Below are positions 1-64,000 of a stretch of 64,000 nucleotides of DNA, one piece after another. The stretch comes from Mesobacillus jeotgali. Lineage in GTDB: Bacteria; Bacillota; Bacilli; Bacillales; Cytobacillaceae. The notes under the pieces are model-generated. The model saw only the letters and a list, made by a program, of their open reading frames with translations. It was not told where the DNA came from and searched no databases. The translations under genes and the position numbers were made by a program. Every line of letters begins with the position of its first letter. Position 1 is the first letter of the stretch. The stretch spans positions 3,842,501-3,906,500 of the forward strand of contig NZ_CP134494.1 in the NCBI RefSeq assembly GCF_031759225.1. The letters run 5' to 3'.

Positions 1-28
1 ACTTCATCCTCGAAGGGAAGCGATTGAT

Positions 29-532
29 ATGTTTGCTGATTGGTTAAGGGGTAACAAGTTTGCTGCTGGCTTGCTGACTGTTTTAAGATTATGGCTCGGT
101 TACAACTGGATGGTTGCTGGATGGCATAAAATGACCGGGGAAGGATTTGACGCAACTGGGTATCTGAAAAACGCAGTAGCGAATCCTGTTAAAGGTCCAG
201 ATGGAAGTATGGTTTATGGCTGGTATGTCTCTTTCCTGGAAAACTTCGCGCTGCCGAACATTGAGCTTTTCAACTTTATCGTGCCGGTCGGTGAGTTCCT
301 CGTCGGTCTCGGCCTGATCCTTGGATGCCTGACAACTGCTGCAATGTTCTTCGGCCTTGTAATGAACTTCAGCTTCTTCCTCGCCGGAACCGTATCACAT
401 AATCCAACTGACATATTCTTCGGATTCATCATCCTCTTCGCTGGCTTTAACGCAGGAAAATATGGATTGGACTACTGGGTGATCCCATATATCCGAAAAA
501 CCATTTTCAGACAGAAAGCTAGCATAAAATGA
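29..532 (+). CDS. DoxX family membrane protein
   Basis: A 167-residue protein with four hydrophobic segments (about residues 14-32, 72-100, 100-122 and 126-146) and the DoxX-like N-terminal layout in which the first helix carries a conserved Arg (LRLWLGYNWMVAGWHK). DoxX proteins are small quinone-pathway or thiol-redox membrane proteins whose reaction is often not established; here only the family is assigned. A purine-rich ribosome site (gaagggaag) precedes the ATG. The gene is followed directly by a terminator, so it ends its transcription unit. What lies upstream is cut off by the window edge. Confidence 0.85.
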   Translation: MFADWLRGNKFAAGLLTVLRLWLGYNWMVAGWHKMTGEGFDATGYLKNAVANPVKGPDGSMVYGWYVSFLENFALPNIELFNFIVPVGEFLVGLGLILGCLTTAAMFFGLVMNFSFFLAGTVSHNPTDIFFGFIILFAGFNAGKYGLDYWVIPYIRKTIFRQKASIK

Positions 533-538
533 ATTGAA

Positions 539-562
539 GCCTCCTGAGCTTTTGCAGGAGGC
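539..562 (+). terminator. Terminator of the DoxX gene
   Basis: An 8-bp stem (gcctcctg / caggaggc) with an 8-nt loop lies just after the stop codon. The T-tract after it is weak. Confidence 0.75.
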
Positions 563-633
563 TTTCAACATTTTTCAGGAAAACCACCCTGAGCGGAAAA
601 TAACTGGGGCTTAACTGAAGAGTAACAATGAGT

Positions 634-662
634 AAAAGGCCTGGTCACTGACCAAGCCTTTT
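634..662. terminator. Bidirectional terminator, DUF445 gene
   Basis: The stem pairs aaaaggc-tggtca with tgacca-agcctttt and has A and T runs on both sides. It lies between the convergent DoxX and DUF445 genes and can stop transcription both ways. Confidence 0.75.
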
Positions 663-684
663 CCCTGTCCCTCATATTAGTGTT

Positions 685-1944
685 TTACATGACCAAAAGC
701 TTAAAAATCGTTAAACCGATCCCAATCAGGAAGCCGCAGACAGCACCGTTTACCCTGATCCATTGCAGATCTTTTCCTACATTGTTTTCCATCATGTCAA
801 TCAGTGTTTCGGTATCAAGCTTATCCAGATTTTCTCTGACCAGCTTTCCAATCTTGGAATGATTCCGTTCAATTAGACCGGCAATCTTTGCATGGATCCA
901 GCTTTCGATTGCTGTTACCTTTTCATTGTCAGCTTTGATTTCTTCGATGAATTTTTTCACCACTGGAGTTACCGTGTCATCCACAAAGCTGTCTTTTTCG
1001 ATGAACGCAATACCACGATCCTTCGCCTTGGAAAGTACATCTTTTATTTGTCGAGTTAAATCCATCTCTTCGACCATCTTGTTTTTCCAGGTTTGGATTT
1101 CCGCCATCAGAGCTTCACGATCATTGAGATTCCCCAGTTCTTTGCGGATTTTATCAAGGATCATATGGCGGTAGCGATTATCATCCTGCTGCAGGTTTTT
1201 CATTCTTTTTAAAATGAATGATTGCAAAATATTGCCGACCTTTTCCTCAGTGATCATATTGCTGAACGATTGAATCGCGAATTTTAAAAGTCCGTCAGCT
1301 TCGGTCGTATCAATTGCCTGTTTTCCCAGCTTGCCAAGAACCATTTTCGCTTCAGGCTGCGACGCCCATTTTTCCGTCTCTTGCAGGACATAGTCAAATG
1401 CGGCCGAGTCATATTCTTTTGAAAGTATATGGCTGGATGCTTTTTGCAAAAACGCGGAAGCATCCGCTGATAGCAGGAACCCCTTAATTTCCTGTTCAAT
1501 TGTCGGCGCAAATCGTTCAACATCTATTTTCTTTACGACATCAAGACTGAAAGCCTGGATGCTGTTTTTCACAGATTCTGAATGAAGCTCTTTTTCGACC
1601 GTTTCAAAAATTTTATCCAGAATATGAATCTGCTTGAACTTTTCCATGATGCTTTCTTTCGTTAGCCAGTCATTTTCAAGCATATTGATTAATGCACGTG
1701 TTACTTTATCACGGTTTTTCGGCAAAAGCGCGGTGTGGGGAATCGGGATTCCCATCGGATGCCTGAAGAGCGCAGTTACGGCAAACCAGTCAGCAAGACC
1801 GCCGACAAGACCTGCTTCAAACCCGCCCATCAGCAATTTTCCGATCAATGAATCCTGGAACGGAATCATAGCGAGGAACCCCACACCCATAATCGCCAGT
1901 GAAATAGCTGCTAGATGTCTAGATCTCTTATCTCGTTTTTCCAT
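685..1944 (-). CDS. DUF445 family membrane protein
   Basis: A 419-residue protein with the DUF445 plan: an N-terminal hydrophobic pair (about residues 14-30 and 40-56), the conserved stretch GGLADWFAVTALFRHPMGIPIPHTA at about 46-73, a long charged helical middle, and a C-terminal hydrophobic helix (about 400-417). Length and architecture match YjiN/YheB-type members. The function of the family is not known. It stands alone between terminators, with an upstream region facing the metQ end. Confidence 0.85.
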   Translation of the reverse strand: MEKRDKRSRHLAAISLAIMGVGFLAMIPFQDSLIGKLLMGGFEAGLVGGLADWFAVTALFRHPMGIPIPHTALLPKNRDKVTRALINMLENDWLTKESIMEKFKQIHILDKIFETVEKELHSESVKNSIQAFSLDVVKKIDVERFAPTIEQEIKGFLLSADASAFLQKASSHILSKEYDSAAFDYVLQETEKWASQPEAKMVLGKLGKQAIDTTEADGLLKFAIQSFSNMITEEKVGNILQSFILKRMKNLQQDDNRYRHMILDKIRKELGNLNDREALMAEIQTWKNKMVEEMDLTRQIKDVLSKAKDRGIAFIEKDSFVDDTVTPVVKKFIEEIKADNEKVTAIESWIHAKIAGLIERNHSKIGKLVRENLDKLDTETLIDMMENNVGKDLQWIRVNGAVCGFLIGIGLTIFKLLVM

Positions 1945-2103
1945 ATATCTCCCTCTGTTACTTTTAGATTGATGTGAAAAAGGCTAATAGCATTTTGGAT
2001 GCCTGTTTCCCTTTTGTCATGTAAAAAAAACCAAAAGAACTTCCTATAAAAGAGCCTCTTAATATTTTAACCAATTTATAGGGGAGAAAGCTATAAAAAA
2101 GGA

Positions 2104-2126
2104 AAAGTCCCGGGATCCCGGGACTT
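2104..2126 (-). terminator. Terminator of the met transporter operon
   Basis: A perfect palindrome (aagtcccggg / cccgggactt), read on the minus strand after metQ, followed by a T-rich run. Confidence 0.85.
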
Positions 2127-2142
2127 CAATGTTATATCTATC

Positions 2143-2973
2143 CTACTCCATCCACTCCGGCTTTCCGAAGCCTTTGAATTCTTCATCGATGATTTCTTCA
2201 AACTCAGGTGATTCTACGACTTCTTTGATGTCCTTTGCAAATTGGGCATCTTGGTCTTTTGTATTGATGACGACGCGGTTGCGGTATTGATCTGGCATGT
2301 TTTCAAGCTGAAGTGCGTCAAGCAGGTCCATTTTTGCTGCCAGGGCGAAATTGCCTGGTACAGCTGATAGATCGACGCTTTCGACTGCTCTTGGAAGCTG
2401 TGCTGCTTCAATTGGCTTGAACTGCAAGTTCTTCACATTGTCTTTTACATCTTTTTCAGAAACTGTCAGTGGGTCAGCATTCGGATCAAGCTTGATTAAT
2501 CCAGCATCTTCAAGAATCAAGAAGGCACGCGCTGCATTTGTTGGGTCATTCGGAATCGCGATGGCAGCACCCTCTGCGATTTCATCCAGTGAATTGAATT
2601 TCTTAGAGTAGATTCCCATTGGCGCAGTTGGCACGACAATCACTTCTGACAACTCAAGTTTGTGCTCTTTCGCAAAGTTCTCCATATAGATTTTGTGCTG
2701 GAACAGGTTCGCGTCAAGATCGCCCTTTGATAATGCCAGGTTCGGCTGGATGTAATCGCTGAACTCGACTACTTTCACTTCATAACCTTTTTTCTCAAGA
2801 AGAGGCTTTATGCCCTTCGTGACCATATCACTGTATGGACCGGATGTCGCACCGAATGTCACTTGTTTTGCGTCTGCTTTCGCATCGCCGCTGGATGATG
2901 CTGAGTCGCTGCCGCATGCAGCAAGCAGCCCGATTGATAATAACAATAATAATGAGAAGAATAATTTTTTCAT
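2143..2973 (-). CDS. metQ: Methionine-binding lipoprotein MetQ
   Basis: The substrate-binding component of the MetNIQ D/L-methionine ABC importer (NlpA/MetQ family, 276 residues). A lipoprotein signal peptide ends in LLAAC (Cys20), so the mature protein should be tethered to the outer face of the membrane. The body has typical MetQ segments, such as the VTFGATSGPYSDM start and the NLFQHKIYMENF stretch. It is the last gene of the operon metN-metI-metQ, 21 bp after metI, and is followed by a strong terminator. Control is by the SAM-I riboswitch upstream of metN. Confidence 0.93.
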   Translation of the reverse strand: MKKLFFSLLLLLSIGLLAACGSDSASSSGDAKADAKQVTFGATSGPYSDMVTKGIKPLLEKKGYEVKVVEFSDYIQPNLALSKGDLDANLFQHKIYMENFAKEHKLELSEVIVVPTAPMGIYSKKFNSLDEIAEGAAIAIPNDPTNAARAFLILEDAGLIKLDPNADPLTVSEKDVKDNVKNLQFKPIEAAQLPRAVESVDLSAVPGNFALAAKMDLLDALQLENMPDQYRNRVVINTKDQDAQFAKDIKEVVESPEFEEIIDEEFKGFGKPEWME

Positions 2974-2994
2974 TGTAAAAGAACCCCCTAATAT

Positions 2995-3663
2995 TTATCT
3001 TTTGTCTACTACTCTTGCAATTCTGTCTCCGCCAAACTGGATCAGCTGGACGAGGCAGATCAAAATGATGACTGTCGTGATCATGATTGTATTATCGTAA
3101 CGGTAATAGCCGAAGCGGATCGCCAGGTCACCGACTCCGCCACCGCCGACAATCCCGGCCATTGCCGAATAGGCAACAAGGCTGATGATCGTGATGGTCA
3201 CTCCCTGGACGATGCCAGGCTTCGCTTCGGGAATCAGGACATCTTTGATGATCATCCATGGAGTCGCACCTGTCGCAACTGCCGCTTCAATGACTCCTTT
3301 ATCAATTTCCCGGAAGCTTTGTTCTACGATTCTTGCAAAAAACGGAATCGCCGCGACTGATAATGAAACAGATGCCGCTGTCGGCCCGATTGTCGTGCCT
3401 GCGATCAGATTCGCAAGCGGAAGCAGGGCAATAAGCAGGATAATGAACGGTACCGAGCGGATCATATTGACGATGAAGCCGGCTATATTTTTAAAAAGCT
3501 GGTTTTCCAGGAACAGACCTTTGTCGGTGACAAAAAGCAGCACTCCTGTTGGCAATCCAACGATAATGGCGACAAGGATGGAGATGCCGACCATATAAAT
3601 CGTTTCAAAAAATGCTTTGTTCAATTCCGGCAGCAGTTCAATCAGGCTATCAAGCAGCATCAT
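2995..3663 (-). CDS. metI: Methionine ABC transporter permease
   Basis: A 222-residue membrane permease with five to six hydrophobic segments and the EAA-type loop (EAAVATGATPWMIIKDVLIPEAKPG, about residues 125-150) that contacts the ATPase. It overlaps the end of metN by 14 nt and precedes metQ, the usual arrangement of the methionine importer (MetP in B. subtilis). It forms the inner-membrane channel of the complex. Confidence 0.93.
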   Translation of the reverse strand: MMLLDSLIELLPELNKAFFETIYMVGISILVAIIVGLPTGVLLFVTDKGLFLENQLFKNIAGFIVNMIRSVPFIILLIALLPLANLIAGTTIGPTAASVSLSVAAIPFFARIVEQSFREIDKGVIEAAVATGATPWMIIKDVLIPEAKPGIVQGVTITIISLVAYSAMAGIVGGGGVGDLAIRFGYYRYDNTIMITTVIILICLVQLIQFGGDRIARVVDKR

Positions 3664-4663
3664 CCATCACCTCCAGATTTTTCGTTCTTGCCGCTATGTA
3701 GGCAATTGCCCGGTCAATCTCCAGCTGGTCTCCCGAAACCTCCATAATGAAAATTCCCAATGGAATATCCTGAATATACTCGATCTTCCCGTGCAGGATA
3801 TTGCCGCGAACTTTATACGTCTGGAAAACATCGGATATGACTCCCTGTTCGGCAATCTCACCCTGGAAATAGATTTTGATCAGCTTCCCTTGACGTTCCC
3901 CCAGCAATCTTTCCGGCAAATCGAATTGAAGGATGGAGTTGACGAAGTCTTTTGTGAGCGACTGTTTCGGATTAGCGAAGACTTCATACACATCTCCTTC
4001 TTCAATGATTTTCCCATCTTGCATGACAGCCATCCTGTCACAAATCGTCTTGACGACCTCCATCTCGTGGGTGATCAGGACGATCGTGATCCCTAGTTCA
4101 CTATTAATCTTTTTAAGCAAGGAGAGAATTGATTTCGTTGTGCTTGGATCGAGTGCCGAAGTAGCTTCATCACATAAGAGCACAGATGGATTATTCGCCA
4201 GCGCCCTGGCAATGCCGACCCGCTGCTTCTGTCCGCCTGACAATTGTGCCGGATAGACATCTCTTTTATCAGAAAGTCCGACCATATCAAGAAGCTCCGT
4301 TACTCGATCATTGATTTTCGCCTTTGGCAGCCCGGCAGCTTTTAACGCGAACGCGATGTTTTCACTCACCGTCTTAGCGCTTACCAAATGGAAATGCTGA
4401 AAAATCATCCCGATTTTCAGGCGTGCTTTCCGCAGTTCACTTTTTCCTAAAGAAGTGAGTTCTACACCGTCAATATGTATCTCACCGGATGTCGGTTTTT
4501 CAAGGAGATTCAGGCATCGGATCAAAGAACTTTTCCCTGCCCCGCTATATCCGACAATTCCGTAGATCTCACCTTTTTCGATTTTTAATGAAACATGGTC
4601 AACACCAGTTACCGAGCCTTTTTTCGTTTCATAAATCTTGACCAGGTTTTTCACTTCAATCAT
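3650..4663 (-). CDS. metN: Methionine ABC transporter ATPase
   Basis: A 337-residue ABC ATPase. Walker A is GYSGAGKSS (38-46), the signature is LSGGQ (140-144) and Walker B is VLLCDEA (160-166). The C-terminal part (about 260-337) fits the NIL regulatory domain, which in MetN binds methionine and inhibits transport. It is the first gene of metNIQ. The leader contains a SAM-I riboswitch, so expression should fall when S-adenosylmethionine is plentiful. Confidence 0.95.
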   Translation of the reverse strand: MIEVKNLVKIYETKKGSVTGVDHVSLKIEKGEIYGIVGYSGAGKSSLIRCLNLLEKPTSGEIHIDGVELTSLGKSELRKARLKIGMIFQHFHLVSAKTVSENIAFALKAAGLPKAKINDRVTELLDMVGLSDKRDVYPAQLSGGQKQRVGIARALANNPSVLLCDEATSALDPSTTKSILSLLKKINSELGITIVLITHEMEVVKTICDRMAVMQDGKIIEEGDVYEVFANPKQSLTKDFVNSILQFDLPERLLGERQGKLIKIYFQGEIAEQGVISDVFQTYKVRGNILHGKIEYIQDIPLGIFIMEVSGDQLEIDRAIAYIAARTKNLEVMDDAA

Positions 4664-4685
4664 GATTGCACCCCCGATTTTTTAA

Positions 4686-4845
4686 AAATAAAAATGCCTC
4701 TTTCATTCATATGAAAGAGGCATCGTAACATCTATACGACTTATCTTTCAGAATGAAAACATTCTGTAGGAAGTGGCACCTTTCCATAATGGAGGTTGCC
4801 GGACGTCATCGGGCCTAATCCCTCAGTCTCTCTTGATAAGTTTCT
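4686..4845 (-). promoter_or_regulatory. SAM-I (S-box) riboswitch
   Basis: On the minus strand the leader begins with CTTATCAAGAGAGACTGAGG, followed by GGCCCGATGACGTCCGGCAACC, the conserved P1/P2 and core segments of the SAM-I aptamer. It ends in a terminator hairpin at 4694-4723 (atgcctctttcat / atgaaagaggcat) with a T-run. With SAM bound, the terminator should form and metNIQ should be off. Confidence 0.95.
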
Positions 4846-4870
4846 TATTAAATTAATTTCGATAATTGAA

Positions 4871-4899
4871 ATATTAAAACTCTCTGACTTATTTGTCAA
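4871..4899 (-). promoter_or_regulatory. SigA-type promoter of metNIQ
   Basis: Read on the minus strand: TTGACA, a 17-bp spacer, then TAATAT, about 25 bp before the first conserved riboswitch bases. This is a near-consensus vegetative promoter. Confidence 0.85.
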
Positions 4900-4969
4900 C
4901 AAAGTTTTTTTCGCATTTTCTTATGATATCGCTTACACCGTTGGTGGAGTAAGGAAATTTTTTAAAAAG

Positions 4970-5001
4970 AAAAACCCCTGTTTACGATAAAACAAGGGCT
5001 C
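4970..5001 (-). terminator. Terminator overlapping the chromate transporter end
   Basis: The stem ccttgttt / aaacaggg is followed by a T-run. Its left arm is made from the last codons and stop of the preceding gene. Confidence 0.75.
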
Positions 5002-5512
5002 CGTATACTAGTGAACCTGCGATGACATAGGCAGGATGAACTTTAAATTTTTCCATTAGCAAAAAACTGATTCCGCCAATCAGGATCGTCTGTGAAAGGC
5101 CGACTCCTTCATAGGACGAGAAAAAGAAATCATAGGTCATGACACCTAATAGCACAGCAATGACGGGGCGGACAACGATCGTCAGCCTTTTGACACGAGG
5201 GGAATCCTTATACTTCATTAACAATCCGAGCAAGCTGATCATTAAGATCAGGGATGGTGCCACCGTGGCAAATACCCCTACGATTGCCCCAAGGATTCCT
5301 CCCTCTGCATAGCCGATATATCCGGCCATCTTGGTTGCAATCGGGCCTGGCAGGGCGTTGCCCATCGCCAGCACTTCACTGAATTCGTTGACTGTCATCC
5401 ATTCATAGCGGTCGACAACTTCATTTTCAATCAGCGGAATGGAGGCAGGACCGCCGCCATATCCCAGTATCCCAGGAATGAAAAACGCTAAAAATATATG
5501 GAAATAAATCAC
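4982..5512 (-). CDS. chrA: Chromate transporter, second half (CHR family)
   Basis: A 176-residue protein of the short CHR (chromate ion transporter) family. It carries the family motif FFIPGILGYGGGPASIPLIENEVV near the N-terminus and the PGPIATKMAGYIGY signature (about 55-68), plus about five to six hydrophobic segments. It overlaps its paralogous partner by 4 nt. In Firmicutes such pairs act together as a split version of the long two-domain ChrA, which exports chromate. The substrate here is inferred from the family and could be another oxyanion. Confidence 0.85.
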   Translation of the reverse strand: MIYFHIFLAFFIPGILGYGGGPASIPLIENEVVDRYEWMTVNEFSEVLAMGNALPGPIATKMAGYIGYAEGGILGAIVGVFATVAPSLILMISLLGLLMKYKDSPRVKRLTIVVRPVIAVLLGVMTYDFFFSSYEGVGLSQTILIGGISFLLMEKFKVHPAYVIAGSLVYGALVLS

Positions 5513-6084
5513 TGCTGCTCCCCTCCTGATTGTTTACTTTCTGCTGGAGCAGGGTCTTTTTTCAGCAAGGCACTCAGCAGCAGGACAAATATTAATATTG
5601 CCGGATGCAGATTCAGGAATTGAAGAATTATCAGGCTGCCAATGAGCGCCACAGCTGTCCAGCCCCAACCAAGTTTTGATTTACCAGACTTCTTGATGAA
5701 GTCCCATGTCAGGACAGCCAGCATGACGGCAACAACTGGAACAACAGCCTCTGCCATTCCTTTCACCCATGGCTCATCCTTGTATGAATTCAGGCCGGTC
5801 AAGAGTAGGATCATCAGGATAATCGCCGGAATCATAGTTGCAGCCAGGGCATTGATCATTCCCAGGAATCCGCCTACACGATAGCCAATATAACCAGCCA
5901 TTTTTGTGGCAATCGGTCCCGGAAGCGCATTTCCCAAAGCAAGAATATCGCCGAACTCATCAGAATCCATCCATTTATATTTCTCTACCACTTCCTTATG
6001 TACAAGCGGAATCGAAGACGGGCCACCGCCATAACCAAGGATTCCGACGCGAAAAAACGCTAAGAATAAATCTCTCTGTTTCAA
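5509..6084 (-). CDS. chrA: Chromate transporter, first half (CHR family)
   Basis: A 191-residue protein homologous to the following gene. It has the same motif set: FFRVGILGYGGGPSSIPLVHKEVV at the N-terminus and PGPIATKMAGYIGY at about 53-66. It is translated first, and its stop overlaps the start of the second half by 4 nt, so the two halves should be made in equal amounts and form a heterodimer. No regulator gene lies next to it. Confidence 0.85.
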   Translation of the reverse strand: MKQRDLFLAFFRVGILGYGGGPSSIPLVHKEVVEKYKWMDSDEFGDILALGNALPGPIATKMAGYIGYRVGGFLGMINALAATMIPAIILMILLLTGLNSYKDEPWVKGMAEAVVPVVAVMLAVLTWDFIKKSGKSKLGWGWTAVALIGSLIILQFLNLHPAILIFVLLLSALLKKDPAPAESKQSGGEQQ

Positions 6085-6284
6085 AACTTCACCTTCTCTT
6101 CTGTTATTGATGCCTAATGCAGTCCCTATCTATAAATCTTATTTCTTGTATTTTATTATAGACTCATATAATCGAGACTGCATGTCAAATTCACGATATT
6201 TCACCGTGTCCGGCTTGTTTCATCATAATTTCGCCTTATAAGTGAATCATATTTTCCTCGCCATGCAGGATATTGACGGGTTTT

Positions 6285-6426
6285 AAATTTTTTCGACCGC
6301 CTTCACAATTATATCGACCACTTTTTGAATTATTTCGACCGCATTCACAATTATTTCAACCAATTCTTGAATTATTTCGACTAAATCCATGCGTATTTCG
6401 ACCACATCCGCGCGTATTTCGATCAA
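6285..6426. repeat. 21-bp intergenic tandem repeat, 7 units
   Basis: The core TTTCGACC recurs with its C at 6294, 6315, 6336, 6357, 6378, 6399 and 6420, exactly 21 bp apart. The bases between are AT-rich and diverged. The array lies between the chromate transporter start and the chemoreceptor end, both on the minus strand. It gives a spurious heptad-like reading frame on the plus strand. The rest of this 410-bp gap (6085-6285) holds only AT-rich sequence. Confidence 0.9.
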
Positions 6427-6457
6427 GCAGCCATTTTGCAGATCCATCTGCATGATA

Positions 6458-6491
6458 AAAAAAGTACCACAGCCCTAAGGCCATGATACTC
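6458..6491 (-). terminator. Terminator of the BMP/chemoreceptor operon
   Basis: Minus-strand stem AGTATCATGGCC / GGCTGTGGTACT followed by seven T residues, just after the chemoreceptor stop codon. Confidence 0.85.
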
Positions 6492-6497
6492 AACTAA

Positions 6498-8153
6498 TTA
6501 TCTATTAAACTTAAAAACCGAAACGGATTCATTCAATTCATTTGTCAGCTTCCTCAGGTCTGTCACCTTTTTCGAAAGGTTGCCGAATGCGGATAATTGT
6601 TCTGTTGTGGATGCGGAGATTTCTTCGCTTCCAGCCGCTGTTTCTTCTACGACCGCACTGATCGATTCAACATTATGCAGTACCCTTGCTCCCAATTCCT
6701 TCGAAGCTTCCATACCTTTGACAAGATGGTTGATTTTCTCTGAGATGCCGCTTACCTTCGATTCAATATTTACAAAAGCAGACATTGTGAGGTTCATTGA
6801 TTCCATCTGCTCTTCTGCAATTGCCCCGCCTTTGTTTACTGCCTCTCCGATTTCATCAAGTCCCGTCTTTAGGAGGTTGACCATATCAAATATTTGCGTT
6901 GTGGCTCTGTTAGATTCTTCTGCCAGCTTCCTGACCTCTGAGGCAACGACCGCAAACCCTTTTCCTGCCTCACCTGCCCTTGCCGCTTCAATCGCCGCAT
7001 TCAAGGCCAACAGGTTGGTCTGGTCTGCGATGGCTGAAACAGTTTGGGCCATATCCTGGATTTTTGCCGCATAGCCTGCAAATTGATCAGTTGCTGCCTG
7101 GATCGATGATGAAGCTTCTTTGTTCTCGGTAATTAACACCTTTTGCCCCTCGATTGCTTTTCTGCCTTCACTGATTGCTTCAACCGCTTCCTTGCTATAC
7201 GAGGAGGATTCCTGAGTGTGGTCAAGGTTCAGCATAATTTCCTTATCCATTTCATCAATCAGCTCAACCGATTGCTGTAAATCTTCCGAGACAGTCTGGG
7301 CCCCTGCAGAAAGCTCATCCGTTGATACAGCTACTTGGTTGGAGATTTCCGTCAGCGCGATATTTTCCTGCTCGATTTCCCCTGCGAATTCTTCTACTTC
7401 CTTGCTCGCCATGTTCACTTTTTGCAGCAAGGAAGTCAGTTGGGCTGCCATCATGTCAAAAGACTCATTCAATGTCCCAAGCTCATCTTTGTGTTTGTAA
7501 GGAACTTTTTCGATCGTCAAATTACCTTTGGCGATTTCTTGCGCATTCACAGCAATCAGCCTCAATGGCTTCGTAATTGAACTAGTCAATCTGATTCCTA
7601 TTCCACCGGCAACGACTACAAGCAAAATGCTGCCTATGATTGCGGCAAGTATTATGAATTGAATTTGATTTTCCAAGTCTTCTTTTAGAAAATCATAATT
7701 TTCGTTAACCTGGATATTCAGCAGGTGAAGGTCATTGAAAACTCCTTCACTGCGCAATGACTGGCGTTTTACCTCTGCACTGTTTTTCTCATCCAGTGCT
7801 TTATTGGCTTCCCTTTCTAGAGCAGTGAATTTTTCAAGAGCTTTGTCTAAGACGATTTTGTTATCTTCCTGCTGAAGCAAAGATTTTGTTTGTGTGAAAT
7901 AATGAGAGGTCTTCTCCATTCTCGTCAGCGCATCCTGTCTGTTCCCCTCGGTAGGGCTGAACGAAAAGTTGCTAAGCGATTGTTTCAAGGCAGCAGTTTC
8001 AGACTGCAGGCTCTGCACTGTCAGCAGTACCTGAACTTGATCCTGATTGGATGCCTGGACCATCAACATCCTATAGATAATAAAGGAAATCATCACAATC
8101 GATAACCCTATCGCAAGCAGCAAGTTAAGCAGTAGTTTCTTTTTTATTGTCAT
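6498..8153 (-). CDS. Methyl-accepting chemotaxis protein
   Basis: A 551-residue chemoreceptor. TM1 is at about 8-29, followed by a helical extracellular region of about 130 residues that looks like a four-helix-bundle sensor. TM2 is at about 163-186 and is followed by a HAMP linker (about 188-242). The cytoplasmic signalling domain contains the conserved hairpin tip AIEAARAGEAGKGFAVVASEVRKLAEESNRAT. It signals to CheA/CheW. The start lies 24 bp after a BMP-type binding lipoprotein, so the two are cotranscribed. The receptor may therefore read ligand through that lipoprotein; this is an inference from position. Confidence 0.93.
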   Translation of the reverse strand: MTIKKKLLLNLLLAIGLSIVMISFIIYRMLMVQASNQDQVQVLLTVQSLQSETAALKQSLSNFSFSPTEGNRQDALTRMEKTSHYFTQTKSLLQQEDNKIVLDKALEKFTALEREANKALDEKNSAEVKRQSLRSEGVFNDLHLLNIQVNENYDFLKEDLENQIQFIILAAIIGSILLVVVAGGIGIRLTSSITKPLRLIAVNAQEIAKGNLTIEKVPYKHKDELGTLNESFDMMAAQLTSLLQKVNMASKEVEEFAGEIEQENIALTEISNQVAVSTDELSAGAQTVSEDLQQSVELIDEMDKEIMLNLDHTQESSSYSKEAVEAISEGRKAIEGQKVLITENKEASSSIQAATDQFAGYAAKIQDMAQTVSAIADQTNLLALNAAIEAARAGEAGKGFAVVASEVRKLAEESNRATTQIFDMVNLLKTGLDEIGEAVNKGGAIAEEQMESMNLTMSAFVNIESKVSGISEKINHLVKGMEASKELGARVLHNVESISAVVEETAAGSEEISASTTEQLSAFGNLSKKVTDLRKLTNELNESVSVFKFNR

Positions 8154-8177
8154 GTTGGCTTCCCCCAGTTGTGCTGA

Positions 8178-9158
8178 TTAATCCAGCTGTATTGAAAGCT
8201 CATTAGCGGATAATTTTGCTTTCAGGTCTTCTAGTCTTTTTTCCTGTTCGGAAGTCAGCTTTACCACCCTGATTGGTGCAAGTCCGACACCTTTTTCATT
8301 CATTCCTAGTTCAATCTGCTTTGCTTCAAGCTTCTTTTCCGCCTGAAACTCCTTCACTGTTTCATACAGTGCGACATCGACGTTTTTCAGCATCGAGGTA
8401 ATGATTGCTTTTTCAGCAAAAAAGTACTGGTCACTATCAACACCTATAGCGAACTTCTTCTTTGATTGTGCTTCCTTCAATACCCCTACCCCGGTAAAAC
8501 CTGCCGCCGCATAGAGTACATCAGCGCCTTCCTCAATCATTCCTGCAGCGATCTTTCCACCAAGCTCTGCATTTCCAAAGTCATTCGAGTATGAAATCAG
8601 AACCTCTGCTTCTGGATTCACCGCTTTCACTCCTTGCTCAAATCCAGATTTAAATTTATGTATCAGTGGAACATCCGCTCCGCCAACAAACCCAACGATA
8701 TTAGATTTTGACACCATTCCTGCAACTGCACCCGCCAGGAAGCTGCCCTGTTCTTCTCTAAAAGTAATGGATGTGATATTATCCAATTCAGATACTGAAT
8801 CAACCAAAATAAATTGCTGGTCCGGGTACTTTTTGGCCACCTTCTCTAAGTCCTCAACAACCATGAAACCCAGCCCAATGACAATGTCGTTTCCTTGTTC
8901 AACAAGCTCAGTAAAACCTTTTTCATAGGTACCTACAGCCTGAAGCTCTCTATAATCAAAAAGTACATCGAGTTCATCTCTTGCTTTTGCCAGTCCGGCA
9001 AAAGCTGCATCACTGAAAGACTGGTCTCCAAGTCCGACGTCAGACAACATAATACCAATTTTGACCCTTTCCTTCGCTTCCAGCTCTTTGCTTGCGCATC
9101 CACTCAGGCTGCCAACGAGGAGAAATGAAATTAAAAGTATATTCATAATCTGTTTCAT
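8178..9158 (-). CDS. BMP-family substrate-binding lipoprotein
   Basis: A 326-residue protein with a lipoprotein signal ending in LSGC (Cys21) and a BMP/PnrA-like periplasmic-binding fold. Motifs include KIGIMLSDVGLGDQSFSDAA near the mature start, GFVGGADVPLIHKFKSGFEQG, and DVLYAAAGFTGVGVLKEA. PnrA relatives bind nucleosides; the Bacillus relative Med acts in competence. No permease or ATPase genes are adjacent. The partner gene is a chemoreceptor, so it may be a sensory binding protein. Its ligand is unknown. Confidence 0.85.
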   Translation of the reverse strand: MKQIMNILLISFLLVGSLSGCASKELEAKERVKIGIMLSDVGLGDQSFSDAAFAGLAKARDELDVLFDYRELQAVGTYEKGFTELVEQGNDIVIGLGFMVVEDLEKVAKKYPDQQFILVDSVSELDNITSITFREEQGSFLAGAVAGMVSKSNIVGFVGGADVPLIHKFKSGFEQGVKAVNPEAEVLISYSNDFGNAELGGKIAAGMIEEGADVLYAAAGFTGVGVLKEAQSKKKFAIGVDSDQYFFAEKAIITSMLKNVDVALYETVKEFQAEKKLEAKQIELGMNEKGVGLAPIRVVKLTSEQEKRLEDLKAKLSANELSIQLD

Positions 9159-9524
9159 CTTGATGTAATGCTCCCTTATTAAAGATTTATATGTATTTCA
9201 TCGACCACATCACATTTTTTTTAATGGACTTAAGTAAAGTCTATCTTTTGTTAATTTTCTAAAAAGAAGGTTCTGTCGATTATCGCGGAAGTATGAGAAT
9301 TCATAAGCGGAGATTTTCCGGCTATTGTATATAAAGGACCCTTTTGAAGGAGAAATAGGGGGAGTTATTCCGGTTAATTGCTTAGAATAAGACAAATTCA
9401 CACGATTTGGATTTAATAACCGGATAAACAGCCCTTATTTTTAAGGAAATACGGGCCGTTTCAAATTTAAGCGGAATTGATCCGTTCATTTTTCAACCAC
9501 TGAAAAATAAACATTCTGTTAAAA
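9159..9524. other. Intergenic region, no gene seen
   Basis: AT-rich leader between the BMP lipoprotein start and the intron 3' end. It holds several short scattered inverted motifs of the type GCGGAA/TTCCGC and CCGGAT/ATCCGG. I see no coding region with a ribosome site and no recognisable RNA element. Confidence 0.6.
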
Positions 9525-11409
9525 ATCGAGTAGGAGGGGGTGACTAACCCCCGACCTCTCACACCACCGTACGTACCGTTCGGTATACGGCGGTTCAATT
9601 AAGTGTGACGTAGAAATTCATATCTTTGATATAGACTTTTGAGCCCTCGATGACTCCAATAAGAGTTATCGAGGGTTTTGTGTAAGATTGGACTTGAGGC
9701 AATTCTCCAAAATTTCTTTCTGGAATTTCCCCATTCGTATGCCTTTTGGTCTGGAACGCCAAGACTTTTGAGTTTTCTTACTCTTGTCTTCGGGTTCTTC
9801 CATTGTTTCCATTCAATCATACGGAGTCTTCTTCTAATCCACTCATCAAATTCTTTGAATTTACTTGGTGTATCAGCTAATGCAAAATATCCACACCATC
9901 CCGTTAGAAATTGATTCAATTTCTCAATTCTAACTTCCATGGGGATTGGTTTAGAACGGGATGTTAACTTTCGTATTTTAGCTTTTAGCCTTTTAACACT
10001 TTCGTTGGCTATTCGAACCTTCGGTTTCTTATTAACCGTAAAGCTAAAGCCAAGGAATTTTCGTTTCCACGGGCGGTCAACCGCTGATTTCCCTCTGTTT
10101 ACTTTGAGCTTTAATTTCTGCTCAATGAAGCATGTAATGGAGTTCATTACTCGTTCTCCAGCTTTCTTCGATTTCATGTAAATATTACAATCATCGGCGT
10201 ATCGGACAAACTTGTGACCTCTCCTTTCTAGTTCTTTATCAAGCTTATCCAAAAGTATATTCGAAAGAAGAGGGCTCAGGGGACCTCCTTGTGGTGTTCC
10301 TTCTTCTGCATCGTAGACTACACCATTTATCATGATTCCTGCTTGGAGATATTTTCGAATTAGCTTCAAGACCAATCGGTCTTGGATTCTGCTTGCCAAT
10401 ATCCCCATCAGCTTGTCATGATTCACTTTGTCAAAGAACTTCTCCAAGTCCATGTCAATCACCCATCTGTAACCTTCACTTATATATCCCCTTGCTTTAC
10501 GTACAGCGTCATGGCCTCTTCGGCTTGGCCTAAACCCATAACTATGTTCCGAGAAGGTTGGGTCAAAAAGCGGAGTTAAAACTTGGGCGATTGCCTGTTG
10601 GATGAAACGATCTATCACGGTAGGTATTCCAAGTAACCTTACTCCACCGTTCGGTTTCGGGATTTCGACTCGACGTACTGGGTTAGGTTGATAGGTACCT
10701 TTCCTTAAAGAATCACAAAGGGTGTCCCAGTTCTCATAGAGATGTCTTCGTAGGGATTTTACGGACATTCCATCTATGCCGTGACTCCCTTTGTTCTTCT
10801 CCACACGTTTAAGTGCTTCTATTAAGTTTTCCCGTGATAGAATCAGATTCATTAACATGTGATATTTCCTTTCGACGTGAACGTAGAAATCTAATTATGT
10901 TATTCCTGCTCCACCCTCATGAAGTCCCCTGTGGATTCACCACTTCCTCCTTCAAGTAAGTCCTTTCGGATTGTCTGCTTCTACACAGGAATTGTATGCC
11001 TAGTTCTCGTTCTTCCTAATTGTTCAGTCCTTCCCTTACCGTCTCGAGCCGGTAAAGTACTATGACCTCTGCTGACTTCTGATTGTTCAGCTATCTATTG
11101 CTAGATAGGTTACCAAGTGTACTTGGCTTTCCAATCAGACCTCCCCGGGTAAGAGTACAGTCTTTCCCTCCATCTATCTGCTTCATTTACTCTGTACCAC
11201 CTTCGGCAGTAAGGACTTTGTTTTGTTCTGCAAACTCATCCAATGGTACCTAGCCTTATATGAAGTTCGTGTTCCTCAGACCGGAGGTTTGCCGCTCGCT
11301 TCCTTCAGATTCCGCGTCACCGCGGACACCCTTGCGTTAAGCTAACCACTACTACTGCCTTCATGGCTCGGGACTTACACCCTATAGACTGCACCCATGC
11401 CGGGCGCAC
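9525..11409 (-). mobile_element. Group II intron, copy 1 (group IIC-like)
   Basis: A 1,885-bp element on the minus strand. Its 5' end is GTGCG (11409 down to 11405) and it ends in ...CTCGAT at 9525, with a domain V/VI-like 3' structure around 9540-9600. It encodes a reverse transcriptase without an endonuclease domain. It is inserted directly behind a terminator hairpin and U-tract, the usual target of group IIC introns. A second copy at 46605-48489 has the same length and no base differences in my line-by-line comparison. The class is assigned from RT length and target type, without a structure fold. Confidence 0.93.
9599..10858 (-). CDS. ltrA: Group II intron reverse transcriptase/maturase
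   Basis: A 419-residue intron-encoded protein. The reverse transcriptase domain (about 40-290) has GIPTVIDRFIQQAIAQVL, the SYGFRPSR motif, TPQGGPLSPLLSNILLDKLD and the catalytic YADD (about residues 221-224). A maturase/thumb region (GIIM-like, FLTGWCGYFALADTPSKFKEFDEWIRRRLR) follows. There is no HNH endonuclease domain, and the length matches compact group IIC proteins. It should splice the intron RNA and prime its insertion into new sites. It is identical to the protein of copy 2. Confidence 0.95.
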   Translation of the reverse strand: MLMNLILSRENLIEALKRVEKNKGSHGIDGMSVKSLRRHLYENWDTLCDSLRKGTYQPNPVRRVEIPKPNGGVRLLGIPTVIDRFIQQAIAQVLTPLFDPTFSEHSYGFRPSRRGHDAVRKARGYISEGYRWVIDMDLEKFFDKVNHDKLMGILASRIQDRLVLKLIRKYLQAGIMINGVVYDAEEGTPQGGPLSPLLSNILLDKLDKELERRGHKFVRYADDCNIYMKSKKAGERVMNSITCFIEQKLKLKVNRGKSAVDRPWKRKFLGFSFTVNKKPKVRIANESVKRLKAKIRKLTSRSKPIPMEVRIEKLNQFLTGWCGYFALADTPSKFKEFDEWIRRRLRMIEWKQWKNPKTRVRKLKSLGVPDQKAYEWGNSRKKFWRIASSPILHKTLDNSYWSHRGLKSLYQRYEFLRHT

Positions 11410-11411
11410 AG

Positions 11412-11439
11412 AAAAAAGCAGGCTGTCTTATCAGCCCGC
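11412..11439 (-). terminator. Terminator of the K+ uptake operon, intron target
   Basis: Minus-strand stem gcgggct / agcctgc followed by T6CT. The group II intron begins at the next base, so this hairpin forms its 5' exon. Confidence 0.85.
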
Positions 11440-11450
11440 TTCCGATTGGA

Positions 11451-12107
11451 TTATTTTAATTTCGTAAACCTGTTCAAATCACCATTTTCACCAAGGACAA
11501 TCAGAATATCCTCTGCTCTTAAGGTCTTCTCTGGATCTGGGGAGATGTCGACTTTGTTGGCCGTCTTTACGCCGATAACGGTGATATTATATTTGGCACG
11601 CAGATTGATCTCAATCAAGTTCTTTCCGGCCATGCTCAACGGAAGTTTGATTTCCTCGATACTATAGTCATCCGAAAGCTCGATAAAGTTCAATACATTG
11701 GGCGATGCCATTAGCTGGTGGGCGACTCTTTCTCCCATATCTCGTTCCGGGAAAATGACTTTGTCCGCGCCAACCTTGAACAATACTTGCGCATGGTGCT
11801 TGTTAAGAGCTTTGGCAACAACATTGGCGACTCCCATCTCTTTTAAAATTAGGACGGTTAGAATACTAGCCTGGATGTCATCCCCTATTGCCACAATGAC
11901 AGTATCAAAGTTCCTGATTCCTACTGCCTTCAATGTTTGCTCATCGGTTGAGTCTCCGATGACCGCATGGGTCACAAACTCCTTATAGTCCTCGATATGC
12001 TGTTCACTCTTATCGATCGCAAGTACTTCATTTCCTTCATGATATAATGTGGTCGCCACACTGGACCCGAAACGTCCCATACCTATTACTGCGTACTGCT
12101 TTGCCAT
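11451..12107 (-). CDS. Ktr-type K+ uptake regulatory subunit (RCK)
   Basis: A 218-residue cytoplasmic gating subunit. The N-terminal RCK_N Rossmann domain has GMGRFGSSVA (9-18) and the acidic residues typical of ATP/ADP and NAD binding; the C-terminal RCK_C domain (about 135-218) is the site that binds c-di-AMP in KtrA/KtrC. It forms an octameric ring below the KtrB/KtrD membrane dimer. It is the second gene, 12 bp after the transporter, the reverse of the B. subtilis ktrA-ktrB order. I therefore do not choose between the KtrA and KtrC names. Confidence 0.92.
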   Translation of the reverse strand: MAKQYAVIGMGRFGSSVATTLYHEGNEVLAIDKSEQHIEDYKEFVTHAVIGDSTDEQTLKAVGIRNFDTVIVAIGDDIQASILTVLILKEMGVANVVAKALNKHHAQVLFKVGADKVIFPERDMGERVAHQLMASPNVLNFIELSDDYSIEEIKLPLSMAGKNLIEINLRAKYNITVIGVKTANKVDISPDPEKTLRAEDILIVLGENGDLNRFTKLK

Positions 12108-12119
12108 AATAACATCCTC

Positions 12120-13460
12120 CTACCCAATCATCACTTTTCCAGCTGGATATCGATAATGATCCTCTTTTCTTTTTTTCGCAATTGCATAAGCCAGTGTTAA
12201 CGGACCAACCCGGCCCGCAAACATCGTAATCGTGATTAATATTTTTCCGTATAAGCTCAGCTCAGGGGTCAAGCCCATGGAAAGCCCGACAGTCGAAAAA
12301 GCTGAGACTGTCTCAAAGAATATCATCAAAAACTCTTTCCCAGGTTCGGTAATGGTCAACACCATTGTAACCAATCCTATTAGGAAAAGGGAAATCAGTG
12401 TAACTGTCAATGATTTGGAGATGATGGTATGATCCATCCTTCTTCCAAAAAAAGTGACATCCTCCCGGCCACGAATTTGTGATTTCACAGCACCAATCAG
12501 GACTGCAAAGGTGGTGGTCTTGATTCCTCCCCCTGTAGATCCAGGCGAAGCGCCAATGAACATCAGGAAAATGATCAAAAACAAGGTTGACTGCTTCAAG
12601 TCAGGGATATTCAATGTATTGGATCCCGCTGTCCTGGGTGTGACAGCCTGGTAAAACGCTCCGAATATTTTACCAGTCAGCGTCATTGGCTTCAAGGTGG
12701 ATGGATTGTTGAACTCCAGGATAAAAATCAGGAGAGCACCTCCAAACACCAGAATAGCCGATAGTGCTAAAACGATTTTTGAATGCAGGGAAAGTCTCCT
12801 TGTCTTACGATAGTCAAATAACTCATTCATGACAATGAACCCAATCCCGCCCAAACTGATAAGTGTGATCATCGTGATATTGACGATTGGGTCTTCAGCA
12901 TAGGCAGTAAGCCCTTTGAATCCACCCATCAAATCAAAACCGGCATTATTAAAGTTCGAAACAGCGTGGAAAAATCCAAAATAAATGGCTTTTCCGGCAG
13001 CCATGTCCTGTGAAAATCGCAGAGTTAGAATGATCCCCCCGGTAATCTCGATTACCGCTGTAAAAAGGAAGATTCGTTTGACAAGCCTGACGATCCCTTC
13101 TACGGTTTCGTTATTCAATGACTCCTGGATGATCAGCCTTTCTTTGAACGATATTCTTTTCCCTAAAATAAATGCAAGCAAGGTGGCAAAACTCATGAAA
13201 CCCAGTCCGCCAACCTGGATCATCGACAGGATGACCATTTCGCCAAAACGTGTAAAGGTATCGCCTGTATCAACAACAACAAGACCTGTGACACAAGTTG
13301 CCGATGTTGCCGTAAACAAGGCATCTAAAATCGGAAGTCCTTTTCCATCCACTGTCGAAGCCGGCAGTGAAAGCAATAATGTCCCTAAAAGAATAATGGC
13401 TCCAAAGCCAAAAACAAGTACTTTCGGTGGATCCATCCTGTAAAACAATTTGCTGCGCAT
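12120..13460 (-). CDS. KtrB/KtrD-type K+ transporter (TrkH family)
   Basis: A 446-residue membrane transporter with four repeated membrane-pore-membrane units and Gly-containing selectivity loops (for example TSATCVTGLVVVDT at about 48-61, NAGFDLMGG near 173 and TAGSNTLN near 273). It imports K+ and depends on the RCK subunit encoded next. A c-di-AMP riboswitch lies in its leader. With c-di-AMP bound the operon should be off, so uptake is limited at both RNA and protein level when K+ is high. Confidence 0.92.
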   Translation of the reverse strand: MRSKLFYRMDPPKVLVFGFGAIILLGTLLLSLPASTVDGKGLPILDALFTATSATCVTGLVVVDTGDTFTRFGEMVILSMIQVGGLGFMSFATLLAFILGKRISFKERLIIQESLNNETVEGIVRLVKRIFLFTAVIEITGGIILTLRFSQDMAAGKAIYFGFFHAVSNFNNAGFDLMGGFKGLTAYAEDPIVNITMITLISLGGIGFIVMNELFDYRKTRRLSLHSKIVLALSAILVFGGALLIFILEFNNPSTLKPMTLTGKIFGAFYQAVTPRTAGSNTLNIPDLKQSTLFLIIFLMFIGASPGSTGGGIKTTTFAVLIGAVKSQIRGREDVTFFGRRMDHTIISKSLTVTLISLFLIGLVTMVLTITEPGKEFLMIFFETVSAFSTVGLSMGLTPELSLYGKILITITMFAGRVGPLTLAYAIAKKRKEDHYRYPAGKVMIG

Positions 13461-13565
13461 GATCCTTCCTTCTTTCCTTAGTATGAGGAATTATGCGTCT
13501 AATATTTCTTTGCAGGGACTTTAAATTTTAGAATAGTCGACATATCTAAAATACAGCAAAACAAA

Positions 13566-13769
13566 AAAGCCCCCAGAGGCTAAAAGATAGCAGCCTTGTG
13601 GACTTTGTACATACTTGTCACACAAGCTTCATCTTCCTCTTCTGCAACGCTTACGGAGTTAGCTGTCGGATTAGGGCTCAGAATAGCCCCGCCTGTTATT
13701 CAGGCCTCACCCCAAGTGGATTGCTCCACAAAGTTGGTTCCCCCGCTCTGTTCAGATTCAGCGATTTAG
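13566..13769 (-). promoter_or_regulatory. c-di-AMP (ydaO/yuaA) riboswitch
   Basis: The minus strand reads AATCGCTGAATCTGAACAGAGCGGGGGA, then TTGGGGTGAGGCCTG, and later AATCCGACAGCTAACTCCGTAAGCG, the signature blocks of the ydaO aptamer. A terminator-like stem near 13566-13600 (ending in ggggcttttttg) follows and precedes the K+ transporter gene. The upstream stretch 13780-14078 holds the divergent upstream regions of this leader and of the lipid kinase gene. Confidence 0.95.
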
Positions 13770-14078
13770 AAATATGAAACTCATTTAATATCTTAAACTG
13801 CTGTAATCATACTCCTCCGCCATTCCATTGTAAACATGAAAAGGAAGCCAAAAAAGACGCTTTTCATTCAATTTCAACCATTATTGATGACAAATAATCG
13901 TATTTCTTACTGAATCTCCGTTTTTCTTTGTTTTTCATGTTTGATTATTGGACGATTTTACTACTGATAACGGAGTTTATACCAAACCATTTTAAGGTAA
14001 ATAATAGGATTGAATAAACGCGCCAATGATTAGAGTTGATACGATTTTAAAAATAAATCGTACGGGAGGTTATCGTCG

Positions 14079-14975
14079 ATGAAAGCCATGATTATTTTGA
14101 ATCCATCTTCAGGAAAGGAAAAAGCGGCGGACTACGCTGAAAAAATAGAGGAAACATTACGTGATCGATACGACGATATCGATATCCGAAGAACCGAGAA
14201 AGAGGGCGACGCTGAGGCTTTCGCTACCGAGGCCTGCCTTTCTTTATACGATGCAGTCATTGCAATGGGCGGGGACGGGACAATCAACGAGGCCATAAAT
14301 GGGCTGGCTGAACAAAAACACCGGCCTGCTCTGGGCATCATTCCACTTGGTACAGTCAATGATTTTGCCAGGGCACTCAATATCCCGCTTGACCCTTATG
14401 AAGCTATTGCGATTTTGAATGAGCACAACCTCCGCCCTGTGGATATAGGGAAAATCAATGAGCATTATTTCGCGAATGTCATAGCTGTAGGGGCGATTGC
14501 CGAAGCTTCCTACAATGTGAGCCCAGAAATGAAGACGAGACTTGGTTCGCTTGCTTATTTTATGGAAGGGGCAAAATCATTCCTAAATGGTGAGGCAATC
14601 GATTTGGTCGTCGAACATGAAGGTGGAAAATGGGAAGGACGTACTTTCCTCTTGATAGCTGCTCTAACGAATTCTGTCGGCGGCTTCGAGGCCCTTGCTC
14701 CCCATGCAAACGTAAACGATGGAAAATTTCATGCTTTCATCATCAAGAAGATGTCCGTCCCGAAAATCGCCTCGCTCATCCCTTCACTATTGAAGGGTGA
14801 ATTAAAGGAAAGTGAGGAAGTAGAATATATGCGGACTTCCTATCTAAATGTAACTTCCGACAAACCACATGTGGTGAACATCGATGGTGAAGAAGGCGAG
14901 CCATTGCCTTTTAAAGCAAAAGTACTTCCAGGACATTTGGACGTTTTTGTTTCTTTTAATAATGAAAAAAACTGA
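14079..14975 (+). CDS. Diacylglycerol kinase-like lipid kinase (YegS/DagK family)
   Basis: A 298-residue soluble kinase with the DAGK catalytic domain. It has the N-terminal NPSSGK motif (8-13), the nucleotide-binding GGDGTINE loop (64-71) and the LGTVNDFARAL segment (about 90-100). Relatives phosphorylate diacylglycerol or other lipid alcohols at the membrane. The exact substrate cannot be read here (DgkB, BmrU and YegS are alternatives). A good site (acgggaggt) precedes the ATG. Its stop codon lies inside the left arm of a terminator that an IS3 element has split. Confidence 0.88.
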   Translation: MKAMIILNPSSGKEKAADYAEKIEETLRDRYDDIDIRRTEKEGDAEAFATEACLSLYDAVIAMGGDGTINEAINGLAEQKHRPALGIIPLGTVNDFARALNIPLDPYEAIAILNEHNLRPVDIGKINEHYFANVIAVGAIAEASYNVSPEMKTRLGSLAYFMEGAKSFLNGEAIDLVVEHEGGKWEGRTFLLIAALTNSVGGFEALAPHANVNDGKFHAFIIKKMSVPKIASLIPSLLKGELKESEEVEYMRTSYLNVTSDKPHVVNIDGEEGEPLPFKAKVLPGHLDVFVSFNNEKN

Positions 14976-14989
14976 GCGGGAATGAATCC
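14965..14989. terminator. Left half of a terminator split by IS3
   Basis: aaaaaactgagcggga here pairs with tcctgctcagtttttt at 16292-16308, on the other side of the insertion element. Joined across the 3-bp target repeat TCC, they form one strong hairpin with a 5-nt loop. It once served both the lipid kinase and the convergent protease gene. Confidence 0.85.
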
Positions 14990-15025
14990 TGGTCATGACC
15001 CCGTCAAGTAGACAAGACAAAAAAG

Positions 15026-15823
15026 CTACGCAGCTAACGCGTGTCGATACTCAATCGGCGCGCGTTTCTTTAATTTCTTTTGAGTCCGTTTGTAATTGTA
15101 ATGATAGATGAATTCTTCGATTGCTTGCCGTATTTCCTCTTCTGATTTACACTGTGCTATATACAACTTTTCGGATTTGAGATGTGAGAAGAATGATTCT
15201 ACGCATGCGTTATCAAGGCAGTTTCCTTTGCGAGAGTGGCTGCCCTTGACGCCGAATGTCTCTAACCTATTGTTGTATGTCTTGGACGTATACTGGAAGC
15301 CTTGATCCGAATGGAGAACGGCTCCAGCTACGTCCTTTTTATTTGTCCATTCATCAACAGTTTTTAATACGAGTTCTAAATCATTTCGTTTGGATATTTG
15401 CCATGCCACGATTTCATTGTTGAATAGATCTTGAATGACCGACAGGTAATAAAACTCTTTGCCGTCAGAAACATATGTGATATCTGTTGCCATTTTCTGA
15501 TTTGGACCCACCGCTTTGAAATTTCTCTTTAGGCGATTTGGACATATAACTGAAGGTGTATGGCCATGGCGTTTCCTTTTCTTCCGGATCACCGACTGTA
15601 TGCCCATCTCCTTCATCAACCTGTACACTTTTTTATGGTTGATCAAAAAGTCACTTTCCTTTAACCAATCTGTTATTCGAGGACGCCCGAACTCTGGATG
15701 AATAAAATGAATGGCCATTATATGTTCTCGTACATCCTGTTCTTGTTTGAACCTTTCCTCGCGTTGTGGCAGAGTTGCTTTCCACTTATAGTAAGAGGCA
15801 CGCTTGATTCTGGCGATTTCCAT
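15026..15823 (-). CDS. IS3-family transposase OrfB (integrase domain)
   Basis: The first ATG gives 265 residues, but the frame stays open upstream to the slippery site at 15922-15928, so the working product is the OrfAB fusion. It has an HTH_21-like segment, then the rve integrase core with DDE residues: TDITYVSD, LHSDQGFQYTS and the final Glu in NACVESFF, followed by a KLKKRAPIEYR-type C-terminus. It cuts and joins the ends of the element. Confidence 0.95.
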   Translation of the reverse strand: MEIARIKRASYYKWKATLPQREERFKQEQDVREHIMAIHFIHPEFGRPRITDWLKESDFLINHKKVYRLMKEMGIQSVIRKKRKRHGHTPSVICPNRLKRNFKAVGPNQKMATDITYVSDGKEFYYLSVIQDLFNNEIVAWQISKRNDLELVLKTVDEWTNKKDVAGAVLHSDQGFQYTSKTYNNRLETFGVKGSHSRKGNCLDNACVESFFSHLKSEKLYIAQCKSEEEIRQAIEEFIYHYNYKRTQKKLKKRAPIEYRHALAA

Positions 15824-15849
15824 TAACCAGGTGACAGGGTATTTCCCCC

Positions 15850-16206
15850 TTAACCCTTCAATGATTTCATATTTTGCCTGACGGGTGATGTCTTCTCCTC
15901 CTTTACCAGATTTGGATACTGCTTTTTTAAGTATTCTACCTGTGCCTTCAAATAATCTCTTTCTTCTTCCACCGTTTTAAAGTTAGTACGTGGCCTTCCT
16001 TTTAAAGGGTTTGATACTCCACGCCGCTCATCAAATGACTGTCCGTTCATCCACTTCTTTACCCATACTTTAAGCTGTGTACAATTGCGGATCCCTAACT
16101 CTTCGGCCACTACCTTATAACTTTTAGATCCATTAACGTATGTTAATACTGCTTTCTGTTTGAATTCATTTGTATAACGTTGAAACTGTTGTCCTTTCTT
16201 AGCCAT
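15850..16206 (-). CDS. IS3-family transposase OrfA (DNA-binding)
   Basis: A 118-residue protein with an N-terminal helix-turn-helix (RYTNEFKQKAVLTYVNGSKSYKVVAEELGI) and a leucine-zipper-like tail (EERDYLKAQVEYLKKQ). It binds the terminal inverted repeats. Near its end the minus strand reads TTA-AAA-AAG, an A6G slippery heptamer at 15922-15928. A -1 shift there enters an open frame running into orfB with no stop, the standard IS3 way to make OrfAB. Confidence 0.95.
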   Translation of the reverse strand: MAKKGQQFQRYTNEFKQKAVLTYVNGSKSYKVVAEELGIRNCTQLKVWVKKWMNGQSFDERRGVSNPLKGRPRTNFKTVEEERDYLKAQVEYLKKQYPNLVKEEKTSPVRQNMKSLKG

Positions 16207-16311
16207 AGAAAAATCCCCTCCAAGTATCCATTCTTACCTCCATGGTACCATGGAGGTTTTTTTGAATGTCTACTTAAAGGGGATAATATCATCCTGCTCA
16301 GTTTTTTTTAT

Positions 16312-18138
16312 TTACTTCAAACTAGAATTAAAGTTGTAGAAGAATTTAGCTGTAATTGAGCCATCTTCGTTTTCCTTGATATCCGTTACGTGGATTCCGG
16401 AATCAGCCGGTGTTGCACCATAGCCCTTCCAGAAGTAGTAAGAACCTGTGTGGACATTGCCGCTTACCGGAGTCAGCTTGCTGCCAGTCTTGAAGAAGTC
16501 AGCTGCGTCACCGCGGTTTAGGTTCTTTTCAAGATCATACTGGCCGTCTGCCTGAAGGACAGATAGACCATAGTGTGTTACCACTTCACCATTGCTTGCA
16601 GTCTGTGACTGGTTGAACTGGAAGCGCTTGTTCATCCAGTTTTCAACGTTGTTTGGACGGAATCCAGCAGTCTGATAAAGGTTGATGACATTTTCATCAA
16701 CATGCCATGCCACTAGTCCATGAGCGTCTTCACCCTGGCGAACCATACCTTTATTGAAGCCCTCTTGCTGCATATTTTCAAATAGGAAGTATTCTGTTCC
16801 GTTTGAACCTGGAACTTCCATTTTAACGATGCCGTTGTCAGCATCTGCCGCATTAGCTGCCGGTAGAGTGATTTCCTGAACGCCGCTCTCAGGTGTTACT
16901 TCGATTGGCTCTGCCCAGCCTAAGAAAATCTTAGAGAATGGATCGAAGTGAGTTGGAGAGTTTCCGCCGTACTCAGCTTTATTAGGGTAGCGCATCCAAG
17001 ATCCACCAGCCATCATGGAGTAGTTACCTACACCTTCAGATGAGTAAACAGTATCATAGAAATCAGGAAGTCCTAGAGCATGTCCAAATTCATGAGCATA
17101 GACACCAGTCTGTACTGGGAATGGACCTGTTTTAGCTTCCTCTTTGTAAGAGTTTGTCGCTGCATCGAAGCCAGCTACGTTACCGCCGATACCAGGCTGG
17201 ATGTTGTAGTTGTTAACGATTACGCCGTCATATGTCATGTCTTCCTTGATTGTATCTTCAATCCACTGGTCTTCATCTACACCTTCATGTTGAGGAGTCG
17301 GTGTGCCAGTTTCATAGTATTTTCCATAGTATAATGCGCTAAGGATATTCCATTTATGAGACCAGAATTGACCCGGGTCGCGGCTGTATTCTGCTCCAGT
17401 TCCTTCATGGACAACGAATACGTTTGGAACTTCTCCATCCACAGCATACTGTGAGAAATTGACCTGCTCATCAGCCGCTTTCAAAAGGTCGCGTACGAAT
17501 TCACCAGTATGTGCGTCACCATTAACGTTACCATTTACATATGTGCCATTTTCAGCATACTTGCCTTCTTGGTCAAGATAATATGAGGCACCCTTAGGCA
17601 TCTCTACCCATACAAATTCGGTATTTTCTTTGCGTACCAAGTTAATTTTTCCGTAACTTGACTCTTTATAAGCATTTTGCATTGTGCGATCTTTAGGAAC
17701 ATCCGGACCATCGTATTTTTTAAACTGCTCCAGTTCATATGGATTATATTCAGTTCCAAAAATAAGATCCTCATAATACTCTGGCGGAACTTGTCCAGGC
17801 ATATCACCAATCGGCTCATCACCCTCAGGATATTTTGCCAGAAGAACAAGTACAGGGACATCTCCAGTTGCTTCCTTATAAGCTACATGGTTATCACCAG
17901 GCTGCTGGAATTTAGCTCCTGTCTTTGCCGCCTTTTCAGCAGGATCGGCCTTAGAAATATCAATCCCTAATTCCTTTGCTCTATCAACTAGCTCTGGAGC
18001 TGCACCAACATGGTGAGCAAGGCTTAGTTCATATTTACTTTGTGGTTTGACAGCAGAATCAGTTGGGCTGACTCCTGCGAACACGGCGCTCCCTGCCAAT
18101 GCAAGAGAAAGCGCTGATGTAGAAAGAACTTTTAACAC
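16312..18138 (-). CDS. Secreted M6 family metalloprotease (immune inhibitor A-like)
   Basis: A protein of about 608 residues with a Sec signal (VLKVLSTSALSLALAGSAVFAG), an InhA-type prodomain, and the M6 zinc site HEFGHALGLPD (His at about 349 and 353 from the chosen start). GNYSMMAGGSW follows, with the Met-turn. B. cereus InhA proteases are longer (about 790-800 residues), so the C-terminal domains are shortened here. I prefer the GTG at 18138 over one three codons earlier because gggagtgg lies at the right distance. An inverted repeat (ctattagaata at 18151 / tattctaaatag at 18195) sits upstream and may be an operator. Confidence 0.9.
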   Translation of the reverse strand: MLKVLSTSALSLALAGSAVFAGVSPTDSAVKPQSKYELSLAHHVGAAPELVDRAKELGIDISKADPAEKAAKTGAKFQQPGDNHVAYKEATGDVPVLVLLAKYPEGDEPIGDMPGQVPPEYYEDLIFGTEYNPYELEQFKKYDGPDVPKDRTMQNAYKESSYGKINLVRKENTEFVWVEMPKGASYYLDQEGKYAENGTYVNGNVNGDAHTGEFVRDLLKAADEQVNFSQYAVDGEVPNVFVVHEGTGAEYSRDPGQFWSHKWNILSALYYGKYYETGTPTPQHEGVDEDQWIEDTIKEDMTYDGVIVNNYNIQPGIGGNVAGFDAATNSYKEEAKTGPFPVQTGVYAHEFGHALGLPDFYDTVYSSEGVGNYSMMAGGSWMRYPNKAEYGGNSPTHFDPFSKIFLGWAEPIEVTPESGVQEITLPAANAADADNGIVKMEVPGSNGTEYFLFENMQQEGFNKGMVRQGEDAHGLVAWHVDENVINLYQTAGFRPNNVENWMNKRFQFNQSQTASNGEVVTHYGLSVLQADGQYDLEKNLNRGDAADFFKTGSKLTPVSGNVHTGSYYFWKGYGATPADSGIHVTDIKENEDGSITAKFFYNFNSSLK

Positions 18139-18380
18139 ATAATCCACTCCCTATTAGAATACTTCTATTTCCTAAATAATATAAAATATTCAGTATATTC
18201 TAAATAGGGGGAAAGTATCGATTGATAGTTTTTTTCGTGAGTCGAAAGGCTTAACTTTTATATATCTTTATAAAAACTAACTATATTACCATAATAAACC
18301 ATATAATATTTTCATACTGACTATATTTATTTATTTACCCCACAAAACTCTGGCTACCTCTCAAGCTTCTATCCGATATT

Positions 18381-18850
18381 GGATCATCTTCTGACAACTT
18401 TTCCTCCTTTTCCCTCCAACCTGTCTGAAGTTGGAGCATCTTCTGACAGCTTTCCTCCCTTTTCCTCCAAACCTGTCTAAAGTTGGAGCATCTTCTGACA
18501 ACTTTTCCTCCTTTTCCTCCAAACCTGTCTAAAGTTGGAGCATCTTCTGACAGCTTTCCTCCCTTTTCCTCCAAACCTGTCTAAAGTCGGAGCATCTTCT
18601 GACAGCTTTCCTCCCTTTTCCTCCAAACCTGTCTAAAGTTGAAGCATCTTCTGACAACTTTTCCTATTTTTCCTTCAAACCTGTCTAAAGTTGGAGCATC
18701 TTCTGACAACTTTTCCTATTTTTCCTTCAAACCTGTCTAAAGTTGGAGCATCTTCTGACAACTTTTCCTATTTTTCCTTCAAACCTGTCTAAAGTTGGAG
18801 CATCTTCTGACAGCTTTTCCTTCTATCCCATCAAACCTGTCATAATAACA
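18381..18850. repeat. 52-bp intergenic tandem repeat, 9 units plus decayed units
   Basis: The block GGAGCATCTTCTGACA recurs with starts at 18381, 18433, 18485, 18537, 18589, 18641, 18693, 18745 and 18797, exactly 52 bp apart. Each unit carries small inverted repeats (CTGTC/GACAG and TTGGAG/CTCCAA). Decayed units with CCTGTCA continue to about 18918. The array fills the gap between the protease gene start and the TSUP gene end, both on the minus strand. Short open frames inside it are products of the repeat. The part from 18210 to 18380 is AT-rich with nothing recognised. Confidence 0.95.
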
Positions 18851-18918
18851 ACGTTTTCTTAACAGCTTTAAGCCTCTCCGCATGCAACCTGTCACAATAA
18901 CACAGGTTCCTCCCAACA

Positions 18919-18949
18919 GAAAAAGCCTCGCGCGAAGCGAAGCTTTTTT
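18919..18949 (-). terminator. Terminator of the yrkEFHIJ-like operon
   Basis: An 11-bp minus-strand stem (AAAAGCTTCGC / GCGAGGCTTTT) with a T-tract, right after the TSUP gene. Confidence 0.85.
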
Positions 18950-18960
18950 CCAATCTGCTA

Positions 18961-19737
18961 TTACAGGATATCCATCCAAATTTTGATGGCTGTACCTAAA
19001 ATCAACACTGCAAGGATGTATTGCAGGATCTTCGTGTTTACTTTCTTACCTGCATTTGCACCAAGTGGTGATGCGATCAGACTCGCGATGACCATGATCA
19101 GTGCTGGCCAAAATTCTACCTGGCCTGTGGCTAGCTTACCGACTGTTGATCCAATTGAAGAAATGAATGTGATCGCAAGGGATGTTGCGATTGTCATTCG
19201 AGTAGGAATTTTCAACACGACGAGCATGATAGGCACTAGCAAGAATGCACCTGCCGCACCTACGATACCTGCTCCGACCCCAACGATAAATGCGAAGAAT
19301 GCTGCCAGCCATTTATTGAATGTTACCTGGTCTAGCGGGATATCATCGACGTTTTTCTTAGGGACAAACATCATAACAGCTGCAATCAAAGCTAGAATAC
19401 CGTAAACAAGGTTGATTCCGCCTTCTGACATGAATCGGGATCCGTAGCTTCCGATCAAGGAACCGACCAGGATTGCAGCACCCATATAAATGATCAATGT
19501 CTTATTTAGGTATCCGCCTTTACGGTAGGCCCAGACTCCGCCAATAGTCGCGAAGAAAACCTGGACAGCACTGATACCGGAAACTTCGTGGGCACTGAAT
19601 GCGGCAATGCCGAACAATGGCGGAATGTATAATAGCATTGGGTATTTAATGATTGAACCGCCAATTCCAACCATCCCGGAAATATAAGACCCGATAAAAC
19701 CAATTAGAAAGATGACAATAAGATACGTGAAATCCAT
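18961..19737 (-). CDS. yrkJ: TSUP family sulfur-anion exporter (YrkJ-like)
   Basis: A 258-residue TauE/SafE (TSUP) membrane protein with about eight hydrophobic segments and the paired family motifs [16 protein letters not shown] near the N-terminus and [18 protein letters not shown] near 145. The start at 19737 follows aaaggaggaagcctg; a start 20 codons upstream lacks such a site. As the last gene of a persulfide-oxidation operon it probably exports sulfite or thiosulfate made by the dioxygenase. A hairpin separates it from the preceding TusA gene. Confidence 0.9.
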
Positions 19738-19812
19738 CAGGCTTCCTCCTTTTTGTACAAAGCTGACTTTCTTAGGAATGCTGTAACGCCATTCCATTAC
19801 AAAAAATGCAAA

Positions 19813-19837
19813 AGAAAAGGGAGACGAGCTCCCCCTT
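19813..19837 (-). terminator. Intra-operon terminator-like hairpin
   Basis: Minus-strand stem GGGGGAG / CTCCCTTTTC between the TusA gene and the TSUP gene. It may reduce expression of the exporter relative to the enzymes. Confidence 0.6.
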
Positions 19838-19844
19838 CGTTCAA

Positions 19845-20072
19845 TTACGCCTTCTTCATCCAGAACTTGAACACACCGTTTTCTTCTTCATGCTTCAGAA
19901 GTTCGTTACCAGTGGATTGTGCCCAAGCTGCTAGATCTTTAACAGCGCCTTTATCAGTTGTGTGGATTTCCAGTACTTCTCCAGATTGAAGGTCAGTGAT
20001 TGCCTTCTTAGTTTTTACGATTGGCATTGGACAAGCTAGTCCTTTTGCGTCTAATACTTTTGCTACGTTCAT
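19845..20072 (-). CDS. yrkI: TusA-family sulfur carrier (YrkI-like)
   Basis: A 75-residue single-domain TusA protein. It has the signature [18 protein letters not shown] (about 8-25) with the persulfide-carrying Cys14, and a TTDKG turn (about 38-42). It accepts sulfane sulfur and passes it on. It sits between the rhodanese-MBL enzyme and the TSUP exporter, as yrkI does in B. subtilis. Start supported by aaggagga upstream. Confidence 0.92.
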
Positions 20073-20137
20073 GTAAAAATCCTCCTTGGTTGTTTAAAAA
20101 GTTTTATTCTTCGGGGAGCGAATCCCCCATGACAAAT

Positions 20138-21262
20138 TTATCTTACCGCACAGCGGTTTGGTCCAATTTCCATTTCTCTTTGCTTCTCATCGTCTGGGTT
20201 GATTTTACCCATGTTTGTTTCACGGATTTCCTGATATGCATTTGGCTGCGGAGGCAGGTTCTCTGTTACAAGTCTGCGGAATTCCGCTTCGTCTTCGATA
20301 TTCAAACCGTGGTTCTTCGCAAAAAGAGTACCTAATTTTTCTGATACACTGCCATCTTCGTTCAGCTCTTCGATGATCATGAAGTGTGCAGGCAGAACGA
20401 CAAGCTCATCAGAAAGCTGCTTGTAGCGAGTGTATAGAGAGTTTCTTAGATCTGCTACCCAGTCTTCTGCTTTACCAGCAAGGTCCGGACGTCCAATTGA
20501 GTCAATGAATAGTATATCCCCGGAAAGAAGATATTTTTCATCTACTACAAATGAAGTGGAACCGATTGTGTGTCCTGGTGTGTAAAGCGCGTTGATGTCG
20601 ATGTTTGTTTCACCAATCTTCACAAGGTTGCCATCTTCAAGAGGCTGGTAGTTGAATGTAACTTCATCAGCGTCTTTTGGAGGCAGCCAGTAAGTTGCTC
20701 CTGTAGCTTCAGCAATTTTTCTGCCGCCAGAAATATGGTCTGCGTGCAGGTGAGTATCGAATACATGCTTGATTTCAACGCCAAGCTCTTTAGCGAAGTC
20801 AAGGTAAACATCCGTCATTCTTGTAGCGTCGATCAATGCAGCTTCCCCATTGGAAACGACAGCGTAAGAAAGGCAGCCTTTACCGATGCGGACAAATTGG
20901 TACATTGCTCCGCCATCTTTAAGATCGCCAACTTTAACTGGCTCAAGATGTTCACTCCATGCTTTCATACCGCCTTGAAGATAAGAAACTTCACGGCCTG
21001 CTTCTTCAAGCATTTCTGCGACCATTACTGAAGAACCTTCTTTTGCACATACAACAAGAACTTCTTTGTCAGTTGGCACTTTATCAAGAATCTCTTCTAC
21101 TCCATCAAGCAGGTCGAAGTACGGGATGTTCAAGTACTCGAAGTTTTCTCCTTCGATTTTCCAGTCATTAAAGTCGCTCTCATTACGGACATCAAGGATG
21201 AATAATGGTTCTTTATTGAATACTTTTTTCGTTACTTCTTTAGACGTCATTGCTTTCATCAT
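20138..21262 (-). CDS. yrkH: Rhodanese-metallo-beta-lactamase protein, persulfide dioxygenase type (YrkH-like)
   Basis: A 374-residue two-domain protein. The N-terminal rhodanese (about 5-105) has its catalytic Cys72 in VVCAKEGSS. The C-terminal MBL domain (about 115-345) has the metal motif [11 protein letters not shown] (His171, His173, Asp175, His176), [11 protein letters not shown] and [18 protein letters not shown]1-type relatives oxidise glutathione- or bacillithiol-type persulfides to sulfite using one non-haem iron. The domain order (rhodanese first) is that of YrkH. A paralogue is at 35938-37059. Confidence 0.9.
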
Positions 21263-21302
21263 TTATTTTACCTCCCTGGGTATGATTTTTTCAAAAAAAT
21301 AA

Positions 21303-21881
21303 TTACTGAACCTTTGTTTCAGTAGGGCCATTCCATTCAGACATACCTGGTACGACATTCCAAACCTTGTCGAAGCCTTTGCCTGCAAGTGTCTGGGAAG
21401 CCATGTCGCTTCTGTTGCCTGTGCGGCAAACAACCAGGATTGTTTTGGACTTATCTAGTTCTTCGAGTCTGTTTTCAAGGTCACCAAATGGGATAGAAAC
21501 GGCATTCGGAATATGGCCAAATGCATATTCAGCTGGTTCCCTTACATCAAGGACAACAACATCCTCGTTTGCTTCAAGCTTTTTGACAACATCGTCGTTT
21601 GAAACAACGTTCGGATATTTTGTTTCTTCTTGTTCTTCACCTGAACCGCCTTTGCGGATGTAGTGCTTAAGGACGTCGCCTTCTTCAATTGTTCCAAGGT
21701 ATTGGTTGCCAGAGCTCTTAGACCATGCCTGGATATCCGCCTTAGAACCTTTATCCGTTGCGAGTACCTCTAAAACCTCTCCGGGATTTAAATTGTTGAT
21801 TGCTTTCTTCGTTCTGACAATCGGCATTGGGCATGCAAGCCCTTTTGCGTCGACTGTAGCGTTTGTCTTAACAGTTTCCAT
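21303..21881 (-). CDS. yrkF: TusA-rhodanese fusion protein (YrkF-like)
   Basis: A 192-residue fusion. The TusA domain (about 8-75) has [18 protein letters not shown] with Cys18. A charged linker follows, then a rhodanese domain (about 92-190) with active-site Cys in VVCRTGNRSD and the GHIPNAVSIPFGDL segment. Both Cys can carry persulfide, so it probably relays sulfane sulfur between the DsrE protein and the dioxygenase. It is similar to the N-terminal part of staphylococcal CstA. A paralogue is at 37491-38069. Confidence 0.92.
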   Translation of the reverse strand: METVKTNATVDAKGLACPMPIVRTKKAINNLNPGEVLEVLATDKGSKADIQAWSKSSGNQYLGTIEEGDVLKHYIRKGGSGEEQEETKYPNVVSNDDVVKKLEANEDVVVLDVREPAEYAFGHIPNAVSIPFGDLENRLEELDKSKTILVVCRTGNRSDMASQTLAGKGFDKVWNVVPGMSEWNGPTETKVQ

Positions 21882-21908
21882 TTGTCGACCTCCAATTAAT
21901 AGTATCTA

Positions 21909-22388
21909 TTAGATGAACAGGTTGACGTTTCCGTCTTCTGCATCAGCCAGGTAAGCTGCTACACCGGCAAACTCAACGCCATCCATGATTTCTTCTTGAG
22001 TAAGACCAAACAAGTCTACTGTCATCTGGCAGGCAACAAGTTTTACATCCTGTTCTTTAGCCATTTCAATCAAGTCTGGAAGCGGCATTGCATTGTGCTT
22101 CTTCATGACATCCTTGATCATTTTCGGGCCAAATCCTGCATAGTTCATTTTTGACAATCCCAATTTGTTCGCGCCTCTTGGCATCATCTTGGCAAACATC
22201 TTTTCAATGAATCCTTTGTCAGCCTGGATTGGCTCATCTTTCCTTAATGCATTCAATCCCCAGAATGTGTGGAAAATTGTCACTTCATGATCATAGGCAG
22301 CAGCACCATTTGCAATGATATAAGCAGCCATGACTTTATCATAATCCCCACTGAATAAAATGATCGTGGTTTTTTTCTGTTCTCCCAT
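21909..22388 (-). CDS. yrkE: DsrE/DrsH-like sulfur transfer protein (YrkE-like)
   Basis: A 159-residue DsrE-family protein with the fold's N-terminal strand TIILFSGDYDKVMAAYIIANGAAAYDHEV and the conserved VACQMTVDLFGL motif, whose Cys is the likely sulfur acceptor. It is the first gene of the operon. Upstream are a strong promoter and a TACC-N6-GGTA palindrome. In B. subtilis a CsoR-type gene (yrkD) precedes yrkE; no such gene is present here. Confidence 0.9.
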   Translation of the reverse strand: MGEQKKTTIILFSGDYDKVMAAYIIANGAAAYDHEVTIFHTFWGLNALRKDEPIQADKGFIEKMFAKMMPRGANKLGLSKMNYAGFGPKMIKDVMKKHNAMPLPDLIEMAKEQDVKLVACQMTVDLFGLTQEEIMDGVEFAGVAAYLADAEDGNVNLFI

Positions 22389-22476
22389 TATCTTTCTCCC
22401 CCTCTATAATTACGGTAACGGGTATTTATGACTGCAAAAAAATATAATATCTTTTCTAACGTGATTACGTTGTTAA

Positions 22477-22492
22477 ATACCTTACAGGGTAT
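22477..22492. promoter_or_regulatory. Palindromic operator, persulfide operon 1
   Basis: ATACCTTACAGGGTAT (ATACC-N6-GGTAT) abuts the -10 box of the yrkE promoter. CsoR/CstR-type regulators bind related TACC...GGTA sites. The same pattern occurs at 29526-29541 and, with one mismatch, at 38144-38159. Confidence 0.75.
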
Positions 22493-22521
22493 ATAATATA
22501 AAAGATCAATCACTTTGTCAA
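22493..22521 (-). promoter_or_regulatory. Promoter of persulfide operon 1
   Basis: Minus strand TTGACA, 17-bp spacer, TATTAT, directly followed by the ATACC-N6-GGTAT operator, so a bound repressor would block the start site. The remaining gap to 22788 is AT-rich and shows nothing else. Confidence 0.85.
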
Positions 22522-22787
22522 CCGTAATTATGAATTTTTTATGACTTTATTAGTCGACATAATTTTTAGCCTTGAAATATAGTGAAATGACACGGAAGTT
22601 GTTATCATATGACGGGATTGATAAATTGTTGATTGGAATTTGAGTTGAAGGAAGTTATTGCACAATAAAAAGATATAATAGATGAGAACATAATATAGAA
22701 GTAAAATAATACACTGGAAGGAATATCAGAATAATATTGGTTCAAAATGAGAGGTCAGATAGAAGAATTAATAGTGGAATAAAAAAG

Positions 22788-22852
22788 ATAAAAAAAGCCT
22801 GGAATATTTGATCTTTATAATTAGCAGATTGTAAAGATTGAGATCCAGGCTT
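22788..22852 (-). terminator. Terminator of the ccoS-like gene
   Basis: Minus-strand arms AAGCCTGGA and TCCAGGCTT enclose an AT-rich loop of about 40 nt and are followed by a T-run. Confidence 0.65.
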
Positions 22853-22854
22853 GA

Positions 22855-22989
22855 TTAATCTTCATCAAGCATTCTATATTTTACACTTTCATCGTAAAGC
22901 CCGTTTTTCTTGCTCCAAGCCCAGATGATTCCCGCGGAAGCAGTGAATGCAATCATAACCAATAGTAAAATCCAAGCTCCTGGTGCCAT
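22855..22989 (-). CDS. ccoS: CcoS-like cbb3 oxidase assembly protein
   Basis: A 44-residue protein starting MAPGAWILLLVMIAF. It has one membrane helix (about 5-24) and a tail reading KKNGLYDESVKYRMLDED, matching the CcoS pattern G-x-YDD/E...R-x-L-x-D after a single helix. CcoS is needed to insert haem b and copper into CcoN. It has a clear site (aataggaggtgtgaaa) and lies divergently next to the cbb3 oxidase genes, which supports the call. It is short enough to be missed by automatic annotation. Confidence 0.75.
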   Translation of the reverse strand: MAPGAWILLLVMIAFTASAGIIWAWSKKNGLYDESVKYRMLDED

Positions 22990-23134
22990 TTTCACACCTC
23001 CTATTGTTAGAAATCCTATACTTCGAATTACTCTAACAGAAATTTTCGAAACCGTCCAGAGTATATTTTTTAGGGGTTGTAAAAAGAAAACTTTGCGATT
23101 ACAATGTGGTCAAAATAATTTGGGAGGTATAAAA

Positions 23135-23257
23135 ATGGATCATGAATCCCTGGGCTTCTACTTCGATTTCCTTTATTACATCGGAGTGCCTATCCTTATT
23201 ATCTTTGTCCTTGATACTTTACGCAAAAAATATAATAAAAAAGAAGAGCAGAGTTAA
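23135..23257 (+). CDS. Small membrane protein before ccoN
   Basis: A 40-residue protein (MDHESLGFYFDFLYYIGVPI...) with one hydrophobic helix (about 12-29) and a Lys-rich cytoplasmic tail, preceded by tttgggaggtataaaa. A longer upstream reading frame has no ribosome site and was not used. Size, topology and position recall CcoQ/FixQ-type subunits, but sequence similarity is too slight to name it. Confidence 0.65.
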   Translation: MDHESLGFYFDFLYYIGVPILIIFVLDTLRKKYNKKEEQS

Positions 23258-23268
23258 ATATACCCCTG

Positions 23269-23298
23269 ACAGAGCGAAAACATTCGCTCTGTTTTTTT
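23269..23298 (+). terminator. Terminator after the small membrane protein
   Basis: The stem acagagcga / tcgctctgt is followed by eight T residues. It separates the small gene from ccoN, which must use its own promoter or read-through. Confidence 0.85.
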
Positions 23299-23478
23299 TG
23301 CTATAAATGTAAATAAACGCGGATTTTTACCAGTTAGCGAGCTAGTATAAAACAATTGGATAACACTATAAAAAACTTGAATAACTTAATCTCTCCTTGG
23401 GATGTATCATGTAACATAGCAGATTGTGAAGAAATTGTGAAATTTATGTGTTTATTTTATGAACAAGGGAGTGTCAAA

Positions 23479-24852
23479 ATGTTTACAGACGAAAAATGGA
23501 GTTCATCCAAGAATTGGTTCATCGCTGCTGTCTTTTGGATCATCATCGGCATGAGCATGGGACTTCTTACTGCAACAAAACAAATTTGGCCAGAATTGTT
23601 GAACAATCGCTGGACAACTTATGGGCATGTTCGCTCGGCTCACGTCATGCTCGTCATCTACGCCTGGTTATCAATGGCTTATGTAGGATCGATGTTCTAC
23701 ATGATTCCAAAGCTTGCTAAAACGAAGGTTTATAGTGAGAAGCTGGGAAATTTCGCTCTAGTTTTTTACAACATTGTCATTTTAGAAGGATTCTTCGCAT
23801 TGCTGTTTGGCCAGACCGAGGTCATCGAGTATGGCGAATTCCCACTATGGGTTGACGTTCAGCTTCTTGTCGCAATTGGACTTGTAGCTTATAACCTTTT
23901 CAAGACAGTTGGACGCCGCAAGGAAAAAATGCTATATGTCAGTCTTTGGTATTTCCTAGGATCATTGCTATGGCTGCCACTGACCTGGATTGTCGGAAAC
24001 TTCCCGGCACAATGGATTCCAAGTGGAGTACAGCAAGGTTTGATGGGCTGGTTCCTTGGACATAACGCAATCGGCCTGTGGATGACAACAGTCGGTGTTG
24101 GACAGATTTACTACCTGCTTCCTAAATTGACTGGCCGTCCTCTATACAGTCACCAGTTATCGATGATTGGTTTCTGGGCAATCGCTACATTCTATGTTTG
24201 GAATGGTCCTCACCACTTGATGAATGGACCAATCCCTGGCTGGATTTCAAAAGCCGGAGTTATTCCTTCCATCGTTCTTTTGATTCCGGTTTGGGCCGTA
24301 CTAGCCAACTTCTGGGGAACGATGAAAGGTTCATGGTCACAGACAAGAACAAGCGTACCGCTTCGTTTCACGGTTGCGGGAACAATTTTTTACCTGTTCG
24401 CATGTCTTCAGGGACCATTGCAAGCCCTTCCATCAGTAAGTTCAGTCATTAAGTTCACTCACTGGACTGTTGGGCATGCACATATGGGACCATTCGGTGC
24501 GTTTTCTTTTACATCTTTCGCTGCAATTTATTACATCCTTCCTAAAATCGTTGGACGTGAAATGTTCAGCAAGAGAGCGATGGAAGCTCACTTCTGGTTC
24601 TCTACAGTCGGTTTCCTGGTATTCGCATTCTCATTATGGATCGCAGGTGTTGTTCAGGGATTCGCATGGATCGAAGGCGTACCATTCCTGCAGACTGTTC
24701 TGATGATGGAGCCTTACGTACAAGGGCGTGCAATCGGCGGAACAATGATGTATGTAGCCCAGTTCTTCCTGGCATGGAATATGTATAAAACTATTAAACT
24801 TGCAAAACTTGAGAAAAAACAGCAAGCACAGCAGCAAGCTGCTACTGCTTAA
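23479..24852 (+). CDS. ccoN: cbb3-type cytochrome c oxidase subunit I (CcoN)
   Basis: The catalytic haem-copper subunit, 457 residues from the ATG after aagggagtgtcaaa. A frame extension 41 codons upstream lacks a site and is not conserved in character. About twelve hydrophobic helices are present, with CcoN-type ligand motifs: HVRSAHVMLVIYAWLS (haem b His), GHNAIGLWMTTVGVGQIYYLLP (CuB His and cross-linked Tyr region), WNGPHHLMNGPIP (CuB His pair) and HWTVGHAHMGPFGAFSF (haem ligands). It reduces O2 to water at the membrane. First gene of a five-gene operon. Confidence 0.93.
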   Translation: MFTDEKWSSSKNWFIAAVFWIIIGMSMGLLTATKQIWPELLNNRWTTYGHVRSAHVMLVIYAWLSMAYVGSMFYMIPKLAKTKVYSEKLGNFALVFYNIVILEGFFALLFGQTEVIEYGEFPLWVDVQLLVAIGLVAYNLFKTVGRRKEKMLYVSLWYFLGSLLWLPLTWIVGNFPAQWIPSGVQQGLMGWFLGHNAIGLWMTTVGVGQIYYLLPKLTGRPLYSHQLSMIGFWAIATFYVWNGPHHLMNGPIPGWISKAGVIPSIVLLIPVWAVLANFWGTMKGSWSQTRTSVPLRFTVAGTIFYLFACLQGPLQALPSVSSVIKFTHWTVGHAHMGPFGAFSFTSFAAIYYILPKIVGREMFSKRAMEAHFWFSTVGFLVFAFSLWIAGVVQGFAWIEGVPFLQTVLMMEPYVQGRAIGGTMMYVAQFFLAWNMYKTIKLAKLEKKQQAQQQAATA

Positions 24853-24867
24853 TGAGGAGGGAACACG

Positions 24868-25410
24868 TTGGAACGTAAACCATCAGCTGTATTAATCGTT
24901 GCTTTGATTCTATGGACTTTCGGTGTAGCCGGAACGGTCATCCTTCCCCTCTTCGACCAGGAAATCAACTCTGCGACTGCGAGCGGCGAGCTCCGCAATT
25001 ACCCAGAGGATTCTGCTGAAGCAAGAGGAAGGGAAATTTATATCCAGAACGGCTGCCAGACTTGCCATACACAATTCGTAAGAGCATTGCCTGCCGATAC
25101 GAACCAGAACCTTGGACCAGTAACTAAGGGCGGCGACTATAAATATGATTTACCCCATCTTTTGGGTTCAAACCGCACAGGCCCTGATTTAATGTGGGTT
25201 GGATTGAAATATAACGAGGACTGGCAGCGCCAGCACTTGATTGATCCACAATCAACAAGCCCTGGTACAATCATGCCATCCTTCGATTACCTTTCCAATC
25301 AGGAACTTGATGACCTTGTCGCTTACTTAATGAGCCTCAAGCCAACAGAAGAACGATTGGAAGAGTACAAGAAAGAACTCGAAGAAGCAAAATTAACCGA
25401 GCGTAACTAA
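24868..25410 (+). CDS. ccoO: cbb3 oxidase monohaem cytochrome c subunit (CcoO)
   Basis: A 180-residue protein with one N-terminal membrane anchor (about 7-29) and one haem c motif CQTCH (Cys63, Cys66, His67). A Met-containing GTIMPSFDYL segment supplies the sixth ligand. The start is TTG, 10 bp after gaggaggg. It passes electrons from cytochrome c to CcoN. The C-terminal tail is highly charged. Confidence 0.92.
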   Translation: MERKPSAVLIVALILWTFGVAGTVILPLFDQEINSATASGELRNYPEDSAEARGREIYIQNGCQTCHTQFVRALPADTNQNLGPVTKGGDYKYDLPHLLGSNRTGPDLMWVGLKYNEDWQRQHLIDPQSTSPGTIMPSFDYLSNQELDDLVAYLMSLKPTEERLEEYKKELEEAKLTERN

Positions 25411-25425
25411 GCCAATATTAATAGC

Positions 25426-25458
25426 CACTACCTTAAGTCCCTGCGGTTTAAGGTAGTG
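25426..25458 (+). promoter_or_regulatory. Intra-operon hairpin between ccoO and ccoP
   Basis: An 11-bp perfect stem (cactaccttaa / ttaaggtagtg) with an 11-nt loop. The following bases are only moderately T-rich, so it may act as a weak terminator or an mRNA-stability element that sets subunit ratios. Confidence 0.6.
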
Positions 25459-25495
25459 ATTTTCTATCACAGCATTCAAAAGGCAGGTGTAAAAA

Positions 25496-25891
25496 ATGAA
25501 AAAAGAATATCAGCAACATGATAGCAAAGAGGCGGATATCGTCTCTGATATTAAAATTGAACACAATAAAGTGCCGAAGCTCCTGGTAGCTGTATTTTAT
25601 GTTGTGGCTATCTGGGCGATTGGATATGCGATCTTCATGCCTGGAAAGCTTGCAGTCGAACCGGCTGCTGCTCCACAGGATAATAAAGGAGAGCTGATTT
25701 TTGAAGGTACTTGCCTAAGCTGCCATGCTACAGGTGCAGCACCTGATCTAAAGGGAGTTACAGACAGGATGCCGGAAGAGGACATCAAGAATGTCATCAA
25801 GAAAGGCCGTAATACCATGCCTGCGATCGGACACCTTTATACAGAGAAAGAAATCGACAAAGTTTATGAATACTTAAAGGACTACAGATAG
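25496..25891 (+). CDS. ccoP: cbb3 oxidase cytochrome c subunit (CcoP-like, one haem)
   Basis: A 131-residue protein with a membrane helix (about 27-48) and one CLSCH haem c site (Cys73, Cys76, His77), then the NTMPAIGHLYTEKEIDKVYEYLKDY end typical of small cytochrome c domains. Proteobacterial CcoP has two haem domains; here there is only one, giving a reduced enzyme. Confidence 0.85.
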   Translation: MKKEYQQHDSKEADIVSDIKIEHNKVPKLLVAVFYVVAIWAIGYAIFMPGKLAVEPAAAPQDNKGELIFEGTCLSCHATGAAPDLKGVTDRMPEEDIKNVIKKGRNTMPAIGHLYTEKEIDKVYEYLKDYR

Positions 25892-25905
25892 AAAGGAGGA
25901 TTCTC

Positions 25906-26517
25906 GTGGGTAAAACTATAACTAGATGGGCATTTTTCATCATTATTTTCACACTGCCATTCTGGAACGGTTTCCGGATGGATATTGACAATGAAAAGTT
26001 GTTCTTGTTCGGCTTCCAATTATCCTATGAAGCTGGCTATCTATTTTTCGTTTTCTTATTCTTGTTCCTGATGGCTTTCCTGGCCTTGTCAATGATCGTG
26101 TACAGGGCGTTTTGCCAGTATGCATGCCCGCACAATACCTTCAGCATGCTTTTGAACAAGATTGAAGCAAAATTAGGTGAGAAAGGCAAAGCCGTAACAT
26201 TCTTGCTGGCTTTGGTTGTAAGCTTCTTCATGGCTTACGCGACAGTGAGCTATTTCTACGACCCAATGACAATCTGGGAATCGCTCGTTAACTTTAAAAT
26301 GAACAAATACTTCTTCCTTGTCACCTCAACTGCTGTGTTATATACAGCTTTATCGTACAAGGCAAGGAACTCATTCTGTAAAGTTTGCCCATACGGACTT
26401 GCCCAGGGCATTTCACGTGTGGATGACAAAACTCAATGGCTTACACATCCAGGAGTATGGATTACATGGGGTACAACAACTGCTCTTGTACTAGTCCTGC
26501 TTGTTGGATGGTTCTAA
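25906..26517 (+). CDS. 4Fe-4S membrane protein, short CcoG/NapH-like
   Basis: A 203-residue membrane protein with five hydrophobic segments and two Cys pairs, FCQYACPHN (Cys70, Cys74) and FCKVCPYG (Cys158, Cys161). It resembles the membrane core of CcoG/FixG and NapH but lacks the cytoplasmic ferredoxin part; CcoG is roughly 480 residues. GTG start after gaaaggagg, 14 bp after ccoP. CcoG reduces copper during cbb3 assembly, so a similar accessory or electron-transfer role is likely but unproven. Confidence 0.75.
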   Translation: MGKTITRWAFFIIIFTLPFWNGFRMDIDNEKLFLFGFQLSYEAGYLFFVFLFLFLMAFLALSMIVYRAFCQYACPHNTFSMLLNKIEAKLGEKGKAVTFLLALVVSFFMAYATVSYFYDPMTIWESLVNFKMNKYFFLVTSTAVLYTALSYKARNSFCKVCPYGLAQGISRVDDKTQWLTHPGVWITWGTTTALVLVLLVGWF

Positions 26518-26545
26518 AGAAAACCGAAACGAGGTGAGAACATAA

Positions 26546-28132
26546 ATGAAAAAAATCTTAAAACTGTCAGCATTCGCACTACTTTCCATTTCTCTTACTG
26601 CCTGCTCTGAAGCAGCAGTGAAAGAGACATCACTTGATAATAAGAACGAGAAAGAACTTCCACCAATCCATGAGGACTATTCTTCAAACTGGTGGAAAGA
26701 CCAGCCGAACGGAAACGCTGATACCAATAAAGATTGGGATGGTGAGGGCTGGATCCTGTCAGCAAACGAAGTTAGTAACGGTATTGCCATTGCTGATATC
26801 AAAACCGGAAATCCGGTAAAATACATCCAAAGCTCTGGTACTCCTCACCATGTTCACCTTAACAAGGACCAGACATGGGCTTTTGCGACACAGCGTTATG
26901 GAACAAGCGTGCTGGCTATCAATATGGAAACTCTTGAATCACATGACATCGATTTCCCAGGATTTGATAAACCTCCTGCACCGCAGCATATGACGTTTTC
27001 AAGGGATGGCAAATATGCATTTACCTCACTTAATGGCGTTGGAGCGGTTGGAATGATTGATGCTGAAAAAGCCGAACTTGTGAAAGTGTTCAAAGATGTT
27101 GGCAAAAAGCCAAGGGATTTGAATGTCACTCCTGACGGCAAGAAGCTGTTCGTCAGCTTGCAGGCAGAACCATTCATTACTGTCATTGACATTGAATCAG
27201 GTGAAATGAGATACCTTGAAAGAACGGAGACTGACTACGGAAAAGGAACTGGTTCCGGACTTGATATGTCAAATGATGGCAAGTTTGTAGCTGTTTCAAA
27301 CACAGCAGACGATGAAGTTGCTATCTATGATGCGGAGTCAGAAAAGCTTCTCAAGAAAATTGGAGATATTCCAAAACCCGTTAACGTACACTTCATGGGT
27401 GACACCCATGATCTTGTAACAGGAAATCGTAATGACGGATCCATTTCCATCATCGATGCAGAAAAATTGAAGTTCATCAAAACCGTTAAGACTGGTGCCG
27501 GAACGAACATCCCTTACCTTGGTCCAGACGGGTACTGGTATACTTCCCAGAATGGTGCAGGTTTCTTGACTGTCCTTGACCCTAAAGACAACTATAAGAT
27601 CGTAAGAAAAATCTGGGGTGTGCAGAATATCCACTGGCTCTCCTGGAGCCCGGATGGCAGCATGATGTTCGGTTCGAACTGGGGTGACAAAACCCTTACG
27701 AAGATTGATCTGACGAAGAAAAAGGATTTCAGGCAGACAATTCCAGTAGGTTTGAATCCAAATGGTATCGCTATTAAAACAAATGTACCTAAAGACCAAA
27801 TTTTAGCTTACCAAAAAGGCAATGAGGAAGAAGCTAACAGAATCAAGAAAGCCTCTACTCTTGTGTTCCCAGAGGCAAAAGATATTAATGAGGAAGCTTT
27901 CCTCGGTACTTGCCTTCAGTGTCATGATATCGGCCGTATCATGAAGAATTCAAGTAAAGGCGCAGAACAATGGACAGCAGTTGTTGACCGTATGGCTGGC
28001 AATGGAGCGAAAATGACAGATGAACAAAGACAGCAAATCATCGATTATCTTGCTACTGACAAACATAAGGCCCTCAAGATCCAAACAGAGCTTGAGCTAG
28101 AACTAGCTGAACAAAATAAGGATAAAGAATAA
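26546..28132 (+). CDS. Beta-propeller lipoprotein with C-terminal cytochrome c
   Basis: A 528-residue predicted lipoprotein (signal ending LTAC) with a YVTN/cytochrome d1-like beta-propeller (about 65-430). Repeated strands of the type VTPDGKKLFVSL, ITVIDIESGE and SISIIDAEKLKFI are visible. A C-terminal haem c domain follows with CLQCH (Cys456, Cys459, His460) and a DRMAGNGAKM Met-ligand region. In cytochrome cd1 nitrite reductase the haem c domain is N-terminal, so the order is reversed here. It is the last gene of the cbb3 operon and could feed electrons to the oxidase. Its substrate is not known. Confidence 0.8.
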   Translation: MKKILKLSAFALLSISLTACSEAAVKETSLDNKNEKELPPIHEDYSSNWWKDQPNGNADTNKDWDGEGWILSANEVSNGIAIADIKTGNPVKYIQSSGTPHHVHLNKDQTWAFATQRYGTSVLAINMETLESHDIDFPGFDKPPAPQHMTFSRDGKYAFTSLNGVGAVGMIDAEKAELVKVFKDVGKKPRDLNVTPDGKKLFVSLQAEPFITVIDIESGEMRYLERTETDYGKGTGSGLDMSNDGKFVAVSNTADDEVAIYDAESEKLLKKIGDIPKPVNVHFMGDTHDLVTGNRNDGSISIIDAEKLKFIKTVKTGAGTNIPYLGPDGYWYTSQNGAGFLTVLDPKDNYKIVRKIWGVQNIHWLSWSPDGSMMFGSNWGDKTLTKIDLTKKKDFRQTIPVGLNPNGIAIKTNVPKDQILAYQKGNEEEANRIKKASTLVFPEAKDINEEAFLGTCLQCHDIGRIMKNSSKGAEQWTAVVDRMAGNGAKMTDEQRQQIIDYLATDKHKALKIQTELELELAEQNKDKE

Positions 28133-28184
28133 GAACAAAAAGCTCAGGGCATCGTTAAGCACCGGCGCTGAGAGAAAAAATTAA

Positions 28185-28223
28185 AAAATCCTAATGCTCC
28201 TTAACAGGAAGCATTAGGATTTT
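28185..28223. terminator. Bidirectional terminator overlapping the LysR gene end
   Basis: A 13-bp stem (aaaatcctaatgc / gcattaggatttt). The right arm encodes the last codons of the LysR gene. It ends both the cbb3 operon and the convergent regulator gene. Confidence 0.85.
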
Positions 28224-29103
28224 CATCTAATTTCCTTATAAAATCCCATAATCTCACATGAAGATTGGATTTGAACTGTTTATCCTTTCTTAACAGGTAG
28301 AATGGACGATAACGATCTCTGTCTTTGAATGAACTGACCATGATTTGTCTTGATGTAACCTCAGGACAGATAGCCAGCTTGGATAAGACAGCGACACCAA
28401 GGCCGTTTTTCACACCTTCTTTGATGAGCGTATTGCTATTATACACAAGGACAGATTTCGGCTGGATATTCCAACCTTTCCATAAGTCCAGTGTTGCCTG
28501 CCTCATCGCACAGCCTGGTTCCCTGATCAGCCAGGTCATTTCTTCGAGCTTAGCAGGATTCTGGTTTGCGGGGTCTACCCTAAGCTGTGGAGAAACACCA
28601 AGAACAAGCAAATCATCATAGAACTCATGGGAAATGAAGTCATATCGGCCGGCTTGTCCCTCGACAAGAGCAAGGTCGATATCGGAAGCATACAGTAAAT
28701 CTGTGATATGAACGGATGTTCCGATGGTAATCTGGATTTGGTCACTTGTGATATCAGGATTCAATTTTATGAAATCCTGGACCATTTTCGAAATCAGGCA
28801 TTCACCGATCGTATTGCTGCAGCCAATCTTGATTGTTTGACTAGAGTCTCCTTCAGCAAGGATGTTTTCCAGTTTCTCATTCAATGCGATCAGCTGCTGG
28901 CCATGTTCATACAAAGTTTTGCCGGCCTCTGATAATTTGATTTTACGATTGGCCCTAATGAATAACTGTTTATTATAATAAGCCTCTAACTGGCTGATTT
29001 GATGGCTGACGGCTGGTTGGGAAAGATTCAGCATCTTCCCTGCCTGGGAGAAGCTCTCATATTTTGCCGCGGCAATGAAAGTCTTTAAGTGTTCCAAATT
29101 CAA
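28201..29103 (-). CDS. LysR-family transcriptional regulator
   Basis: A 300-residue LTTR. The N-terminal winged helix-turn-helix (FIAAAKYESFSQAGKMLNLSQPAVSHQISQLE, about 9-40) is followed by a linker helix and a LysR substrate-binding domain (about 90-295). The binding domain resembles CysL/CysB-type sulfur or CbbR-type regulators (IKIGCSNTIGECLISKMV), but the effector cannot be read from sequence. It is convergent with the oxidase operon and divergent from a small membrane protein; the 42-bp gap would hold an autoregulatory site. Confidence 0.88.
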   Translation of the reverse strand: MNLEHLKTFIAAAKYESFSQAGKMLNLSQPAVSHQISQLEAYYNKQLFIRANRKIKLSEAGKTLYEHGQQLIALNEKLENILAEGDSSQTIKIGCSNTIGECLISKMVQDFIKLNPDITSDQIQITIGTSVHITDLLYASDIDLALVEGQAGRYDFISHEFYDDLLVLGVSPQLRVDPANQNPAKLEEMTWLIREPGCAMRQATLDLWKGWNIQPKSVLVYNSNTLIKEGVKNGLGVAVLSKLAICPEVTSRQIMVSSFKDRDRYRPFYLLRKDKQFKSNLHVRLWDFIRKLDENPNASC

Positions 29104-29145
29104 TATGATCGCACTCCTTTATACTTAAGAATTGGAGGGAATAAA

Positions 29146-29331
29146 ATGAAAAAAGTAGATATCGTCATTACGGTTATAGTATTATCTGTTTTTATCTTCG
29201 GCTTGATGTACTTTACCAAGGATGATTCCGTCACATATCGAGATGTTAAATTCGAAATCGCCTCATTGGCCATTTTAACCACTGTGTCCCTGTTCACCTA
29301 TTTCGGGATCAGAAGAAATTTAAATCATTAA
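29146..29331 (+). CDS. Small two-helix membrane protein
   Basis: A 61-residue protein (MKKVDIVITVIVLSVFIFGL...) with hydrophobic helices at about 4-22 and 36-53, preceded by attggaggga. A start 19 codons earlier would overlap the LysR gene start and lacks a site. It is divergent from the LysR gene and closed by a terminator. No family recognised. Confidence 0.7.
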   Translation: MKKVDIVITVIVLSVFIFGLMYFTKDDSVTYRDVKFEIASLAILTTVSLFTYFGIRRNLNH

Positions 29332-29384
29332 TTGGCATTATACCATAGAGGGTTTAAGTTTGTGATAGAAAAATATAGTTGAGT

Positions 29385-29410
29385 AAAACCTAGGAGAACT
29401 CCTAGGTTTT
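29385..29410 (+). terminator. Terminator of the small membrane protein gene
   Basis: A 12-bp perfect stem (aaaacctaggag / ctcctaggtttt) with a 2-nt spacer and a T-rich tail. Confidence 0.8.
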
Positions 29411-29486
29411 ATTTTGTTCCTTGAAGCAGTATACTAGCAATCAAAAAGAAATAATCACCGCAGCCTGCAAAAGTGAGAGAATAAAA

Positions 29487-29515
29487 TTGAAACTAAACTA
29501 CAGTAATTATACAAT
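29487..29515 (+). promoter_or_regulatory. Promoter of the ccdA operon
   Basis: TTGAAA, 17-bp spacer, TACAAT. The TACC-N6-GGTA palindrome begins 11 bp after the -10 box. Confidence 0.75.
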
Positions 29516-29525
29516 AAAATACATG

Positions 29526-29541
29526 ATACCAATATGGGTAT
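29526..29541. promoter_or_regulatory. Palindromic operator upstream of ccdA
   Basis: ATACCAATATGGGTAT (ATACC-N6-GGTAT), the same half-sites as at 22477-22492. It lies just downstream of the predicted start site, a position suited to repression. Confidence 0.7.
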
Positions 29542-29615
29542 ATATACATTCTTCTTCATTAAACCTTAACAAATACACCACAAAATAGAAAACAGAAAAG
29601 GAGTGACTATTCAAA

Positions 29616-30329
29616 ATGACAGAAATCGGTTTATTTTTTGCTTTTACTGCTGGAATTTTATCATTCTTCTCACCATGTGTGTTCCCTCTCCTCCCTGCTT
29701 ACATAACTCATTTGACTGGCGGGAAGATTGAGGGTTCAAAAGTTGCAGTTGATCGCGCAACACTTTTTACCCGTTCATTTGGATTTATTGTCGGGTTCAG
29801 TCTGATTTTTATCGTCATGGGTGCCTCGGCATCTTTCCTTGGACAGGTTTTCGCAAATTACCGGACAATCGTGATGCAAATCGCAGGATTGCTGATCATC
29901 ATTTTCGGACTGCAGATGGCCGGTCTGCTGAACATTAAATTTCTGATGATGGAGAAAAAGGTCCAATCTGATACGAAATCGAAAGGCGCCTTCAGTTCTG
30001 TATTCCTTGGAATGGCATTCGCGAGCGGCTGGTCACCTTGTGTCGGGCTTGCACTCTCATCCATCCTGCTTTTAGCGAGTTCTTCCGATACTTTATACCA
30101 GGGAATGTATCTGCTGACTTCCTATTCGCTTGGAATGGCTGTTCCTTTCCTGATCATATCTTTTGTTATTTCTTATTCCTTAAAAGCAATCAAGAAAATC
30201 AACAAATATCTATCTAAGCTCGCACTCGTGAATGGTATGATTATGGTTGGAATGGGCTTTCTAGTCCTTTCCGGACAAATGCAGAAAATCAGTGCCTGGC
30301 TATCTGCTTACAGCTTATTTGGAGTATAA
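29616..30329 (+). CDS. ccdA: CcdA/DsbD-like thiol electron-transfer membrane protein
   Basis: A 237-residue CcdA with six hydrophobic helices and the two conserved Cys: FFSPCVFPLLPAYITHLTG (about 21-39) and GWSPCVGLALSSILLLA (about 136-152). It carries reducing equivalents from cytoplasmic thioredoxin across the membrane to ResA/TlpA-type proteins for haem attachment to c-type cytochromes. Three such cytochromes are encoded just upstream and a ResA/TlpA protein at 33225. The operator before it links it to the persulfide operons. Confidence 0.9.
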   Translation: MTEIGLFFAFTAGILSFFSPCVFPLLPAYITHLTGGKIEGSKVAVDRATLFTRSFGFIVGFSLIFIVMGASASFLGQVFANYRTIVMQIAGLLIIIFGLQMAGLLNIKFLMMEKKVQSDTKSKGAFSSVFLGMAFASGWSPCVGLALSSILLLASSSDTLYQGMYLLTSYSLGMAVPFLIISFVISYSLKAIKKINKYLSKLALVNGMIMVGMGFLVLSGQMQKISAWLSAYSLFGV

Positions 30330-30388
30330 GCATCTTGCTGTAACTCATCCAACTTGATTCAAGGCAGTGTTAAGGAGTGACCTAAGCT

Positions 30389-31084
30389 GTGAAGAAAGAA
30401 TTGATTGGCAAAAGTGTACTGGTTGTTGAAGATGATCCCAAAATCCGTACACTTGTAACGATTTATTTAACGAATGAAGGCTATGAGGTCCTTGAAGCGG
30501 ACAATGGGATTTTGGCACAGGAAATGATTGAGAAATATGATCCTTGCATCCTGATCCTTGACCTTATGCTCCCAGGTAAAAGTGGTGAGGAGATTTGCCG
30601 CTGGCTGCGGAATGACCTGGAAAGCATGATGCCTGTCATCATGCTGACTGCAAAAGCTTCGGAAAAGAGCAGGATCGAGGGTTTCAAGCTTGGAGCCGAT
30701 GATTATGTCGTAAAACCTTTCAGCCCTGCAGAGTTGATGGTCAGGATTGAAGCGGTGTTAAGAAGGACGGCAAGCCGTTGCGGAAAGCTGACCTTTACCG
30801 GACTAACCATTAAACCGGCAAAAGGGCAGGCAATGGTCGATGGCGAAGCACTCGATTTGACCAATTTTGAGTTCAGGCTGCTTCACATGTTCATGCAGCA
30901 TCCCGGGCAAATCCTCTCGAGAGCACAAATCCTCGACACCATCTATGAAAACAATGAAAAGGCCGTAACGGAGCGGACAATTGATGTGCATATCAAGAAC
31001 CTCCGGGAAAAAATCAAAGAAAAAACGCCGAAGGATTATATTCAGACTGTGAGAGGAATGGGGTATAAATTTGCGGCGAATTAA
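30389..31084 (+). CDS. OmpR-family response regulator
   Basis: A 231-residue response regulator. The receiver has acidic residues Asp15/Asp16, phospho-acceptor Asp58 (ILILDLMLP), Thr87 and Lys109 (YVVKPF). A winged-helix Trans_reg_C domain (about 130-230) follows. GTG start after taaggagtgacctaa. It overlaps the histidine kinase by 14 nt and lies 59 bp after ccdA, so the pair probably belongs to the same redox gene set. Confidence 0.93.
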   Translation: MKKELIGKSVLVVEDDPKIRTLVTIYLTNEGYEVLEADNGILAQEMIEKYDPCILILDLMLPGKSGEEICRWLRNDLESMMPVIMLTAKASEKSRIEGFKLGADDYVVKPFSPAELMVRIEAVLRRTASRCGKLTFTGLTIKPAKGQAMVDGEALDLTNFEFRLLHMFMQHPGQILSRAQILDTIYENNEKAVTERTIDVHIKNLREKIKEKTPKDYIQTVRGMGYKFAAN

Positions 31085-32138
31085 AAGGATCACGAACCTG
31101 TTATTATCGAAGCTGGTAGCCGTCAATAGCATCGTCATCCTTCTGGTCATCATGCTGGCCGGAATATCCGTAAAAGATTATGCCTGCTTCCTGGTCAATC
31201 ATGAACAAGTGACCGGCGCGCAGCTAGTCGATACCTTGAATTCTTTCCTTATAAAAGTAAGCATCATCGCTTTTGTTGCAGCAGGGCTTTTGCATTATTT
31301 TTCAGTCAGAAAGATTGTGAACCCTGTGAAAGCAATGGCCACTGCTGCCAATCAAGTCAAGGCAGGCAAAATCCCGCCGAAAATCGAGGTTCCTGTAAGC
31401 GGGGAATTAGGTGAACTCGTAACAAGCTTTAATGCCATGACGGAAACACTTTCTGTTGTACAATCAAGGCGTGAAGAAATGTTAAGGGACATCGCCCATG
31501 AATTAAGAACCCCGCTGACGAATATCAATGGCTATCTCGAAGCCCTCCATAATGGTGTATTGACGGGTGACCGGGAGCTGTTTGGCTCTCTTTTGGATGA
31601 ATCCAAAAGGATTACAAGGATTGTCGATCTGATCGCTGAGCTAGATGCCTGGAGCCAGGAGTCTCAATTCCCGGAGAAGCAGTTTGAAGAATTGGACATG
31701 AAACAGGTAATAGCCGAATCAATTGCAGCCTTCCACCTCAAGCTGTCCGGCAGGTTTGAATCATTCAGCCAGCAAATTGAACATGCTACCGTCCTTGGCC
31801 ATAAGGACGGCTTGAAGCAAGTCCTTGCCAACCTGCTGCAGAATATCATCGCTTATGATAGAGGCGGTCACCTTGATATCAAGGGGCAGATTGATGCTGA
31901 AGGATACAGGATTACTTTTACCCATGAAGGAACTTACATTGATTCAGAGAAAAAAGAGCTTATTTTCGAGCGGTTTTACAGGCTTGAAGAATCCCGCAGT
32001 ACTAAAGTGGAAGGTGCTGGACTCGGCCTGGCCATCGCCAAAAGTATCATCAGCGCCCATGGAGGCAAAATTAGCCTTGATACAGATGGGTACCATCACA
32101 CATTCTGGATAAGCCTTCCAACGCGTTCCAATTCTTAA
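31071..32138 (+). CDS. Sensor histidine kinase
   Basis: A 355-residue kinase with two membrane helices (about 13-32 and 60-78) and a short 28-residue outside loop (YACFLVNHEQVTGAQ...). It has a HAMP domain (about 79-130), the H-box HELRTPLTN with His143, and an HATPase domain ending GAGLGLAIAKSIISAHGG. TTG start after gaggaatggggtataaat. The loop is too short for a large ligand domain; its single Cys (Cys39) lies near the membrane edge and might respond to redox state, which is speculative. Confidence 0.92.
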   Translation: MRRIKRITNLLLSKLVAVNSIVILLVIMLAGISVKDYACFLVNHEQVTGAQLVDTLNSFLIKVSIIAFVAAGLLHYFSVRKIVNPVKAMATAANQVKAGKIPPKIEVPVSGELGELVTSFNAMTETLSVVQSRREEMLRDIAHELRTPLTNINGYLEALHNGVLTGDRELFGSLLDESKRITRIVDLIAELDAWSQESQFPEKQFEELDMKQVIAESIAAFHLKLSGRFESFSQQIEHATVLGHKDGLKQVLANLLQNIIAYDRGGHLDIKGQIDAEGYRITFTHEGTYIDSEKKELIFERFYRLEESRSTKVEGAGLGLAIAKSIISAHGGKISLDTDGYHHTFWISLPTRSNS

Positions 32139-32206
32139 TCAATCCTTAACAATACGATTGCATACTCTTCTGTAAATGTAGTTTTTGTATTGAAGGAGAG
32201 ATTTTC

Positions 32207-32620
32207 ATGGAATTCACTTATTATAATGAAAAACTGATCGGACATTTGGAATACGGGTTCCTTCCAATTTCCCCGAATATCGAGATGGGCTACAGGCCTA
32301 TGGAACTTTTTGTATCCTCATTGACTGGATGCAGTACCTCGGTGCTGGCAAATATTCTTGCGAAGAAGAGAATAGACTATAAAAGAATTGACGTCCAAGT
32401 GTCAGCAGTCCGGAACTCCGAAGAGGCAAACCGGATTGAACAGCTGACATTCAATGTGGCCGTCCAGACGGACTCAGAGGATAAGCAAAAGCAAGCTGAG
32501 AAGATTGCCGGTCTTGTCCTGAAAAATTGCGGCATGATCCAATCTGTCATTGGGAGCATCGACATTCAATATCAGATTGAGTTCACGCCAGACCAGCCAA
32601 AAAAAGGTGATGTTGCTTGA
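32207..32620 (+). CDS. OsmC/Ohr-family peroxiredoxin-like protein
   Basis: A 137-residue OsmC-family protein with the two conserved Cys, in SSLTGCSTSVLANIL (Cys42) and KNCGMIQSV (Cys108). OsmC/Ohr proteins reduce organic hydroperoxides, and some act on persulfides. In this neighbourhood either substrate is possible. It precedes a membrane protein and a TlpA-like thioredoxin with overlapping stop/start codons. Confidence 0.88.
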   Translation: MEFTYYNEKLIGHLEYGFLPISPNIEMGYRPMELFVSSLTGCSTSVLANILAKKRIDYKRIDVQVSAVRNSEEANRIEQLTFNVAVQTDSEDKQKQAEKIAGLVLKNCGMIQSVIGSIDIQYQIEFTPDQPKKGDVA

Positions 32621-33228
32621 ATTATATAACGATTGGCAGGTTCACGCTGCCGGCAGATTTGCTTGCAGCGTTTGCTGCCATTTTTATCGGAGCCCTGATT
32701 TACCGGGCCAGGGAGAAAAAGAGCATAGGAGACTGGTATTGGAACAGCTTCTTCATCTACATAGCGGTTTACAAACTTAGCTATGCCGTTTTCAATTTTA
32801 AGATGTTCCTGGATACTCCCTTCTCCCTCCTCTATTTTAACGGAGGCACGGAAGGCCAGATCCTTGCTTTTACAGGCATTGCGATCTACTTATATCTGAT
32901 TACCAGGAAAAAGGAGAATCTGGTGCTTGTATCGGAATTTCTGCCTGGCTATTTCCTTTTCTTCCTGCTATATTGGACCGGATTATTCGCGTTTTCAGAG
33001 GATTTCATCGCCGCTGGATTACAGGCAATATTATTCATTGTCTTTGCGGCGTTTTATTTTAAAAAAGTGAAGCTGAACATGGAGTATGCGATACTATTCC
33101 TGATGGTCGAGGCTCTGATTCTCAGCCTTTTTTCCGAATTGCTCGCATTGGATAACCTGCTGATTTTCGCACTAGGACTATACTTGATCATGTTTCAGCG
33201 TTTTAAAAAGGAGGATGCTCAGCATTGA
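32617..33228 (+). CDS. Polytopic membrane protein of unknown family
   Basis: A 203-residue very hydrophobic protein with about seven membrane segments (around 12-27, 42-58, 80-93, 103-125, 128-147, 152-168 and 172-190). It starts with TTG inside a TTGA overlap with the OsmC gene, and its end overlaps the next start in the same way, so the three genes are translationally coupled. It has no Cys. Layout and the YFNGGTEGQ segment are faintly like prolipoprotein diacylglyceryl transferase, but not enough to name it. It probably serves the thiol-redox proteins on each side. Confidence 0.7.
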   Translation: MNYITIGRFTLPADLLAAFAAIFIGALIYRAREKKSIGDWYWNSFFIYIAVYKLSYAVFNFKMFLDTPFSLLYFNGGTEGQILAFTGIAIYLYLITRKKENLVLVSEFLPGYFLFFLLYWTGLFAFSEDFIAAGLQAILFIVFAAFYFKKVKLNMEYAILFLMVEALILSLFSELLALDNLLIFALGLYLIMFQRFKKEDAQH

Positions 33229-33812
33229 ATAAAAATCTTTTATCTTTCGCGATTTTAGCACTGGCTGTCGTCATTTTGGTCGTGAATATCTGGAAACCAG
33301 GGTCGACCGAGGGCGAAAAGGAAACAACAGCACCAACAGGAGATTCTGTGGAAACAACTGAGGATATTCCGGGAGCTAAGCTGTCTTCATTGCGTGAAGG
33401 CGCAGAGGCACCTGACTTCGAACTGAACACCCTTGCGGGAGAGACAATCAAGCTGTCTGATTACCGCGGCAAAAAAGTGATCCTGAACTTCTGGGCTACA
33501 TGGTGCCCTCCATGTAAAGCTGAAATGCCTCATATGCAAAATTTTTATGAAGAGTATAATGACCAGGGCGTCGAAATTCTTGCCGTCAACCTGACGAATA
33601 TGGACAAAGGCGAGGAAGAAGTCCAGAAATTCGTCGACGAATATGGATTGACTTTTACGATCCCGATGGATGAAGAAGGATTCGCCGGGACGACTTATCA
33701 AGCATTCACCATCCCAACCAGCTACATTCTCGACGAAAATGGCGTGATTACAAAGAAAATCGTCGGACCGATGGACGAGAATATGATGAAGGACCTTACT
33801 GGAGTTAAGTAA
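33225..33812 (+). CDS. TlpA/ResA-family extracytoplasmic thioredoxin
   Basis: A 195-residue membrane-anchored thioredoxin. It has an N-terminal helix (about 5-22), an acidic linker, then an AhpC/TSA-TlpA domain with FWATWCPPCKAEMPHM (Cys94, Cys97) and the cis-Pro region FTIPTSYILD. ResA reduces apocytochrome c before haem attachment using electrons from CcdA. Both the upstream ccdA and the c-type oxidase subunits fit that role. TTG start overlapping the previous stop. Confidence 0.9.
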   Translation: MNKNLLSFAILALAVVILVVNIWKPGSTEGEKETTAPTGDSVETTEDIPGAKLSSLREGAEAPDFELNTLAGETIKLSDYRGKKVILNFWATWCPPCKAEMPHMQNFYEEYNDQGVEILAVNLTNMDKGEEEVQKFVDEYGLTFTIPMDEEGFAGTTYQAFTIPTSYILDENGVITKKIVGPMDENMMKDLTGVK

Positions 33813-33842
33813 AAAAGTCACGGCCTGAGCCGTGACTTTTTT
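33811..33842 (+). terminator. Terminator of the OsmC-TlpA operon
   Basis: Perfect stem aaaaaagtcacggc / gccgtgactttttt with a 4-nt loop. Confidence 0.9.
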
Positions 33843-33860
33843 GCTTGGTTCTTGGGTTTT

Positions 33861-34375
33861 TTGGACATTTTGGTGCTGTTCCGCCTTCGAAATGTCCATT
33901 AAACCTTCTTTCTTGGACATTTTGGCGCTAATCCGCCTTCGAAATGTCCATTAACCCTTCTTTCTTGGACATTTTGAGGCTGCTTCGCCTTCGAAATGTC
34001 CATTAAACCTTCATTCCTAGACATTTTGGTGCTGCTTCGCCTTCGAAATGTCCATTAAACCTTCTTTCTTGGACATTTTGGCGCTAATCCACCTTCGAAA
34101 TGTCCATTAAACCTTCTTTCTTGGACATTTTGAGGCTGCTTCGCCTTCGAAATGTCCATTAAACCTTCTTTCTTGGACATTTTGAGGCTGCTTCGCCTTC
34201 GAAATGTCCATTAAACCTTCTTTCCTAGACATTTTGGTGCTGCTTCGCCTTAGAAATGTCCATTAAACCTTCTTTCTTGGACATTTTGGCGCTAATCCGC
34301 ATTCGAAATGTCCATTAAACCTTCTTTCCTAAACATTTTGGTGCTGCTTCGCCTTCGAAATGTCCATTAAACCTA
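33861..34375. repeat. 52-bp intergenic tandem repeat, 10 units
   Basis: Units begin TTGGACATTTTG at 33861, 33913, 33965, 34017, 34069, 34121, 34173, 34225, 34277 and 34329, exactly 52 bp apart. Each ends with CGAAATGTCCATTAAACCTTC. The arms TGGACATTT and AAATGTCCA of each unit form a hairpin. Unit variants change both arms little; loops vary (GGTGCTGCTTCGCC, GGCGCTAATCCGCC, GAGGCTGCTTCGCC). The array fills the gap between convergent genes and has no coding content. Confidence 0.95.
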
Positions 34376-34381
34376 CGGGAT

Positions 34382-35812
34382 CTAGGTGCTCAGGATCTTC
34401 TGTTCCTCAGCGGCCTTGAAGGTTCCCTTTTCTTTTAAAAATTGCTTAATAACATCAACTGCAAAAACACCATAGTAGGTTTTATCAGCTTCGGCACCTT
34501 TGAACAGCTGCTTGCCTGCCCCCGCAATTTTGTATTTCTTTTTCAAGCCAATCTCTTGTCCGCGAACAAGCAGTTTCTGGATTCTATTTCCTTCCGGATT
34601 GTATGGCTTAAAGGACATGAATAATCCGGAGGACCTTAGAATATATCCGCCTTTTTGCATGAACGGGTCCCGCGAAAATACCATTTCAAGATTCTTTTCT
34701 AAAGCATTCATCAGGCGCTCTCCCGTCATTTCGAGAGTGAACATTTCCGGGTTTGTCGGGATGATGGTATGCAGTTCATACTCGGTAATATCCCCTGCTG
34801 GGACTGGCGTGCCATACCTCCACCCATGTGAGAATGCCAAATCGCTATCGTAGGCGTGAATATATGCATCTGTGATCAGTTGATCCATCGGGGCTTCATT
34901 CAAGGTCATTCTGTGTAAAATAGACTCTGTCTTTCCTACGATATTGCCCCGCTCCTTACTGTACGGTTCTAATATGTCGGCAATGATACCCGCCATTTCC
35001 TCATCTTCAGGGAAGCTTTCATCAATTGCCACTAGTTCATACCGATAATCCTCCATTCTTCCGCCTTCAAGGGTAATATCAAGTTTTCCAAGGAATGAAG
35101 CACTTGAACCAGCCTGGACGACAAGCGTATCATTGACGGTGATCGGCTCTTCTACCCTGTCATGGCTGTGTCCCGACAAAACAATATCAATGCCATCTAC
35201 AAGGTTTGCAAGTTCTACATCAAGAGGGAGGCCCATATGGCTCAACAACACAACCAGGTCTGCCTGCCCCTTCAAGGCTTCCACACAATCACGCGTCTCC
35301 TCCACACCTCTAGAGAACGCGAGACCTCTCGAGAAGCTTTCAGGCATTGTCTCATCGACATACGGATAAGTCAGTCCAATGATACCGACTTTGACGCCCT
35401 TCAGCTCCTTAATGATAAATGGCTTCATAAACAATTCATTTGTTTCTTGATCTTTTACGTTGCAGGCGACGGAGGGAAAAGGCAATGCTTTTACCAGAGA
35501 AGACAATTGCTCCTTTCCGTAGGCGAAATCCCAGTTCCCGGGGACCCAGCCATCCAGCCCCATTTTTTCCAATGCTGGTAAAATGGCTTCGCCTTTGGAA
35601 GCAACCAACGGAAGTGTTCCATGAAAGAGGTCGCCGCCATCCAGGAATAAGACATTCTCATTTTGGGATTTAAGTTCCCTGATATATTTTGCGATTCTCG
35701 GAAGACCCCCTGTTTTGCGAAGTTCAGGATGGTTTTCTTTCCAAAATAATTCATGATGGAGTTCCAGGCTCCCATGGGTATCGTTTTGCTGTATAATCGT
35801 CAATTTTGTCAT
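34382..35812 (-). CDS. Metallophosphatase/5'-nucleotidase-like enzyme
   Basis: A 476-residue protein with an N-terminal calcineurin-like metallophosphatase domain: QQNDTHG (8-14), FLDGGDLFHG (56-65), GNWDFAYG (92-99), LLSHMGLP and GHSHDR. A 5'-nucleotidase C-terminal domain (about 300-470) follows. It has no signal peptide, so it is cytoplasmic, like YunD. The usual catalytic GNHE/D motif reads GNWD here, with Trp in place of His. SoxB, the thiosulfohydrolase of the Sox pathway, is a family member with a similar HWEFTYG-type motif. Its true substrate is open. Confidence 0.85.
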   Translation of the reverse strand: MTKLTIIQQNDTHGSLELHHELFWKENHPELRKTGGLPRIAKYIRELKSQNENVLFLDGGDLFHGTLPLVASKGEAILPALEKMGLDGWVPGNWDFAYGKEQLSSLVKALPFPSVACNVKDQETNELFMKPFIIKELKGVKVGIIGLTYPYVDETMPESFSRGLAFSRGVEETRDCVEALKGQADLVVLLSHMGLPLDVELANLVDGIDIVLSGHSHDRVEEPITVNDTLVVQAGSSASFLGKLDITLEGGRMEDYRYELVAIDESFPEDEEMAGIIADILEPYSKERGNIVGKTESILHRMTLNEAPMDQLITDAYIHAYDSDLAFSHGWRYGTPVPAGDITEYELHTIIPTNPEMFTLEMTGERLMNALEKNLEMVFSRDPFMQKGGYILRSSGLFMSFKPYNPEGNRIQKLLVRGQEIGLKKKYKIAGAGKQLFKGAEADKTYYGVFAVDVIKQFLKEKGTFKAAEEQKILST

Positions 35813-35904
35813 AGTATCCTCTCCTCCATTGATCTAAAGCTCTTTCCATAAACGTCCTGATTTGTTGCATGAGGCTTATGGAAAAAGCCTTTCACCTTTT
35901 ATAC

Positions 35905-35934
35905 AAAAGGAGTACCCTGCATAGGTACCCCTTT
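35905..35934 (-). terminator. Terminator of persulfide operon 2
   Basis: Minus-strand stem aaaggggtacc / ggtactccttt with a short loop and T-rich tail, directly after the rhodanese-MBL gene. Confidence 0.8.
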
Positions 35935-35937
35935 CTT

Positions 35938-37059
35938 TTATCTTACTGCGCATCTGTTCGGGCCGATTTCCATTTCCCTTTGTTCTTCGATGTCCGGGTT
36001 GATTTTACCCATATTCATCTGCCTTATTTCCTGATAGGAGTTAGGCTGAGGCGGAAGGTTTTCGGTTACGGTCTTTCTGAAGGTATCTTCACTGTCGATT
36101 TGCAATCCGTGATTCTCGGAGTACAGCACGCCAAGTTTTTCGGAAATGCTGCCATCATCATTCATCTCATTGATTCCCATATAGTGGGCCGGCAGGACAA
36201 GCAATTCATCTGCAAGCTCTTTATAGCGCTTGTATAAAGTATTCCTCAAATCTCCTACCCAGTCCTGAGCCAGTCCGGCTAAGTCAGGGCGTCCGATTGA
36301 GTCGATGAACAGAATGTCACCCGTCAGCAAATATTGGTCATCAATGATGAACGAAGTACTTCCGATTGTATGTCCCGGAGAGTACAAAGCCTGGATCACG
36401 GTGTTTCCAACCTTGATTTCATCCCCATCTTGAAGAGGTTCATATTGGAAGGTCACTTCTTCGGCATCTTTAGGCGGGAGGTAATACTTGGCTCCCACTT
36501 TATCAGCAAGCTTCTTACCACCGGAAATATGGTCAGCATGAAGATGGGTATCAAGCAAAGCAACCAGTTTGAAGTCCTTGCCTGACATGAAATCCTCATA
36601 CTGTTCAATCATCCTGTTGGTATCGATGATGGCCGCTTCGCCATTTGATTCAACCAGATAGGAAAGACAACCCTTTCCAATACGGACAAACTGATAGAGG
36701 GATCCGCCATTTTTAAGGTCACCAATCTTGATAGGCTCAAGATGCTCACTCCAGGCTTTCATGCCGCCTTCAATAGAGTAGACATTTGAATAGCCGGCTT
36801 CTTCGATTTGTTCCGCCACAAATTCTGAAGAGCCTCCTTTTGCACATACGACATAAATCTCCTGGTTCTTAGGCAAAACATCCTTTATTGGATCGATCCC
36901 TTCAAGCAGGTCAAAGTATGGCGTATTATGGACTTTTACATTGCGGCCTTCGATTTTCCAATCATCGAAGTCATCAGTATTTCTTGCATCAATGATAAAC
37001 AGGTCTTCATGGTTAATGACTTTTTGCGCTATTTCTTTTGCGGTGATTGTCTTTACCAT
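35938..37059 (-). CDS. Rhodanese-MBL persulfide dioxygenase type, paralogue 2
   Basis: A 373-residue paralogue of the enzyme at 20138-21262 with the same order of domains. It has rhodanese Cys72 (VVCAKGGSS), the MBL motif [11 protein letters not shown] (His172, His174, Asp176, His177), and the same C-terminus ([15 protein letters not shown]). The two share most residues in the motif blocks but are clearly diverged across the N-terminal domain, so this is an old duplication or a separate acquisition. Last gene of a three-gene operon. Confidence 0.9.
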
Positions 37060-37086
37060 CTCATTCCTCCTGTTTTGCTTTGATTT

Positions 37087-37476
37087 TTAGAATGTCAATG
37101 TAATGTCTGCATCGCTTGCGAAGTGAAGGAATGAAGCTGCTCCACCAACGTCAATGCCATCAACGAACTGGTCTTTTTGAAGAGACATTACGTCCATTGT
37201 CATCTGGCAGGCAATCATCTTGACGCCCATTTCAGCTGCCATTTCAACAAGCTGCTCAACTGGAGGAACGTTTTCCCTTGCGAAACCTTCCTGGAAGTGC
37301 TCTGTTCCTGCTGGCATAGGAAGTTGTTTGTGCGCTTCCTTATGGATCAGGTTAAGCCCTTCAAATGTGAAGAAAATTCCTACTTCTGCATCTGTTGCTG
37401 CTGCCGCAGTCGCGATATTGAATACTTTATATGCATCGAACATTCCGCCGTTAGAGGCGATGATAGCTACTTTCAT
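37087..37476 (-). CDS. DsrE-family sulfur transfer protein, shorter paralogue
   Basis: A 129-residue DsrE-fold protein with MKVAIIASNGGMFDAYKVFNIATAAAATD at the start and IACQMTMDVMSLQKDQF at about 93-109, where the Cys is the likely persulfide site. It is about 30 residues shorter than the operon 1 homologue, missing the basic mid-segment. It lies between the TusA-rhodanese and rhodanese-MBL genes, while in operon 1 the DsrE gene comes first. Confidence 0.88.
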   Translation of the reverse strand: MKVAIIASNGGMFDAYKVFNIATAAAATDAEVGIFFTFEGLNLIHKEAHKQLPMPAGTEHFQEGFARENVPPVEQLVEMAAEMGVKMIACQMTMDVMSLQKDQFVDGIDVGGAASFLHFASDADITLTF

Positions 37477-37490
37477 TATTTGGTTCCTCC

Positions 37491-38069
37491 TTATTTTTCA
37501 ACTGATGTTTCGGTAGGGCCTGTCCAGTCCTTCATTCCCGAAACAACATTAATTGGTTTCTTAAATCCTTTTTCAGCAAGCTTTTTCGCTGCCATATCAC
37601 TTCTTGATCCAGAACGGCAAATGATGTAGACATCCTCTTCAGGATTCAATTCATTGAAACGCTGCTCCAGTTCTCCAAGCGGGATTGATTTTGCATTTGG
37701 AATGTGTCCAAAAGCATACTCAGCAGATTCCCTTACATCGAGAATGGTTAACTTCTCTTCGCCTTCCAGCTTAGCCAGCACTTCTTCAAGTGTAGCTGTA
37801 TGTGGGTGTGGCGATTCATTGTTCATTGCTTCTTCACTGGCTTTGCGAAGATAATGCTTGAGCACATCTCCATCAGTGATCGTACCAAGGTATTGATTGC
37901 CAGTACTTTCAGCCCATGCTTTCAGATCGGTTGTTGAACCTTTATCAGTAGCCTGTACTTCAATAACTTGTCCAGGCTCCAGTTCATTCATGGTTTTCTT
38001 CGTCCTGACAATCGGCATCGGGCAAGCAAGACCTTTTGCATCAAGTACTTTATCCGCAGAAATTGACAT
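37491..38069 (-). CDS. TusA-rhodanese fusion, paralogue 2
   Basis: A 192-residue fusion with a TusA domain ([18 protein letters not shown], Cys16) and a rhodanese domain (VYIICRSGSRSDMAAK active-site loop). Same length and plan as the protein at 21303-21881. First gene of operon 2, preceded by a near-match to the TACC-N6-GGTA operator. There is no TSUP exporter or single TusA in this operon. Confidence 0.92.
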   Translation of the reverse strand: MSISADKVLDAKGLACPMPIVRTKKTMNELEPGQVIEVQATDKGSTTDLKAWAESTGNQYLGTITDGDVLKHYLRKASEEAMNNESPHPHTATLEEVLAKLEGEEKLTILDVRESAEYAFGHIPNAKSIPLGELEQRFNELNPEEDVYIICRSGSRSDMAAKKLAEKGFKKPINVVSGMKDWTGPTETSVEK

Positions 38070-38143
38070 AGTAATCCCCCTTCCTAAAGTTTAGTATTCA
38101 TGAATTAACGGATTCCATACTGCAAAAATCCTCTCTAGTTTAT

Positions 38144-38159
38144 ATACCCTATACGGTAA
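38144..38159. promoter_or_regulatory. Operator upstream of persulfide operon 2
   Basis: ATACCCTATACGGTAA: TACC-N6-GGTA with one outer mismatch to the two full sites at 22477 and 29526. It overlaps the likely -10 region (minus strand GTATAGG). One half-site is TACCC and the other TACC, as in the other two sites. Confidence 0.65.
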
Positions 38160-38177
38160 AAACTATGCGTATATTGT

Positions 38178-38221
38178 AAAAAAAATAAAAAGAAACAGCA
38201 ACCATTTAGTCTTGGCTGCTG
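38178..38221 (-). terminator. Terminator of the TVP38/BNR lipoprotein operon
   Basis: Minus-strand stem cagcagcc / ggttgctg followed by a long T-rich tail. Confidence 0.75.
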
Positions 38222-38269
38222 CTTCCTGCTTATCATTTGTTTAAGCCCCTCTTCGTAACCTTGTTGCTC

Positions 38270-39331
38270 TTATTGTTCAATCCTCCCGTTCACCAGCAAC
38301 CTCTTCCATGTCTTACCACCATCTACAGACTCGTATAAATCATTCAGGATGGTCATGAAAGCGATCCTCCCCTCCTGACGCGGGTCTGCGGATATATATG
38401 TGATCGGGTTATCATGATTAAGGTGCGGGATTGTCAGTTTCTCCGCTTTCCCTGTCCCTTCCGCTTCCAGCCTGAACAGTTGGATTGTTTGCTGATGAAC
38501 CGGGGAGATGTATAGATATTTCTTTGAGAAGGCTGCGGCTGTGACCAGTTCGTATTGTCCGGCTCTGTTCATGTTCTTTCCAAAATCATCCGAAATGAAG
38601 ACACCATCCTTTGTTGCCATTGCAAAGGTACCCCCTTTTTCCGGGTGTACTGCCATCATTCCAAGCGTACTTGACTCCAGTCCTTTCATCTCAACCGGCT
38701 CCCAGCTGTTTGCTTGATCTCTGGATAGATAGACGCCTCTTTCCATTTTGGAATTAGCCGCTTCATTGATTAAATAAAGGCTGCTGTTATAATAGCCTGC
38801 AGAAAGGAAGTGAAAATCACTTTCGCCATAAAAAGCAATTTTTTCAAGCGTCCTCCCCTTATCCGTACTTTTCACAAGGCCAAGGGGGTCCTTCAAATCC
38901 TCACCTTTCTCTGGATGCCCACTTGCAAAGAAGCCGTCTTCTGTAGCCTGGAAACCCATGTAATCATGGTTTTGCGCAGCGGTTTCCAGCCATTCCCCAT
39001 CCTTGTATATCTTCAGGCCATTGTGCGAGGCAACATAAAGGCCATCATCATTACCTGGATAGCCAATTCCATGTACATGCTCTATTTTTTGCGGAGTTGC
39101 TTTTCTGATGAACTCTTCTTCTGAAATATCACTGGTGATGTCCTGCTGGTCTTCCGCTTGTTTCTTCTTTTCCTGGTCACCCTGATTTTCCGCTTGTTCC
39201 CTCGGTTCCTGGGTATCCTGGTTCTTCGCTTTTTCCTTCGTTTCCTGCTGTTCCTCCTGGTCAGCACAGCCTGTTAAAATCAGTGCCATGAAGGCGAATG
39301 CTGCAGCCAAGAGCTTGTTTCTATATCTCAT
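38270..39331 (-). CDS. BNR-repeat lipoprotein (F510_1955-type)
   Basis: A 353-residue lipoprotein. The signal ends LTGC (Cys22), a long Glu/Lys/Gln-rich linker follows (about 23-75), and then a sialidase/photosystem-II-assembly-like beta-propeller with Asp-box-type repeats (VKSTDKGRTLEKI, YLSRDQANSWEPV, FISDDFGKNMNRA, YESVDGGKTWKRL). Bacillus genomes annotate this as an F510_1955 family glycosylhydrolase, but no catalytic set is evident here. The start at 39331 is fixed by the ATGA overlap with the upstream TVP38 gene. Confidence 0.8.
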   Translation of the reverse strand: MRYRNKLLAAAFAFMALILTGCADQEEQQETKEKAKNQDTQEPREQAENQGDQEKKKQAEDQQDITSDISEEEFIRKATPQKIEHVHGIGYPGNDDGLYVASHNGLKIYKDGEWLETAAQNHDYMGFQATEDGFFASGHPEKGEDLKDPLGLVKSTDKGRTLEKIAFYGESDFHFLSAGYYNSSLYLINEAANSKMERGVYLSRDQANSWEPVEMKGLESSTLGMMAVHPEKGGTFAMATKDGVFISDDFGKNMNRAGQYELVTAAAFSKKYLYISPVHQQTIQLFRLEAEGTGKAEKLTIPHLNHDNPITYISADPRQEGRIAFMTILNDLYESVDGGKTWKRLLVNGRIEQ

Positions 39332-39906
39332 TCTGCTTCCTCCGTTTTTCTTTTCTTCATTTTCATTTTCCAATAATAGTAGCAGACACCTGCCAAGAGC
39401 GCAAAGACAGCCATTGCAAGCTGATACTCCGATTTCCAGCCAAGCATGGTATTGACTGAATAGGCTTCGATGAAGAGTGCAGGAATTTTTCCAATCGTAC
39501 TGGATACCATGAATGCAGATGCTCCCATTTTGCTGAAAGAAGCAGCAAGCGTCACTAAACCTGAAGGAGCGAATGGGAAAAGCCTCAATAAAATCACGAG
39601 GACAAACGCCTCAGTGCCAGCCGTGTTCTTAAGACGTTCTAAACTCTTTATCGATTTCGAGCTTGGGACTTTTTGCGAAAGCTTTTTTATTCCTTTTCGA
39701 TAAAGAAAGAAGCTGATGATCGCCCCTGCAGCCTCTCCAATGATTGAAAGGACAAGACCGCCACCAAAACCAAAATAAATGATATTCGCAGCGGTTACAA
39801 ACGCACTGGGGATGACCCCCAGGACTGAAATGGTGATACTGACTCCAAGGCTGATGAAAATTGCAACCCAGACCGGCTGGCTCGATAAAGTTTCTAATAA
39901 TGTCAT
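39328..39906 (-). CDS. TVP38/TMEM64 family (VTT domain) membrane protein
   Basis: A 192-residue VTT/DedA-superfamily protein with about five hydrophobic segments. The core motif GEAAGAIISFFLYRKGIKKL (about 57-76) is followed by the LLRLFPFAPSGLVTLAAS segment (about 106-123). Such proteins are lipid scramblases or transporters at the membrane. It overlaps the BNR lipoprotein gene by 4 nt. Confidence 0.85.
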   Translation of the reverse strand: MTLLETLSSQPVWVAIFISLGVSITISVLGVIPSAFVTAANIIYFGFGGGLVLSIIGEAAGAIISFFLYRKGIKKLSQKVPSSKSIKSLERLKNTAGTEAFVLVILLRLFPFAPSGLVTLAASFSKMGASAFMVSSTIGKIPALFIEAYSVNTMLGWKSEYQLAMAVFALLAGVCYYYWKMKMKKRKTEEAE

Positions 39907-40013
39907 TTGTATGCCTCCGGTAAAAAATCCATAAATTTGTCACTGCTTCTGCTAAGTTTTTGCAAACTGTCCCACTAAAATAACCATATGAAACGAAAGG
40001 AGCTGACCAAGGC

Positions 40014-40271
40014 ATGAAAAAACTGATCTTAAGTTTTTTAGGCGCAGCATTAATTTTAGGAGCCAGTACTGCTGCCTTCGCAGAAGAAGGGACAGACGGT
40101 AAGGGTACTTTTAATTTTGGGCAAATGAAGCCTTTGATCGAAAAGATGCACCCAGGCCTCTCCGCTGAAGAGGTCAAGCAAATGTACAATGATTGCCACG
40201 GAACAAACGGTGCCATGCAGAGTAAAAACTTTAATATGATGGATAACAACCATATGGATATCATTGATTGA
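40014..40271 (+). CDS. Small secreted protein, Met/His-rich end
   Basis: An 85-residue protein with a Sec signal (MKKLILSFLGAALILGASTAAFA) and a mature part with MKPLIEKMHPGLSAEEVKQMYNDCHG, a single Cys, and a Met/Asn/His-rich tail. It has a good site (aaaggagctgacc) and its own terminator. I know the pattern as an uncharacterised Bacillaceae family; metal binding is possible from composition but not shown. Confidence 0.75.
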   Translation: MKKLILSFLGAALILGASTAAFAEEGTDGKGTFNFGQMKPLIEKMHPGLSAEEVKQMYNDCHGTNGAMQSKNFNMMDNNHMDIID

Positions 40272-40297
40272 AGTGGTTGTTTCCTGTCACGAATTAG

Positions 40298-40327
40298 GGT
40301 TCTGGAAAAAATCCAGAGCCTTTTTCT
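40298..40327 (+). terminator. Terminator of the small secreted protein gene
   Basis: Stem ggttctgga / tccagagcc with an AAAAA loop and TTTTTCTT tail. Confidence 0.85.
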
Positions 40328-40370
40328 TATGTACTTGATTTATTTTAGCTAAAAATATTTTTTAATGCAT

Positions 40371-40406
40371 TAAAAAACAACCCGACCAAAATGGCCCAGG
40401 CTGTTT
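40371..40406 (-). terminator. Terminator of the plcR-papR-like operon
   Basis: Minus-strand stem AACAGCCTGGGCC / GGTCGGGTTGTT (with G-U pairs) followed by T6, shortly after the repeat-peptide gene. Confidence 0.7.
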
Positions 40407-40416
40407 CAAAAACTCC

Positions 40417-40752
40417 TTAAACTAAAGCTTTATTAAGTTCATGCTGTGATGGCAAATCGGCGATCATCGTGCCGTTTTGTGAATGCTGCGATGGCAAATC
40501 GGCGATCATCGTACCGTCCTGCGAATGCTGGGATGGCAAATCAGCAATCATCGTACCGTCCTGTGAATGCTGGGAAGGCAGATCGGCGATCATCGTGCCG
40601 TTTTGTGAATGCTGCGATGGCAAATCGGCGATCATCGTGCCGGTATGCGAATGCTGGGATGGCAGGTCGGCCAGGTTCTTATCCGCTGAATTCCAACCGA
40701 ACATTCCTGCAACAAAAGCTGCTATAAGGGGCAGAATTAATGTTCTCTTCAT
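40417..40752 (-). CDS. PapR-like pheromone precursor with six ADLPSQH repeats
   Basis: A 111-residue protein with a basic-hydrophobic export signal (MKRTLILPLIAAFVAGMFGW). Six identical heptapeptides ADLPSQH follow, at residues 28-34, 42-48, 56-62, 70-76, 84-90 and 98-104, separated by 7-residue spacers (SHTGTMI, SQNGTMI, SQDGTMI). The tail is ELNKALV. Copies differ only at synonymous codons (GCC/GCT, GAC/GAT, CTG/TTG, CCA/CCT, TCC/TCG/TCA), while spacers change amino acids. It begins 29 bp after a PlcR-like gene. PapR of B. cereus matures to ADLPFEF-type heptapeptides. Start chosen at 40752 after ctaggaggtataaa; a start 12 codons earlier lacks a site. Confidence 0.75.
   Translation of the reverse strand: MKRTLILPLIAAFVAGMFGWNSADKNLADLPSQHSHTGTMIADLPSQHSQNGTMIADLPSQHSQDGTMIADLPSQHSQDGTMIADLPSQHSQNGTMIADLPSQHELNKALV
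40441..40671 (-). repeat. 42-bp coding tandem repeat, 6 copies
   Basis: The block ggcaaatcggcgatcatc or a close variant begins at 40451, 40493, 40535, 40577, 40619 and 40661, exactly 42 bp (14 codons) apart. It encodes the six heptapeptides and their spacers. Confidence 0.95.
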
Positions 40753-40781
40753 TTTATACCTCCTAAGCCTAGGTGTAACTA

Positions 40782-41669
40782 TTAACAATACTTCAATAAT
40801 TTTTCCATTTCATCTCTTACTAAACTAGCAAACTTGTCATTCTTCTGCAGCTTGAAAATCGTGACTGCTTTTTCAAGATATTCCTTGCCTTTGTTTTCTT
40901 TACCCAATTTGATGTAATTCATGCCTGTTTGATAATAAAGTTCTCCAAATAAATACATATTTTCTTCATAAATACAATTATCGATTCCCTTGCTGGAATA
41001 AATGAGGGATTCTTCATATCTCTCAAGTTTTGACAGTGCCTGGGCAAGGCCATAGAGAATCCTCAGCCAGATTTTTGAATCCTGGACTTGAGGAAGCTCT
41101 GTCAACTGGTTCAAAGCTTCATGAAAAAGCTCGACCGCCTTGTCCAGGTTTCCGCTATCCTTTTCGATGATCGCCATGCTCGTCAAAATCTCAATTTCAC
41201 GTTCTGTCATTGCAGCCTCTTCCTTATGGGTCATGTCCAAAGCCTTGCTCAGCAAGTCAATAGATTTCTGTCTATCTCCCTCTAGGTAATAGCTGCATAT
41301 CCCCTGGTGCCATACCAGGAATTGATTGAATGATGTATGTTTGAACAGCGGATTATCCTGTTCCTTCTGGATTATTTCATTGATTGCGGCGTAATCCCGC
41401 TCTCTTTTATACTTTTTTATTAACTCGGTAACACCGATGGCGTAATTGTAAGTATCAGTGGAAGCGATATCGAAGAAATGGTTGAACTCGACTTCGAGCT
41501 TTGATGCCATTTTCGATAATTGATCGATTGTTGGATATTTCTCTTCTTTTTCAAATTGAATGATATCCTCTTCAGTACAGATCCCCTCAGCCAACTGTGT
41601 CTCAGTCAAACCTTTAAAAACCCTAGTAGACCTAAGAATTTTCCCGAAGTTATATCCAACCAGGCTCAT
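40782..41669 (-). CDS. PlcR-like HTH-TPR quorum-sensing regulator
   Basis: A 295-residue RRNPP-family regulator. The N-terminal XRE helix-turn-helix (about 8-65) closely parallels PlcR (LRSTRVFKGLTETQLAEGI against PlcR's IRVLRGLTQKQLSENI; KYPTIDQLSKMASKLEV against YPSMDILQGIAAKLQI). It is followed by TPR repeats (about 75-290) including FNQFLVWHQGICSYYLEGD. In this family an imported peptide binds the TPRs and switches DNA binding. PlcR itself is about 285 residues. The next gene encodes an exported peptide precursor. I saw no canonical PlcR box (TATGNAN4TNCATA) upstream. Confidence 0.85.
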   Translation of the reverse strand: MSLVGYNFGKILRSTRVFKGLTETQLAEGICTEEDIIQFEKEEKYPTIDQLSKMASKLEVEFNHFFDIASTDTYNYAIGVTELIKKYKRERDYAAINEIIQKEQDNPLFKHTSFNQFLVWHQGICSYYLEGDRQKSIDLLSKALDMTHKEEAAMTEREIEILTSMAIIEKDSGNLDKAVELFHEALNQLTELPQVQDSKIWLRILYGLAQALSKLERYEESLIYSSKGIDNCIYEENMYLFGELYYQTGMNYIKLGKENKGKEYLEKAVTIFKLQKNDKFASLVRDEMEKLLKYC

Positions 41670-41781
41670 CCCCTACACCCCATTTAATATTAATTATATC
41701 TATATTATCACAATGTTAATAACTTTTAAAAATCCGAAGAGACAACCCGGATGCTAACCCTTTTTTCCCAATCCAGTTTGT

Positions 41782-41940
41782 TTATTTTATATAAGTAAAA
41801 TAAGGCAGGATCAGCACAGCAACTGAAAGCAGACTAACTACAATCGCTCCTGCTTTGTTTTTTTGCTTCCAGATGGTCACTGCAAAGGCGAAGGAATAAA
41901 CAGATACCAGGAACACAGCTCCCCATATCAATACAATCAT
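41782..41940 (-). CDS. Small membrane protein after gerC
   Basis: A 52-residue protein starting MIVLIWGAVFLVSVYSFAF, with two membrane helices (about 3-21 and 30-50). Its ATG lies 1 nt after the gerC stop, and gtgaggg inside the gerC end serves as the ribosome site, so it is translationally coupled to the germination receptor. Some spore germinant-receptor operons carry a fourth small membrane subunit (GerD/GerX type); this is a likely example. Confidence 0.75.
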   Translation of the reverse strand: MIVLIWGAVFLVSVYSFAFAVTIWKQKNKAGAIVVSLLSVAVLILPYFTYIK

Positions 41941-41941
41941 C

Positions 41942-43195
41942 TTAGTCCCTCACTTCTTGAAGACTTGGCAGTCTCGTCTGCCGGCCAAACTCACCGAATC
42001 GGATATCGACACTGACGTTTATTTCAGCGTTAGGATAGGATTTCATCCAGTCAAAATCCCGGAATTCCTGAAGGGTCAAAAACTCCCTCCTGATCGGTAC
42101 TGACAAATGGAAAGTGTCACCTTTGAACTCTTCCTGAGTATATTTAATATATTGTGATAGATGTTCCTCCATTGTTTTAGTCATCGACTTCTTCAATTCG
42201 GCTATTTTATCTTTATTTTTTGCAAAGTTGACCATACTCGGATCACTGAGTATTTCAACATAGACCGGAACGTTGATATCTATGATTGCTTTACCGTGCC
42301 GCTGCTTGAATGTATGCCTGTTCTTTCTTTGCTTGGAGAATCTTGCAGAAATTCGATACCGTTCATCAAATGGATCCTTGAATGTTGTTTTAAAATCTTC
42401 CAGTTTCCATGTATTGTCCAGCAGTGATGATATCCGTGTTTCTTCTCCTGTGATTTTGCCAATCATCTTTCCTTCTTTAAAAACAGCAGATCCGATGAAC
42501 TGTGCATCATTCGTTTTTCCGCCAAACTGGACTTCCCCTGCCATGAAATCATCATCAGAAGTGATGTCTTTATCTCGTCCCCTTTCAGTAGTAGCGTAAA
42601 TTCCCAGGAATAGATCTGCGTCACTTTCTGCCACCTTGAAAAAATCATTCAAATCTGTGTTTGGAATCATTCCTGTCTCTTTTCCCCTGCCGATCATGAA
42701 TTCAAAAAATTTATGAGGCCTGGTCTCAAGCAATGGTTTATTGTTCAAGATGAATGTTTCGGCGCTTTCTTTTGTTATAAGCAAATCCGTGTTTCTTTTA
42801 ATTTCCCTGTCTTTTGCTGCAGAATAAATCACCCTGATAAAATCAGGTTTCCTTGCTAACTCCTCCGATACAATGATGACACTTAACAAGTCATAAGAAA
42901 TTTCCTTTGAGATGACTGTATTCGCTGTATTCCGCGAACTGATGAAATCATCGGCCACCAACGATATGACTTCCTCCGGTGATTCAGGTGTTCCGCCTCC
43001 CGATTGCTGCGAGCCTACCTCAGGATTGGCGATTAAATAAGTCACTGTAATTTTCCCTTCCTTTTCATGTGTATCGAGACCAATGCCAATCACATAGGCT
43101 TTTTGGTCCAGTTCTTTCTTATCCCAGCAGCCTGTCAGAGAAAGGATGATGATGACCATAATAGAGATTTTAATTAGATTCTTGTACTGTTCCAT
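41942..43195 (-). CDS. gerC: Spore germination receptor lipoprotein, Ger(x)C
   Basis: A 417-residue Ger(x)C lipoprotein (signal ending LTGC, Cys23) with the family opening CWDKKELDQKAYVIGIGLD and the C-terminal germination domain (about 210-400). It is anchored outside the spore inner membrane and works with the A and B subunits. It overlaps gerB by 26 nt. Which germinant the receptor detects cannot be read from sequence, so a family-level name is used. Confidence 0.92.
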   Translation of the reverse strand: MEQYKNLIKISIMVIIILSLTGCWDKKELDQKAYVIGIGLDTHEKEGKITVTYLIANPEVGSQQSGGGTPESPEEVISLVADDFISSRNTANTVISKEISYDLLSVIIVSEELARKPDFIRVIYSAAKDREIKRNTDLLITKESAETFILNNKPLLETRPHKFFEFMIGRGKETGMIPNTDLNDFFKVAESDADLFLGIYATTERGRDKDITSDDDFMAGEVQFGGKTNDAQFIGSAVFKEGKMIGKITGEETRISSLLDNTWKLEDFKTTFKDPFDERYRISARFSKQRKNRHTFKQRHGKAIIDINVPVYVEILSDPSMVNFAKNKDKIAELKKSMTKTMEEHLSQYIKYTQEEFKGDTFHLSVPIRREFLTLQEFRDFDWMKSYPNAEINVSVDIRFGEFGRQTRLPSLQEVRD

Positions 43196-44279
43196 TTTTA
43201 AAATCTCCCCGTATCTTCGCGATTAGCCACATTAGCGGCGGCAGGAATAAAAATGCCGGACTGAGCAGCATCAACAGGTTCTGTCTCATGTTAAAAAGGA
43301 CGATTGATGGGCTTTCTGGTGCAAAACCAATTAAAATGACCATGGTTGTTATTAATGGAATCAAATATTCAAATTCCTTTATTTTCAGGATTCCTCCCAG
43401 AAGCACCGCACTGATATATAAATAAAACGAAAACCTTATAAATGTAGCCACGAGCCAGAAAGGGAAAAATAAGGTTTCCACATTTTGCAGGAAGCCAATC
43501 TGGATATACCTGATTGTTTCATGGAAAGGGTAACTAAGCATCTCGGCAGTTGTGTAATCAAAAAGCATCACAAATGTGAACATCGCCAGGCTTATTTCCA
43601 CTGTGACCATGATCAGTCCAAAAATCGTGCCTTTTTTAAAATCCTTGAAAGATGTTACCAGCGGAGCAATCAACCCGATAAAAAATAAATCCGCAAAGAT
43701 TGATATATTTTTGGCAGAGGCCTTCAGAATCTCCATACTGCCTTCGCCCAAAATCGGAAAAATAAAACCAAAATGTCCAGCGTTCATACTGACTATCAGC
43801 GCTATTAATAATGTAATTTTTAAATACGGCAGCAATACCCAAGCCACGGTTCCAATCTGCTCAATTCCCCTTTTTGCCCCGTAGGCGCAGACAAGCATCA
43901 AAATGACATAAATGATACTGGGAGGGGACTTCGTAAAGTACATGGTTCCGATTATATCAACGTATATACCTGAATCAACGGTAATAAAAGCAACTCCTCC
44001 CACCAGGAGAAGAATTGAAATAATAGTTCCGAAAAATTTTCCAAATATGTGGATGATAACCTCATGCAAATTCTTTCCTTTATGAGCTGAAAAAACTTTG
44101 ATCAACAGGAAAACTGGAATAAAAGCCATTGCCCCCATTAGCAATACGACAATCCAACCAGCATTCCTTGCATTTTCAAAAATAATTGTTGGAGTATCGT
44201 CACTAAGCTTGGTGCCAACTGTCAAGGCAATGATCGCCACATATTCTTTTATCCCAATTTTCCCCTCTGTTTGTTTCAT
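43170..44279 (-). CDS. gerB: Spore germination receptor permease, GerB family
   Basis: A 369-residue membrane protein of the spore-germination permease (amino acid permease-like) family, with ten hydrophobic segments. It starts KIGIKEYVAIIALTVGTKLSDDTP and has the NAGHFGFIFPILGEGS loop. It is the ligand-binding subunit candidate of the receptor. Its ATG shares bases with the gerA stop, and it overlaps gerC at its end. Confidence 0.92.
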   Translation of the reverse strand: MKQTEGKIGIKEYVAIIALTVGTKLSDDTPTIIFENARNAGWIVVLLMGAMAFIPVFLLIKVFSAHKGKNLHEVIIHIFGKFFGTIISILLLVGGVAFITVDSGIYVDIIGTMYFTKSPPSIIYVILMLVCAYGAKRGIEQIGTVAWVLLPYLKITLLIALIVSMNAGHFGFIFPILGEGSMEILKASAKNISIFADLFFIGLIAPLVTSFKDFKKGTIFGLIMVTVEISLAMFTFVMLFDYTTAEMLSYPFHETIRYIQIGFLQNVETLFFPFWLVATFIRFSFYLYISAVLLGGILKIKEFEYLIPLITTMVILIGFAPESPSIVLFNMRQNLLMLLSPAFLFLPPLMWLIAKIRGDFKNGTVQESN

Positions 44280-45847
44280 TACTTTTGCCCCATCGCTTTT
44301 TTTTGTGAATCGGCGGTTTTCAAAAAACCTGGCCGGAATTTTTCATTTTTCACCAGCCGCCTGAAAATAGTATCCTTGGAAGATTGATAAGTTGGAGACA
44401 GCGGTGCTAAGTATGGAACACCGAAGGATTTGAGTGACACCAAATAAAAAATACCCGCAGCAAAGAATGCTGTCATCCCATATATGCCAAATAAAGCAGC
44501 ACTCAAGATAAAAGCAAAACGGATGAGCCTTACAGCGAAATTCAGGCTTAAATCCGCAACAGCAAAGGAGCTTAGGCCTCCTAATGCCACCACGATAATG
44601 ACAATCGGAGAGATGATATTCGCCTCAACGGCAGCCTGTCCAAGGATCAGCGCCCCAACGATGCCGATCGTCGGACCGATTGGACTGGGAACACGCAGTC
44701 CCGCTTCCCGGATCAACTCAAAAGCAGCTTCCATAATCAAAATTTCAATAACTGCAGGAAATGGCACTTTTTCACGGGAAGAGGCAATCGCGAGCAGCAA
44801 GTCTGGTGGAATCATTTCCGCATGGAACGTAGTTATCCCAACATAGATGGCTGAAGTGAAAAGCGTAATGAAAAGTGCAACCATTCTTAAGGCTCTTGTG
44901 AAATTGCCATAATGAATTCTCAAATAGTGATCTTCCGGACTATGGAAAAAAGACCAGAACGTTGCCGGCAGGACCATGCTGTCAGGTGAGTTGTCCATAA
45001 GTAAAGCAATATAACCATCTTCAAGGAAAGAGGCTGCCCGATCAGGGCGTTCTGTCGTCAACACGCTCGGGAACAGCGAGTAATTCCTCTCCTCGATGTA
45101 TTCCTCGAGCAGCGAAAGGTTTTGAACCGCATTAACCTCAAGACTGCCCAATCGTTCCTTGATATTGTCCACCAGCTTTTCATTGGCAAGGCCACGAATA
45201 TAAAGAATGTAAACATCATTGTGTGAGCGCTGCGATACTTCGATGACTTCGACAATCAGGTTTTCATTTCTGATTTTCTTCCTGAGCAGCGAGATATTTG
45301 CCACTACTTTTTCATTGAAAGCTTCTTTCGGACCTTTGATTAAAATTTCGCTTTCGGGTTTGTCAATGGCCCGGCTTTGGAATTCCGGACAGTCAAGGAT
45401 ATAGCCCTTTGCTTCACCATCCAATATCAGCAGGGCATTTCCTTTATTCACATCCTTGACAGCATCCTTGAAAATATCTATTTCATGGACCATCTGGATG
45501 GAAACTACATCCTTAACTTTTTTACTTGATGAGGTATTTTCCGTCAAAGGCTTTAGGATGTTTTCTTCAATACTCTTAACATCTGAGATTGTACTGATGA
45601 ATATAAGAGCGGCATTTTTACCAAAACCCTCAAGGTGCAATTCCCGCAATTTTACATCCTTGTTGTCAGGAATGCTATAAAGCTTCTTGATCACAGACAA
45701 ATTGTCTTCAAGACTTCGTGAAAACTTCTGTTCCTTCAGGGAATCCTGCTCCCCTGTCAGTTTTTCCGCTGGGGGAGCAGGTTGTTTTTGCTGTTTCTTG
45801 AGCAGCCTGAGCATTTCCTTTAACAAATTCCATCTACTCCCTGCCAT
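44279..45847 (-). CDS. gerA: Spore germination receptor subunit A, GerA family
   Basis: A 522-residue GerA subunit. A hydrophilic N-terminal region of about 290 residues (SLEDNLSVIKKLYSIPDNKDVKLREL...) is followed by the membrane part with the conserved ERPDRAASFLEDGYIALLMDNSP block and IMEAAFELIREAGLRVPSPIGPTIGIVGALILGQAAVEA. GerA forms a membrane channel opened by germinant. First gene of gerA-gerB-gerC-small subunit. I did not find a clear SigG promoter. Confidence 0.93.
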   Translation of the reverse strand: MAGSRWNLLKEMLRLLKKQQKQPAPPAEKLTGEQDSLKEQKFSRSLEDNLSVIKKLYSIPDNKDVKLRELHLEGFGKNAALIFISTISDVKSIEENILKPLTENTSSSKKVKDVVSIQMVHEIDIFKDAVKDVNKGNALLILDGEAKGYILDCPEFQSRAIDKPESEILIKGPKEAFNEKVVANISLLRKKIRNENLIVEVIEVSQRSHNDVYILYIRGLANEKLVDNIKERLGSLEVNAVQNLSLLEEYIEERNYSLFPSVLTTERPDRAASFLEDGYIALLMDNSPDSMVLPATFWSFFHSPEDHYLRIHYGNFTRALRMVALFITLFTSAIYVGITTFHAEMIPPDLLLAIASSREKVPFPAVIEILIMEAAFELIREAGLRVPSPIGPTIGIVGALILGQAAVEANIISPIVIIVVALGGLSSFAVADLSLNFAVRLIRFAFILSAALFGIYGMTAFFAAGIFYLVSLKSFGVPYLAPLSPTYQSSKDTIFRRLVKNEKFRPGFLKTADSQKKAMGQK

Positions 45848-45913
45848 TCGGATTGATTATTTCCTTTTCTTAACTTTTACTAAACTGCTATGATTTATGA
45901 GTTCTGGCCAAAT

Positions 45914-45937
45914 AAAAAACTCAGGAAAAATCCTGAG
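45914..45937 (-). terminator. Terminator of the dedA gene
   Basis: Minus-strand stem CTCAGGA / TCCTGAG with a TTTT loop, followed by T6. Confidence 0.85.
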
Positions 45938-45941
45938 CTCG

Positions 45942-46532
45942 TTAAAGGTTCTTTCGTTTTCGGGCTGCCAGTATGTATACTGCACCTCCCCCTAACGCGA
46001 TAATGCTGACAGGGATGATGAACGGCTTTGCAATGTCCTTGATTTCTGACCAATTTTCACCGAGGACGATGCCTAGATAAAGAAAGAATACTGTCCATGG
46101 AATCATTGCCGCAATGGTATAGAACGTGAACTTTATGGATGACATGCCCGCAATTCCCGCAGGTATTGAAATCGCATGCCTGACCACCGGTATGAACCTT
46201 GCTGAAAAAATGACCCCTGAACCATATTGGTTGAACCATTTTTCGGATACTTCCAGATGGTGCTTGTTGATCAATAAATACTTCCCGTATTTCTCCAGCA
46301 TCGGCCGGCCGCCAAAATAGCCCAACCAATAGAGGAATAGCTGTGCAATTGTCCCGCCAATCGTCCCAGCAACGACCGCACCGGTAAAACCGATCGTCCC
46401 CTCTGAAATCATATACCCGCCATAACCAAGGACGATTTCACTTGGGATGACCTCAAGCATCAACCCGATTGCAATCCCAATATAGCCAAGGCTCGACAGC
46501 CAGTCCAACACAGCCAAAATAAATTCCTGCAT
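45942..46532 (-). CDS. DedA family membrane protein
   Basis: A DedA protein of about 196 residues (MQEFILAVLDWLSSLGYIGI...). It has the DedA motifs EVIPSEIVLGYGGYMIS and the central GGTIAQLFLYWLGYFGGRPMLEKYGKYLLI, then FSARFIPVVRHAISIPAGIAGMS. DedA proteins flip phospholipids such as undecaprenyl phosphate or phosphatidylethanolamine. Start at 46532 is favoured by ggagtg 6-9 bp upstream; starts 2 and 8 codons earlier are possible. Its upstream region is interrupted by group II intron copy 2 at 46605. Confidence 0.88.
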   Translation of the reverse strand: MQEFILAVLDWLSSLGYIGIAIGLMLEVIPSEIVLGYGGYMISEGTIGFTGAVVAGTIGGTIAQLFLYWLGYFGGRPMLEKYGKYLLINKHHLEVSEKWFNQYGSGVIFSARFIPVVRHAISIPAGIAGMSSIKFTFYTIAAMIPWTVFFLYLGIVLGENWSEIKDIAKPFIIPVSIIALGGGAVYILAARKRKNL

Positions 46533-46604
46533 GTGCATCACTCCAATCCCTTTCACTCTTTAAAAATATATTTATGAATGTCCAAGTTTATCTCACTTTG
46601 GGCA

Positions 46605-48489
46605 ATCGAGTAGGAGGGGGTGACTAACCCCCGACCTCTCACACCACCGTACGTACCGTTCGGTATACGGCGGTTCAATTAAGTGTGACGTAGAAATTCA
46701 TATCTTTGATATAGACTTTTGAGCCCTCGATGACTCCAATAAGAGTTATCGAGGGTTTTGTGTAAGATTGGACTTGAGGCAATTCTCCAAAATTTCTTTC
46801 TGGAATTTCCCCATTCGTATGCCTTTTGGTCTGGAACGCCAAGACTTTTGAGTTTTCTTACTCTTGTCTTCGGGTTCTTCCATTGTTTCCATTCAATCAT
46901 ACGGAGTCTTCTTCTAATCCACTCATCAAATTCTTTGAATTTACTTGGTGTATCAGCTAATGCAAAATATCCACACCATCCCGTTAGAAATTGATTCAAT
47001 TTCTCAATTCTAACTTCCATGGGGATTGGTTTAGAACGGGATGTTAACTTTCGTATTTTAGCTTTTAGCCTTTTAACACTTTCGTTGGCTATTCGAACCT
47101 TCGGTTTCTTATTAACCGTAAAGCTAAAGCCAAGGAATTTTCGTTTCCACGGGCGGTCAACCGCTGATTTCCCTCTGTTTACTTTGAGCTTTAATTTCTG
47201 CTCAATGAAGCATGTAATGGAGTTCATTACTCGTTCTCCAGCTTTCTTCGATTTCATGTAAATATTACAATCATCGGCGTATCGGACAAACTTGTGACCT
47301 CTCCTTTCTAGTTCTTTATCAAGCTTATCCAAAAGTATATTCGAAAGAAGAGGGCTCAGGGGACCTCCTTGTGGTGTTCCTTCTTCTGCATCGTAGACTA
47401 CACCATTTATCATGATTCCTGCTTGGAGATATTTTCGAATTAGCTTCAAGACCAATCGGTCTTGGATTCTGCTTGCCAATATCCCCATCAGCTTGTCATG
47501 ATTCACTTTGTCAAAGAACTTCTCCAAGTCCATGTCAATCACCCATCTGTAACCTTCACTTATATATCCCCTTGCTTTACGTACAGCGTCATGGCCTCTT
47601 CGGCTTGGCCTAAACCCATAACTATGTTCCGAGAAGGTTGGGTCAAAAAGCGGAGTTAAAACTTGGGCGATTGCCTGTTGGATGAAACGATCTATCACGG
47701 TAGGTATTCCAAGTAACCTTACTCCACCGTTCGGTTTCGGGATTTCGACTCGACGTACTGGGTTAGGTTGATAGGTACCTTTCCTTAAAGAATCACAAAG
47801 GGTGTCCCAGTTCTCATAGAGATGTCTTCGTAGGGATTTTACGGACATTCCATCTATGCCGTGACTCCCTTTGTTCTTCTCCACACGTTTAAGTGCTTCT
47901 ATTAAGTTTTCCCGTGATAGAATCAGATTCATTAACATGTGATATTTCCTTTCGACGTGAACGTAGAAATCTAATTATGTTATTCCTGCTCCACCCTCAT
48001 GAAGTCCCCTGTGGATTCACCACTTCCTCCTTCAAGTAAGTCCTTTCGGATTGTCTGCTTCTACACAGGAATTGTATGCCTAGTTCTCGTTCTTCCTAAT
48101 TGTTCAGTCCTTCCCTTACCGTCTCGAGCCGGTAAAGTACTATGACCTCTGCTGACTTCTGATTGTTCAGCTATCTATTGCTAGATAGGTTACCAAGTGT
48201 ACTTGGCTTTCCAATCAGACCTCCCCGGGTAAGAGTACAGTCTTTCCCTCCATCTATCTGCTTCATTTACTCTGTACCACCTTCGGCAGTAAGGACTTTG
48301 TTTTGTTCTGCAAACTCATCCAATGGTACCTAGCCTTATATGAAGTTCGTGTTCCTCAGACCGGAGGTTTGCCGCTCGCTTCCTTCAGATTCCGCGTCAC
48401 CGCGGACACCCTTGCGTTAAGCTAACCACTACTACTGCCTTCATGGCTCGGGACTTACACCCTATAGACTGCACCCATGCCGGGCGCAC
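46605..48489 (-). mobile_element. Group II intron, copy 2 (group IIC-like)
   Basis: 1,885 bp, same ends (GTGCG ... CTCGAT) and same sequence as the copy at 9525-11409. It lies directly behind the terminator hairpin of the gene at 48535. The 5' exon ends CTTTTTCT, matching the copy 1 site (CTTTTTTCT), and the 3' exon starts with T in both. Lack of differences points to a recent retrotransposition. Confidence 0.93.
46679..47938 (-). CDS. ltrA: Group II intron reverse transcriptase/maturase, copy 2
   Basis: 419 residues, identical to the protein at 9599-10858, with the YADD catalytic motif, intact maturase region and no endonuclease domain. Both copies are therefore likely functional. Confidence 0.95.
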   Translation of the reverse strand: MLMNLILSRENLIEALKRVEKNKGSHGIDGMSVKSLRRHLYENWDTLCDSLRKGTYQPNPVRRVEIPKPNGGVRLLGIPTVIDRFIQQAIAQVLTPLFDPTFSEHSYGFRPSRRGHDAVRKARGYISEGYRWVIDMDLEKFFDKVNHDKLMGILASRIQDRLVLKLIRKYLQAGIMINGVVYDAEEGTPQGGPLSPLLSNILLDKLDKELERRGHKFVRYADDCNIYMKSKKAGERVMNSITCFIEQKLKLKVNRGKSAVDRPWKRKFLGFSFTVNKKPKVRIANESVKRLKAKIRKLTSRSKPIPMEVRIEKLNQFLTGWCGYFALADTPSKFKEFDEWIRRRLRMIEWKQWKNPKTRVRKLKSLGVPDQKAYEWGNSRKKFWRIASSPILHKTLDNSYWSHRGLKSLYQRYEFLRHT

Positions 48490-48491
48490 AG

Positions 48492-48521
48492 AAAAAGAAC
48501 CTGCCGGTTAGACAGGTTCTT
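48492..48521 (-). terminator. Terminator used as intron target, copy 2
   Basis: Minus-strand stem AAGAACCTG / CAGGTTCTT with T5CT. The intron begins at the next bases. Confidence 0.85.
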
Positions 48522-48534
48522 TTAAAAGGAAACG

Positions 48535-48738
48535 TCAGCTGCGCCAGCCGCCTCTGAATAAGACCCTCAGTCCAATAAATATAATGACAAAAGCGAAGAG
48601 TACGATGACAATAACGCCGATAATCCCAAAGAGACCTCCGGGAAGGGTCAGCAGCATCGGTCCGAATTTCATCAATACCCAGCCTGCAAGCATGCAAGCA
48701 ACGAAAAGAAGCACATTGGATCCCCAATTGAATGACAT
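48535..48738 (-). CDS. Small hydrophobic protein, two helices
   Basis: A 67-residue protein (MSFNWGSNVLLFVACMLAGW...) with two hydrophobic stretches (about 7-22 and 36-60) and an Arg-rich end (RVLFRGGWRS). It has a site aggagggatt before the ATG and its own terminator. No family recognised. Confidence 0.75.
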   Translation of the reverse strand: MSFNWGSNVLLFVACMLAGWVLMKFGPMLLTLPGGLFGIIGVIVIVLFAFVIIFIGLRVLFRGGWRS

Positions 48739-48951
48739 ATAATAATCCCTCCTTTACTTCCTAAGATATGTATATACTGCAATTTGGGTACGGGCTAGTG
48801 ACTATTCTTGAATTTTCTTGTGTAAAAAAGAATCTGCTCGACGAAAATAGAATTACATAAATCTGGTTAATTCCGTTTTTGAAGGCAAAAACGAGGGAAA
48901 AGTAAATATTGTTTTCATACATAATACGAGAAATAAGAGGGGGAGTAAGAT

Positions 48952-49947
48952 ATGACTAATCACTTATATATGCGCTTCATAAAGCTGCCAATATTAGCAA
49001 GGATCCTTATGATTGCCGCTTTAATGATCACTCTGTTTGGTGTAGTCATTCATTATGTAGAACCAAGAAGCTTTCCGACTATCTTTGATGGTGTTTGGTG
49101 GGCGATCATTACTGCATCAACAGTGGGATTCGGAGATTTCTACCCCGTAACTACATGGGGACGAATCACAGCAATCCTGCTTCTTATGGTTGGCACAGGA
49201 TTTTTATCATCGTATTTCATCCATCTATCAGCTGCGACGGTGACCAAACAAAATGCATATGCTGAGGGAAAGGTAGGCTATCGCGGAAATCGCCATATTA
49301 TCATCATCGGATGGAACGAAAGGTCTCGTTCAGTCATCCACTCGCTGATAGAGGCGGATGACTCCATCATACTGGTAGACGATACACTGGGGTCAAACCC
49401 CATTAAAGACGATAATGTCCATTTCATCAGAGGCCGCGCGAACAAGGATGAAACTTTATTGAATGCAGGCATCACTACAGCCAGAAAAGTCATTATAACT
49501 TCAGACCAGAACCTGGACGAGCTGCAGGCCGATATGAATACGATCCTCACGCTTCTAGCCATAAAAGGATTGAACCCGGAAATCCGCTGTATTGCTGAAA
49601 TACAAACGAGCGAACAAATCAATAATGCGAGAAGAGCGGGAGCTGATGAGCTGATTCCCGCGAATTCCCTAACCAGTGCAGTACTTTTGAACAGCATCGC
49701 CTCCGCCGAGGTTGTGAACCCTTTATTGGATTTGCTGGGGGAATTGAATGGGAAACGACTGACGTATATAGAGGCTGAAGCTTCTCTGATTGACAAGAAT
49801 TTTCAGGATGCTAGCCACTTTTTGCTGAAAGAACGGAATATTATATTAATTGGACGTAAAAGAGGGGATGACGTGATCGTCAACCCCAAAAACAATATCA
49901 AAATTAAATACGATGATCAGTTACTCGCCATTTTAAATGACGATTAA
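48952..49947 (+). CDS. yugO: K+ channel with RCK domain (YugO-like)
   Basis: A 331-residue two-TM potassium channel. Helix 1 (about 16-36), pore loop with the selectivity filter TVGFGD (57-62) and helix 2 (about 70-90) are followed by a TrkA-N/RCK domain (about 112-250) with IIIIGWNERS and a C-terminal extension. B. subtilis YugO is the channel for electrical signalling in biofilms. Location before yugN and pgi agrees with that gene order. It ends 4 bp inside the convergent yugN end. Confidence 0.9.
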   Translation: MTNHLYMRFIKLPILARILMIAALMITLFGVVIHYVEPRSFPTIFDGVWWAIITASTVGFGDFYPVTTWGRITAILLLMVGTGFLSSYFIHLSAATVTKQNAYAEGKVGYRGNRHIIIIGWNERSRSVIHSLIEADDSIILVDDTLGSNPIKDDNVHFIRGRANKDETLLNAGITTARKVIITSDQNLDELQADMNTILTLLAIKGLNPEIRCIAEIQTSEQINNARRAGADELIPANSLTSAVLLNSIASAEVVNPLLDLLGELNGKRLTYIEAEASLIDKNFQDASHFLLKERNIILIGRKRGDDVIVNPKNNIKIKYDDQLLAILNDD

Positions 49948-50348
49948 TGCAACAAAGCAGATTCTACTTCGCGGACAAGCGAACGACCTACTTCGATGTA
50001 CTTTTCCGGAAAGCTCGCATCCTTATCGACCGGTTCCTGGAACTGGTTGAAGGATGCGCTGGCATTCCCAATCTCCGCATGGTCATCGATCCCTCGCTGA
50101 TATTTGTGCGATAACAGGAAAGGCCGTTCAAATTGGACAGTGCAGCCTTTCGAATCAAGCTGCCCATCAATTGCCTTGAATGGAAGCCTCAAAAATTGGT
50201 ACCCAACTTCGTCATCTATCTTATAATCGAACGCGCCATGGTCATAATCCCAATTTCCTCCGATCGAATACCCCAACGGTTTCAGCATCTGCTCCAGTTT
50301 AAAAAGATCAAAATGTTTGCCCTCAAGCTCAGATTGTATCTCAATCAA
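49944..50348 (-). CDS. yugN: YugN-like family protein
   Basis: About 134 residues, opening IEIQSELEGKHFDLFKLEQMLKPLGYSIGGNWDYDHGAFDYKIDDE, the YugN-like pattern. Function unknown. I place the start at the TTG at 50348, behind ggaaaggcgg; another TTG 15 codons upstream (50393) has no ribosome site and adds a basic stretch. Convergent with yugO and followed in the minus direction by no further gene of its unit. Confidence 0.8.
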   Translation of the reverse strand: MIEIQSELEGKHFDLFKLEQMLKPLGYSIGGNWDYDHGAFDYKIDDEVGYQFLRLPFKAIDGQLDSKGCTVQFERPFLLSHKYQRGIDDHAEIGNASASFNQFQEPVDKDASFPEKYIEVGRSLVREVESALLH

Positions 50349-50479
50349 TGGTCGTTTCCGCCTTTCCAAGTGTTTTTGCTTAGTTTTAACCAAAAGCGGC
50401 CATTTAATGAGCGATGAACGATTCGATTAGCTTGGAAACCATCTTTAAGCGGGTAGTAGCTGCTGGATTTTTACCTTTA

Positions 50480-50590
50480 TTGGCGAAAATAAAATTTTAT
50501 TGGCGATTTCCATCATTTTATTGGCGATTTAATATTTATATTGGCGATTTTCACAAGTTTATTGGCGAAAATTCAATTTTATTGGCGACT
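50480..50590. repeat. 20.5-bp intergenic tandem repeat, 6 units
   Basis: TTTATTGGCGA recurs with TGGCG at 50481, 50501, 50522, 50542, 50563 and 50583, spacings 20, 21, 20, 21 and 20 bp. Bases between are AT-rich and variable. The array lies between yugN and the pgi terminator, with no coding content. Confidence 0.9.
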
Positions 50591-50630
50591 TGGAAATTCC
50601 GTGCGATTTTTTCCAGTTTTCGAACCGTAA

Positions 50631-50661
50631 AAAAGGAGCACCCAACAGGGTACTCCTTTTT
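50631..50661 (-). terminator. Terminator of pgi
   Basis: Minus-strand stem aaaaggagtacc / gtgctcctttttt (one bulge) after the pgi stop codon. Confidence 0.8.
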
Positions 50662-50666
50662 CAGTT

Positions 50667-52016
50667 CTATTTAAGTCGCTTTTCCAATTCTGCTTTCTTT
50701 TCTTCGAAGCCTGGTTTTCCAAGCAATGCGAACATATTCACTTTGTATGCTTCAACGCCTGGCTGGTCGAAAGGATTCACGCCAAGCAGGTAGCCGCTCA
50801 TTGCACATGCTTTTTCGAAGAAGTATACAAGGTATCCGAATGTATACTCGTCTAGCTGTGGAATCGTCAGAACCAGGTTTGGTACGCCTCCGTCTGTATG
50901 GGCAAGCATCGTTCCTTCGAACGCTTTGTTGTTGACGAAATCAACTGTCTTGCCAGCAAGGTAGTTCAAGCCGTCAAGATCGCTTCCAGCTTCTTCAATC
51001 GTCATTTCGTGGCGAGGCTTTTCCACCTTGATGATGGTCTCGAACAGGTCACGACGGCCTTCCTGGACATATTGTCCAAGGGAGTGAAGATCTGTTGAGA
51101 AGTTAGCGGAAGAAGGATAAATTCCCTTCTGGTCCTTCCCTTCACTTTCGCCGAACAGCTGCTTCCACCATTCAGAGAAGTACTGAAGTGATGGTTCATA
51201 GTTGATCAGCATTTCAATTGTCTTGCCTTTATTGTAAAGAGCGTTGCGGACTGCAGCGTATTGGTAGGCAGGGTTTTCTTCAAGCTCTGATTTGCCGAAG
51301 TCTTCCCTCGCCTGTGCTGCTCCTTTCATCATCGCTTCGATATCTGAACCGCTGACAGCGATCGGAAGTAAGCCTACTGCTGTCAAAACAGAATAGCGTC
51401 CGCCGACATCATCCGGAATCACAAATGATTCATAGCCTTCTTCGTCAGCAAGAGTTTTCAATGCACCGCGTGCTTTATCCGTTGTCGCATAAATGCGTTT
51501 GCGTGCTTCTTCGACTCCATACTTTTCTTCAAGCAATTTGCGGAAGATACGGAATGCAATCGCAGGCTCCGTCGTTGTTCCTGATTTTGAAATGACATTG
51601 ATGGAGAAATCCTTGCCTTCCAAAAGATCCATCACATCTGTCATATAAGTTGAGCTGATGTTATTGCCGATAAAAATAATTTGCGGTGTCTGGCGCTTTT
51701 CTTTCGGAAGAGCGTTATAGAAGCTGTGCTGTAAAAATTCAAGCGCAGCACGTGCACCAAGATAAGAGCCACCAATCCCAACCACAAGCAGGACATCAGA
51801 ATCACTCTTAATCTTTTCCGCTGACTTCTGGATGCGTGCGAATTCTTCTTTATCATAGTCGACAGGCAGATCAATCCAGCCTAAAAAGTCGCTGCCTGCA
51901 CCAGTCTTTTCATGTAATGAATGATGGGCTACTTTTACAAAATCCCTTAAGTATGTAACTTCGTGTTCACCAAAAAAGCTAAGCGCCTTTGAGTAATCAA
52001 AACGAACATGTGTCAT
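50667..52016 (-). CDS. pgi: Glucose-6-phosphate isomerase
   Basis: A 449-residue Pgi that interconverts glucose-6-phosphate and fructose-6-phosphate in glycolysis. Seen are the signatures [17 protein letters not shown] (sugar-phosphate SIS fold), [16 protein letters not shown], the [16 protein letters not shown] block and the [18 protein letters not shown] catalytic Glu segment. Length matches the short Bacillus type. It follows the B. subtilis yug order. Confidence 0.97.
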
Positions 52017-52339
52017 GTCTGATCCTCCATTATTTTATATTCTCTATCACTTTATCGAAATGGGTCCCAATAATCAAGAAACACTCTCAGATGTAAGCGT
52101 ACACAATGTGAATTATTTTTTACTCTTTAGATGACTCCGTTATTTTTTTCCCTGATTGCAGATTTTAAACCATTATACTTTCTTTTTATCCGTATATAGT
52201 GAAATTATCACTCTTTCGAATATCCCTTGAAAAATAATCCCGATCACTCTTTCGAAAATCCTTGAAAAATGATCCCGATGACTTATTTTAGCCTTACAAA
52301 GAAAGGACCCAGGTTATGCTCCTGGGTCCTACAGCTTTT
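52017..52339. other. Intergenic region with a 36-bp imperfect repeat
   Basis: A unit containing CACTCTTTCGAA...CCTTGAAAAAT-ATCCCGAT occurs at 52209 and 52245, 36 bp apart, with a decayed third. The rest is AT-rich. The terminator of the downstream alcohol dehydrogenase gene lies at the right edge. No gene seen. Confidence 0.7.
52303..52330 (-). terminator. Terminator of the alcohol dehydrogenase gene
   Basis: Perfect 10-bp stem aggacccagg / cctgggtcct after the stop codon. Confidence 0.85.
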
Positions 52340-53503
52340 TTATAATGACATACGATAAATTTCCAGTACATCATCTTTATTCAATTTTGCGAAGTTGCCA
52401 AACTCCCCATTGACCATTGCTTTGTCAGCCATTACTTCAAGCTTGCTGTCATCGATGTCATAATCGGCAAGTCTTGATGGGGCACCTATGCTGTTCCAGA
52501 ATTCACGCAGCTTTTCGATTCCTTCCAAACCAGCTTCTTCGTCCGTCTTGCCTTCTGGATTCACACCGAAGACCCTGACAGCCATTTTCTTGAAACGTTC
52601 CGGTTTTACCTTAAGGTTATGCTTCATCCAGTTCGGGAACAGGATCGCCAGGCCGCCTCCATGTGGGATATCATACACGGCCGATACAGCGTGCTCGATA
52701 TTATGAGTCGCCCAATCACCGCGGTAACCCATGTTTAAGATTCCATTCAAGGCCATCGTTCCTGAATAAAGGATCGTTGCGCGATATTCGTAATTTTCCA
52801 GGTCTGCAAGCAGTTTAGGTGCTGTTTCCATCACTGTTAAAAGCAAGGATTCACACATGCGGTCCTGGAACTCCGTGTTTTCGGTCAGGTGGAAATAGTG
52901 TTCGAATACATGTGACATCATGTCCACAATTCCATAAATCGTCTGATCCTTCGGAACGGTAAAAGTGTTCACTGGATCAAGGATGGAGAATTTCGGGAAT
53001 GTGACCGGGCTTCCCCAGCCATACTTTTCATTCGTTTCCCAGTTTGTGATGACAGAACCTGCATTCATTTCAGAGCCAGTAGCTGCCAAAGTGAGTACGG
53101 TGCCAAAAGGAAGGGCTTCTGCTGCAAAAGCCTTCTTTGTGACCAGATCCCAGGCATCTCCATCATATTTCGCACCTGCAGCGATTGCTTTTGTGCAGTC
53201 AATGACACTGCCGCCGCCAACTGCCAGCAAGAATTCGATTCCTTCATCTTTGCAAATCTTCACGCCTTTATGGACAGTCGACAGACGAGGGTTTGGCTCA
53301 ACGCCGGAAAGCTCGAATACTTCAGCGCCAATTTCCTTAAGAGTGTCCATGACAGAATCATAAAGACCATTTCGTTTGATGCTGCCACCGCCATATACCA
53401 GCAGGACTTTTTTTCCGTATTGAGGGACTTCGTTTTTCAATTCCTCAAGCTGGCCTTTGCCAAATATCAGTTTCGTTGGATTGTAAAAAGTAAAGTTATC
53501 CAT
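52340..53503 (-). CDS. yugJ: Iron-containing alcohol dehydrogenase (YugJ-like)
   Basis: A 387-residue group III alcohol dehydrogenase of the NADH-dependent butanol dehydrogenase type. It has the nucleotide site [16 protein letters not shown] (about 97-112), [10 protein letters not shown], and the metal-binding set with [10 protein letters not shown] and [22 protein letters not shown]. It reduces aldehydes with NADH or NADPH. Position next to pgi matches B. subtilis yugJ/yugK. Confidence 0.92.
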
Positions 53504-53707
53504 TTAAATCACCTTCCTCTAGGGATTATTATGTTCTTTTTCTAAAACCATTGCAAAAAATACACTTCTTAATGTGCTCCAATGTGCTGCGAAATGTTAC
53601 AAATTTTTTCATGAGGGTAGGTAATAAAAATAGGACGAATGAATAATTCATTTCGTGCTGAAACAATCTATAAAAGAACAAATTTAATTTTAAGGGAGGA
53701 AACATCC

Positions 53708-53941
53708 ATGAGCGGTATTCAACGTGCAGCACTAGTACTTACCATTATCGGGGCCATCAACTGGGGTTTAGTAGGATTCTTCCAATTTGACCTTGTTGCA
53801 GCAATTTTCGGTGGACAGGATTCAGCATTGGCTCGAATCATCTATGGGTTAGTCGGTCTTGCCGGTCTTATAAACATCGGACTTCTATTCGCACCAAGCG
53901 AAAGAGAAGAGAGAGCGGCAGAACCAAGGGCTACTCGATAA
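53708..53941 (+). CDS. yuzA: DUF378 family membrane protein (YuzA-like)
   Basis: A 77-residue protein (MSGIQRAALVLTIIGAINWG...) with two membrane helices and the DUF378 motif GAINWGLVGFFQFDLVAAIFG. Function unknown. The ATG follows aagggaggaaacatcc; a start 23 codons upstream has no site. Confidence 0.88.
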   Translation: MSGIQRAALVLTIIGAINWGLVGFFQFDLVAAIFGGQDSALARIIYGLVGLAGLINIGLLFAPSEREERAAEPRATR

Positions 53942-53954
53942 TTGGGATCAAATG

Positions 53955-53981
53955 AAAAGCCCGCCAATGAAGGCGGGTTTT
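53955..53981. terminator. Bidirectional terminator between yuzA and rocD
   Basis: Stem aaaagcccgcc / ggcgggtttt with a short loop between two convergent genes. Confidence 0.85.
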
Positions 53982-53988
53982 CTCATTT

Positions 53989-55185
53989 TTATGATAAAAC
54001 TTTCTTTATTCTCTGTATTGCCCAATCCAGTTCTTCCTGGCTGATGACGAGCGGCGGAGCAAAACGAATGACCGTATCATGCGTTTCTTTGCAGAGCAGG
54101 CCTTCTTCTTTCAACTCTTCACAATACTTGCGTGCAGGCTCTGTTAGCTCGACGCCAATGAACAAGCCGCGGCCGCGGATATCCTTGATGATAGGATTGT
54201 CGATTTCACGAAGCTTGCTGATGAAATATTCACCCAGTTCAAGCGAACGGTCCGCAAGCTTCTCATCAATCAATACATCAAGGGACGCGATGGAAACTGC
54301 GCAAGCCATTGGATTGCCGCCAAAAGTGGATCCATGGGAACCTGGGTTGAATACTCCCAATACATCATTGTCGGCGACTACACATGAAATAGGGAACACC
54401 CCACCGCCTAATGCCTTTCCAAGGATGTACATATCAGGCTCGATCCCCTCCCATTCACACGCGAACATTTTTCCGGACCTTGCGAGACCGGCCTGGATTT
54501 CATCGGCAATGAACAGGACATTATTTTCTTTACATACATCGTATGCAGCTTTCATGAAGCCTTCCGGCGGAATGACGATTCCTGCCTCACCCTGAATCGG
54601 TTCAATCAGGAACGCTGCAGTATTTGGAGTAATTGCTTCCTTCAATGCTTCTAGGTCACCATAAGGAATCAGTTTGATCCCTGGCAGCATTGGGCCGAAT
54701 CCTCGTTTGTATTCTTCTTCAGATGATAAGGAAACCGCTGTCATTGTGCGGCCATGGAAGTTGCCGATACAAGCAATGATTTCAGCCTGGTTGTCCGCAA
54801 CGCCTTTGACATCATAAGCCCAGCGGCGAGCTGCTTTTATAGCTGTTTCAACAGCTTCCGCTCCAGTGTTCATCGGCAAAGCCATTTCCTTATTCGTTAA
54901 CTTGCAGATCTTTTCATACCACGGTCCTAGCTGGTCATTGTGGAATGCTCTTGAAGTAAGAGTCACACGATCAGCCTGGTCTTTAAGCGCCTGGATGACC
55001 TTTGGATGGCGATGTCCCTGGTTGACTGCCGAATACGCACTCAGCATGTCCATATATTTGTTGCCTTCAGGATCCTCTACCCAAACCCCCTCTGCTTTCG
55101 AAATCACGATTGGCAGCGGATGATAGTTATTCGCACCGTATTTTTGAGTCTGCTCGATCAGCGAGCTAGTTTTTGTTATCGTCAT
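53989..55185 (-). CDS. rocD: Ornithine aminotransferase
   Basis: A 398-residue class III PLP aminotransferase converting ornithine and 2-oxoglutarate to glutamate semialdehyde and glutamate in arginine breakdown. It has [17 protein letters not shown] (about 106-122), [15 protein letters not shown] with the PLP-contacting Asp, and the PLP Lys257 in ILGKALGGG. The start at 55185 follows cggaggaaagttc; a start 13 codons upstream is less likely. The gene lies downstream of the 53-bp repeat array. It stands alone without other roc genes. Confidence 0.93.
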
Positions 55186-55397
55186 GAACTTTCCTCCGTT
55201 CCAATGAAAAAATTGGTTAGACAATCATATTGTAACCTGTAAGCTCTTTCATTTTAACCCCCTAAAAAAGAATGACGGACAAAAGTTGGTTTATTTTAAG
55301 AGGATGTCCTCGGTTCAGCTAGTTTTCTCTGCGAGGGATGGGAGGGTGAGGCCGGTGGACACTAGGTAGCGGGTTTGTTTCGAGGTTTTATTCCCTA

Positions 55398-55885
55398 AAG
55401 GACTGATAGACACCCTTATGTTTCACTTTTTTTCTCCATAAGGGTTCCGTTCGGGCTGATAGACACCCTTATGCTTCGCTTTTCTTCTCTATAAGGGTAC
55501 CGTTCGGGCTGAAAGACACCCTTATGCTTCGCCTTTCTTCTCCATAAGGGTACCGTTCGGGCTGAAAGAGGCCCTTATGCTTCGCTTTTCTCCTCCATAA
55601 GGGTACCGTTCGGGCCTTAAGATACCCTTATGCCTCGCTTTTCTTCTCTATAAGGGTACCATTCGAGCCGCAAGACTCCCTTATGCTTCGCTTTTCTTCT
55701 CCATAAGGGTACCATTCGAGCCGCAAGAGGCCCTCATGCTTCGCTTTTCTTCTCTATAAGGGTTCCGTTCCTCACGATAGATACCCTTATGCTTGCCATT
55801 CCACCCACATAAGGGTTCCGTTCTACACGATAGATACCCTTATGCTTGCCATTTCTCATACATAAGGGTTCCGTTCGAGCCACAA
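55398..55885. repeat. 53-bp intergenic tandem repeat, 9 units
   Basis: ATAAGGGT begins at 55438, 55491, 55544, 55597, 55650, 55703, 55756, 55809 and 55862, exactly 53 bp apart. In each unit ACCCTTATG...CATAAGGGT forms a hairpin with a loop containing CTTCGCTTTTCTTCT; the link is CCGTTCGGGCTGAAAGAC or a variant. Some paired changes keep the stem (55561 and 55721 region variants ggcccttat, gccctcat). It fills the gap between rocD and yugI. Open frames inside it are repeat artefacts. The 55186-55397 part holds only the rocD upstream region. Confidence 0.95.
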
Positions 55886-55952
55886 GATTACCTTTTACCA
55901 CTTTTGTGTTCACTCCTGATTCCTTGCCGAAGTCATCGATATATAACAAATA

Positions 55953-55980
55953 AAAAACCGGACAAAAATGTCCGGTTTTT
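55953..55980 (-). terminator. Terminator of yugI
   Basis: Perfect 12-bp stem aaaaaccggaca / tgtccggttttt. Confidence 0.9.
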
Positions 55981-55991
55981 CGCTTTGAAGC

Positions 55992-56384
55992 TTATTTTTT
56001 AGCCATATCTGACTGGTTGATCCACTCTTGAAGCTTATCCTTCAAAGTGTTGAAGCCTTGAGCTGAGTCGTCCTGGTGCTGAACTACAGCTGCTGGACGC
56101 TTGCTGCGTGGCTTTTTAGCGCGTTGTGGCTGTTCTGGTGCTTCTTCAGTTGCACGGATTGATAAGCCGATTTTTCCAGCAGCTTCATCAATTGACAAAA
56201 CTTTCACTTTCACTTCATCGCCAACAGAAAGGTGCTCGTTAACGTCCTTAACATAACCGTGTGTGATTTCGGAAATGTGCACTAGACCTTGTGTATTTTC
56301 ATCTAATGCTACGAAAGCGCCGTATGGCTGGATTCCTGTAACTTTACCTGTTAAAACGCTGCCTACTTGAATATTTTCTGACAT
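55992..56384 (-). CDS. yugI: S1-domain RNA-binding protein, general stress protein 13 (YugI)
   Basis: A 130-residue protein with one S1 domain (about 5-75: VGSVLTGKVTGIQPYGAFVALDENTQGLVHISEITHGYVKDVNEHLSVGDEVKVKVLSID) and a basic tail (about 85-105, AKKPRSKRP). It matches B. subtilis YugI/GSP13, a ribosome-associated cold- and stress-linked protein. Confidence 0.92.
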   Translation of the reverse strand: MSENIQVGSVLTGKVTGIQPYGAFVALDENTQGLVHISEITHGYVKDVNEHLSVGDEVKVKVLSIDEAAGKIGLSIRATEEAPEQPQRAKKPRSKRPAAVVQHQDDSAQGFNTLKDKLQEWINQSDMAKK

Positions 56385-56498
56385 GGAAACACTCCTAAAT
56401 ATTGTTTTATTTTATCCCATTAATACGCAATTAAAAATTATATCATATTCTGTAGCATTTATCAAAAGGAATAAGATAATTCTATATGAGTGTTTCCA

Positions 56499-58178
56499 TT
56501 ATTGTAATGGCAAAAACTGGACTTTCCAGAATCCGTCCTCCTGGACCATCTGAAAGACCGGGGCATCAGTGCGGTCATTGTAAAGGAGCTGGATCCCGAT
56601 GATTTTTTCCGGATCATCGTTTGAGTAGTAAAGTGTAGCATACTCATATCCCTTTAAGATTACGCTGATGTCCACTTCCGCCGCCTTCATCTCCTCAATA
56701 TACTGATCTTTTGGAGGCTGGCCGCCATTCTTGCTGTACAGGGCATATTTGGTTTCATAATCACCAGTCTCATCCGCATGAAAGTACAATTGCATAATTT
56801 CAAACGGTCCGTAATTTTTCAGGATATTGAAATCCTTCTTGGCTGCGAATTCTTTATAGCTCGAAAGCAATGGATCCGGCAGCGGAAGCACTTTTTTGTC
56901 AATGACGTCCTCTCGTTTTAAATGAGCTGGAATCTCCAAATACCTTGGGTAATCAAGCTTCTCGCCATCTGCAGGCTTTTGGAATTGGTTGCTTTGCATC
57001 TTTTTGAACATACTATTCACCGCAGCTGCTGTATCGGTCTCTGGATAGGTTTCCAGCATATATAAATATGATTGTTTCGCTTCACTTTTTAACTCTTCAT
57101 TTTTGTCATAAATATAGGGGCTTACAACGAAAAGGGCATATAGCGACTTTGCGTCATTCCTCATTCTTTCCTCGATGATTGGATTTTTCACTGCTGATAT
57201 CGTTTTTTCGAGCTTCACCAGTAAATCTGCCAGCCCCTCAAAGGATATAATCTCTCCGTTTCGATCCTGAACTCTGTTGGTCCTAAGTTCCAAATACTTA
57301 ATAAAATCTTCATTCACCGCACCGCGAAGGCGGTCTGCAAGGCCGCTAAAATTCACATATGGTACGATCCTGCCTTCTTCTTCCCTAAAAGCATATCCAT
57401 TATCAACAGCCTTGGATGACATCTCTTTTAAACCTGGGGAAGAAAGACCTTCTCCGCCAGCATTCATCTTCTTCACAACCTCATCGGCATTTTCTTTCTC
57501 AATGGCTTTATTTATATCATCTTCATAATAGGTCATCGAAAGATAATAGGCCCCCAAAAAAGACTCCAGTTGGTTAAGGAGAATGAATTCCGGCCCACTT
57601 ATATAAACATCGTCACTTTTTTCTTGCAAAAGCTTATCGATCATCTCTGATGGCATGGTGAAAGCTTGATCAATCTCACTGGTAAGCCTTTTCCTTGTAT
57701 CCTCCAAATCTGTTTGCTTATAGGCTTCCAGGTCTGATAGGAAAGCACTTTCCGAGTCATTCAGTTCCATCGGAATATTTCGATACAGATAATTTTCAAA
57801 TCCCGATAAGAAGCCCAGCTTTTCTTTCGTCTGGAGTTCCCGCTCCTGATAATACTCTTCCAAGTCATCAAATACTTCTTTTACATCTGATTTTTCCAAC
57901 TCACCGGAACTATTTTCACTGGATGCTGCCTGGTGCTGTTCAGTTTCCTCTTCAGAAGGTGCATGATCTCCGATATATTGCATCATCAGGACACCAGCAA
58001 TCATCCCGACACCTATAAAACTTGCGGCGTACCGCAAGTGAAACCACTTATTTTGTTTCTGCTTCTTCTGGTCTTTTTTGATCGCCGCAAGGATCGCTGA
58101 ACGATTTTCATCTTCTGGCATGTCGTCGTATGCACTTTTCAAGCTCTCCAGTCGCTTCTCCAATAACTGATCATCCAT
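56499..58178 (-). CDS. Membrane anti-sigma-like protein partnered with the ECF sigma
   Basis: A 559-residue protein. The N-terminal cytoplasmic part of about 45 residues starts MDDQLLEKRLESLKSAYDDMPEDENRSAILAAI, one membrane helix follows (about 48-66), and then a very large extracellular part of about 490 residues, helical and acidic with no Cys. The ATG at 58178 follows aaggagggtgcaaacc and overlaps the sigma gene by 8 nt. Anti-sigma factors of this topology are usually much shorter. The extracellular part has no domain I recognise; its final 100 residues look like a small mixed alpha/beta (NTF2-like) module. Confidence 0.75.
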   Translation of the reverse strand: MDDQLLEKRLESLKSAYDDMPEDENRSAILAAIKKDQKKQKQNKWFHLRYAASFIGVGMIAGVLMMQYIGDHAPSEEETEQHQAASSENSSGELEKSDVKEVFDDLEEYYQERELQTKEKLGFLSGFENYLYRNIPMELNDSESAFLSDLEAYKQTDLEDTRKRLTSEIDQAFTMPSEMIDKLLQEKSDDVYISGPEFILLNQLESFLGAYYLSMTYYEDDINKAIEKENADEVVKKMNAGGEGLSSPGLKEMSSKAVDNGYAFREEEGRIVPYVNFSGLADRLRGAVNEDFIKYLELRTNRVQDRNGEIISFEGLADLLVKLEKTISAVKNPIIEERMRNDAKSLYALFVVSPYIYDKNEELKSEAKQSYLYMLETYPETDTAAAVNSMFKKMQSNQFQKPADGEKLDYPRYLEIPAHLKREDVIDKKVLPLPDPLLSSYKEFAAKKDFNILKNYGPFEIMQLYFHADETGDYETKYALYSKNGGQPPKDQYIEEMKAAEVDISVILKGYEYATLYYSNDDPEKIIGIQLLYNDRTDAPVFQMVQEDGFWKVQFLPLQ

Positions 58179-58728
58179 GGTTTGCACCCTCCTTCTTTTG
58201 AGCTAGAGTGAGCAGCTTCTTCAAGTGTTCCTTTCCTCGGGACATCCTCGTCTTTACATTTGACAGTGATGCACCGGTAATCTCCGCGATTTCGTCATAG
58301 CTTTTATCGTGAAAATAAAAGAGGACAATCGGGATGCGGTATTTCTCATCAAGTTTTTGAATGCACTCATGCAATGTCCTGTCTTCCTCATACCGAAGGA
58401 TGCTTTCCTCTGCTGTCTTCCCGTCGTATGAACGTTCCTTGCCAATCTTCAGCACTTTCTTGATCTGCCTTTGCTTACTCCGGGCAAAGTCCCTCGTCAC
58501 ATTCAATGTGATTTTATAAAGCCAGGTCGTGAACTTCGCATGTGAGAATTGGTCGAGGAAGCGGTAGACCCTGACGAACACTTCCTGGGTGATATCATCT
58601 ATGTCGTCGTATTTGTTCCCAAGCTGGAAGGCAAAGCGCTTGACGGTTGGAGTATGGATATCGATCAACTCCGCGAAAGCCTGCATATTGCCATTCCTCG
58701 CCCGGAACACTAATTCATCATCATTCAT
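58171..58728 (-). CDS. ECF-type RNA polymerase sigma factor
   Basis: A 185-residue ECF sigma factor. Region 2 (about 10-75: ELIDIHTPTVKRFAFQLGNKYDDIDDITQEVFVRVYRFLDQF) is followed by region 4 (about 115-175: LDEKYRIPIVLFYFHDKSYDEIAEITGASLSNVKTRMSRGKEHLKKLL). It is the first gene of an operon with a membrane anti-sigma-like protein. A promoter of ECF type (TGAAAC-N16-CGTT) lies upstream, so it should activate itself. SigW, SigX and SigM types are all similar; I do not choose a name. Confidence 0.92.
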   Translation of the reverse strand: MNDDELVFRARNGNMQAFAELIDIHTPTVKRFAFQLGNKYDDIDDITQEVFVRVYRFLDQFSHAKFTTWLYKITLNVTRDFARSKQRQIKKVLKIGKERSYDGKTAEESILRYEEDRTLHECIQKLDEKYRIPIVLFYFHDKSYDEIAEITGASLSNVKTRMSRGKEHLKKLLTLAQKKEGANHG

Positions 58729-58773
58729 TTTGGATCCCCCAAACTGGTTACCTATCTTTTTAAGATTTTAACA

Positions 58774-58805
58774 GCGACGGCTGCGGCCGCTTGCGTTCCC
58801 GTCGC
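58774..58805. other. GC-rich stem-loop in the ECF leader
   Basis: gcgacgg / ccgtcgc arms enclose ctgcggccgcttgcgttc. It is far more GC-rich than the surroundings and lies in the leader between the ECF-type promoter and the sigma gene. There is no T-run, so it is not a plain terminator. Confidence 0.5.
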
Positions 58806-58833
58806 CTTAAAGCGAAAATCACTTTACCTATAA

Positions 58834-58859
58834 AACGGCGTATTTCCTCTTTTGTTTCA
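58834..58859 (-). promoter_or_regulatory. ECF-type autoregulatory promoter
   Basis: Minus strand TGAAAC, 16-bp spacer, CGTT, about 105 bp before the sigma gene. This matches the TGAAAC-N16-CGT(A/C) pattern of SigW/SigM-type promoters. Confidence 0.7.
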
Positions 58860-59001
58860 AAAAAATAACAAAAAGCTAAATAATTGACTAAAGCCTGAAA
58901 ATGCTATGCTTTTTCCTGAAAAAATAGTAACATGAAAAGGTATTTTTTTATTTTGTCAGAAAATATAAATATTCAGACTTTTATATAAAGGAGTTTTCTC
59001 T

Positions 59002-60345
59002 ATGAATAAGCATGAACAATGGACTTCAAAGCTAGGTTTCATTCTGGCTGCTGCGGGATCGGCCATTGGTCTCGGAGCGATTTGGAAATTCCCCTATATG
59101 GCAGGTACAAATGGCGGCGGAATCTTTCTGATTTTCTTCTTGCTGATGACTATATTTATAGGCGCACCTATTTTGCTGGCTGAATTTATCATTGGCCGGA
59201 ACACACAAAAGGACGCCGTTATGTCTTATAAACACCTGGCTCCGAAAAGCGCATGGCCTTTGCTTGGGTATGGCGGTGTCATTGCTTCTTTCCTGATCCT
59301 GTCCTTCTATAGTGTAGTTGGTGGGTGGATTCTTTCCTATTTAGGCCGGAGCTTCACAGGTTCACTGTCAGGATTGACACAGGCTCAATACGGAGCAACA
59401 TTCGAAAGCATCATATCCAATCCTGTTGAAGCTGTTGCTGTTCAGCTCCTATTCCTTGTCCTGACCATATGGGTCGTCCAGGGCGGTGTCCAGCAGGGCA
59501 TTGAAAAAGCGAGCAAATACATGATGCCCGCCCTGTTCATTCTTTTTATCATCCTGGTAATCAGGTCCCTGACATTGGATGGAGCGATGGCAGGGGTAGA
59601 GTTTTTCCTGAAGCCAAACTGGTCAGCGGTTACAGGGCAAACTATTTTAATGGCACTGGGACAGTCATTTTTCGCTTTAAGTGTCGGACTTTCTGTCATG
59701 GTGACATATGCTTCCTATTTGTCCAAAGGTGAAAGCCTGGCAAAATCAGCGTTTTCAGTAGTCGGGTTGAATATTCTTATCTCGCTGCTCGCCGGACTTG
59801 TCATTTTCCCGGCTGTATTCGCATTCGGTTTCGAACCGGAAGCTGGCCCTGGACTTGTCTTCGTTGTACTGCCTGCCGTTTTTAATGAACTGGCATTTGG
59901 CGGGGTATTCCTGACGATTTTCTTGATTTTGCTGCTTTTCGCGACATTGACATCCGCATTCTCGATTCTCGAGATCATCGTTGCCGTACTGTCAAAAGGA
60001 GACAAGAATAAGCGTAAAAAGTTTTCCTGGATTGGAGGTCTGCTTGTTTTTGCTGCAGGAATTCCGAATGCCCTATCCTTCGGTGTTTTATCCGACGTGA
60101 AATTTTTCGGAAAAACCTTCTTCGATCTCGCCGACTTCCTGACCAGCAATATTGCCCTGCCGCTGGGAGCTTTTTTCATTGCTATATTCGTCGGGTATGT
60201 GCTTCCACGTAAAATGGTCAGGCGCGAAATGGATGAGGGCACTGAAAGCAATCAGTTATTATTCAACATTTGGTACTTCTCCATCCGCTACATCGTACCA
60301 GTAGGTATCGGCATTGTTTTTCTGCAATCCATTGGTATAATCTAA
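59002..60345 (+). CDS. Sodium-dependent transporter (NSS/SNF family)
   Basis: A 447-residue neurotransmitter:sodium symporter family protein with eleven to twelve helices. It opens with KLGFILAAAGSAIGLGAIWKFPYMAGTNGGG, which includes the unwound TM1 site for Na+ and substrate, and has ALGQSFFALSVGLSVMVTYASYLSKG (TM6 region). LeuT-type relatives import amino acids; YocR/YhdH of B. subtilis are similar. Substrate unknown. Site aaaggagttttctct before the ATG. Confidence 0.9.
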   Translation: MNKHEQWTSKLGFILAAAGSAIGLGAIWKFPYMAGTNGGGIFLIFFLLMTIFIGAPILLAEFIIGRNTQKDAVMSYKHLAPKSAWPLLGYGGVIASFLILSFYSVVGGWILSYLGRSFTGSLSGLTQAQYGATFESIISNPVEAVAVQLLFLVLTIWVVQGGVQQGIEKASKYMMPALFILFIILVIRSLTLDGAMAGVEFFLKPNWSAVTGQTILMALGQSFFALSVGLSVMVTYASYLSKGESLAKSAFSVVGLNILISLLAGLVIFPAVFAFGFEPEAGPGLVFVVLPAVFNELAFGGVFLTIFLILLLFATLTSAFSILEIIVAVLSKGDKNKRKKFSWIGGLLVFAAGIPNALSFGVLSDVKFFGKTFFDLADFLTSNIALPLGAFFIAIFVGYVLPRKMVRREMDEGTESNQLLFNIWYFSIRYIVPVGIGIVFLQSIGII

Positions 60346-60437
60346 AGTTAAGAAAACGTTCACATTATTGTCGATATTTTCAAAAATTTAATGATAAACT
60401 TATAGTAAGAGATATTTATTTTTGGAGGTGATGAGCG

Positions 60438-60683
60438 ATGACTGCAATTGGACAGAATATCAAGATGTGCCGTGAACGAGTCGGAATTTCCCAGGAGGAG
60501 CTCGCTTTAAAAATCAGGGTAGGTACGCGGACAATCCAAAGATACGAAAGCGGCGAGCAGACACCTAAATTGCAGACGATTCTAAAGATCTCGACAGCCC
60601 TCGATGTCCCTGCATCAGAATTGATGGGAGAAATTTATTACGCTGCACCGCCAGAACTCGACCAAAGGCCAAGCAGCTTGTAA
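60438..60683 (+). CDS. XRE-family small regulator
   Basis: An 81-residue protein with one Cro/C1 helix-turn-helix (about 3-60: IGQNIKMCRERVGISQEELALKIRVGTRTIQRYESGEQTPKLQTILKISTALDVPASEL) and a short tail, with no sensor domain. It follows the NSS transporter by 92 bp, with its own upstream AT-rich region and a strong site (tttggaggtgatgagcg). Target genes unknown. Confidence 0.88.
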   Translation: MTAIGQNIKMCRERVGISQEELALKIRVGTRTIQRYESGEQTPKLQTILKISTALDVPASELMGEIYYAAPPELDQRPSSL

Positions 60684-60706
60684 CACGCAAAATCACAATG
60701 CTCCTT

Positions 60707-60738
60707 AGCAGGCAGAGATCTCTGCCTGCTTTATTTTT
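60707..60738 (+). terminator. Terminator of the XRE gene
   Basis: Perfect 24-bp palindrome agcaggcagaga / tctctgcctgct followed by TTATTTTTTC. Confidence 0.9.
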
Positions 60739-60782
60739 TCATCAGTTCGCAAAAAACTTGAAAATAAATGTATACTATTCTG

Positions 60783-60867
60783 CCAATCTGGTTATCCTAG
60801 TCCCATAAGGCTTTCTAGTATTCCCCCCTTTTTAATGGGCACCTGTATTGGTGTCCATATTTTTTTT
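60783..60867 (+). ncRNA. Possible small RNA or leader before yugF
   Basis: A TATACT -10 box at 60771-60776, with no clear -35 box, is followed about 60 bp later by a terminator-type hairpin at 60836-60857 (tgggcacc / ggtgtcca) and an eight-T run ending near 60867. It lies wholly upstream of yugF, with no open frame of note, so it could be a short transcript or a transcription attenuator. No known riboswitch pattern was matched. Confidence 0.35.
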
Positions 60868-60964
60868 GGGTTTAATGGCATTTTTTTGTGTGAAGTTTCG
60901 TTTTGCGGGGAAAATAAAAGGCATACCTTGCCTAATTCGCTAATCATGTCAGGAGTGAGAGCCG

Positions 60965-61819
60965 ATGGAATTCGCCAGGAATAAAACCGTAAGAGGAATC
61001 GACCTTTACTATGAGCACTATCAGAACCCAGACGCAAAGGAAACCCTGGTTCTGCTGCATGGTTTTCTTTCCTCTACTTTCAGCTTCAGGCATTTAATCC
61101 CCCTTTTAAAAGAGGATTATAACGTCATTTCGGTAGATCTTCCCCCTTTTGGAAAGAGCGGTAAGGTCTCCAGCTTCAAATATTCCTATGAGAATCTGGC
61201 CGCAACAGTCGTCGAGCTCATGAAATCCCTTGGCGTCCGCGAATTCAATGTCGTAGGGCATTCGATGGGAGGCCAAATTGCCATGAATATTCTATTGCAT
61301 CATCCGGAGTATGCGAAAAAAGGCATCTTGCTTTGCAGTTCGGGATATTTGAAAAAGGCAAAGCTTCCGCTAGTCCTTTCAAGCTACATCCCGTACTTCC
61401 AACTGTATGTCAAGTTTCACCTGGCCCGATCTGGTGTAAAACAAAACCTGCAGAACGTCGTGTATGACCATTCGATGATCAATGATGAAATGCTATATGG
61501 CTATCTCTCTCCATTCCTGGAGGATGATATTTTCAAAGCCTTGACGATGATGATCCGCCACCGGGAGGGCGACCTGTCAGCAGAAGATTTACGGAAAATC
61601 AAAGCACCTTGCCTGTTGATTTGGGGCGAACACGATAAAGTCGTCCCTGTCATGATCGGGCGAAAGTTGAACAAGGATTTGAGGAATTCAGAACTCGTCA
61701 TTTTAAAAGAAACCGGTCATCTCGTGCCCGAGGAGCGCCCAGAAGATGTCCATCAACTGATCAACGGGTTCATAGCAGCAGAGGAAACAGCTGAAGCAAC
61801 AGCAAACGGCAGCCGCTGA
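60965..61819 (+). CDS. yugF: Alpha/beta hydrolase (YugF-like)
   Basis: A 284-residue alpha/beta hydrolase. It has the oxyanion HGFLSSTF segment (32-39), the nucleophile elbow GHSMGG (Ser100), the acid in IWGEHDKVVP (Asp), and His in TGHLVPEERPE. Relatives are esterases or C-C hydrolases; substrate unknown. Position next to yugE and patB matches B. subtilis yugF. Confidence 0.9.
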   Translation: MEFARNKTVRGIDLYYEHYQNPDAKETLVLLHGFLSSTFSFRHLIPLLKEDYNVISVDLPPFGKSGKVSSFKYSYENLAATVVELMKSLGVREFNVVGHSMGGQIAMNILLHHPEYAKKGILLCSSGYLKKAKLPLVLSSYIPYFQLYVKFHLARSGVKQNLQNVVYDHSMINDEMLYGYLSPFLEDDIFKALTMMIRHREGDLSAEDLRKIKAPCLLIWGEHDKVVPVMIGRKLNKDLRNSELVILKETGHLVPEERPEDVHQLINGFIAAEETAEATANGSR

Positions 61820-61831
61820 TGGCTGCCGTTT
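61804..61831. terminator. Bidirectional terminator, yugF and yugE
   Basis: Perfect 11-bp stem aaacggcagcc / ggctgccgttt spanning the yugF stop codon, between convergent genes. Confidence 0.85.
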
Positions 61832-61849
61832 CAATTCGTATAGGAAGTG

Positions 61850-62110
61850 TTATAAGGAGCATACATCTTCATTTTTGATCGCCAGAAGAGTGTTTGCGAC
61901 TGAAAAGCATTGGTCAAACGGCAGGACCTGTTCGAATGAAAACTCGAAAACGGACTGGATCCTGCGGGCTATTTTATCTGCTTCGTTGTAATCATGGACA
62001 GCCTGAAGGATATCGGCGATTTCCGGGTCGAACTGGCCTGCGCCTACCTTGAAAGGGTCCCATTTATTCAAAACATCTATTAATTTATAGCTAAGTTCTT
62101 TCGATTCCAA
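61850..62110 (-). CDS. yugE: DUF1871 family protein (YugE-like)
   Basis: An 86-residue protein (TTG start) with LIDVLNKWDPFKVGAGQFDPEIADILQAVHDYNEADKIARRIQSVFEFSFEQ, the DUF1871 pattern. A start much further upstream would include non-conserved sequence. I chose the TTG at 62110 because cagGTGATtgaa supplies the site, and the resulting length equals that of B. subtilis YugE. Function unknown. Divergent from patB. Confidence 0.85.
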   Translation of the reverse strand: MESKELSYKLIDVLNKWDPFKVGAGQFDPEIADILQAVHDYNEADKIARRIQSVFEFSFEQVLPFDQCFSVANTLLAIKNEDVCSL

Positions 62111-62196
62111 TTCAATCACCTGATTATTTTTTAAAAATATTTTATCATAAAGTAAGAGTAGGATAAATTTTTCAAGGAGAAGGCGGTGCGTACATA

Positions 62197-63366
62197 GTGG
62201 AAAGAATAAATTTTGACAAGGTAGTGGACAGGAACAATTCGCATTCAGTAAAGTGGGATGCGATTGATAAGGTTTTCGGCAAGGATGATGTTCTGCCAAT
62301 GTGGGTTGCAGATATGGACTTCCATCCTCCAAAGGCAGTTACCGATGCACTGCAGGAGCGGATTGAACATGGTATATTTGGCTACACCTTTGTCCCGATG
62401 TCTGTGACAGAAGCCATCCAGGATTGGATGAAAAAGCGCCATGATTGTGAATTCAAGAAATCATCGATCGTTTTCAGCGAAGGTGTCGTTCCATCAATCA
62501 GCACGGCTATCCGCGCCTTTACGGAAAAAGGCGATAAGGTACTTGTTCATTCTCCCGTGTATACACCTTTTTTCAACATGGTCAAAAATAATGAACGCAC
62601 CCTGCTGACTTCCAATTTATTGATTGAAAACGGACGATTCGAAATGGATTTTGCCGACTTTGAAGCCAAGCTGCAGGATGGCGTGAAAATGTTCATTCTC
62701 TGCAACCCGCATAATCCTGGAGGCAGGGTCTGGACGCAGGATGAGCTGGAAAAGATCGGTGACCTGTGTGTGAAGTATGACGTTCTGATTGTTTCCGATG
62801 AAATCCATTCAGATCTCGTGTTCAAGCCAAATGTCCATATTCCCATCGCCTCGATCAAAGAAGAGTTCAGGGAGATTACCACTACTTTCGTTGCGCCAAG
62901 CAAAACCTTCAACCTGGCCGGGCTTCAGGCATCCGCTGCCCTCATCCCGAACAAGGAGCTGAAGGAAAGATTCAAAAAGGTCCAGGAGCAGCAAGGATTC
63001 TTCACTTTGAATGCCTTTGCGGTCGCCGGGATGGAAGCTGCCTACCGAGAAGGCGAAGAATGGCTGGAGCAGCTGCTTGACTACTTGGATGAGAATATGA
63101 AAATAGCAACAGATTTTATCGCCGAACACCTGCCAGTACTCAAGCCGATGAAAGCCGATGCGACTTACCTCCTGTGGATCGACTGCCGTGAGCTTGGCTT
63201 GAGCGACGAGGAAATCAAGGATCAACTGCTCGAAAAAGGCAAACTCGGACTGGAACCTGGTACGAAGTATGGCGAAGGCGGCGAAGGCTTCGTCCGGATG
63301 AATCTCGCCTGCCCGCGTGAAACCTTGAATGAAGGACTTGAAAGGCTGAAAAGGGCATTCAGCTAG
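62197..63366 (+). CDS. patB: MalY/PatB-type cystathionine beta-lyase
   Basis: A 389-residue fold-type I PLP enzyme. It has MWVADMDFHPPKAV (about 35-48), CNPHNPGGRVW (about 169-179), SDEIHSDLV with the PLP Asp (about 200-208), and the Schiff-base Lys236 in APSKTFNLAGLQ. PatB cleaves C-S bonds in cystathionine or cysteine, releasing sulfide, so it fits with the sulfur genes elsewhere in the window. GTG start after caaggagaagg. Confidence 0.93.
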   Translation: MERINFDKVVDRNNSHSVKWDAIDKVFGKDDVLPMWVADMDFHPPKAVTDALQERIEHGIFGYTFVPMSVTEAIQDWMKKRHDCEFKKSSIVFSEGVVPSISTAIRAFTEKGDKVLVHSPVYTPFFNMVKNNERTLLTSNLLIENGRFEMDFADFEAKLQDGVKMFILCNPHNPGGRVWTQDELEKIGDLCVKYDVLIVSDEIHSDLVFKPNVHIPIASIKEEFREITTTFVAPSKTFNLAGLQASAALIPNKELKERFKKVQEQQGFFTLNAFAVAGMEAAYREGEEWLEQLLDYLDENMKIATDFIAEHLPVLKPMKADATYLLWIDCRELGLSDEEIKDQLLEKGKLGLEPGTKYGEGGEGFVRMNLACPRETLNEGLERLKRAFS

Positions 63367-63382
63367 ACTTTTTGAAAGCAAG

Positions 63383-63418
63383 AATGGAGCCGTCCCATTC
63401 GGGACAGCTCCATTTTTA
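63383..63418. terminator. Bidirectional terminator after patB
   Basis: Stem atggagc-tccc / ggga-gctccat followed by TTTTTA, between patB and the convergent last gene. Confidence 0.8.
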
Positions 63419-63865
63419 TGCGCTCACTTCCAGCGCTTCGTAATATGGCTCTAAGGAATAGCTTATGATCGTGTCCATCAACGGGTGTAGATCTTGCGAA
63501 ATCAGCATGCGTGCGTAATCCCAGGCATTCCTCTCAATCTGGAGGGCAATCCTCTTCCTCAGCACATCATTGCCGGCTTCCTCCATCTTCTGGATCAGCT
63601 CCGCAAGTTCGCAATCCTCCGCATGCCCAATCTCATGAGCAAACACAATAGCAAGATAATCTTCAAATTGATCCATAGACGAAAAGACCTGCAGGCATTG
63701 CGCCTTGATCTCTTCAATATATAAAGTAATTGTATGACTTCCGAAATTATATTTCCCGCCCGCAAAACGGTCTCCCGGGAAAAAATCCTCAAGTTCCACT
63801 TTCACACTGCTGCCAGATTGAACAAGAATCTGATCGACAATCTTCTCTATCTGTAAGTTCTTCAA
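63416..63865 (-). CDS. Small zinc-protease-like protein (HEIGH motif)
   Basis: A 149-residue cytoplasmic protein with AIVFAHEIGHAEDCELAEL (about 72-90). This holds the zincin HExxH motif (His77, Glu78, His81) and a Glu further on that could be the third ligand. It resembles short ImmA/IrrE-type metallopeptidases without their DNA-binding partner gene. Function unknown. Its upstream region reaches the right edge of the window and is AT-rich. Confidence 0.75.
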   Translation of the reverse strand: MKNLQIEKIVDQILVQSGSSVKVELEDFFPGDRFAGGKYNFGSHTITLYIEEIKAQCLQVFSSMDQFEDYLAIVFAHEIGHAEDCELAELIQKMEEAGNDVLRKRIALQIERNAWDYARMLISQDLHPLMDTIISYSLEPYYEALEVSA

Positions 63866-64000
63866 TTTATACCCCTAACCTTAATTTAGAATATAAATTG
63901 TATTATAACGTTTTAGTAAAATAATGAAAACATGACTTTTACCCTGGTTTTGTTGTTGTTAAACCTGTTTTATAAATAATTTTGTTATATTCTGCCTCTG

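What the first reader, a model, noticed from the sequence alone, without database searches (positions are those of the whole stretch)
40417..41669. PlcR-like regulator with a six-copy PapR-like pheromone precursor
A PlcR-like HTH-TPR gene is followed, 29 bp on, by an exported 111-residue protein containing six perfect copies of ADLPSQH. The mature PapR heptapeptides of the B. cereus group, as I recall them, include ADLPFEF, SDLPFEH and SDMPFEF: same length, same xDLP core. The gene order regulator-then-peptide is that of plcR-papR. PapR carries one signal at its C-terminus; here six signals sit in tandem, like the yeast alpha-factor precursor. This would be a multi-copy pheromone system outside the B. 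cereus group.
Basis: partly seen in the sequence, partly recalled or inferred. Interest (0 to 1): 0.95.

Follow-up and report, generated by a model that had tools for sequence, protein, structure and literature searches.

The report
Tandem pheromone arrays beside PlcR-like receptors
A bacterium related to Mesobacillus encodes a small, likely exported protein that repeats the six-letter motif DLPSQH six times right beside the gene for a receptor resembling the quorum-sensing regulator PlcR; relatives keep the same gene pair with 1 to 16 copies of their own motif, so the protein is predicted to be cut into many identical cell-to-cell signals.

Summary
In detail: a 295-aa HTH-TPR regulator is followed 29 nt on by a 111-aa ORF with six ADLPSQH copies. 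By sequence, profile and predicted fold the regulator's nearest solved relative is PlcR; it is PlcR-like, not shown to be a PlcR orthologue.

It is no oddity of one genome. All 65 receptor places found in 61 of 193 genomes of the family are followed by such an ORF, with 1 to 16 copies and 22 majority codes. Of 39 further order-level loci, 15 have one copy ending the protein, as in PapR, 9 have several, 15 none.

Peptide position 5 changes on 6 branches; on 5 of them a receptor column aligned with PlcR's Glu6 contacts changes too.

Best reading: a multi-copy PapR-like pheromone with its cognate receptor. Export, cutting, import and targets are untested. Multi-copy propeptides, PlcR-type included, are in print (PMC9765709); the extent, within-array uniformity and receptor co-variation go beyond the passages I read.

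The parts
40782..41669 (-). PlcR-like receptor/regulator, 295 aa: N-terminal HTH, C-terminal TPR domain (RNPP_C)
40417..40752 (-). predicted pheromone precursor, 111 aa: hydrophobic N-terminus (MKRTLILPLIAAFVAGMFGW...), six DLPSQH units with 8-residue linkers, 7-residue tail ELNKALV
40651..40668 (-). DLPSQH unit 1
   Evidence: sequence; codons
40609..40626 (-). DLPSQH unit 2
   Evidence: sequence; codons
40567..40584 (-). DLPSQH unit 3
   Evidence: sequence; codons
40525..40542 (-). DLPSQH unit 4
   Evidence: sequence; codons
40483..40500 (-). DLPSQH unit 5
   Evidence: sequence; codons
40441..40458 (-). DLPSQH unit 6
   Evidence: sequence; codons
40759..40764 (-). AGGAGG ribosome-binding site of the precursor, inside the 29-nt gap
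   Evidence: sequence
41701..41734 (-). promoter-like element GATTTTTAAAAGTTATTAACATTGTGATAATATA upstream of the regulator, conserved in the 20 genus loci aligned
   Evidence: a genome-wide scan with its upstream half is at chance level
40374..40407 (-). terminator-like stem-loop and T-run after the precursor
   Evidence: z -3.0

Best explanation
This gene pair is most likely a one-component quorum-sensing system in which a PlcR-like receptor reads a short peptide, predicted to be DLPSQH, that would be released in six copies from one exported precursor. How it would work: the two genes lie in one orientation 29 nt apart and are probably co-transcribed; the precursor would leave by the Sec route; extracellular proteases would cut before and after each unit; an oligopeptide permease would bring the peptide back; it would bind the TPR groove of the receptor in the register of PapR and so change transcription of unknown targets. 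Shown by the calls: gene order and its conservation, the array, the selection on the hexamer, the PlcR-like fold prediction, the co-variation of receptor columns with peptide position 5. Inferred: transcription as one unit, export, cutting, import, binding, target genes, and whether the peptide activates or relieves the regulator.
Against: No expression, export, cleavage or binding data. With the fourth contact column (PlcR Y275) included the co-variation weakens to 621 of 20000; one of the six branches (L105, GIPTHH) shows no contact change, and L107 went back to Q while keeping W91 and S243 (it has L89 instead). The E/W91/N-S243 switch is one event in one clade. Predicted-fold superpositions have rmsd near 9.7, so the domains are arranged differently. 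No PlcR box at the locus, and the conserved promoter element has no excess elsewhere in the genome (17 matches, 17 in the control), so no regulon was found.
Confidence: 0.82

Rival explanations
1. The repeat protein stays whole: a small exported or wall-associated repeat protein whose gene the adjacent regulator merely controls.
For: A 14-residue tandem repeat with a tail is also what a structural or binding repeat protein looks like; cutting of internal copies needs proteases that are not identified.
Against: Between copies only six residues are constrained and the linkers change nearly freely (pN/pS 0.69 and 0.64); linker length varies (for example SLFL only in L033); relatives have precursors as short as 28 aa with one C-terminal unit (L143); receptor contact columns change with the peptide.
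Confidence: 0.08
2. Pheromone reading is right but the active form is the heptamer ADLPSQH, or a pentamer LPSQH, rather than the hexamer.
For: PapR7 is ADLPFEF (PMC6568020); the A is the commonest residue there (41.8 of 64 weighted) and is partly kept in the genus (pN/pS 0.25).
Against: Outside the genus the A position evolves like linker (0.67), while the residue after it is as constrained as the core (pN 0.02).
Confidence: 0.3
3. The units are antimicrobial or toxin-like peptides and the regulator is a local control gene.
For: Exported small repetitive precursors can carry antimicrobial peptides (general knowledge).
Against: No immunity or transporter gene between the pair and its neighbours in the window; neighbours differ between genera while the pair persists; the co-variation is with the regulator's peptide groove.
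Confidence: 0.03

Closest known systems
PlcR-PapR of the Bacillus cereus group
   Same: HTH plus five-TPR-type receptor, precursor gene directly downstream, peptide with a hydrophobic-Pro core (ADLPFEF against ADLPSQH); the receptor columns that co-vary are those aligned with PlcR's Glu6 contacts
   Different: about 28% identity and no orthology shown; C-terminal His instead of Phe; six units instead of one; tail after the last unit; no PlcR box at the locus; no Pfam PapR hit
PlcRa-PapRa (B. cereus)
   Same: PlcR-like receptor; peptide CSIPYEY lies inside the precursor rather than at its end (PMC3519770 passages)
   Different: one copy, precursor gene upstream of the receptor
Multi-copy propeptides of RRNPPA systems (Felipe-Ruiz 2022, PMC9765709)
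   Same: identical mature-peptide copies in one propeptide, up to six, also in 3 of 15 large PlcR-type propeptides
   Different: here a whole receptor clade with up to 16 copies, 22 codes, uniform within arrays, and receptor co-variation; the paper's supplement was not readable, so some of these loci may be among its cases
Phi3T and phi105 Rap-Phr with duplicated pheromones (PMC11343458)
   Same: tandem pheromone units, shown there to be cut out by extracellular proteases such as WprA, Bpr, NprE
   Different: Rap phosphatase-type receptors without HTH; two units
Yeast alpha-factor precursor (recalled)
   Same: several identical pheromones with spacers in one exported precursor
   Different: no homology; different export, proteases and receptor type

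Membership tests
RRNPP(A) quorum-sensing pair | receptor of about 250-500 aa with peptide-binding TPRs | tested here: met
   295 aa; RNPP_C 79.6 bits and several TPR models over cut-off; fold
RRNPP(A) quorum-sensing pair | receptor and propeptide genes directly adjacent | tested here: met
   29 nt apart; 22-63 nt in 64 of 65 places (L043 not measurable because its receptor frame holds a stop)
RRNPP(A) quorum-sensing pair | small propeptide, 10-100 aa in the RRNPP_detector strict rule (PMC10075063 passage) | tested here: not met
   111 aa here; 21 of 64 relatives exceed 100 aa because of copy number; a detection limit rather than a biological one
RRNPP(A) quorum-sensing pair | Sec-dependent export of the propeptide | tested here: inconclusive
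   lysine/arginine then hydrophobic stretch in the sequence; no predictor run
RRNPP(A) quorum-sensing pair | mature peptide binds the receptor's TPR groove | tested here: inconclusive
   indirect only: co-variation with contact columns
PlcR (HTH, five TPR) | closest solved structure is PlcR over the full length | tested here: met
   (281 of 284 residues aligned, rmsd 9.7)
PlcR (HTH, five TPR) | orthology to B. cereus PlcR | tested here: inconclusive
   28.4% identity; PlcR sits outside the clade on a long branch with weak support 86/45
PlcR (HTH, five TPR) | binding to the PlcR box TATGNAN4TNCATA | tested here: inconclusive
   none at the locus; 13 exact places in the genome against 4 in the reversed control, none in the window, genes beside them not examined; binding not testable
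PapR | match to a PapR family model | tested here: not met
   no PapR family among Pfam or NCBIfam matches up to E 1; that Pfam has a PapR model is recalled
PapR | signal peptide ends the precursor | tested here: not met
   7-residue tail after the last unit here; but 33 of 64 relatives end at PxxH

The most novel reading that the evidence does not exclude
In this receptor clade the pheromone code is written in tandem arrays that change as a block: a new code spreads through every copy of the array (as in the sister loci L091 and L092, six GYPVQH against five GYPTQH) and the receptor's Glu6-type contact residues change with it. Pherotype switches would thus run through array homogenisation rather than through a lasting mixed precursor, the promiscuous intermediate proposed for Rap-Phr, and copy number (1 to 16) would set signal dose.
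Probability: 0.35. Interest if true: 0.82.

Novelty: new variant of a known kind. Interest (0 to 1): 0.66.

Why it matters
How a bacterium can change the word of its cell-to-cell signal without losing the listener is an open question, and how internal pheromone copies are cut out is called a mystery in PMC9765709 (Discussion). This clade offers a natural series: one copy at the C-terminus, several copies ending at the C-terminus, several copies with a tail; 22 codes; sister species whose arrays differ at one residue in every copy; and named receptor columns to test. Non-pathogenic environmental Bacillaceae carry it, so the experiments are within easy reach.

Tried and rejected
Regulon search: the element conserved upstream of the regulator in the genus was sought in the whole genome; 17 matches with up to 2 mismatches against 17 for the reversed control, only the locus itself without mismatch. 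It is not visible upstream of the other genera's receptors (by eye). PlcR-box search: nothing at the locus; 13 places in the genome against 4 in the control, not followed up.

Chance or low complexity: rejected. Weak hits of the precursor in G037, G040 and G054 (E 2e-4, 6.5e-4, 8.8e-7) were not followed; they are outside the receptor set. In L120-L124 a second 25-26-aa ORF ending YPVIH lies between receptor and precursor; it lacks a hydrophobic start and was taken as chance.

Paralogues: 12 PlcR-like receptors at 31-38% identity have no PxxH array downstream; 15 of 39 order-level loci have none within 600 nt downstream (upstream was looked at only, for 19 of them, by a hydrophobicity filter). 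8 of the 58 places were not read, and 11 were already known family loci.

The first bootstrap run of the co-change test failed with a script error and was replaced with another rooting. The three-column count leaves out the fourth contact column, PlcR Y275; one search gives the result with all four.

Rows dropped before counts: L043 (stop in the receptor frame) from the alignment and the trees; L017 (run of N in the precursor) from copy counts and from the tree; L017 was given the code DLPSQH from its one full copy. In the outgroup tree 34 of 65 family rows, 33 of 39 order-level rows and 8 of 12 paralogues were used.

Papers: PMC9765709 abstract, passages and sections 5, 7, 9, 10; PMC11343458 abstract, passages and Discussion; PMC10075063, PMC6568020, PMC3519770, PMC5199041, PMC12700828 passages only (abstract starts in listings for those that were listed). 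Paper searches. Supplements could not be opened. A search for the motifs LPSQH, IPSEH, LPTQH, YPVQH, DLPSQH anywhere in the text listed 20 of 30 papers, none about these systems and none holding LPSQH; one-letter motifs shown only in figures would be missed.

Full report
What is there. On the minus strand a 295-aa regulator (40782-41669) is followed after 29 nt by a 111-aa ORF (40417-40752) with a ribosome-binding site, a hydrophobic N-terminus and six copies of ADLPSQH at a 14-residue period. A stem-loop with a T-run follows the ORF. The 85-aa ORF 40014-40271 beyond it points the other way.

How far the pair reaches. The window's genome is one 4.63-Mb contig. Its genus is Mesobacillus by way of named contigs among the relatives (for example the contig of L002, Mesobacillus boroniphilus, has the length of G004:C230). 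19 of 20 other genus genomes have the receptor; the one without it, G011, also lacks the precursor. At E <= 1e-60, 65 receptor places lie in 61 of 193 genomes of the family. All 65 are followed by an ORF with PxxH units: 63 of the 64 readable precursors have two or more copies, L108 has one, and L017 shows one copy before a run of N. Copy number reaches 16 (L095); 33 of 64 precursors end exactly at the unit; three run off a contig. Named database entries for such precursors call them hypothetical proteins, from Mesobacillus, Cytobacillus and Bacillus, apart from one Robertmurraya entry (P0027), hypothetical at NCBI but with a UniRef label that begins 'Phosphatase'. 12 weaker paralogues have no such array.

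Beyond the family. A search of 397 genomes of the order with the single-copy receptor L108 gave 58 places. I read 39 of them that were not already known family loci, 37 of these from other families: 15 have one unit that ends the protein (for example GLPSQH, GLPNQH, ILPAQH, DLPIIH), 9 have 2 to 10 units, 15 have none. In a tree of 75 receptors, 41 multi-copy rows form one group (SH-aLRT 99) among single-copy rows, with arrayless receptors further out; L135, with two copies, lies outside that group (quick method). This suggests that a PapR-like single-copy precursor was amplified, most of the arrays descending from one amplification.

Where the signal begins and ends. Comparing all copies within each of 64 precursors, the nonsynonymous difference per site is 0.36 at the residue before the hexamer, then 0.02, 0.02, 0.00, 0.00, 0.007, 0.005 across the hexamer, then 0.23, while synonymous differences stay at 0.42 or more. 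4 of 328 copies differ from their own majority 5-mer: PSQD, PSQL and PTQY lose the His, PSKH loses the Gln. Copies were picked there by at least 4 of 5 matching residues, so the P and H values lean towards conservation; the first residue of the hexamer was not used for picking and is as constrained. The A before the hexamer is partly kept in Mesobacillus (pN/pS 0.25) and not elsewhere (0.67). So the unit is DLPSQH in this genome, with five to seven residues possible for the active form.

Codes change as a block. 22 majority hexamers occur among 64 receptors. Sister loci L091 and L092 differ by GYPVQH in all six copies (codon GTT) against GYPTQH in all five (codon ACT). Mixed arrays are few: L175 has 8 GLPAQH and 2 GLPVQH, L183 has 1 ELPTRH and 5 EMPTRH, and several arrays vary in the first residue only. 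For Rap-Phr, a diverged duplicate was proposed as the promiscuous intermediate of specificity shifts (PMC5199041 passages).

Receptor co-variation. PMC6568020 (passages) names PlcR Lys87, Lys89, Gln237 and Tyr275 as contacts of PapR Glu6. They align with R89, R91, E243 and F280 here. Hexamer position 5 is the place of PapR Glu6. All 16 receptors with E there have W91 and N or S at 243; 42 of 43 with Q have R91 and E243, the exception being L107, nested in the E clade, with W91, S243 and a unique L89. Only 4 of 295 columns separate that 17-row clade fully from the other 47, and two of them are contacts (hypergeometric 8e-4). On the tree position 5 changes 6 times; on 5 of these branches column 89, 91 or 243 changes too, against 1 of 7, 0 of 5, 0 of 8 for positions 1, 2 and 4; 114 of 20000 random triples with as many changes do as well; 100 of 100 bootstrap trees give 5 of 6. 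Column 89 ranks first of 276 variable columns for position 5, uncorrected for testing many columns. With the fourth contact added the figure is 621 of 20000. The events are few, so this is support, not proof.

What is not known. No target genes were found. The upstream neighbour is a GerA/GerB/GerC-type germination operon plus a 52-aa ORF in the window, kept in 19 of 20 genus loci and in L033 but not seen in the others, so a link to germination is only a thought. The genome has permease binding proteins and subtilases that could serve import and cutting, as many Bacilli do.

Against the literature. PMC9765709 reports up to six copies of a mature peptide in AimR, NprR, PlcR and Rap propeptides and repeats in 3 of 15 large PlcR-type ones (sections 7 and 10). 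PMC11343458 shows that duplicated Phr units are cut out by extracellular proteases and are active, and cites up to 8 copies (passages and Discussion). The strict rule of RRNPP_detector takes propeptides of 10-100 aa, which would leave out 21 of the 64 precursors here. I found no description of this clade or its motifs in the held library, which lacks most subscription papers. Hence: a new variant of a known kind.

Noticed in passing
window 11027-11326 and 48107-48406 (-); ORF 46679-47938 (-): Two group II intron copies with equal Rfam scores 37 kb apart; a reverse transcriptase/maturase ORF lies beside the second.
   Followed up: no
window 18379-18841, 33857-34374, 55403-55877: Three tandem arrays of 52-53-bp units, 9-10 copies each, with different consensus units.
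   Followed up: no
window 41782-41940 (-): Unlisted 52-aa membrane-protein-like ORF between a GerA/GerB/GerC-type operon and the regulator, same strand, conserved in 19 of 20 genus loci.
   Followed up: partly
window 40014-40271 (+): 85-aa exported-looking ORF, convergent with the precursor, no Pfam family, conserved beside the pair in 17 of 20 genus loci and in L033 (two of the three missing loci end at a contig edge).
   Followed up: partly
window 4738-4842 (-) and 13632-13773 (-): SAM riboswitch and c-di-AMP riboswitch.
   Followed up: no
G000 genome, 13 places: The PlcR-box pattern occurs 13 times against 4 for the reversed control in a genome whose receptor is not PlcR; the genes beside the sites were not examined.
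   Followed up: no
L175 (G500), precursor downstream of the receptor: A mixed array, 8 GLPAQH and 2 GLPVQH, a possible intermediate of a code change.
   Followed up: no
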